A DNA stretch of 30,693 nt from a virus. Shown in pieces: positions 1-30,693 of this stretch. Both the position numbers and the translations under genes were made by a program. The notes under the pieces were generated by a model. The model was not told the origin of the DNA, ran no database searches, and saw nothing but the letters and a program-made list of their open reading frames with translations. The DNA lies in IMG/VR virus record IMGVR_UViG_3300044293_000189, positions 1 to 30,693 of that record, one strand, 5' to 3'. The stretch's first letter is position 1; the number at the start of each line of letters is the position of its first letter.

Positions 1-243
1 TATATAATCAAAATTTAAAAACTTAATATTTATCAAATCTATAATCGCATTAAATCCGCCCGTCATTCTACGATTTTTGTTTAAAAGATCAGTAGTATTT
101 TTAGAAATTTTATCAGGATTTGAACCATTATCTAAAACTACTAAATTATAATTTGTTTTAATTTTTTTAAAAATATTTTCACATAATCTATCAGTATATG
201 TTGGATTATTATAACTTAGTATCGCTATTATAGTATTTTTCAT
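1..243 (-). CDS. Glycosyltransferase family 2-like protein, 3'-truncated by window edge
   Basis: An ATG at 241-243 opens a frame that stays open to the window edge, giving 81 codons of the N-terminus. The visible start, MKNTIIAILSYNN, followed by VVLDNGS around residues 45-51, is the usual beginning of a GT-A/GT2 glycosyltransferase: a first beta strand, then the VxDNxS nucleotide-sugar-binding strand. Later residues (TGGFNAIID) fit the helix that follows. The catalytic DxD motif and the rest of the enzyme lie outside the window. The start is immediately adjacent to the stop of the epimerase gene, so this is the last visible member of the glycan cassette. The acceptor and donor cannot be told; family assignment rests on the N-terminal motifs only. 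Confidence 0.6.
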   Translation of the reverse strand, partial: MKNTIIAILSYNNPTYTDRLCENIFKKIKTNYNLVVLDNGSNPDKISKNTTDLLNKNRRMTGGFNAIIDLINIKFLNFDYI

Positions 244-1227
244 TTATTTTTTCCAATATCTATAAATTCCTTTTTCCAGTTCGTATGAATCCCACTCTTT
301 TCTTAATCTATTTGGTTGTGTCTTTGCCCATGACCACATTGTTTCCAAACCTTCCTTTAAAGTTGTTTCAGATTTAAAATTAATTGTCTGTTTAATTTTT
401 TCGTGAGATACCCAGGCATATTTTACCTCGTGCCTTTGCTCAAGATATTGTATAGGCCAACCTCCAACAATATTTATTAGTGTATAAGCAGCCTCATTTA
501 TAGTTACTTTGGTATCTCCTCCCATATTAAATATTTGTTTTGAACATATTGGATTTATTGCACTTTCCAAAAAATAAGGAAGACAATCATCAATATAACT
601 AAAGGCTCGCTCTTGATTTCCATCTCCGTAAATTGTTATTGGTTTATCATTTAAAATGTTATACATCCAAATACCCAAAACATTTCTATATCTATCCCAG
701 ATGTTTTGTTTAATTCCATATACATTATGAGGTCTTATTATACACCAATCCATTCCATGTTGTTCACCTGCAACCTTAATGTCCATTTCACATGCATACT
801 TAGCAATTCCATAAGGATCAATAGGCGATGGAATATATTCTTCTCTAAACGGTGGTTCTGCTGCACCGTAAACAGCCATACTAGAAGTAAATATAAATCT
901 TTTAACATCATTTTTAATTGATTGATTAATTAATCTTGTAGTAGAAATTAAATTATTTTCATAATTATATTTTCTTATAAATGGACTAAGACCCTCTGCT
1001 GCATAAGCCGCAAAATGAAAAACATGAGTAGGATTGTGTTCATTAAAAATATAATCTAAATTATCTTGTACAAGATTATTATTATAAAATTTTACTTTAG
1101 AATTAACATTCTCTATAAAACCTCCACTTAAATCATCAATGCCTATTACTTCTATATCTTTATCACAAAGATAATCTGCAAGTCTAGATCCAAGTAATCC
1201 GGCAACACCAGTAATTAGTGCTTTCAT
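244..1227 (-). CDS. NAD-dependent nucleotide-sugar epimerase/dehydratase (extended SDR)
   Basis: A 327-residue extended short-chain dehydrogenase/reductase. The N-terminal Rossmann motif is GVAGLLG (residues 7-13, GxxGxxG). The catalytic YxxxK is YGIAK (139-143), preceded by TSS at 114-116 and VYG at 119-121. A DD pair at 31-32 follows the second beta strand, the usual NAD ribose contact. Length and motifs match the GalE/WcaG-type UDP- or GDP-sugar epimerases and 4,6-dehydratases, which make activated sugars in the cytoplasm. The next four genes upstream are glycosyltransferase-like, so it probably supplies or modifies a sugar nucleotide for them. The start overlaps the upstream DUF5672-like gene by 4 bases (ATGA). 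The exact substrate cannot be read from sequence. Confidence 0.88.
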   Translation of the reverse strand: MKALITGVAGLLGSRLADYLCDKDIEVIGIDDLSGGFIENVNSKVKFYNNNLVQDNLDYIFNEHNPTHVFHFAAYAAEGLSPFIRKYNYENNLISTTRLINQSIKNDVKRFIFTSSMAVYGAAEPPFREEYIPSPIDPYGIAKYACEMDIKVAGEQHGMDWCIIRPHNVYGIKQNIWDRYRNVLGIWMYNILNDKPITIYGDGNQERAFSYIDDCLPYFLESAINPICSKQIFNMGGDTKVTINEAAYTLINIVGGWPIQYLEQRHEVKYAWVSHEKIKQTINFKSETTLKEGLETMWSWAKTQPNRLRKEWDSYELEKGIYRYWKK

Positions 1228-1853
1228 TTAAAATTCTCCAAAAATATTCTTTTACCTTCTTCTAAATGATTTCCACCATGAAAACCAAATTTTCCTTCCA
1301 AAGTGTTAGTTTGATTTGGTAAATCGAGCTCTAGTCCCCATTTCATACCAACTTCATTTGGTGCAAAATTACATCCATTGTCAATGAAATATTTTCCAGC
1401 TATATGACAAATAAAAGCATCTTCGTTATATTCACTATACGGAAGTTTTGTTGCCAGTTTCATCAATTTTTGAGACCTAAAAGAAAATCCACCATTTCCA
1501 CCATAATTTAACCAAGGCCAAGGTGATCCAACATAATCATAATTAAAAAATTCATCAGTCCAATTATTAGGATTTATAGGAAATCCATCGGTTTGAATCC
1601 ACATAGTATAATCAGTATGAACAAATGGATAAACATTCTTAAGACAAAAATTATTATACTCACCATATGTTAACTTATTAATTCTAATAGGAGAGACATT
1701 ACTTATGTCTCGTATTGGATCTACTGAGAAGTGTATAATTGTATCAAATTTAATCTTGGTATTTAAACCTAGTATTATTTTTTTTATAGATTCTGTGTCT
1801 TTTCCAAGACCATCTATGAATATACCTGTAACATTAGATAGGTTTAGTTGCAT
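1224..1853 (-). CDS. DUF5672-like putative glycosyltransferase
   Basis: About 209 residues. The core, with MWIQTDGFPINP, then WTDEFFNYDYVGSPWPW, then GGNGGFSFRS, looks like the DUF5672 family. That family is common in viral and bacterial glycan clusters and is thought to have a glycosyltransferase GT-A fold. QTDGF would be the DxD-type metal/nucleotide-binding element. I chose the ATG at 1851-1853; a TTG two codons upstream at 1859 is possible. The start lies within the last 20 bases of the GT7-like gene and no clear Shine-Dalgarno sequence is present, so translation is probably coupled. The 3' end overlaps the epimerase by 4 bases. A sugar-transfer role is inferred from motif and context; donor and acceptor are unknown. 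Confidence 0.65.
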   Translation of the reverse strand: MQLNLSNVTGIFIDGLGKDTESIKKIILGLNTKIKFDTIIHFSVDPIRDISNVSPIRINKLTYGEYNNFCLKNVYPFVHTDYTMWIQTDGFPINPNNWTDEFFNYDYVGSPWPWLNYGGNGGFSFRSQKLMKLATKLPYSEYNEDAFICHIAGKYFIDNGCNFAPNEVGMKWGLELDLPNQTNTLEGKFGFHGGNHLEEGKRIFLENFK

Positions 1854-2499
1854 TTTCAAAATTCACATAGTAATGAATGTAGTCAGTTTCAACTACATCG
1901 ATCACATCATACTTTAAAGAGTTTACACCGTCTACTTCTATAGTTGGAGATATATTTTTATTTAAAATACTATAATACATCTCTCTATTTTCTTTAGTAA
2001 GTTCTAATCCTACATGGTGCAGTGATGTGTATCTCGCGGGTCTTCTAATTGGAGTTAATCCTCTAATAGAACATCTAAGCAAAAGATCATCATCTTCTGC
2101 ACCATAACCAGCATAACAATTAGAAAAACCATTAATTAGTGAAAAATGATCGTTTAAGAATAAATTTACTCCACCAAAAAAATTAACATATTCTAGTTTA
2201 TAATTGGCTTGAGATCTATAAGCAGCCAAATGTGTTGGTTGTTCTGGTTGTGAATAATCTGCATCTTCTGGTAATAAATCAACATCATGTGGAGAAATAT
2301 AACCACATTTTTCTTTCATCAAATCATATCCAATATTGATTAAAGTTCCTCTGTTAAATTTTTCAAAATTTGCTTGTTCTACTATTACAATAGAATAATC
2401 ATTCTTTAAAGTTCTTTTAAGATAATCATTCATATACGGAACAAATTGTTTTAAGTGTTCTTCCCTATTCCTATAAGGAACTATTACTGCTAATTTCAT
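1834..2499 (-). CDS. GT7-family beta-1,4-galactosyltransferase-like glycosyltransferase
   Basis: This 221-residue protein carries the diagnostic order of motifs of family GT7, best known from animal beta-1,4-galactosyltransferases: VPYRNRE (7-13), FNRG (48-51) leading into LxNxGY, HDVDLLP (71-77, with the metal-binding DVD), FFGGV (107-111), and INGF with GYGAEDDDLLLR (122-142), the acceptor/catalytic loop. It lacks a signal anchor and begins directly at the catalytic fold, as expected for a cytoplasmic phage enzyme. In known GT7 enzymes the donor is a UDP-hexose or UDP-HexNAc with a divalent metal. The start overlaps the upstream gene by 4 bases (ATGA) and has a GGTGG ribosome site. Likely roles are glycosylating a virion protein, DNA or host glycan; which one cannot be decided here. 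Confidence 0.85.
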   Translation of the reverse strand: MKLAVIVPYRNREEHLKQFVPYMNDYLKRTLKNDYSIVIVEQANFEKFNRGTLINIGYDLMKEKCGYISPHDVDLLPEDADYSQPEQPTHLAAYRSQANYKLEYVNFFGGVNLFLNDHFSLINGFSNCYAGYGAEDDDLLLRCSIRGLTPIRRPARYTSLHHVGLELTKENREMYYSILNKNISPTIEVDGVNSLKYDVIDVVETDYIHYYVNFENATKPI

Positions 2500-3161
2500 A
2501 TGTTACCCACCAAATTAAATTTAACATTACTTTCACTCAATCCCATTTCTCTCAATGATTTTTCTTTAGAATCGCCATCAGCTATTCCCATAGTTATCAT
2601 GGGTTTCATCTCTTGTGGAATTTTAGTTCCTGGCCATATAGCGTAATTTATAGGAAGAGCACCTATCCTCATTTTAGTTAAAAATTGAGGTAATACTTCA
2701 ATCATGAGTATTTCATGATCGAATACTTTGATTTCTGGATTTTGTAAATTGTATTCACATCTTTTAATCCAATACTTTACTAATTCTAGAACAACATCAT
2801 TGTAGTTTAAATATATTGGAGATGCTTTTGGTTTTAAAATTTCGTTTTCTCTGGGTTTAAAATGTTGGTATGCAAAAATAACATCACAGTCATCTTCTTT
2901 ATCATCAAAAACAGTTAACTCTCCATGAAGTATAGAATCAACATCCATCCAAACAAAAGGTTTTTTCTTTTCTTCCATCATAGAAAGAATAAAAGATGGT
3001 TTAGATAAACAATTTAATCTATAACTTCCTTTTGATGGAAGTGGTCTTATATCAAAAGGTATATTGTGTTGTTTACAGTTTTCAGCCAATCGTTTTGCAT
3101 GATCGCTGTAATATGTTCTACCATCTATGTCAGAGTAAAAAGAAACAATTTCAGTTTTCAT
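2496..3161 (-). CDS. Putative GT-A-fold nucleotide-sugar transferase (family not identified)
   Basis: 221 residues, not assigned to a family with confidence. The N-terminus (EIVSFYSDIDGRTYY), then a basic helix and FVWMDVDSILHG around residues 69-79, resemble nucleotide-diphospho-sugar transferases, with MDVDS as the DxD metal-binding motif on a hydrophobic strand. A second part (about 95-190) contains a long conserved-looking stretch ending in NYAIWPGTKIP, possibly the acceptor side. No signal peptide or membrane segment is visible. It overlaps both neighbours by 4 bases, and those neighbours are GT10-like and GT7-like enzymes, so a glycosyltransferase role is favoured by context. The alternative is a non-catalytic relative of the fold. 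Confidence 0.55.
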   Translation of the reverse strand: MKTEIVSFYSDIDGRTYYSDHAKRLAENCKQHNIPFDIRPLPSKGSYRLNCLSKPSFILSMMEEKKKPFVWMDVDSILHGELTVFDDKEDDCDVIFAYQHFKPRENEILKPKASPIYLNYNDVVLELVKYWIKRCEYNLQNPEIKVFDHEILMIEVLPQFLTKMRIGALPINYAIWPGTKIPQEMKPMITMGIADGDSKEKSLREMGLSESNVKFNLVGNI

Positions 3162-4000
3162 ATAGTATTCATTATTAATTCATAAAGATGATCGTCCGCA
3201 GACTTTAACTTCTTAACTCTTTCCTTGTTGTCAAGAACTGCTTCAAGTTTACTTCCATATAACTCTGCTGTAAGTGTACTAAAATTAAAATCAGATGTCA
3301 ATCTAATTATTCCATCGGAATTGAAATAAGAATCTAGATCTTGGGTTCCCCAGTAAATAGGAATTGTGCCAGCAGCAAAACAATCCGTAACTTTCTCGGT
3401 AAAATATGTGCTATAGGAATCATTCTCTATTGCTAGAGAAAATCTATAAGGTAGAATTGCTTCTGATTTGTCTGGCCAAGGCGAAGAACCAAAACCAAAC
3501 CTATTGCTATTACCTGCACCACCATACACATCCATGAAATCTTTTTTTGCTTCTGCAATCATATGACGAATCATATGTCCAAATGTTATTTTTTTAGGAG
3601 AAGCAATTAAAGATGTCAATTTTGTTTTTTCTGGTAATCTATTTTGTATTGGTATCCAAGGTAGATTACTTCCAGCAAAAGAAAACTTAATATTATCATA
3701 TTTACACATTTCTTTTTCTGAAGTAATAACTAAATCAAATGTTTCAGATAATTGTTTTAATTGAGATATCCATGCTTCTCGTGGATAACTTGCGTGAAAA
3801 ATTGCTCTGGATTCGCAAACCCATGCTATCTTTTTTTCACCTTCTTTTCTTGGTTCTTGTAGTCCTAAAGCAATACCACGATCAATGTAAACCTTTATTG
3901 GTTTATCATCATCTGTCCATCTAAACAACTCTGGTAACTTATTTGAGCACGAAGAAAATTGAACTGGAAACGGAGCACCTATCGCTTGAATAAAATCCAT
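3158..4000 (-). CDS. GT10-family (alpha-1,3-fucosyltransferase-like) glycosyltransferase
   Basis: 280 residues. The signature of family GT10 fucosyltransferases lies at residues 185-218: YRFSLAIEN, then TYFTEKVTDCFAAG, then TIPIYWG. This matches the alpha-1,3/4-fucosyltransferase motif, which binds GDP-fucose in characterised members. The N-terminal half (IAWVCESRAI, VITSEKEM) corresponds to the acceptor-side Rossmann domain. There is no signal anchor, so the enzyme would act in the host cytoplasm. It starts 6 bases after the regA stop, with an AGGAAGG ribosome site inside the regA 3' end, and so is likely cotranscribed with regA. The donor is inferred from family; some viral GT10 relatives may use other nucleotide sugars. 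Confidence 0.82.
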   Translation of the reverse strand: MDFIQAIGAPFPVQFSSCSNKLPELFRWTDDDKPIKVYIDRGIALGLQEPRKEGEKKIAWVCESRAIFHASYPREAWISQLKQLSETFDLVITSEKEMCKYDNIKFSFAGSNLPWIPIQNRLPEKTKLTSLIASPKKITFGHMIRHMIAEAKKDFMDVYGGAGNSNRFGFGSSPWPDKSEAILPYRFSLAIENDSYSTYFTEKVTDCFAAGTIPIYWGTQDLDSYFNSDGIIRLTSDFNFSTLTAELYGSKLEAVLDNKERVKKLKSADDHLYELIMNTI

Positions 4001-4006
4001 AAAATA

Positions 4007-4408
4007 TCACCTTCCTATATGGTATTTAGGTACGAGTTCCCAGTCTCCCTTCTCTTTATGCGAAAGAATCTTTAAACGAGCAAGACTTAATTGTTTTTCA
4101 TATTCTGTAGAATCTACGGCATCTACTAGACCCCAATCCACTAGTAGTTTGACAATTGTATTTCTTCTCATCTCATCTTCTTCGCTAATATCACTTTCTA
4201 AACCATCCATTAAAAACATTTCTTTAAAATGCATGATAGCATATCTACCACGCTTGTGTAAAATATGGCAAGACTGGTATAGCTTTTTTTCTTGTTTTGA
4301 AGAGACACCCAAACGGGTTAGGGTTTCCTTAACTTTAAGGAAGTCCTCTTTGTTCTTTAGTGTCACTTCAACACCCAATCCTTGAAAAATATCATCATCA
4401 GTTTCCAT
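4007..4408 (-). CDS. regA: RegA translational repressor of early genes
   Basis: A 133-residue homologue of T4 RegA (122 aa), the RNA-binding protein that represses translation of many early phage mRNAs by binding near their start codons. Recognisable stretches are EDFLKVKETLTRLGV, KKLYQSCHILHKRGRY, HFKEMF, then RRNTIVKLLVDWGLV. The frame extends upstream to 4546, but the real start is the ATG at 4406-4408, preceded by CGGAGAT; the longer version would run through the terminator hairpin at 4451-4479. T4 has the order 62-regA; here three small ORFs separate them. A perfect T4-type late box lies about 20 bases upstream of the start. The C-terminus is slightly longer than in T4. Confidence 0.92.
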   Translation of the reverse strand: METDDDIFQGLGVEVTLKNKEDFLKVKETLTRLGVSSKQEKKLYQSCHILHKRGRYAIMHFKEMFLMDGLESDISEEDEMRRNTIVKLLVDWGLVDAVDSTEYEKQLSLARLKILSHKEKGDWELVPKYHIGR

Positions 4409-4428
4409 AATATCTCCGATTTTATCAA

Positions 4429-4436
4429 TATTTATA
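4429..4436 (-). promoter_or_regulatory. Candidate T4-type late promoter box before regA
   Basis: Minus-strand TATAAATA, the exact T4 late consensus recognised by gp55 sigma with the sliding clamp, lies between the terminator at 4451-4479 and the regA ribosome site. Such an AT-rich octamer also occurs by chance in coding DNA of this window, so position is the main support. Confidence 0.6.
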
Positions 4437-4450
4437 AAAACGGGGATTTT

Positions 4451-4479
4451 AAATAAAAAACCCCGCTGGTGCGGGGTTT
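4451..4479 (-). terminator. Intrinsic terminator upstream of regA
   Basis: A 9-bp perfect stem (4458-4466 with 4471-4479; arms AAACCCCGC and GCGGGGTTT) closes a 4-base loop. On the minus strand it is followed by TTTTTTATTT. It lies just past the stop of the two-TM membrane protein gene and would end transcripts of the small-ORF group before regA. Confidence 0.9.
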
Positions 4480-4500
4480 CTCTAGAACAATTTAAAATTT

Positions 4501-4794
4501 TTAGACTGCCTGGGATGCTGGTGCATTGCAAGAGTTCTTTTTGCAAGCATCAACTTTATTGCGAAGACAAAGAATTCCTTCATCCACACGATCAACTCGT
4601 CGTTCAAGATCACCGATGTAATCCCAGTTGTGCTTTTCGTCTAGACGAGCACGAAGGGTGTGGTTTTCATATGCAAGAAGAATAATGCTGAGTCCTGCAA
4701 AGCAAGAAACAATATTAAATTCAAAACCTGCAAAATGAAGAACTACTGAAGTAAAAAGTGCGATGAACGATAGAAAACGATAGCTAAAACTCAT
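4501..4794 (-). CDS. Small two-helix membrane protein with charged C-terminal tail
   Basis: 97 residues, not recognised as a family. Two hydrophobic segments (about residues 7-24 and 27-42) separated by a tight FEF turn form a helical hairpin. A charged, probably helical tail follows (LRARLDEKHNWDYIGDLERRVDRVDEG, split by charge heptads) and then a cysteine-bearing end (CLRNKVDACKKNSC). The start at 4794 is preceded by a good ribosome site (AGGAG, 9 bases); an upstream in-frame ATG at 4875 would overlap the neighbouring small ORF and lacks such support. The gene is the last of three small ORFs that end at the terminator. Size and topology are compatible with a holin or an inner-membrane superinfection/lysis regulator, but nothing in the sequence proves this. 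Confidence 0.6.
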   Translation of the reverse strand: MSFSYRFLSFIALFTSVVLHFAGFEFNIVSCFAGLSIILLAYENHTLRARLDEKHNWDYIGDLERRVDRVDEGILCLRNKVDACKKNSCNAPASQAV

Positions 4795-4837
4795 TGTAAT
4801 ATATCTCCTATAAATTGGGAATCGAAGATACTGTAAA

Positions 4838-5011
4838 TTAAGGGGTAGTAGTTGTGTCTTTGTTGGTCTGGACATAATTAATAACCTGATTTATAGCATC
4901 AGCAATCTGATCAAGTTTCTTATTTTCCAAGAGGATGTTGACCTTGATCTTATCAACCTCTCCCTTTAACGAATTTAAAAGTTGTATTTGTTCTTGTGTT
5001 AAAGATATCAT
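4838..5011 (-). CDS. Small 57-residue coiled-coil-like protein
   Basis: The ATG at 5009-5011 shares four bases with the TGA of the upstream gene (ATGA) and opens a 57-codon frame ending in TAA at 4838. The product starts MISLTQEQIQLLNSL and continues with heptad-like hydrophobics (VDKIKVNILLENKKLDQIAD), then a Thr-rich tail KDTTTTP. One amphipathic coiled coil is likely. There is no ribosome site of its own, so it probably depends on translational coupling. Function is unknown. The clean start/stop overlap and position between two supported genes argue that it is real despite its size. Confidence 0.5.
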   Translation of the reverse strand: MISLTQEQIQLLNSLKGEVDKIKVNILLENKKLDQIADAINQVINYVQTNKDTTTTP

Positions 5012-5289
5012 ATTAAAAAACTAACACTAATATTGTTAGTGGTAACGGTGTCAAAACTATACACTCTAAAAGGAAGTAAAGTATCTCCACCAGCAGGTAA
5101 AGTTAAAGTTAAACTACCAGTTGCTGGTTGGCCGTCTGGTTTCATTGTCTTTAGAATAACTCCAGCGGTCACTCCTGCATTTGTGTTTGAAATATATACC
5201 GCTTTATGCTTTGGAATCAATTCTACACCTAAAGTAGAACCGGCAGTTATACCTTTGTTTAATATTGATGTATAGTCTCTTGCGCTCAT
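5008..5289 (-). CDS. Small beta-rich protein, possible virion accessory
   Basis: 93 residues, not recognised. The sequence is rich in Thr, Gly, Val and Ala with alternating hydrophobics (AVYISNTNAGVTAGVILKT, GSLTLTLPAGGDTLLPFRVY), as in small beta-sandwich virion proteins such as decoration or fibre-associated subunits. There is no signal peptide, cysteine or membrane segment. It has a clear ribosome site (AGAAAGGAAATCAC before ATG) and a late-type box (CATAAATA, 5306-5313), fitting late expression. It sits between the clamp-loader gene gp62 and regA, where T4 has no such gene. A structural role is inferred only from composition and the late box. Confidence 0.55.
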   Translation of the reverse strand: MSARDYTSILNKGITAGSTLGVELIPKHKAVYISNTNAGVTAGVILKTMKPDGQPATGSLTLTLPAGGDTLLPFRVYSFDTVTTNNISVSFLI

Positions 5290-5304
5290 GTGATTTCCTT
5301 TCTA

Positions 5305-5688
5305 CTATTTATGTCCACCAGTATTTAGGTGAGACTTTATTTCTTTAATTTGCTCCTCCGAAAAGAGATGAAGAACTTGTTTTGCCTTTTGAGAAGAATA
5401 TCCATAATATTGCTTTATTGTATCAATATCCTTGTTTTCTTCCTGTTTGTGCCACTTACTAAACCGACTCCTACGGGAGAGTTTGTTGCGTAAATAGTCA
5501 TATTGCATCTTTTTCTCAAGATGAGGCATCAAATTCATCTGATTTGCATAGAATACGGTGTCTGGAAAGTAAGATAGACATCGATTCGTTACAAACGGCA
5601 AATAGTCCTTCTCCGCAAGAGGATCTTCCTTGATAAGATCCTTCTTGTTGTAATTAATAGAATTAAGAAAATCACCCAGAGATGGCAT
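5305..5688 (-). CDS. 62: Clamp loader small subunit (gp62)
   Basis: 127 residues from the ATG at 5688 (a GTG one codon earlier is also possible). It matches the small clamp-loader subunit of T4-like phages: SLGDFLNSINYNKKDLI, EDPLAEKDYLPFVTNRCLSY, FPDTVFYANQMN and RRSRFSKWHK. Together with gp44 it forms the ATP-driven 4:1 loader that places gp45 on primer-template DNA. T4 gp62 is about 187 residues, so this one is clearly shorter, missing mostly C-terminal sequence. Its start overlaps the gp44 stop (TGATG), a tight coupling that fits fixed subunit stoichiometry. Confidence 0.9.
   Translation of the reverse strand: MPSLGDFLNSINYNKKDLIKEDPLAEKDYLPFVTNRCLSYFPDTVFYANQMNLMPHLEKKMQYDYLRNKLSRRSRFSKWHKQEENKDIDTIKQYYGYSSQKAKQVLHLFSEEQIKEIKSHLNTGGHK
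5306..5313 (-). promoter_or_regulatory. Candidate late promoter box (CATAAATA) before the small-ORF group
   Basis: Minus-strand CATAAATA matches the relaxed NATAAATA form of the T4-like late box. It overlaps the 3' end of gp62, about 17 bases upstream of the ATG at 5289. It would allow the three small ORFs to be expressed late, independently of the clamp-loader operon. Confidence 0.5.
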
Positions 5689-6638
5689 CACTTAAACTCA
5701 CAACGCATCATTAGTTCGGTCATACACGCTACCAGATTGATTTCCTGATCTGCTACGAAGGAAGACTTGTATTGGTACTCTGCAAGCACCAGAACCGCTT
5801 CAGGGATGCTAGGAGGGGTTAGGAAGTCATACATGCTATCGTACACCTTCCTGAAGATCTCCGTCTGAGAGTTATCTAGGTTCATTACAACCCACTTCCG
5901 TACCCCGGAAAAGTCCTTGGTACGCATAGAGGTAACAAGTGCCTTCATATCCACTTCTGCAAGATTGGCAAGAATACCCTCATCAATAATGCCGGAAACT
6001 GAATATCTCTGGAGTTCGTTTAGAATCCGTCTGAAGTCAGGAAAATGCTTGGCAATTAGCTGTGCCAGTACGGCAGAGTCCTTGGCCTTTACTCCCTCAT
6101 TTTCCAGAATCTGGTTGATCCTACCAAGCATCTTAAGTGCCATAGCAGGCTTTTCCTTCTGTGGAATCTTAAACTCAATACAAGTACAACGGGAGTGAAT
6201 CGGTTCAATGATTCGACTCTTGTAGTTACAAGTAATAATGAATCTACAGTTGTTAGAAAACTCTTCGATTGCACCACGGAGTGCAGGTTGAATGCTTTGA
6301 GCATTTGAGTAATCAAATTCGTCCAGAATAACCGTCTTCTTGGCATCCGAAAGAGAAATGGTACTCGCAAACTGTCGAATATCCGTTCGGAGAGTATCGA
6401 TGTTACCATTTTCTGAACAATTGATAATCATCGAATCCACACCAATATCTCTACAAAGTGCCTGGGCAACGGTTGTCTTACCGATACCAGCAGTACCAGA
6501 CAGAAGTAGATTTTGGGGTTCTCCCCTCTTCACCATGTCCATGAAGGTTTTCTTCAGTTCTGTGGGAAGAATACAATCTTCAATTGTCTGTGGGCGATAC
6601 TTCTCCACCCACAGAAACTCGTTTTCTTTGTGTTGCAT
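5688..6638 (-). CDS. 44: Clamp loader ATPase subunit (gp44)
   Basis: An AAA+ clamp-loader ATPase of 316 residues (T4 gp44: 319). Visible motifs are an N-terminal WVEKYRPQTIEDC clamp-loader signature, Walker A GTAGIGKT (48-55), Walker B ILDEFD (104-109), sensor 1 ITCN near 135-138 and the SRC arginine-finger motif (149-151). It hydrolyses ATP to open and load the gp45 ring. I chose ATG 6638, three bases after the gp45 stop; an in-frame GTG at 6644 overlapping that stop is an alternative. The gene lies in the rnh-45-44-62 operon. Confidence 0.95.
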   Translation of the reverse strand: MQHKENEFLWVEKYRPQTIEDCILPTELKKTFMDMVKRGEPQNLLLSGTAGIGKTTVAQALCRDIGVDSMIINCSENGNIDTLRTDIRQFASTISLSDAKKTVILDEFDYSNAQSIQPALRGAIEEFSNNCRFIITCNYKSRIIEPIHSRCTCIEFKIPQKEKPAMALKMLGRINQILENEGVKAKDSAVLAQLIAKHFPDFRRILNELQRYSVSGIIDEGILANLAEVDMKALVTSMRTKDFSGVRKWVVMNLDNSQTEIFRKVYDSMYDFLTPPSIPEAVLVLAEYQYKSSFVADQEINLVACMTELMMRCEFK

Positions 6639-6640
6639 AA

Positions 6641-7333
6641 TCACTCAGTATATGTTGAACCAGATTCCATTGCAAACCAATAAACTAGATCAGTATTAAC
6701 ATTACTGAACTCGGCAACCGTGTTCTTTGCAAAGTTAATATCATAGTCACCAGCGAGCAACTTGATGTTCTGAATTTGAAAGTTGAACTTAAATTCTGCA
6801 CTTCCATCATAGTCACCAACTTCTACTTCGTAGTTGTTTGAGGTAGGATCCTTTAGATCTGTAACTGCTGCAACAATAGATCCATTCTTGTTAACAAATG
6901 AAAGATCTGGAAGTTGCATTACTGCTGATGCCTTCTGAATCTGAGTAAAATCAGAACCGGAAAGAGTAGCAGAAACTACAGAGTTTGGCATGTTTACATT
7001 CTTGGTAGGAGTAGTCAGCAACTTAGGTTCAGAGTAGTAATACTTTACCTTTTGCGATCCACCACCAGAGATAATAACATACTTATCATGGAACTCAAAA
7101 TTTGGATTGTTGAACAAACTAATCACACCAAGAAACTTGTTCAGATCCCAAATACCAAATTCAGTATTAAATGTTTCTGGTACTAGGGCTTCGGCCATGC
7201 CATTCTTAGATGGAGTAATTGTGCGAATCACATTACCAGGCTTTACAAGAATGTTTGAGTTCAGACTTGCAAAGTTCTTTAGAACAGAAAGCGTTTCCTT
7301 AGAAAGATTAATTTTATTTGTTGTAGTTGTCAT
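6641..7333 (-). CDS. 45: Sliding clamp, DNA polymerase processivity factor (gp45)
   Basis: 230 residues (T4 gp45: 228). The N-terminal LSKETLSVLKNFASLN, then LVKPGNVIRTITPSKNGMAEA and the FNTEFGIWDLNKFLG element are typical of T4-like trimeric clamps. The protein tethers the polymerase to DNA and, in T4, also activates late transcription by contacting gp55 and gp33. The ATG follows directly on the stop of the upstream small gene, with GAGG 9 bases ahead. The neighbours are its loader genes. The late boxes in this window imply that the clamp-gp55 system is used here too; no gp33 gene is seen in the window. Confidence 0.95.
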   Translation of the reverse strand: MTTTTNKINLSKETLSVLKNFASLNSNILVKPGNVIRTITPSKNGMAEALVPETFNTEFGIWDLNKFLGVISLFNNPNFEFHDKYVIISGGGSQKVKYYYSEPKLLTTPTKNVNMPNSVVSATLSGSDFTQIQKASAVMQLPDLSFVNKNGSIVAAVTDLKDPTSNNYEVEVGDYDGSAEFKFNFQIQNIKLLAGDYDINFAKNTVAEFSNVNTDLVYWFAMESGSTYTE

Positions 7334-7516
7334 TTATTCATCCTCGAATTCATCATCGAACTCGTCATCATACTCGCCAGCATTTATGTTGTCAATATAA
7401 TCCTGCAAATCCTTTTTTACATTTCTCTTGCGGGAAGTATTTTCCTTATCAATTGAACCACGATCCTTACGACGAAGTGGTCTTTCATCTCTATCTTTTC
7501 CGTGATCTCGTTTCAC
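7334..7516 (-). CDS. Small highly charged protein between RNase H and clamp genes
   Basis: 60 residues from a GTG at 7514-7516, supported by GAGGAG seven bases upstream; an in-frame TTG at 7531 has no such support. The first two thirds are strongly basic (KRDHGKDRDERPLRRKDRG), while the end is acidic (EYDDEFDDEFEDE). The acidic, aromatic C-terminus resembles tails that bind clamps or mimic nucleic acid, but no family is recognised. In T4 the small RNA-polymerase-binding gene rpbA lies near gp45; this ORF is about half that length and shows no obvious similarity. The gene starts just after the RNase H stop and ends next to the gp45 ATG. Confidence 0.6.
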   Translation of the reverse strand: MKRDHGKDRDERPLRRKDRGSIDKENTSRKRNVKKDLQDYIDNINAGEYDDEFDDEFEDE

Positions 7517-7517
7517 A

Positions 7518-8363
7518 TTAGAACTCCTCAATAACTGAAATAAGGTTCTTTAGCTTATTATTGATCATATAGGGGAGAACCTTTGACCTATCTGATACAA
7601 CGGTAGGTTTTGCATATTCATCCAAAATACGAGTTTCGATTTCTGCCGGAATGTTGACAAAATCGATCAGAGTGCTGTTTCGTTCCCAGTTTCGGAGAAG
7701 TTTATCATCCGTAAAGTTTGGAACAACCCTTAGCATTTCATCCATTTTCTTTGAAGTAAGTCTATTTTGACGCTTTTCATCATTAATGAAAACATCATCA
7801 TCTGAGAGAATATTAGGAACTCCATCTCCAGAATCCCCACGCATAATATGTTCCGCAAGGAACATTCGTGGATACTTACATTCCAAAAACTCCTTACGCA
7901 TTGTGCTGTACTGCTTTACGCCAGGATAAATTTGCAGTTGTTGAAAGTCTTTGTCGTTTGAAACAATAACAATCTTCTCATGGTTTGCATAACTCTTTAC
8001 AAGAACAGCGATGATATCATCTGCTTCGCAGTTTTCTACACGCATATTCTTGTATGGAAAATTGTCACGAACCTCATCCCGAACAATGTTCAGAATTCTA
8101 TAAATCTCATCCCAATTATACTCTGACTCGGCGTGACTCTTTGAGCGGTTTGCCTTGTATTGAGAAAAGAACTGCTTTCTCCAAGAATTAGAGGAGTCTT
8201 GACAAATAACAAGTTCACCATACTCTTCATTAAAGAGACGACGAATCATACGATAGGAATTTAGTACTTGATGCCGAATTAGATCTTCGGAAACATTTGG
8301 ATCATTCTTAAGACCAACAAAAATACTGGCAAGAACGATCTGATTATTATCTAGCAAAATCAT
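7518..8363 (-). CDS. rnh: RNase H / 5'-3' exonuclease of the FEN1 family
   Basis: 281 residues (T4 RNase H: about 305). It contains the acidic metal-binding motifs of the phage FEN1/RNase H group: LLDNNQ with D5, NCEADDIIAVL (EADD 113-116), VSNDKDFQQL (135-143) and the helix-hairpin motif GDSGDGVPN (176-184). The enzyme removes RNA primers and adjacent DNA from lagging-strand fragments. Its ATG lies only 6 bases after the -10 element of a sigma70-like promoter (8370-8398), with no ribosome site in between, so the mRNA may be leaderless. It is the first gene of the operon continuing into gp45, gp44 and gp62. Confidence 0.93.
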   Translation of the reverse strand: MILLDNNQIVLASIFVGLKNDPNVSEDLIRHQVLNSYRMIRRLFNEEYGELVICQDSSNSWRKQFFSQYKANRSKSHAESEYNWDEIYRILNIVRDEVRDNFPYKNMRVENCEADDIIAVLVKSYANHEKIVIVSNDKDFQQLQIYPGVKQYSTMRKEFLECKYPRMFLAEHIMRGDSGDGVPNILSDDDVFINDEKRQNRLTSKKMDEMLRVVPNFTDDKLLRNWERNSTLIDFVNIPAEIETRILDEYAKPTVVSDRSKVLPYMINNKLKNLISVIEEF

Positions 8364-8369
8364 GTAAAT

Positions 8370-8398
8370 AGTATATCACTTAAAAATTAACAAGTCAA
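8370..8398 (-). promoter_or_regulatory. Sigma70-like promoter of the rnh-45-44-62 operon
   Basis: On the minus strand: -35 TTGACT (8393-8398), 17-bp spacer, -10 TATACT (8370-8375) within GTGATATACTATT, then 6 bases to the rnh ATG. The 13-mer GTGATATACTATT is identical at the uvsY promoter. A start 7 bases after the -10 would coincide with the A of ATG. Confidence 0.82.
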
Positions 8399-8709
8399 GT
8401 AGCAACCCACTGAAGACCGTCAGTATCACAAACTCTTGTAAAAAGAATACCTGTGGTTGTATTAAACCAACGATCACCTTCAAAAGATATTTCTGGTTCT
8501 GTTTCTTGACAATAAAAAGTAGAAGTAGATGTTATTTTTTCCCAACCACTATTTTTAAAAATTGGAGATTTACCCGTTATAGTTCTGGTTGCAATATAAT
8601 TAAGACCATTAAAAACTACAGTATCGCCTTTTTTATACTGCAAAAGACGACCATCTGGATCATATTTTCTGTACTCACCTGCAAATTTTAGTTTCTCAGC
8701 TTCATTCAT
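8395..8709 (-). CDS. Small protein with CBM5/12-like and phage fibre-type motifs
   Basis: 104 residues from the ATG at 8709, which overlaps the upstream stop by 4 bases (ATGA). Residues 25-58 (YKKGDTVVFNGLNYIA, then KSPIFKNSGWEKI) look like a carbohydrate-binding module of the CBM5/12 type: YxxGDxVxxNGxxYxA with a terminal W. Residues 76-103 (FEGDRWFNTTTGILFTRV, DGLQWV) match a short motif, GDxWxxxxTGxLxxxxxDGxxQWV, often repeated in tail-fibre and structural proteins of marine phages. The N-terminal helix (NEAEKLKFAGEYRKYDPDG) is unassigned. A virion or glycan-binding role is suggested by motif, yet the gene lies at the end of a recombination operon. Confidence 0.55.
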   Translation of the reverse strand: MNEAEKLKFAGEYRKYDPDGRLLQYKKGDTVVFNGLNYIATRTITGKSPIFKNSGWEKITSTSTFYCQETEPEISFEGDRWFNTTTGILFTRVCDTDGLQWVAT

Positions 8710-9782
8710 TTTTGGATACTCAGAAACAAGCAATTTTCATTTACTCTAGCCTTTGGAACAAACTCTTTAGTATTCATGGAAGAAAAAAGATTTTCTCCAT
8801 ATTTAAAGTTTATAGATTGAAGATTATTCTTGGACATAAATTTTTCAAATCCTCTAATCTTTTTACCTACAGACTTTTCCTCATCAATATTTAGAAGAGT
8901 TGTGCCCTTGAAGGACAAGGTTTCATTTGCTTTTGCTCGGTAAATAATAAGTGCTTTTATTTTAGTATTGAGCACCAACACAGATGAACACCCTACAATC
9001 TGTTCGGGTTTAATAGAAACAATAGAATTATATTTTTCCTGATATTTAACCTTGTTTGCAATCTGTTGTGCGGTCTTTACCTTCTTCTTTCTAGGTTTAC
9101 GGTTTTGACGCTTCTCTACAACTTTAGACTGATAAAAGTTAATAAGTTCTTCCTGCACCTCAATATAAGATAGAAGTTGTGATTTGGTAAAGTAAGAATA
9201 CCCTTCTACCAACTGTTCGTCCTTCTTATCTCTTGCTAGGTATAGTTCATTCAGTTTTTCTTGTACAAAGTAAATAACCTCAGAGTAGTAAGGAGCACTG
9301 ATTTCAAATCTCTGACAAGACTTCTTTACATCAATATCTTTCTTTTTCTTTCTCTGAATAAGAGTAGAACATTCATCAACAAAAATATTGATGTCTACCA
9401 GATGCTTACACAAAGTATCTGCAAACCTCTTGGTTCTCTCTTCAATTGACTTTTGTTTTGTCTTCTTATAGTCGTTGTACTTGGTTTCTAGTCTAGAAAG
9501 AAATTCATCAAACACTTTTCTTTCTGCTGAGGGAATAGAAATATTTCGACTGAGCATTCTTGCCCAAATACCATAGGGACTATACTCTTTGGTCTTACCA
9601 TGAGAATAGATGTTTGGATCTTTCTTTTCCTTAGAGACATACTCAATCACCCACTTCTTGTGATCTTTGGATGTACTAATACCCCTATAGGTGTTATATG
9701 CCGTATAAACCTCGGACTCGTACTGCTTTTCGTCTACTGAAGGAGTAGGAGTCGGTTCTTGAAATGTTTTCTTCTTTGCCAT
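8706..9782 (-). CDS. Conserved T4-like phage protein of unknown function, lysine-rich
   Basis: 358 residues. It is very basic, with predicted long helices from about 90 to 235, a Lys/Arg-rich linker near 225-240 (RQNRKPRKKKVKTAQQ) and a distinct C-terminal domain: SIKPEQIVGCSSVLVLNTK, then ALIIYRA, LSFKGTTLLNIDEEKS. From memory, this C-terminal pattern recurs in unannotated proteins of marine T4-like phages near gp46/gp45; a database search is needed to confirm this. There is no catalytic motif, signal peptide or membrane segment. The basic middle suggests nucleic-acid binding. It overlaps the upstream methyltransferase stop by one base (TAATG) and the following gene by four, so it is part of that operon. 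Function is unknown. Confidence 0.7.
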   Translation of the reverse strand: MAKKKTFQEPTPTPSVDEKQYESEVYTAYNTYRGISTSKDHKKWVIEYVSKEKKDPNIYSHGKTKEYSPYGIWARMLSRNISIPSAERKVFDEFLSRLETKYNDYKKTKQKSIEERTKRFADTLCKHLVDINIFVDECSTLIQRKKKKDIDVKKSCQRFEISAPYYSEVIYFVQEKLNELYLARDKKDEQLVEGYSYFTKSQLLSYIEVQEELINFYQSKVVEKRQNRKPRKKKVKTAQQIANKVKYQEKYNSIVSIKPEQIVGCSSVLVLNTKIKALIIYRAKANETLSFKGTTLLNIDEEKSVGKKIRGFEKFMSKNNLQSINFKYGENLFSSMNTKEFVPKARVNENCLFLSIQK

Positions 9783-11338
9783 TACTCTTTATAGAATACA
9801 AAAACTGGTTCGTATTTCAAGTATGTACCTTGAACTTTGCAAAAGTTTTTACACTTTGGTTTGCCATCTTTATCTAATCTATTCTGACCGGGCATTCCTT
9901 CCATCGCCATCTTCATTGTTTCGACATATTTCATACCTAGACTTTCAAGAATATCTCTTGAATCTTTTTCTAGTGGCAGATATTTTCCTGCCACCTGAAT
10001 ATCAGCAATATTCCAAAGAAGATATCGGTCATTCTTCAACCACTTTACACAAGTCTCTAATGTTGGTCTTAAGAATCCATCTCTCCAAGATTCGTAATTA
10101 GAAAACTTCTTATAAGATTGTGTTGGGTCATTTGAATATGCTTCTCTATTAAAATATGGTGGAGAAGTAAAAACAAGATCGACCTTTCGATCTATATGCT
10201 TTCCTATATCTTCTGATCCATACTGATGCATTTCAAAAGTATGGGTGTCACTGAAGAAAGAGTTTCCTCTATAGGTTTTGGTATTATAAAAGTTTGCTAG
10301 GTTGTGGTACTTTGACGAATCCTCGCCAAACCAGTTTTCGCTGTTTGGATCAGTTCCGATATAGTGTACAGGAACACGATCAGACATAGACATGCAACCA
10401 AGAAGGCGGCCGCCCCACCCACTAGAAGGATCGTAAATATTAAGTATGCTATCTCCTGCAATGTGAGAAGTATATTTTTCATAAAGGAACTTTGCAGTTA
10501 GAGGTGGGAAGTTTACCGCCGGTTGAATGTACCCAATTCTAAACGAAGGAAAGCACTTAGGAAAAACCTTCTGTCCCTTTTCATAGACACGAATATGGAA
10601 AACATCGTCACTCTCGATGCTATTTATATCAAAGGTGGAATAATGACGATATGAAAGTTTGCATTTCCATTTATTAAGTAAATCTTTATCAAGTGATAGT
10701 ATCTTGGACTGCTCAAGTTGAAAGTAACCAGTGTTCAATCCACTCTTCTTTTTGTTTTTCTCAAGTATAAAATTATATCCACTGAAGATCTCAGGATTAG
10801 TGAAGTATGCCTGCATCCATTCGTCACCGGATGGAATAGAAATAACTGAATACTTTGCGTCGTTCTTGATTGCAGAAAGAGCAAAGTTATAAAAGGAATC
10901 CCTACGAATATGTCGTCTAGCACCTTTTATCATTCGCGGTAAATACTTGTCATCTGCAAATAAATCGTAGATAGAATACCCAGTATCATTTTCACTATAG
11001 TTGATTCTGGTTTTATACATGTTGGAGAAGAACTGATCTGCTTCAGATCCAACTCGACACTTATTAATTATTACGTCTTTTGTATTAGTAAGTTCATCGC
11101 TAAATTCAAATAGATGAACCGGATAACTTACCATCTTATTGAACTCATCAATAATTTCGTCTTCGTTTTTACCTGTTCGTGGGGGACAACCGTGGGTATC
11201 CCAAACATTGAGAATTACCTTACGCATCTGAACTACCCAATGCTCAAATTCCAATTCTGACATAGAAACAATGTCCTCGTAAAGAACATTGATTGGATCG
11301 TTTAAAACATAACTATTTCGTTCGTAAAATGGTTTCAT
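9782..11338 (-). CDS. DNA methyltransferase, SPPY type (N4-cytosine or N6-adenine), long N-terminal region
   Basis: 518 residues from the ATG at 11338, which overlaps the PLP gene stop by four bases (ATGA); a longer frame to 11395 would overlap it by 61 bases. The SAM-binding motif I is YDPSSGWGGRLLG (about 302-314). The catalytic motif IV is TSPPYF (391-396), followed by the conserved W and DGFLRP region and a final FVFYKE. SPPY favours N4-cytosine, but N6-adenine cannot be excluded. The motif order I then IV fits the beta-type arrangement. The first 290 residues are unassigned and could hold target recognition. No restriction nuclease is adjacent, so it more likely protects or marks phage DNA. 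It lies with a PLP-fold enzyme and a conserved unknown. Confidence 0.82.
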   Translation of the reverse strand: MKPFYERNSYVLNDPINVLYEDIVSMSELEFEHWVVQMRKVILNVWDTHGCPPRTGKNEDEIIDEFNKMVSYPVHLFEFSDELTNTKDVIINKCRVGSEADQFFSNMYKTRINYSENDTGYSIYDLFADDKYLPRMIKGARRHIRRDSFYNFALSAIKNDAKYSVISIPSGDEWMQAYFTNPEIFSGYNFILEKNKKKSGLNTGYFQLEQSKILSLDKDLLNKWKCKLSYRHYSTFDINSIESDDVFHIRVYEKGQKVFPKCFPSFRIGYIQPAVNFPPLTAKFLYEKYTSHIAGDSILNIYDPSSGWGGRLLGCMSMSDRVPVHYIGTDPNSENWFGEDSSKYHNLANFYNTKTYRGNSFFSDTHTFEMHQYGSEDIGKHIDRKVDLVFTSPPYFNREAYSNDPTQSYKKFSNYESWRDGFLRPTLETCVKWLKNDRYLLWNIADIQVAGKYLPLEKDSRDILESLGMKYVETMKMAMEGMPGQNRLDKDGKPKCKNFCKVQGTYLKYEPVFVFYKE

Positions 11339-12066
11339 GCACCAACATTCCAAAATAGAGCACCAGGTTTTGCGTGTTGTTTCATAAACGCCCATGCTTT
11401 GGCGTCATATGTGGGGGCGGAAGGAAAGGGTGGAGCATCTCCCGCTGCGACGGGTTGAAAGAAAGGAATGGCACACTTGAACATCGATGCTCGCCCTAGC
11501 TCCTTCGCCCCCATTTTATGACCTACAGAAACACAATTAAACTCAGCATCAGGCCATGCAGCCTGAAGACCTCTGGTTAAGGTTCCACTTGAACCTACTG
11601 TCCAGACTTCTTTCGGTTGAACAGGAAGTTGTCGAGCCAAATCCCGTATGGCGTCCAATACCTCTGGACAATCAAACCCAATAGGAAACAACTTACGAGT
11701 AAAAGGATCTGCGTTGACATAATCTCTTGCTCTTTTCTGAGTTACAGATAACATACCGTTCTCTACCCAGTTCATTGTAGCACCGTATGATATTGCTTTC
11801 AACTGGTAAGGATGAAGATTCTCTATCTTTCTTTTTGCCATGAATAAGATACATTTCTTATTAAAATGATTACAGACTCTAGCTAAAGATATCTGAGCAT
11901 ATCCAGTTGCAGGAGAAGATCCATATACAAATTCATCTCCAACAAAATCCCTAACTAAAGGTTGTATAAACCTAGTCTTCGATCCACCATCAATTAAATC
12001 ATCACGGACTACTAAAAATCCGTCATGTTCCATTATTACAGGCGGTGGGTTTAATTCATCGGTCAT
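11335..12066 (-). CDS. PLP-dependent fold type II enzyme (ACC deaminase/desulfhydrase-like)
   Basis: 243 residues. Features of the tryptophan-synthase-beta (fold type II) group are DGGSKTRFIQPL with K30 as the probable Schiff-base lysine, YGSSPATGYAQISLA (48-62; the substrate-binding N-terminal helix region) and the phosphate-binding loop VGSSGTLTRGL (157-167). The closest resemblance is to 1-aminocyclopropane-carboxylate deaminase and D-cysteine desulfhydrase, but those are about 330 residues, so this is a compact form. The reaction is unknown. Placement next to a DNA methyltransferase raises the possibility of base hypermodification, as PLP enzymes act in some phage thymidine-modification pathways. 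The 3' third is much more GC-rich than its flanks. It overlaps gp46 and the methyltransferase by 4 bases each. Confidence 0.75.
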   Translation of the reverse strand: MTDELNPPPVIMEHDGFLVVRDDLIDGGSKTRFIQPLVRDFVGDEFVYGSSPATGYAQISLARVCNHFNKKCILFMAKRKIENLHPYQLKAISYGATMNWVENGMLSVTQKRARDYVNADPFTRKLFPIGFDCPEVLDAIRDLARQLPVQPKEVWTVGSSGTLTRGLQAAWPDAEFNCVSVGHKMGAKELGRASMFKCAIPFFQPVAAGDAPPFPSAPTYDAKAWAFMKQHAKPGALFWNVGA

Positions 12067-13778
12067 AGCATTCTACTGAAGTTATTCTTCTTTTCAAAAG
12101 ATATTGTGGTCTGGAACTTATCGACCAATTGATCTGACTTATGACTGATCACATAAATGTTTGACTTATCACTTACCGCATTGAGAAGTTTCATTAATTC
12201 TTCCATACCAAGACTGTCAAGAGAAGAATCAAAAACTTCATCTAAAATTAAAAGATTGCAGTTTACACTATTTTTTGCTCTGGCAATTTCTCTCCATGCC
12301 AGCAAAAGTGCCAGATCTATTCTCATCTTTTCACCTTCGCTAAAGTTCATGTAACTCATTTCATCCCGATGACGACTCTTAATCGTCTCATTAAAGTCCT
12401 CATCAAGAATAAACTGAACAAAGAAGTCCATAGAAGTCAAGAACTTGTTGATGTACTTATTCATGAAAGGAAGATAATACTTAATGATCTTTGCCTTTAC
12501 ACCAGTATCTTTTAGGAGATCAGAAGCATATTGATAATAATGCTCTTCTGACTTCATTTCTATTTTCTTTGATTCCAATTCACCTAGAACTGTTTCCATT
12601 TCTTGGAGTTTACCCTTTTCGGAATTAATTTGATCATAAGAATTAGATGCTTTTTTAAGATCTTCTACTAGAGATTTCAAGAACTTCTTACCATTGTCAA
12701 TGGATGTTTTCTTTTGAAGAATTTGAAGATTCTTGTCTTGTACTAAGGCAGCAATATCATTAATTTCTTTAATCCTAGAATCACATTCTTGAATACTATA
12801 TTCTAGATCTGAAATTGCTTTTTCATATTCATTCTTCTTTTTATTTCTCTTCTGTAGTTCCTTTTCTTTTACATCATTGGTGATGGACTGACAGCATGAA
12901 GGACATGTTTCATTATCAGTAAAAAAAGCGATGTCTTTTATTAATGTGGAAAGATTTACACCAATTTTAGTCTTTAGTGTTTTAACTTCTGACTGTTTCT
13001 TAGAAACTTTATCCTTATCAGAAATGCTAGAAGTAATCTCATTCATATAAACTTCCAGTTCGGTTATTTCTTTTAAGAGTTCGGATATCTCAGATTCAAT
13101 AGTTTGAATTTTTTGATTTGTATTTTCTATATCCTTGTTGCTTTTACTTTCAAGATTAGAAATCAAATCTTTTCTAGACTGAATTTTTTCTTTTTGAATT
13201 TCAATAGAAGTAGAAACTTCCTTCAAAGACTCCTTGAGTGCAGACATCTTGCCTTTAAGAACCATATTCATTGAACTAAACACATTGATGTCTAAAATAT
13301 TTTCTATGACTGCTCTACGATCAGCAGCGTTTAACTGCATAAAAGGAACAAATGATGAACTACCAAGAATCACCACTTGAGTGAATGTCTTGTAATTCAT
13401 CTTGATAATTTGTTCTTCAAGAACTGTCTGATAATCGACACTCTTTGCATCTTGATTTAAAAGTTCACCATTTCTGTGAATCTCAAATATCTTTGGATTT
13501 AATCCTCTACGAACAATATAACTTTCATTTCCTTTAGTAAACTCAATCTCTACCAAACAATTCTTTGAATTAATAGAATTTGCTAGTTGTGGAATGTTTA
13601 TCTTTCGAAATGGTTTTCCAAAAAGAGCAAAGGTAATTGAATCTAAAAAAGCAAAGGACTTACCACTCCCATTGCTTCCGCAGATGAGAGTGGTATTATT
13701 TTTGTCCAATACTAGTTCTGTAAATGTATTACCAAACGATCCAAAATTTTTAAACCGAACTTTCTGGAACCTTATCAT
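12063..13778 (-). CDS. 46: Recombination nuclease ATPase subunit (gp46, Rad50-like)
   Basis: 571 residues (T4 gp46: 560). The order is typical of SMC/Rad50 proteins: Walker A GSNGSGKS (34-41), Q-loop region near 134, a long coiled coil (about 180-430) interrupted by the zinc hook CPSCC (292-296), the ABC signature FSEGEK (479-484) and Walker B LLILDEVFD (509-517). With gp47 it resects DNA ends for recombination-dependent replication and degrades host DNA. The hook has an extra cysteine (CPSC followed by C). Its first 29 bases overlap the SET-domain gene that separates it from gp47. Confidence 0.95.
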   Translation of the reverse strand: MIRFQKVRFKNFGSFGNTFTELVLDKNNTTLICGSNGSGKSFAFLDSITFALFGKPFRKINIPQLANSINSKNCLVEIEFTKGNESYIVRRGLNPKIFEIHRNGELLNQDAKSVDYQTVLEEQIIKMNYKTFTQVVILGSSSFVPFMQLNAADRRAVIENILDINVFSSMNMVLKGKMSALKESLKEVSTSIEIQKEKIQSRKDLISNLESKSNKDIENTNQKIQTIESEISELLKEITELEVYMNEITSSISDKDKVSKKQSEVKTLKTKIGVNLSTLIKDIAFFTDNETCPSCCQSITNDVKEKELQKRNKKKNEYEKAISDLEYSIQECDSRIKEINDIAALVQDKNLQILQKKTSIDNGKKFLKSLVEDLKKASNSYDQINSEKGKLQEMETVLGELESKKIEMKSEEHYYQYASDLLKDTGVKAKIIKYYLPFMNKYINKFLTSMDFFVQFILDEDFNETIKSRHRDEMSYMNFSEGEKMRIDLALLLAWREIARAKNSVNCNLLILDEVFDSSLDSLGMEELMKLLNAVSDKSNIYVISHKSDQLVDKFQTTISFEKKNNFSRML

Positions 13779-14613
13779 TTGTTTGTTGTGGTGTTTCTTC
13801 GTTTAGAATCTTATCGGGTACAACCATTGATCTAAATGGTACTTTCTTTTCTGGTGTTTCAGTTGGAGGCGGTTGCTTCTTTGCTCCACAACCACATCCT
13901 CCCTTTTTAGCATTAGGATTTTGCTTTGTAAATGAATCTGGGGTCGCAGGAACTGCATAACCAGAAAGATTATTTGCTTGACCTGTAGGAATATTTGCTA
14001 ATCCATCAGGTACACCTTTTGAGTGGGTAATTTTACCTTCATCTTTTATTCTTTGTGCATATCCAGTACCATAGTACCATGTGATTTCAGTACCCTTGGG
14101 AATATCAGTCAATGCATAAAATGTAAATACCTTCATGAAAGTATCTTGAACGACATATGCATTTGGTTTTTCTGAATGGTTGTATATCATACCATGACCA
14201 AGCATCATTGACATAGTTGGACCGTGTACTCTATCGACTTCACTGTTTGCAACCCATGTCATGCAATATCTACCAAGAACCCAGTCTTTATTATTTGGGA
14301 AAGTAGTATCAAGAAGAACTGCTTGACATTCTTCTATAATTTCTCCTGCCTTTATATCTTCCTTTGCAAATACTCCATAACCGTGAACTCCTGACTTACC
14401 TGCATATGTTCTATTGATAAATCTTTCTTTTCTAGCAAAAGTATTTGTATTATAATCAAACATTCCTTGATAATAACTATGAGAAGTTCTAACAGGAATT
14501 CCTTCCTTGTTAAGCACTGGTTTCATGTCATTTGAATTTGACTTTAAATTTTCAGGACTAAAAACTGGTTGTCTATTTTCACCTTGGCTTGGTGGTGTTT
14601 CATTTGGTGTCAT
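13750..14613 (-). CDS. SET-domain protein (putative protein lysine methyltransferase)
   Basis: 287 residues. The SET fold covers about 66-185: GVHGYGVFAKEDIKAGEII (75-93), a strand with RYCMTWV, then GHGMIYNHSEKPNA (139-152; the NHxxxPN element that binds SAM and forms the pseudoknot) and TDIPKGTEITWYYG (169-182; the terminal GxExxxxYG motif with its aromatic residue). A Cys-rich CGC (240-242) after the domain resembles a minimal post-SET element. Both ends are Pro/Asn-rich and probably disordered. Such enzymes transfer methyl groups from SAM to protein lysines; the target here is unknown. The gene sits between gp47 and gp46 with overlaps at both ends (ATGA at the gp47 side), and has a GGAGAG ribosome site. 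Confidence 0.85.
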   Translation of the reverse strand: MTPNETPPSQGENRQPVFSPENLKSNSNDMKPVLNKEGIPVRTSHSYYQGMFDYNTNTFARKERFINRTYAGKSGVHGYGVFAKEDIKAGEIIEECQAVLLDTTFPNNKDWVLGRYCMTWVANSEVDRVHGPTMSMMLGHGMIYNHSEKPNAYVVQDTFMKVFTFYALTDIPKGTEITWYYGTGYAQRIKDEGKITHSKGVPDGLANIPTGQANNLSGYAVPATPDSFTKQNPNAKKGGCGCGAKKQPPPTETPEKKVPFRSMVVPDKILNEETPQQTNDKVPESSV

Positions 14614-15665
14614 AATGTTAAACTCTCCATATATAAGTCTTTAATAATCACTTTTAATTTTGATTTATCTTGAACCTGATCAAGATTATCTATCTCTTTA
14701 TTTATAAGAGACATTGTATCTTCTGTTATGTCAATGTCAATAGGATTTTGTTTATCATGATACTCCTCAACAATAGTAAGTTGTTGAGGATTCAAAGAAT
14801 AAAGAGTATCAATAAATTTATCAAATCCAAATGGTTTTAATTTATTTGTAACTATTACTTTAATAAATCCATTTTTATATTGAGCAAAATCTGTTTTTAA
14901 AATATTCTCCAATCCTTCTTCCGAAGAATCATCATATTTAATCAGATGAAATATTTTATTTGGATTTTTTATAAACTGTAAATCTCTAGTTTCAGTATCT
15001 AAAACATGAAATCCTTTTGGACTATTCATGTCTCCAAAATTTAATTCATATTGAGTTCCAAGATAATGAATATTTCCATTATTTTGTTTTAAATGAAAGT
15101 GACCGGACATCACAAGTTCAAATCTATCAAAGATTGCCTTATTTAATCCCATAGGGTGAATAACACCATTCATAACCTGAAACCCACTAATTTCAAAATG
15201 TCCACCAATAATAGGACACTTACACTTTCTTATAAATGATAAACATTCTGCTTCATTATCCCTAGCAACCCAAGGAATAATTCCAATACAAAGGCCATCA
15301 TAATCTATTGCAGTAGGTGTTTCTACAATATTAATATACTCTGACTCATTGAAAAATAATTCATTAATTGAATTTAAACTATTGGTATTCTTATAATAAG
15401 TATCATGGTTTCCAATAGTGATATAAGTCTTAATCTGATTATCAATTAAAGGTTTAAAGAAACGCTTTCGTACTTGGGAAAGAGTATTAAAATTTACAAA
15501 CTTTCTACGATCTAAAAGATCACCAAGATGAATAACATTCTTAATGTTATTTTCTTTTAGATATGGAAAAAATATTTTATCAAAAAATTCAAGAGATTGA
15601 TCCAAGAAAAAAGGAGAGTCATTTCTGACTCCAAAGTGAGTATCATTTATAATGGCAATTTTCAT
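14610..15665 (-). CDS. 47: Recombination nuclease subunit (gp47, Mre11-like)
   Basis: 351 residues (T4 gp47: 339). A calcineurin-type metallophosphoesterase with NDTHFG (D8, H10), HLGDLLDRR (GD at 48-49), IGNHDT (GNHD 85-88), GGHFE and SGHFHLKQ as the metal-binding motifs, so all residues expected of an active Mre11-family nuclease are present. It pairs with gp46. The C-terminal 100 residues are the less conserved capping and gp46-binding part. It starts with an ATGA overlap on gp55. Confidence 0.95.
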   Translation of the reverse strand: MKIAIINDTHFGVRNDSPFFLDQSLEFFDKIFFPYLKENNIKNVIHLGDLLDRRKFVNFNTLSQVRKRFFKPLIDNQIKTYITIGNHDTYYKNTNSLNSINELFFNESEYINIVETPTAIDYDGLCIGIIPWVARDNEAECLSFIRKCKCPIIGGHFEISGFQVMNGVIHPMGLNKAIFDRFELVMSGHFHLKQNNGNIHYLGTQYELNFGDMNSPKGFHVLDTETRDLQFIKNPNKIFHLIKYDDSSEEGLENILKTDFAQYKNGFIKVIVTNKLKPFGFDKFIDTLYSLNPQQLTIVEEYHDKQNPIDIDITEDTMSLINKEIDNLDQVQDKSKLKVIIKDLYMESLTL

Positions 15666-16297
15666 TCAAATAACCTATTTGACTTTTTTTTACTTTTAAC
15701 TTTCTTCTTGCGTTTCTTTCTTTTCTTTGGTTCTAAATTTTTAATGTCTTGTTCACTTAAGAAAAAAGTTTTCTGGAGAAATTCAGTGTAAGTTGAAGAT
15801 CCTTGGTTTTCCTTCAACCAGTCTACAAATTTACCATCTGGATCGTTTATCTGCAAGGACTTGTATTTAATATACGCTTGTTTTTTTTCTTTTTCTATCC
15901 TTCTGAGAAAAGCGTAATATATTATTTGAGTAAAGTAAGAAAAAGGATTCTTTGATTTTTTGGGATCGAAGTTGTGTGCATAAAGGAGACAGTTTTCAAT
16001 ACCATCTCCAACCATATCTTCACAGAATGGGTAATTAATAAAATTTGGTCTATAGGAAAGATGTTCTGCAATCTTCAAGAAACATTCGGCAATATAATCA
16101 GTTACTGGTGGACGTTTTTCGTCGCAGTCCTCTGCTTCTTTTACTAACTTTTTCCATTCAGTCATTTCTTTACAAAAACGCTGATTATCAACATAATGTT
16201 TTAAAGATTTAGTAGTTTCTTCTACTTCTTCTACTTCTTCTACTTCTATTTCTGGTTCTAACTCTTCTTCGACCTTCGGTTTCTTTTTCTTTCCCAT
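15662..16297 (-). CDS. 55: Late-promoter sigma factor (gp55)
   Basis: 211 residues (T4 gp55: 185). The central part (YRPNFINYPFCEDMVGDGIE, then NPFSYFTQIIYYAFLRRI, then AYIKYKSLQI) is the sigma region-2-like core that recognises the TATAAATA late box as part of host RNA polymerase. An acidic N-terminal extension contains repeated EVEEVEE, and the C-terminus is a dense basic patch (KKRKKRKKKVKSKKKS) before NRLFE, the probable clamp-binding tail. The ATG lies 9 bases after a sigma70-like -10 and has no ribosome site in the predicted leader. It heads the operon gp55-47-SET-46-PLP-methyltransferase. Confidence 0.92.
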   Translation of the reverse strand: MGKKKKPKVEEELEPEIEVEEVEEVEETTKSLKHYVDNQRFCKEMTEWKKLVKEAEDCDEKRPPVTDYIAECFLKIAEHLSYRPNFINYPFCEDMVGDGIENCLLYAHNFDPKKSKNPFSYFTQIIYYAFLRRIEKEKKQAYIKYKSLQINDPDGKFVDWLKENQGSSTYTEFLQKTFFLSEQDIKNLEPKKRKKRKKKVKSKKKSNRLFE

Positions 16298-16306
16298 AGT
16301 GCTACT

Positions 16307-16334
16307 AGTATACCTTTCATTATATAAAAATCAA
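16307..16334 (-). promoter_or_regulatory. Sigma70-like promoter of the gp55-47-46 operon
   Basis: On the minus strand: -35 TTGATT (16329-16334), 16-bp spacer, -10 TATACT (16307-16312), then 9 bases to the gp55 ATG. It stands directly behind a probable terminator of the preceding operon. A second AT-rich stretch (TATATAAT) inside the spacer is an alternative -10. Confidence 0.75.
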
Positions 16335-16342
16335 GAATCTTC

Positions 16343-16372
16343 TAAAAAATTGGTTGACGAACCTTGACAACC
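16343..16372 (-). terminator. Probable intrinsic terminator after the uvsY-uvsW-Sm operon
   Basis: Minus strand GGTTGTC, 7-base loop, GTCAACC (arms 16366-16372 and 16352-16358) with one internal T/T mismatch, followed by AATTTTTT. The hairpin is modest but lies exactly between the end of one operon and the gp55 promoter. The 146-base gap 16298-16443 also holds a weak hairpin near 16425-16444 without a T-run; nothing else is seen there. Confidence 0.55.
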
Positions 16373-16443
16373 TCATTACAATGTCTGTGTAGGCTATGGT
16401 AAAGGGTAATAGTAACTATACTCTAAGAAGCTCTAAGGCCTCT

Positions 16444-17103
16444 TCAAGCGTAATCGTCAGAGTTGGGATCTGGATTCCAGTCTGAAAACTTGTTTCCAAA
16501 ATCTTTTCTTTCCTTTTCATCACCAGTAAATTTATTCTTCTTCTTGACTTCTTTGATCATTTTTTGAATGTCGCGGGGATCAAGAATACCAGAAGTGATT
16601 AGGTTCATAATCATTTCGGGTGGGAAAACCATGTTCATATAAATCATTTGTTTTCCATCCATCTTTTCCATTTCAATTTCTGTTTCTTCATCCATAAATG
16701 GAATTCCTTTTTCATCTAGTCCTCCCCCACCTGGACCAAACTTTTCAAAGAGTTCATTGAACATATCTTCCATTTCTTTTTCTGCATTTGCTCTATCTTC
16801 CTGTGAAACTACTTCAGTAGATATAGCACTTAAATTACTAAGTTGATCCAAATACATGGTTCTACATTTTTGCGATGGTTCAACTAAACTAACAACATGA
16901 CTACGAGGTATTGTTATAGATTTAGTATCACTATTATATAACCAATCTTTTAGAGTAGTCATTTCAAATGGTCGACCCATTTGATTCATTAAAGTTGTAG
17001 AACGAAATAACATTGGATTATCAAGAGTATATTTGCCCTTTGATTCCGTTAGAATTGAAATAACCTCTTCACCGCTTTTTAGTTTTAGTATTTTGCAATT
17101 CAT
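16444..17103 (-). CDS. Sm-like (LSm) domain protein with acidic C-terminal extension
   Basis: 219 residues. The N-terminus (KILKLKSGEEVISILTES, KYTLDNPMLF, then SITIPRSHVVSLVEPS around residues 62-77) has the pattern of a two-part Sm fold: Sm1 with a Gly-Glu turn and Sm2 ending in a hydrophobic strand. Sm-like proteins of probable cyanophage origin have been reported structurally. The remaining 140 residues are unusual: a Glu/Met-rich helix (EKEMEDMFNELFEKFG), a PGGGG linker, another acidic part and a basic helix (DPRDIQKMIKEVKKKNKF). Sm rings normally bind RNA, so a role in phage or host RNA handling is possible. It follows uvsW with an ATGA overlap and has a strong AAAGGAG site. Confidence 0.65.
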   Translation of the reverse strand: MNCKILKLKSGEEVISILTESKGKYTLDNPMLFRSTTLMNQMGRPFEMTTLKDWLYNSDTKSITIPRSHVVSLVEPSQKCRTMYLDQLSNLSAISTEVVSQEDRANAEKEMEDMFNELFEKFGPGGGGLDEKGIPFMDEETEIEMEKMDGKQMIYMNMVFPPEMIMNLITSGILDPRDIQKMIKEVKKKNKFTGDEKERKDFGNKFSDWNPDPNSDDYA

Positions 17104-18587
17104 GGTGTCTCCTTTAGGCGTATCTTTGTAACATCATATGTAAATCTCTCATTACTATATAGGTTGATCCGTTCATCTAGATGACGGAGAGCATGGTTGC
17201 GATGTTTCTTCCAACGAAGATCATCACCTATATCATATATTGTAACCTTATCCTTTGTTTCACTTTTACGAAGTCCTCTGCCAATTGATTGTAGCACACG
17301 AATTACAGATTTTGATGGCGAAGTAAATACAATATTGTGAATATTTTTGATGTTTATACCAGTACTACAAGTGCCATATGAAGCAACTAGAATACTTTCT
17401 TTTTGTTTGTTCACAATTTGTCGAATACTTTCACGATCATCTGCTTGTGTTTTTCCGTAGATCAAATAGCATGGTTTGTTGCAATTTGATTTGATACGAT
17501 CAAACATTGGCAATCCGTGCTTCTCTACAAAATTAAATAGGACTAGAGTATTACCTTTTAGATTACAACATAGATTTTCTATGAATTTATTTCTCTCTTC
17601 GTTTGCAACTAACCATTGAACCTCTTCAATGTATTTTGCTCTTTTAATTTCTTCTACTTTATTCTCTGGATATTCAAGAAGAAGACAATTGATTTTTAGA
17701 TTAGAAAGAAAATTTTGATCAATCAAGTCTTTAGTTGTAGTGACACGAAATACAGGACCAAACAATCCTTCTACTACTAATTTATGAACATGAGTGCCAT
17801 CTAAAGTGCCAGTTGTACCAACTCTAAATTCACAACCTTTCATTTTACTCATTAGGGTTGTAAGTGATTTTGCTTTAAACAAGTGACACTCATCTCCAAA
17901 GACGCATAAAACATCTTTGAAGTATTCTTCCTTCATCTTGTAAATACTTTGCCAAGTAGAGATGATTACTCTACGAGGTGTTTCTTTTGGTTGACCTGAA
18001 TAGACTGCATGACAATTACGGATAAATCCATCTTTATTTGAATAATCGTGAAAGTCATTTGCCATTTGTCCGACAAGACCAGTTGTGGGAACAACAATCA
18101 AAATCTTCTTGTGTGGTGGTAATTTCTCCATGAGATACCTAACACAAAGGTAGATGATTAGTGATTTACCACTACCTGTTGGAGAAATTAAAAGTGCTCT
18201 CTGTTTTAACAATGAGTGCTTTACTGCACTCTTTTGATATTCGTGTGGGGTTATTTCTTTTCCCTCACTGTAGCATTTGAATCTAGTTAAAAATTCATCG
18301 ACAGATTGTTCGTCAAACTTTAAATTTAAATTTTCAAGAGGTTCATATTCAAACTTATAACCTCGTTCTTCTGCAAACTTAAACAAGTAATCAAGTAGTC
18401 CAGAGTAAAGAGTTTGAGTTAGAGTATTGAAAAGACGAATCTTTCCATCCCAAAGTCTATTTTTATATGCTGGTGTAAATTGGTAATTAGGAACCGAGAA
18501 GGTGAAGAAGGAACTTATTTCTTTTGCAATTCCCTTTTCACAATCGACTTTTAAATTTACTGCATCTACTTGTTTTACTTTTATCAT
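17100..18587 (-). CDS. uvsW: UvsW superfamily 2 DNA/RNA helicase
   Basis: 495 residues from the ATG at 18587, overlapping the uvsY stop by four bases (a TTG at 18611 would extend it). SF2 motifs in order: Q-like YQKSAV, motif I SPTGSGKS (ends at 142), motif II GDECH (DECH about 232-235), motif III TGT, motif V ATYGT-like ASYGTCSTGINI and motif VI QSIGRGLRKS. The first 95 residues form the small N-terminal domain typical of UvsW. In T4 the enzyme unwinds R-loops and branch-migrates recombination intermediates, switching origin-dependent to recombination-dependent replication. It is cotranscribed with the recombination mediator gene uvsY. Confidence 0.95.
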   Translation of the reverse strand: MIKVKQVDAVNLKVDCEKGIAKEISSFFTFSVPNYQFTPAYKNRLWDGKIRLFNTLTQTLYSGLLDYLFKFAEERGYKFEYEPLENLNLKFDEQSVDEFLTRFKCYSEGKEITPHEYQKSAVKHSLLKQRALLISPTGSGKSLIIYLCVRYLMEKLPPHKKILIVVPTTGLVGQMANDFHDYSNKDGFIRNCHAVYSGQPKETPRRVIISTWQSIYKMKEEYFKDVLCVFGDECHLFKAKSLTTLMSKMKGCEFRVGTTGTLDGTHVHKLVVEGLFGPVFRVTTTKDLIDQNFLSNLKINCLLLEYPENKVEEIKRAKYIEEVQWLVANEERNKFIENLCCNLKGNTLVLFNFVEKHGLPMFDRIKSNCNKPCYLIYGKTQADDRESIRQIVNKQKESILVASYGTCSTGINIKNIHNIVFTSPSKSVIRVLQSIGRGLRKSETKDKVTIYDIGDDLRWKKHRNHALRHLDERINLYSNERFTYDVTKIRLKETP

Positions 18588-19024
18588 TGTCCTTGTGTAA
18601 ACTTGATCCAATCAATTGCAGAGCGAATATTCCAGTTTCTGTTTGAAATGACCTTCACTAGATTCTCTAGGTAATTTACTTTCTCTTTTTGTAGTTCAAG
18701 TTTATTTGTAATTTCAATCACCTGTGTATCGCTATCGATGAACCTATCCAAATCTTGACGAAGAATTGCTAAATCAAATGGTTCCCAACCAAGATCCTTA
18801 AGTTGTTCATCTGACATTTTTCCAGAGTAATACAACCACTTGTTTCTTTTTATTACATTGAGATCCGATTCTAGTTTTTTTAGAATCAGTTTTTCATCCA
18901 ACATAATAGAAAGATACTTATTGTGAATTTGTGGTGTGCGAAGACTTTCTGTGTCCAAAGACGAACCATCAATCTTCATATCCTGCTCGGCCATTGTACG
19001 AATTTCACTTAGTTTAATAGTCAT
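18584..19024 (-). CDS. uvsY: Recombination mediator (UvsY)
   Basis: 146 residues (T4 UvsY: 137). Conserved parts are LRTPQIHNKYLSIMLDEK, NKWLYYSGKMSDEQLKDLGW, EPFDLAILRQDLDRFIDSD and the C-terminal ISNRNWNIRSAIDWIKFTQG. UvsY helps the UvsX recombinase load onto gp32-covered single-stranded DNA. The ATG is 6 bases behind the -10 of a sigma70-like promoter with no ribosome site between them, so translation is probably from a leaderless mRNA. It is the first gene of a short operon, uvsY-uvsW-Sm-like. Confidence 0.93.
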   Translation of the reverse strand: MTIKLSEIRTMAEQDMKIDGSSLDTESLRTPQIHNKYLSIMLDEKLILKKLESDLNVIKRNKWLYYSGKMSDEQLKDLGWEPFDLAILRQDLDRFIDSDTQVIEITNKLELQKEKVNYLENLVKVISNRNWNIRSAIDWIKFTQGQ

Positions 19025-19030
19025 ACTAAT

Positions 19031-19058
19031 AGTATATCACAAAACCGGCAAAAATCAA
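19031..19058 (-). promoter_or_regulatory. Sigma70-like promoter of the uvsY operon
   Basis: On the minus strand: -35 TTGATT (19053-19058), 16-bp spacer, -10 TATACT (19031-19036) within GTGATATACTATT, then 6 bases to the uvsY ATG. It overlaps the last codons of the upstream tail gene and shares a 13-base identical core with the rnh promoter. Confidence 0.8.
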
Positions 19059-19636
19059 GAAGCAGTTATTCCTTGAATTTCGTATCTTGTAAAATTAAAT
19101 GTGGCAGCTGCTTGAACTGCACCAACATCTGGTAATGATGAATCAAAATCTATTCCAGTTAAACTTGTAGGGAAGACATCATAAAATGTAATTTTAACTA
19201 TTGGTCTATATGCACTAGATAAAACATACATCATTGCTGAAGATATTTTTTGTTTCTCTTTCAAAATATCACCAACGGCATATGTGTCGGTTGACAAATC
19301 TCTAATCCAGTTGTATATTTCCAACCAATTTTTCATTTCTTCATCAACTACAAACGATGTTATTAAGTCACCAAAAACATGTCTTGTTCCTGGTCTTTTA
19401 ATATCCATAGATGTTGGGTTTGATTGTAAACTAACACCCATACTTAATTCTGGTATATTTGCTCTTTGGCAAAAATACATGAATGTTGGACATCTATTAA
19501 GTATGAATAAAAACTTATTGTTTGTAAGTTTATTCCTATTTGATGGTTCATAATCATTTTGCACTAAAACATCACCCGGTAAGTTTTCTAAAACTGTTCG
19601 TGGTAAATTATTAATATATGATTGAATGTTGTCCAT
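19055..19636 (-). CDS. Tail-tube-fold protein, gp19 paralogue; candidate tail completion protein gp3
   Basis: 193 residues. By eye it aligns with the gp19 of this same window: RANIPELSMGV against KATQLPTASMGV, then GTRHVFGDL against GERTFADW, a WLEIYNWIRDL helix against the MMQWMEKM region, and KITFYDVFPTSL against VTLYGVFPIDV. It therefore has the tail-tube fold shared in T4 by gp19, gp54, gp48 and gp3. The position between gp23 and uvsY is one where I recall aquatic T4-like phages carrying gp3, the tube-capping tail completion protein; that identity is inferred. Just upstream is the gp23 terminator. The ATG has no ribosome site, and a near-late box (TATACATA) sits 4 bases ahead. Confidence 0.65.
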   Translation of the reverse strand: MDNIQSYINNLPRTVLENLPGDVLVQNDYEPSNRNKLTNNKFLFILNRCPTFMYFCQRANIPELSMGVSLQSNPTSMDIKRPGTRHVFGDLITSFVVDEEMKNWLEIYNWIRDLSTDTYAVGDILKEKQKISSAMMYVLSSAYRPIVKITFYDVFPTSLTGIDFDSSLPDVGAVQAAATFNFTRYEIQGITAS

Positions 19637-19646
19637 ATAGTATGTA

Positions 19647-19679
19647 TAAAAAAACAGGGAGGGGTTTTGCCCCTCCCTG
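19647..19679 (-). terminator. Strong intrinsic terminator after gp23
   Basis: A perfect 10-bp GC-rich stem (CAGGGAGGGG, 5-base loop, CCCCTCCCTG; arms 19655-19664 and 19670-19679) is followed on the minus strand by TTTTTTTA. It lies 28 bases past the major capsid stop and would end the late structural transcript. Confidence 0.93.
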
Positions 19680-19706
19680 CTACTGAACCTTATTCAGTCT
19701 TTGTTA

Positions 19707-21158
19707 TCAGGCGACGTAACCACCAGTTTGACCGTGGAGGTTATCTACACGGAAGAGACGGTAGTAAACATTGCTATCGGTATCAAGACCATCGTTTGAG
19801 AACGAGATTTGATCACGACCCTTAGCGAATGGATTTGCAACCATTCCATAACGAGTCTTGAATCCAATCTTGGGTTGGAAGGTGTCCTGATTTACTGCAC
19901 GAACCATCTGTAGTGGAACGTATGGGCAGTAGAAGAACCCTGCGTCATAAGGAGTTGAACCCTTATAACCAACGCAAACAAAGTTCTGGTTGGTATTAAC
20001 GAATGGATCGATATAAACCTTCATCTTGCCAGCAAGAACACCAGCGAAGACATTACCAGTATCGTCAACATTTAGGTTGGCGGTCATGGCAGGAGCAAGG
20101 TTAAGGAACCCACCCATTGCGAGGGCGCTTGCAACATCTGATGAGCAGATGATGAAGTTACCCTTGCCTCTACGAGTTTGCTTGGCGATGACATTTGCTT
20201 CGCGCTCAATCTGGAACATTAGACCGCGGAATCGTTCTGCGCTCCAACGACCGTCTGAGTCGTTTAGAATGTCATAGATACCACCAGTGCCGCTGCTATA
20301 GTTAGCAAGGTCTGGTTGCTTGCAACCGGTCTTTGCAACATTATACATTGCACGGATGATTTCACGGTTGATTTCGTTGAGGATTTCGGTGCTAAGAATA
20401 TTAGCAAGTTCTGCCTCAGCGTCAAGTCCGTGAACTGCCTTTAGATCCTGTGCTAGTTCAGTGGTGTATTCTGCCTTGAGTGCACGAGTTTTTGCACTAA
20501 CTGCAACGCGCTCAATGCTAAATGCCATTTGTGCAAACTGATTGGTTGCTGTTGAACCAAGATCTTCTGCGTTAGCAGTAGACATACCTCTAAAATCTCT
20601 TAGAGGATTGTTATTGTCATTACGGGTTGGCCAATTTGAATCAGTAGGAGCACCCTGTAGGTTTAGCCAAGTACCACCTTCAAGTGGTGAGAATCCAAAG
20701 GAAATGCCTGCGGTTCCACCAGTGCCACCTGCACCTGAAGCACCTGAGAACTTAGGATATGGTTCATCATACATTGCTTCAAATCCTGATTGATTTTCGT
20801 AACGAGCACGCATTGCAAAGATAAGTCCGGTTGGAGCAGTCATTGGCTGCACACCGCAAATATCATATGCAACGACATTAGGCATTGCACGACGAACTAG
20901 TGAGATAAGAATCGGATCGTAACCAGCAAGTGCGCTGTTACCTGTTCCAATCTGACCTACGGTGAAGTTACCGCCCATTGAGTTTACAGGTGATTCGGTT
21001 AGCATCTGCTCTCTCATTGCGTTCTTCTGATTTTCTAAAAGAACTGCGGTGACTCTCTTTTTGTGAATATCATTAATTTCTTCTAGTGCACTGTGATCTA
21101 GCACAGGGCTCCACTTTTCTACTAAATTGTCATATGGGGTTGTTGAATTAAAATCCAT
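19707..21158 (-). CDS. 23: Major capsid protein precursor (gp23)
   Basis: 483 residues (T4: 521). Recognisable parts include LISLVRRAMPNVVAYDICGV, QPMTAPTGLIFAMRARY, AKTRALKAEYTTELAQDLKA, then IYNVAK-like MYNVAKTGC and GKMKVYIDPFVN. It forms the hexameric lattice of the prohead. The first about 55 residues are helical and charged and end in MLTE at 52-55, fitting the LxE cleavage rule of the gp21 protease, so mature protein probably starts at S56. Base composition is more GC-rich and codon-selected than its neighbours, as usual for the most abundant phage protein. It has an AAAGGAG ribosome site and a late box 25 bases ahead. Confidence 0.97.
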   Translation of the reverse strand: MDFNSTTPYDNLVEKWSPVLDHSALEEINDIHKKRVTAVLLENQKNAMREQMLTESPVNSMGGNFTVGQIGTGNSALAGYDPILISLVRRAMPNVVAYDICGVQPMTAPTGLIFAMRARYENQSGFEAMYDEPYPKFSGASGAGGTGGTAGISFGFSPLEGGTWLNLQGAPTDSNWPTRNDNNNPLRDFRGMSTANAEDLGSTATNQFAQMAFSIERVAVSAKTRALKAEYTTELAQDLKAVHGLDAEAELANILSTEILNEINREIIRAMYNVAKTGCKQPDLANYSSGTGGIYDILNDSDGRWSAERFRGLMFQIEREANVIAKQTRRGKGNFIICSSDVASALAMGGFLNLAPAMTANLNVDDTGNVFAGVLAGKMKVYIDPFVNTNQNFVCVGYKGSTPYDAGFFYCPYVPLQMVRAVNQDTFQPKIGFKTRYGMVANPFAKGRDQISFSNDGLDTDSNVYYRLFRVDNLHGQTGGYVA

Positions 21159-21182
21159 CTCTATTTCTCCTTTGTGTAATTT

Positions 21183-21190
21183 TATTTATT
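21183..21190 (-). promoter_or_regulatory. Candidate late promoter box (AATAAATA) before gp23
   Basis: Minus-strand AATAAATA lies 25 bases upstream of the gp23 ATG, in the short gap after gp22, with the ribosome site AAAGGAG between. It fits the NATAAATA late form. Confidence 0.6.
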
Positions 21191-21196
21191 AAATTC

Positions 21197-22150
21197 TTAT
21201 TTTCTACGATTTGTTAACTTAAGCTGGTTGCTGATGCTATGGATATACGCATCCATAACAGGATCTGCACCAGCGGGTTTGGTATTAACATTGGTGGTCT
21301 CTTCAGTTAAGAAAGAACCTGGGTTTGAAACATTTTCAGTTATTTCTGAACCAAAATATGACTCTTTAAGAAGTTGAATCTTCTCTCTATATTGATCAAC
21401 ACTATTGAATTCAATATTTTCTGAAAGTTTTGCTAACTTTTCAACTTCAGTATCTGCAAGACCTCTACTCATTTCAACAAACGATTCAGCACATTCGTGT
21501 GCAAGAACTTTGTTTTTGAGTTCCATGTTTTCTTTAATGGTGTGATTTAATTGTGTTTCTAAATCACCATTTACCGAGAACAAATCGTCTAGAACATCGT
21601 ATTTTTCGTCTGGAACATCAATGAAACTATTTTCAAAAAGATCCTTTAGACCCATGATGAAGTTTTCTGCAATTTCTGTTCTGAAACCGCTTTCAACTGC
21701 AAGTTTATTTTCTTGCATCCATTCTTCCACCACATATGAAAGATATTGATCCATTTGTTCTGTTAGATTTTCAGTAATAGATGAAACATTCTCTTGAATT
21801 ATTTCTCTACTTGCTTCTAATATTGACTCTTCAATGATTGCTACCTTTTCCGAAAGTGCTGCTTCAAAAATTACTTTGAATTTTTCAACAAATTCTGGAG
21901 TTGCATCAGTCGATTCAAATAAAGCATTTAAAGTATCAGAAATATCAACTTCTAGTTGATCCATTTCATCCGATTCTTCATTAATTGCTTCTTCTTCTTC
22001 CTGACCACCAGTTGCAACAGTACCACCTGGTCTAAGTGATGCCATGTTTGCAGCTGCTGTATTCATTATTTTTGCTCCATCGAGTGTGCCTAATTTTGCA
22101 CCTCGTCCAGTTCCATCGTTATATAAATTTGTATCTTCGTATTCTGACAC
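21197..22150 (-). CDS. 22: Prohead core scaffolding protein (gp22)
   Basis: 317 residues (T4: 269). A mostly helical, acidic protein with MDQLEVDISDTLNALFESTD, TPEFVEKFKVIFEAALSEKV, MGLKDLFENSFIDVPDEKYDVLDDL split across the scaffold core, and a final basic SNQLKLTNRRK. It forms the internal core around which gp23 assembles and is degraded by gp21; several LxE/IxE sites are present (for example ILEAS). Translation starts at a GTG (22148-22150) with a strong GGAGG six bases ahead. A Gly-rich stretch near residue 40-50 precedes the acidic EEEE run. Confidence 0.9.
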   Translation of the reverse strand: MSEYEDTNLYNDGTGRGAKLGTLDGAKIMNTAAANMASLRPGGTVATGGQEEEEAINEESDEMDQLEVDISDTLNALFESTDATPEFVEKFKVIFEAALSEKVAIIEESILEASREIIQENVSSITENLTEQMDQYLSYVVEEWMQENKLAVESGFRTEIAENFIMGLKDLFENSFIDVPDEKYDVLDDLFSVNGDLETQLNHTIKENMELKNKVLAHECAESFVEMSRGLADTEVEKLAKLSENIEFNSVDQYREKIQLLKESYFGSEITENVSNPGSFLTEETTNVNTKPAGADPVMDAYIHSISNQLKLTNRRK

Positions 22151-22170
22151 TTGTTACCTCCGTTTTTTAA

Positions 22171-22178
22171 TATTTAGT
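22171..22178 (-). promoter_or_regulatory. Weak late-box variant (ACTAAATA) before gp22
   Basis: Minus-strand ACTAAATA differs at one position from NATAAATA and lies 21 bases ahead of the gp22 GTG in the 65-base gap after the gene at 22216. Position is right, sequence is imperfect; could be chance. Confidence 0.3.
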
Positions 22179-22215
22179 AAAGTAAGTTTTTTGAAAAATT
22201 AACGCTGTACACAGT

Positions 22216-22980
22216 TCATTCTGGATAAACTAATGGTTTTAGTCCCATTCTAGCCCTTCTGGCATTTCTATCTGTCATTTTATCAGCAAAACTAGATGCA
22301 GGTGAAATTCCAGGACTATAACGATATGGGTGTCTTATAGAACCAGTTATTGGATTTTTTCTAGGTCTTGTTCCTGCCATTGAAGTTTTTGCTTCGGCAG
22401 CAATTTTATATAACACATCTGCTACTACTGGGCCTAAAGTTCTAGCAAATCTAGAAAGAGTTGGATGTGTTGGATCTAATTTGTCTTTAACAAATTTTTT
22501 AACTCTTGATCTTAATGTTCCCCTACCCATCCCTTGCGCTAATTCTGATGGATGTAATCCTTCTATATCAGCATATCTTATATTATCACCTGTTTTATTT
22601 GCCTTCAATGCTTTTGGTGGGGGCCTAAGGGCACTCATAACTTTTCCAAAAAATTCATCCCTACTCCCATATTTAAGTTCTGCATATCTTGCTTTTCCTT
22701 CTTCTCTTGCTTTTTTAAGCATTGCATCATATGCTACACCTGTAGGAACTGTACCGTGCTGCTGAACATATTGATCTGCTGTTTCTTGATATGCTTTATT
22801 CATATCTGAACGCTTTTTTACATAATTTTTAAGAAGATGACCACCTATTAATCCAGCAAGACCTAAAGATATAACACTTTCTTGAATTTGTTTTTTTCTT
22901 GACCAAGCGTTAAATTTATTAATTTCTAGAATATTTTCTTCTAGAAGTTTTTTATTTGATTTTAATTCGTAATTAAACAT
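22216..22980 (-). CDS. Unrecognised basic protein between gp21 and gp22; candidate internal head protein
   Basis: 254 residues, no family recognised. The N-terminus is charged and helical (NKKLLEENILEINKFN) and is followed by QIQE (31-34), matching the I/L-x-E site of T4-like prohead proteases, then a hydrophobic GLAGLIGGHLL segment (39-50). The rest is strongly basic: RPPPKALKANK, RSRVKKFVKDKLDP, TRPRKNPITGSIRHPYRYS, DRNARRARMGLKPL. A targeting-like N-terminus, cleavage site and DNA-friendly charge parallel T4 internal head proteins that are packed with the core. T4 has no gene here. It overlaps the gp21 stop by one base (TAATG). The packaging role is inference. Confidence 0.6.
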   Translation of the reverse strand: MFNYELKSNKKLLEENILEINKFNAWSRKKQIQESVISLGLAGLIGGHLLKNYVKKRSDMNKAYQETADQYVQQHGTVPTGVAYDAMLKKAREEGKARYAELKYGSRDEFFGKVMSALRPPPKALKANKTGDNIRYADIEGLHPSELAQGMGRGTLRSRVKKFVKDKLDPTHPTLSRFARTLGPVVADVLYKIAAEAKTSMAGTRPRKNPITGSIRHPYRYSPGISPASSFADKMTDRNARRARMGLKPLVYPE

Positions 22981-23627
22981 TATAGTTTTCTCAAAAATTG
23001 TTCAAATAAATTTAAAGCAACTTTTTCTAATTTTCTCTTAGGTGTCTTTTTGAGTGTATTGTGATATTCAGAAATGTGTTGTTCTTTTAAAATACCATTA
23101 TCCCAAATCCATTCCTTACCTTCCATAATTCCGTTGACAAATGCTCCGGGTGCAGAAGGATCTGCAACAACATCAATAGCAGAAAGAGTAAAGTCCTTTT
23201 GTACTATGTTGACACCATTGATTCGTTGTAAAGAACCCATGCCTCTTGAAGAAACACCTAGTTGTGCTCCTTCATCAATTAGGTTTTTAACAATTGCACC
23301 CATTGGTGTCTCAGTAAGAATCTTTGCTTTTCCGTAGAAGTTATTACCATTTTTCTTAATCTCACAAATCATGTGACAAACTTTGTCGAGGTTTACAGTA
23401 GGACTTGTTGGATGATTAAGTTCACCAAGTGCTCTATTTTTTAGAACATAATTTGTGTTATAACGATCTACTTCTTCTGATAAAACATTTATTGGATAAA
23501 TACGACCATTACGATTAACGGTTTCTGCCTGAAGCATTATTCCTTCAATAAAATAAGACTTCTTCCCGTCTTCACGAGCTTCAATTAAAGGTTTTACTTC
23601 CTCAATATGCTCTGTGATTAGTTTCAT
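22980..23627 (-). CDS. 21: Prohead core protease (gp21)
   Basis: 215 residues (T4: 212). The protease fold is visible as SYFIEGIMLQAETVNRNGR (24-42), LGELNHP with the catalytic H72, and LGVSSRGMGSL (123-133) with the nucleophile serine at 126 or 127. It is activated in the prohead and cleaves gp22, gp23 and other head proteins after (L/I)xE. The N-terminal about 20 residues (ITEHIEEVKPLIEARED) contain potential self-cleavage sites. It sits three bases after the acidic gp67-position gene. Confidence 0.93.
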   Translation of the reverse strand: MKLITEHIEEVKPLIEAREDGKKSYFIEGIMLQAETVNRNGRIYPINVLSEEVDRYNTNYVLKNRALGELNHPTSPTVNLDKVCHMICEIKKNGNNFYGKAKILTETPMGAIVKNLIDEGAQLGVSSRGMGSLQRINGVNIVQKDFTLSAIDVVADPSAPGAFVNGIMEGKEWIWDNGILKEQHISEYHNTLKKTPKRKLEKVALNLFEQFLRKL

Positions 23628-23630
23628 GAA

Positions 23631-24218
23631 TTATCCCTTCTTTTTCTTCATTGCTTTGCCAATTGCTTTTCTTCTCTTATGAAGATATGAATCGGTTTTG
23701 TCTTCATCGCCGTCATTATCAATATCTCCATCTTCACTACCCACGGCATCTAACTTTTCATTTAGAATGGCATATTCATTGATAAATTCAGCGGCAACAT
23801 ATTGAATTTCTTCGTTTGTTAGTTCTCTTCCTTGTTCTGTTTCAATTTCATAAATTAGTTCAGAAAGGGCTTCATGAAGTTGATTTTCAACATCTTCATT
23901 CATTTCTTCTTTATCATCTTCATCTTCAGACTCTTCATCTTCATCTTCAGACTCTTCATCTTCATCATCAGACTCTTCATCTTCATCATCAGACTCTTCA
24001 TCACCCTCGTCTTCTGAATCTTCAGAATCGTCCTTTTCATCTTCTTCGTCATCCTCTTCCTTTTCTTCATTAAATACGCTAGGAGCATATTCCATGAGTT
24101 TTTCTTCTAGTGCTTTGCCTAGTTTTGAAAAAAGATCATTTTGAATAACTTCTTTTACCTTTACAATTTCTTCGTTGATCATTAGTTCAATAGCAGCTTT
24201 TAGATCGTTGTTTGTCAT
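23631..24218 (-). CDS. Acidic repeat protein at the gp67 position, with EF-hand-like loop
   Basis: 195 residues. Residues 1-48 are helical (AAIELMINEEIVKVKEVI, KLGKALEEKLMEYAPSVF). Residues 52-105 are almost only Asp, Glu and Ser, containing four copies of a 7-residue unit (ESDDEDE or ESEDEDE). A helical part follows (LHEALSELIYEIETEQGR), then DIDNDGDEDKTD, which fits an EF-hand-type calcium loop (D at 1, 3, 5, G at 6, D at 12), and a basic tail (KRRKAIGKAMKKKKG). The position between portal and protease is that of T4 gp67, an 80-residue acidic prohead core protein, so a core/scaffold role is likely; direct homology is not clear. A late box and TTTCTCC-complement ribosome site (GGAG) precede it. 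Confidence 0.65.
   Translation of the reverse strand: MTNNDLKAAIELMINEEIVKVKEVIQNDLFSKLGKALEEKLMEYAPSVFNEEKEEDDEEDEKDDSEDSEDEGDEESDDEDEESDDEDEESEDEDEESEDEDDKEEMNEDVENQLHEALSELIYEIETEQGRELTNEEIQYVAAEFINEYAILNEKLDAVGSEDGDIDNDGDEDKTDSYLHKRRKAIGKAMKKKKG
23915..23998. repeat. Four tandem 21-bp repeats inside the acidic gene
   Basis: Units at 23915-23935, 23936-23956, 23957-23977 and 23978-23998 (plus strand CATCTTCATCWTCAGACTCTT). Units 1 and 2 are identical, as are 3 and 4; the pairs differ at one base. Each adds one 7-residue acidic unit in frame, so copy number can change without a frameshift. Confidence 0.95.
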
Positions 24219-24236
24219 TTTTTTCTCCTGTTTAGT

Positions 24237-24244
24237 TATTTATA
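24237..24244 (-). promoter_or_regulatory. Candidate late promoter box (TATAAATA) between gp20 and the acidic core gene
   Basis: Minus-strand TATAAATA, perfect T4 late consensus, ends 18 bases before the ATG at 24218, with a CAGGAG ribosome site between. It lies in the 31-base gap after the portal gene. Confidence 0.65.
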
Positions 24245-24249
24245 TTACT

Positions 24250-25836
24250 TTATTGTTGATCTTGTTCTTCTGGAGGTGTCTCACCTTCTTCGGCCTCTTG
24301 CTGTTGTTGCATCATCTGCTGTTCCATAGCAATTGCCGCTTCTTCCTGCATTTCTTGGTTAATCTTTTCTATTTCTTCGTCTGATTGCTTTAATATATTC
24401 TTACGCAACCATTTTGTAGAATAAAATTGACCAACATAATTTGCCATAATATTTAACATATCTACCTTTTCTCGTAGAATTTCATTTTCTTTAAGATCAG
24501 TAAAGAATACATCTTTATTCCATGTAAAATATATGTCCTGATATGATTTATTCCAATCCATTTCTGTCATAATACCTTTTAATAGAACTTGTTTCTTTAA
24601 AAGATCTAGGAATAAGAATGAAAATCTTTTTCTTAGTTTTTCAATAAATTTAAAGAATAAAACTTCATCTCTAGTTATTTCTGTGGATCTACCCATACTA
24701 AAACCAGTAGTAGTTTCCATTCTACTAATTGGAACATTTAGTGCTCTATACACTTTCTTAAGAAGATAGTCAACATCATCTAACTGACCAAGATTTTGAC
24801 CACCGTCCAATGTTGCAATTTCTGTGTTTCTTCCACCTTCTCTTCGTGGAATCCAGAAATCTTCCAACATGGACATGTGATTTCTTTCGTCCTTAATTTC
24901 ACCAGTTTTACTATCATATGTTATTTTATTGCGATATTTGTTCATCAATGACGCAATATATTGTTCTGCTTTTTGTTTTGGTAGATTTCCAACGTCCACA
25001 TAGAAAATACGTCGCTCAGGTGCTCTTGACATTCTATAAATTACAACAGCATCTTCTATTTGACGTAACATGTTTACCGGTCTAATCGCTTTATGAATAT
25101 AACCAACAACTCGTTTTGTTCCAGTATCTACAATACCGCTATGTAAATATGAAATTGAGTCTAAGGTAATCTTTATTCCATGTGAAGTAGTAGGAGTTAG
25201 AGAATCTGTATCTAAATCAGTGTAAATGAAATATTCATCTATTTTCTTAACAACAGCAACAGAACCTGCGCCTGGATTGCTTTTAATTTCTTTTTCTACT
25301 TTACGAACCTTTTTAATTTTAGTAGGATCAATACCACGAAGTTCAATTATTCCTTTTTGTGGTTGATCAATATCAATTATTATATGATAATAAAGTTTAG
25401 AATCTATATACCATCTACGAAATATATCATCGCCTTTATTATTAAAATCTAATAATTTTTTAATGACTTTAAATTCTGTTTGTAATTTACCTTTTATGTT
25501 ATCAGATAAATTAGTAACATTATCTAAATTCATTTCAACACATTCATTCTTTTCATTAAAAACTACAGCATCATTTACAATATCCGAAATCGCTTTATCA
25601 ACTTCTGGATATAACGCCATAGAACGGTACTGCTGAATTAAAGTGTTTTCTTCAATAAGAGAACCACCGAAGTCGAAGTAACTACTCATTACTCCGCCGG
25701 TTTCAATTACATAAGTACCATCATAATCCTCTGGTGAAATAAAGGAGGGTTGGGTTCTTGGAACCTCAACCCCCCCTAGATCAGAAGAGGATTTCTTTTT
25801 ACCAAAAGAAAATCCAAATATATCGCTTATTCCCAT
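24250..25836 (-). CDS. 20: Portal protein (gp20)
   Basis: 528 residues (T4: 524). Typical stretches are IQQYRSMALYPEVDKAISDI, VDTGTKRVVGYIHKAIRPVN, MSRAPERRIFYVDVGNLPK, YIASLMNKYRNKITYDSKTG, EDFWIPRREGGRNTEI and MGRSTEITRDE. It forms the 12-subunit ring at one head vertex through which gp17 pumps DNA, and nucleates prohead assembly. The N-terminus is Ser/Lys-rich and the last 45 residues are Gln/Glu-rich (MEQQMMQQQQEAEEGE), probably disordered. AAGGAT serves as ribosome site. This gene is the usual marker for T4-like cyanophage surveys. Confidence 0.97.
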   Translation of the reverse strand: MGISDIFGFSFGKKKSSSDLGGVEVPRTQPSFISPEDYDGTYVIETGGVMSSYFDFGGSLIEENTLIQQYRSMALYPEVDKAISDIVNDAVVFNEKNECVEMNLDNVTNLSDNIKGKLQTEFKVIKKLLDFNNKGDDIFRRWYIDSKLYYHIIIDIDQPQKGIIELRGIDPTKIKKVRKVEKEIKSNPGAGSVAVVKKIDEYFIYTDLDTDSLTPTTSHGIKITLDSISYLHSGIVDTGTKRVVGYIHKAIRPVNMLRQIEDAVVIYRMSRAPERRIFYVDVGNLPKQKAEQYIASLMNKYRNKITYDSKTGEIKDERNHMSMLEDFWIPRREGGRNTEIATLDGGQNLGQLDDVDYLLKKVYRALNVPISRMETTTGFSMGRSTEITRDEVLFFKFIEKLRKRFSFLFLDLLKKQVLLKGIMTEMDWNKSYQDIYFTWNKDVFFTDLKENEILREKVDMLNIMANYVGQFYSTKWLRKNILKQSDEEIEKINQEMQEEAAIAMEQQMMQQQQEAEEGETPPEEQDQQ

Positions 25837-25860
25837 AATAATTAATCCTTACACTCCTAT

Positions 25861-26403
25861 TTAGGAGGTAAAAGTCCAATAATCGTAAGCAAAGGTCACA
25901 GCAAATTCACTGAAGGTATCAGTCACATCATAACTAAGTTCTAGTGGACCAACATCAATTGGGAATACCCCATATAATGTTACCTCTCTAAAGAACCCAG
26001 TTTGATCATTGTGAACCGCTTCTTGTCCACCACCAAAATCGTTCCATCTAATTTTTGCATCTGAAGTAACATTATAACTAATATTGTGCTCATCTGCACT
26101 ATCCATTTTTTCCATCCACTGCATCATTAGATATCTTACATCTCTAGAATTATCTTCATTTGCATCGTACATTTGAACAGTCCAGTCTGCAAATGTTCTT
26201 TCTCCAGAGAATTTAATAACTCTACCCATCCAAGGAACTGGAATTACTCCCATTGAAGCAGTTGGTAATTGTGTTGCTTTACCATAAAGATCCATGTCAA
26301 TTGGGTTTCCACCAACTACATTGGGGAGACCTAACTCGATGATGAATCTATTTGGTCTAGTGCCTTGAAATCGTTTTCTAAAATCATTAATTCCTATTGC
26401 CAT
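25861..26403 (-). CDS. 19: Tail tube protein (gp19)
   Basis: 180 residues (T4: 163). The conserved parts are NDFRKRFQGTRPNRFIIEL, ATQLPTASMGVIPVPWMGR, IKFSGERTFADWTVQMYDAN and the C-terminal VTLYGVFPIDVGPLELSYD, FAVTFAYDYW. It stacks as hexamers to form the inner tail tube used for DNA delivery. A perfect late box and an AAGGAT ribosome site precede it. It shares fold-level similarity with the protein at 19055-19636. Confidence 0.93.
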   Translation of the reverse strand: MAIGINDFRKRFQGTRPNRFIIELGLPNVVGGNPIDMDLYGKATQLPTASMGVIPVPWMGRVIKFSGERTFADWTVQMYDANEDNSRDVRYLMMQWMEKMDSADEHNISYNVTSDAKIRWNDFGGGQEAVHNDQTGFFREVTLYGVFPIDVGPLELSYDVTDTFSEFAVTFAYDYWTFTS

Positions 26404-26424
26404 ATTTTATCCTTCTTTCTATTT

Positions 26425-26432
26425 TATTTATA
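26425..26432 (-). promoter_or_regulatory. Candidate late promoter box (TATAAATA) before gp19
   Basis: Minus-strand TATAAATA in the 47-base gap between gp18 and gp19, 21 bases before the gp19 ATG, followed by AGAAGGAT as ribosome site. Perfect consensus in an intergenic place. Confidence 0.68.
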
Positions 26433-26450
26433 CTATTTTAAACTACTTTA

Positions 26451-27692
26451 TTATAGATTTCCGCTTAATTCATCGTTCAGATTCTTATTGGTGAATGTAA
26501 TACGGACATAGTTGATTGCAACAGTTGGTTTGACTAAAACATCTGCAACAAAAATTCTTGATTGAACTAGTTGTGGGGTATTATTAGTTTCATCACAAAT
26601 TATTCTATAATCTGTAATACCTCTTTGTCCCTTAACTGTTTCAAGAATAGTACTTGCAGCAAGAGTAAATCTTGCTCTGGTAGTTGCATCATTAATTTCG
26701 AAAAGAATCGATCTTGCAATTGGATTAATAACTTTTCTTAGATAGATGAAAAGTCTAGAAACATTAATTCTAGAAAGAGTTGATGTATCAGCTTCTCCGG
26801 TCTTATCTCCAAAGAGAAGAGTTCCTTCGCCTGGGAATGTTACTACTGGATTGATCCCGGCATCATATAGTGTATTTTGTTGTGTAACAGTAGGATTGCT
26901 TAATAATCTTACAACATTTAAAATTCTACCACGAGCTCTTCCTGCGGGGGAGAACCAAGGATATGAATCTCTATCGCATCTAGTTATACATCCAGCAACA
27001 TCAGGAGATATATTTGTTAAAACTAATTTTCCTGCGTCTAGATTACCTTGACCTGTTGCATTTAAATGATATTTTGATCCTGCAACATTTACATAAAATT
27101 GAGTTGATGTACTAGCTTCCCTTTCGGAAGCAGCAACCCCGGCCTGAACAGCAATTACACCTAAAACTGGAATTTCTGAAATTGCTTTTGCTTCTACAAC
27201 GCTTTTAATATTACTATAGTCTGATTCTCCGGTGTCACCCATAAAAATTACATCATAACCAACTGTTGGATCTTTTAATGAATCATATTCATTTGAAGTA
27301 TTTGAAACAGATCCAGTACCACCAACTAAGCACGAAGCACCGTATTGTAGGAAGTTATGAACTGCCCACCATTCTTTTTGCCATTGTTTGGTAAGACCAG
27401 AACCACCAATATCAATAAATTCAGCAGCAGAAGCTCCAATCGCTCCCTGTAATGTTGCTCCAGTCAAACCAAAAGAAATGCCTAAAAATTCAGCATAGTT
27501 TCTTAGTCTTCCAAACCAATCAGAAACATTTTCAACGGTCATGAGACCTGATTGTTTTTCTGCGGTAACTCCTAAATCGTGAACTAAACCTCGTCTTGAA
27601 ACCATAGCACCAATTCCTGGACTCGTATTTTCTCCGATTGGTGCTACTAGTGATTCATCAATAATTTTTACTGTTACATTTGGTCGTGCCAT
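26451..27692 (-). CDS. 18: Tail sheath protein (gp18), short form
   Basis: 413 residues, far shorter than T4 gp18 (659). Sheath-type features are the N-terminal RPNVTVKIIDESLVAP, the central VGYDVIFMGDTGESDYSNIK domain, YPWFSPAGRARGRI with NPTVTQQNTLYDAGINPVV, and the C-terminal RLFIYLRKVINPIARSILFE plus VADVLVKPTVAINYVRITF that forms the inner sheath-tube contact. The missing length corresponds to the outer protease-resistant insertions of T4. It contracts to drive the tube through the envelope. An AAAGGAG ribosome site is present; no late box was seen ahead of it. Confidence 0.93.
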   Translation of the reverse strand: MARPNVTVKIIDESLVAPIGENTSPGIGAMVSRRGLVHDLGVTAEKQSGLMTVENVSDWFGRLRNYAEFLGISFGLTGATLQGAIGASAAEFIDIGGSGLTKQWQKEWWAVHNFLQYGASCLVGGTGSVSNTSNEYDSLKDPTVGYDVIFMGDTGESDYSNIKSVVEAKAISEIPVLGVIAVQAGVAASEREASTSTQFYVNVAGSKYHLNATGQGNLDAGKLVLTNISPDVAGCITRCDRDSYPWFSPAGRARGRILNVVRLLSNPTVTQQNTLYDAGINPVVTFPGEGTLLFGDKTGEADTSTLSRINVSRLFIYLRKVINPIARSILFEINDATTRARFTLAASTILETVKGQRGITDYRIICDETNNTPQLVQSRIFVADVLVKPTVAINYVRITFTNKNLNDELSGNL

Positions 27693-27746
27693 TTTTAATC
27701 TCCTTTAATAAGTGTGGTTTGAAAATATGTATATATTTTGATATCT

Positions 27747-29951
<2,205 letters not shown>

Positions 29952-29955
<4 letters not shown>

Positions 29956-30680
29956 GGTACATATGTAACACTTCCTGTGTCAGCATCTCCTGTATATCCT
30001 GTATCTGTAATAAATTCTTCTGTAACATAATTTTTAAAGTTAATATCTACATTTTCTATTGGTCCATAAGAAGTAGTGTTTATCTTACCAAATAAATATG
30101 TTTTTGCTGTAAATGTAAGACTTGATATTACACTTCTTCTTGTTGCATACGTCCCTTCAAAATCTTCTGTAGTTTGAACACCATTTAGTTGAAATGGAAC
30201 ATCCACTTTGGTATTTAATTCATTAAAGTTTATAGTAACAGTAAAATCTGGAGTAAAATTTGGTATTATTTGTTCTATAATTTGAAAATTATCATCTATG
30301 GTTCTAGCAAAAACATAAACACCAAAATCTACATTATATGGTATTTCTGACCACATAGATGACGTACTGTCTGAAGTTGAATTTATTACTTTTTTAAGTT
30401 TATTCAACTTTCTTGTTGGATCATATAAAATATTTGTTATTTGAAATCCAATAACTGGAAGAGTTATTCCCAGTTTAGTACCAGAACTAATACTACTTGC
30501 TTCTGTTAACCTTCTTACAAATTTTTCTTTTGGTCCGTAGGTCAACGGTACTCTTATTTTTTCAGTTAGAGTATTAGATGCATCAAATCTAGAAAGATAT
30601 ATTTCATTAAATATAGATCCAAATGCAACAACTAACTTTTTCAGAGAACGATTATAATAACTATCGTTTATGCCAAACAT
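29952..30680 (-). CDS. 15: Tail terminator / proximal sheath stabiliser (gp15)
   Basis: 242 residues (T4: 272). Matching parts are FGINDSYYNRSLKKLVVAFG, SIFNEIYLSRFD, RVPLTYGPKEKFVRRLTE, ITLPVIGFQITNILYDPTRK and the later PYNVDFGVYVFARTIDDNFQ and PFQLNGVQTTEDFEG. gp15 forms the hexameric cap joining the finished tail to the neck. The ATG at 30680 has an AAGGAG site seven bases ahead; a TTG one codon earlier is less likely. The 13 bases beyond, to the window edge, hold only this ribosome site. Confidence 0.9.
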
Positions 30681-30693
30681 CAATATTCTCCTT

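Follow-up and report, generated by a model that had tools for sequence, protein, structure and literature searches.

The rnh and uvsY genes of the uncultured T4-like phage analyzed here are very probably expressed from leaderless mRNAs, which is the best reading of their sequence context, and the gp55 transcript would be near-leaderless with a leader of approximately 3 nt. Host sigma-70-type promoters with the −10 element placed 6–7 nt before the start codon would direct RNA polymerase to start at the A of AUG, giving a leaderless mRNA for the first gene of the replication/recombination operons. Ribosomes would enter at the 5′-terminal AUG without a ribosome site (SD), and the operon genes downstream of the leaderless head would depend on SD sites or coupling; expression is presumed to fall in the early/middle phase. 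The predicted 5′ ends of the rnh and uvsY transcripts and the presumed mode of ribosome entry build on directly observed features, i.e., the motif, its position and conservation, the dichotomy between upstream regions with and without SD, and the start-site context.

The window and its promoter-like sites

The DNA analyzed, called here the window, is the whole of an IMG/VR virus record and is 30,693 bases long. Its minus strand carries the T4-type genes gp23, tail tube, uvsY, uvsW, gp55, gp47, gp46, rnh, gp45, gp44, gp62, and regA, and with gp23, gp44, gp55, and UvsY as replication and capsid genes of the T4 type, the record belongs among the T4-like phages. The identities of RNase H (PF02739/PF09293), UvsY (PF11056), and the late sigma factor gp55 (phrog_234) hold. 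No near DNA relative of the window was found among the named phages. The photosystem gene psbA was absent from eight related records, these being fragments and psbA not being carried by every cyanophage. The host search with rnh and the SpoU-type methylase detected no relative in genome contigs. A strong terminator-like hairpin of 12 pairs followed by a T run is located on the minus strand between the gp23 and tail-tube genes (19653–19681).

The TTGAYT-N16/17-TATACT motif has three matches in the window and no others, each just before a gene start and on the strand of its gene (minus), exactly where the initial annotation had placed them. The rnh site (8370–8398) consists of the −35 TTGACT (8398–8393), a 17 nt spacer, and the extended −10 TGATATACT; the latter ends at 8370, leaving 6 nt to the ATG at 8363. 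In the uvsY site (19031–19058), TTGATT (19058–19053) is separated by 16 nt from the extended −10 TGATATACT, which ends at 19031 and is followed after 6 nt by the ATG at 19024. The gp55 site (16307–16334) combines TTGATT, a 16 nt spacer, and TATACT, with 9 nt left to the ATG at 16297. The 13-mer said to be common to the rnh and uvsY sites, GTGATATACTATT, is exact at both. These three promoter-like sites are not due to chance; dinucleotide shuffles of the window gave on average 0.06 matches to the strict motif, and none of 100 shuffles reached three.

With TTGACA-like and TATAAT-like hexamers 16–18 nt apart, the sites have the form of sigma-70-type promoters. They had been described as strong promoters: the sites are real, but "strong" is generous for 9–10 matches to the 12 consensus bases. 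A loose sigma-70 scan of the region revealed no excess (52 sites vs. 48.6 in shuffles), so the information sits in the strict motif and its position. The MotA box of T4 middle promoters, TGCTT(T/C)A near −30, had no match within 75 nt upstream of rnh, uvsY, or gp55, the −35 being of the TTGA type instead. A weaker fourth site, TTGAAA-N16-TATTCT on the minus strand (9793–9820), leaves 10 nt to the ATG of phrog_11903 (358 aa); judging from its sequence, it is probably a coding sequence of the upstream gene and not a promoter. On the plus strand, a site at 15397 with 7 nt to the ATG opens only a 14-codon frame and was taken as chance.

Start codons and leaders of rnh and uvsY

The rnh gene (7518–8363, minus strand, 281 aa), encoding RNase H / 5′–3′ exonuclease, heads the operon rnh–ORF–gp45–gp44–gp62, and uvsY (18584–19024, minus strand, 146 aa) heads the operon uvsY–uvsW–ORF. 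Directly upstream of rnh lie a gene without a family match (8395–8733) and the phrog_11903 gene of unassigned function (8706–9782), the latter having a promoter 6 nt before its own start in the distant relatives L158, L159, and G007.

Comparison of the sequences indicates that the start codons of rnh and uvsY are secure, since an in-frame TGA precedes both ATGs by five codons, within the extended −10, so that RNase H and UvsY cannot start earlier, and since RNase H homology runs from residue 1, with the MILLDNNQ start kept in distant relatives. The UvsY homology spans residues 1–5 onward. At its codons 11 and 16, uvsY has further in-frame ATGs that might serve translation of an mRNA that begins at or next to the first AUG, but these internal starts have no good SD, and the conservation of both N-termini, together with ATG being nearly always the codon found 6–7 nt after the −10 (N6/7), makes translation from an internal codon very improbable.

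In none of the three genes is an SD present between the predicted transcript start and the ATG, as had been claimed. The accompanying claim that most other genes have a ribosome site did not hold: an SD was recognizable by inspection in about half of them (17/34). A weak GTGA occurs 9 nt before the ATGs of uvsY and rnh, inside the extended −10 and upstream of any predicted transcript. This GTGA and the upstream genes ending approximately 30 nt off speak for read-through from the upstream late genes, with a start by coupling or at the weak SD and the promoter-like motif being of minor importance. Such an explanation is unlikely, however, as many relatives (L021, L022, L023, L132, L136, and L142) keep the −10 spacing without GTGA, and the promoter is conserved while the flanks have diverged.

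A leaderless state also agrees with the start-site context. The usual context of sigma-70 starts is a pyrimidine before a purine. The base just before the ATG was a pyrimidine in 45 of the 49 N6/7 starts vs. 209 of 400 (52%) in the background (p 1e-8), and A was found there in 2/49 vs. 153/400. Transcription from the A of AUG would fit the pyrimidine at −1, and the pyrimidine–A context combined with the sigma-70 start preference (taken from general sigma-70 knowledge, the phage–host pair being uncultured) gives independent, if indirect, support for a start at this base. Among the non-redundant N6/7 start codons there were 49 ATG, two TTG, and no GTG, and the absence of GTG is as expected if transcription starts at the A of AUG. 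The prevalence of AUG over GUG and UUG matches a trait reported for leaderless translation in E. coli (PMC9031893). The −10 is found 6–7 nt before the start in rnh and uvsY; gp55, with its 9 nt, qualifies as near-leaderless only.

The promoter–ATG layout, which the initial annotation had proposed to look for in relatives, recurs in many of them. For rnh, uvsY, and gp55, 170 loci were fetched, and upstream regions less than 85% alike were kept as non-redundant. All 11 rnh promoters found in this set are located 6–7 nt before the ATG. The uvsY promoters fall into two groups: 16 of the 25 found have the −10 at 6–7 nt, and eight have it at 17–21 nt, in all eight cases with an SD such as GGAGA. The remaining one lies at 0 nt (L073, in which a second ATG is present at 6 nt), and none of the 25 was found at 8–16 nt; some relatives, L029 and L043 among them, have a uvsY promoter too weak for the consensus rule used. 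In shuffled upstream regions, any promoter at 5–9 nt appeared in less than 1%. The commonest leadered form of uvsY, TATAAT-N6-GGAGA-TTTATT-ATG, differs from the leaderless form by about 11 added nt. The tree of UvsY requires the leaderless label to change six times, at least five of these changes being forced by well-supported branches; unresolved rows were given a third label, hence the number of switches is bounded only roughly. The leaderless L061 and L067 adjoin the SD-leadered L060 and L072. Read from the upstream sequences, UvsY lineages moved repeatedly between the leaderless and SD states.

gp55, its micro-ORFs, and possible purposes of short leaders

The gp55 gene for the late sigma factor (15662–16297, minus strand, 211 aa) heads the operon gp55–gp47–ORF–gp46. 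In the window, the pyrimidine–A step falls at position 7 of the 9 nt spacing, and the predicted leader is the 3-nt ACU. True N6/7 starts of gp55 were seen in L024, L040, L041, L062, and L071, and SD leaders in other lineages. In G001 (near 59,860), G010, G015, L098, G002, and L101, the N6/7 ATG opens a frame of 4–5 codons before gp55. The stop codons of these micro-ORFs (MGKL, MGNL, MVVII, and MVVMI) overlap the gp55 start as ATGA, and the frame is kept despite sequence changes. They resemble the 5′-terminal uAUG/uORF mRNAs of E. coli, in which the actual gene is preceded by an AUG at the 5′ terminus (PMC4965119); here the stop overlaps the start of gp55, and the arrangement is common to several phage lineages.

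The reading of the gp55 mRNA as near-leaderless or coupled is only partly supported, and the case is weaker than that of rnh and uvsY because of the N9 spacing and the many gp55 relatives with SD leaders or a 5′-terminal micro-ORF. Leaderless mRNAs had initially been predicted for all three genes. The prediction is well backed for rnh and uvsY by the conserved spacing, the SD/no-SD dichotomy, the pyrimidine–A context, and the recurrence of this layout at further replication genes, and is weakened for gp55.

The micro-ORFs suggest that the 5′-terminal AUG is a selected feature. Genome compaction offers a different view of its purpose, leaving the leaderless state as such undisputed: a promoter squeezed into a 30-nt gap would make the loss of the leader a by-product without regulatory meaning. 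The gaps to the upstream genes are indeed only 30 nt at uvsY (behind the tail-tube gene) and 31 nt at rnh, and in both cases the stop TGA of the upstream gene falls inside the −35. Compaction covers these gaps but not that of gp55, in which 146 nt are available and the promoter is nevertheless close to the ATG. Moreover, gp55 relatives keep the ATG at N6/7 even when it opens only a micro-ORF, and in uvsY lineages about 11 additional nt suffice for an SD leader. We regard compaction as possible, though rather doubtful. Escape from RegA and use of intact 70S ribosomes, the reasons put forward in the initial annotation, are speculative. It is also no more than a tentative proposal that the 5′-terminal AUG would be a selected ribosome-recruiting signal of the early/middle program, kept even for a micro-ORF handing the ribosome to gp55 via ATGA, so that the replication switch of a lytic phage would operate through SD-independent initiation.

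Layout in related records and in named phages

At the genome scale, promoter-like sites were defined as TTGA-N18/20-TATAMT, and the layout was counted where the next ATG followed after precisely 6 or 7 nt. The window together with six related records contained 69 such sites, 28 of them with this layout, compared to 36 of 1036 (3.5%) control TATAMT sequences without TTGA. When sites more than 80% alike were collapsed, the nine clade records retained 22 of 56 sites at 6–7 nt, whereas only three of the 106 distinct ones fell there in Mosig, HTVC008M, Melnitz, Syn9, P-SSM4, and T4 (Fisher 3e-9), the statistics resting on consensus matches and the related records not being fully independent. The 156.7-kb record G001 had 8/24 sites at 6–7 nt (p 1e-5). 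Some N6/7 sites are false on sequence grounds, e.g., the phrog_11903 site in close relatives, which was rejected as the conserved coding end of the upstream gene and is lost in relatives with other codons; of the 22 sites left after collapsing, it makes up one or two by inspection and leaves the result unchanged. The N6 sites of the phrog_11903 family in L158, L159, and G007 were retained.

Besides the operon heads described above, the N6/7 layout precedes the genes of gp43, dUTPase, SpoU-type methylase, exonuclease, and HNH nuclease. Promoters of the same genes in the named phages are more distant, usually with an SD: 26 nt for gp43 in Melnitz, 28 and 31 nt for the exonuclease gene in Mosig and HTVC008M, respectively, and 21 and 23 nt for gp55 in P-SSM4 and Syn9. 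The T4-like marine phages Melnitz, for which sigma-70-type early promoters were reported (PMC9004378), HTVC008M, Mosig, Syn9, and P-SSM4 share homologous genes and the gene order around uvsY and gp55 with the window, but their promoter-to-start distances are mostly 10–99 nt, and an SD is often present.

Promoters of the same sigma-70 form precede the tRNA and tmRNA genes of G001. This record encodes a one-piece tmRNA (L178:14357–14749) with the predicted tag ANNNNYMAIAA, as well as tRNA genes. In L180 near 4701 (G002:24701), a leader of ~70 nt with the hairpin GTGGTGGGGAGTTCCCACC separates a promoter from an SD-led gene of ~300 aa; similar leaders occur in G004 and G005, and the hairpin had no confident Rfam match.

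In bacterial leaderless genes, e.g., those of Mycobacterium tuberculosis, the start codon follows the −10 at a short and fixed distance. Those genes are cellular, whereas here the layout belongs to a phage lineage with an SD at about half of its genes. The usual example of a leaderless phage mRNA is lambda cI. Its mRNA begins at AUG without an SD and is translated from the 5′-terminal AUG (PMC9031893). In lambda, a temperate phage, this concerns one maintenance repressor, unlike the several replication/recombination operon heads of the T4-like phages described here. In the literature searched, the coverage of which leaves out most subscription journals, leaderless early genes were not found to be described for T4-like phages. 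Leaderless mRNA is already known; its lineage-wide use in uncultured T4-like water phages would be new.

The TTGA-N18/20-TATAMT-N6/7-ATG pattern provides a simple sequence rule for calling starts in uncultured phages. If the leaderless reading is true, the transcripts for polymerase, RNase H, dUTPase, and UvsY would start at AUG in one T4-like lineage, and the repeated switches between the leaderless form and a short SD-bearing leader, the promoter being the same, would constitute a natural series bearing on why leaderless initiation is chosen.
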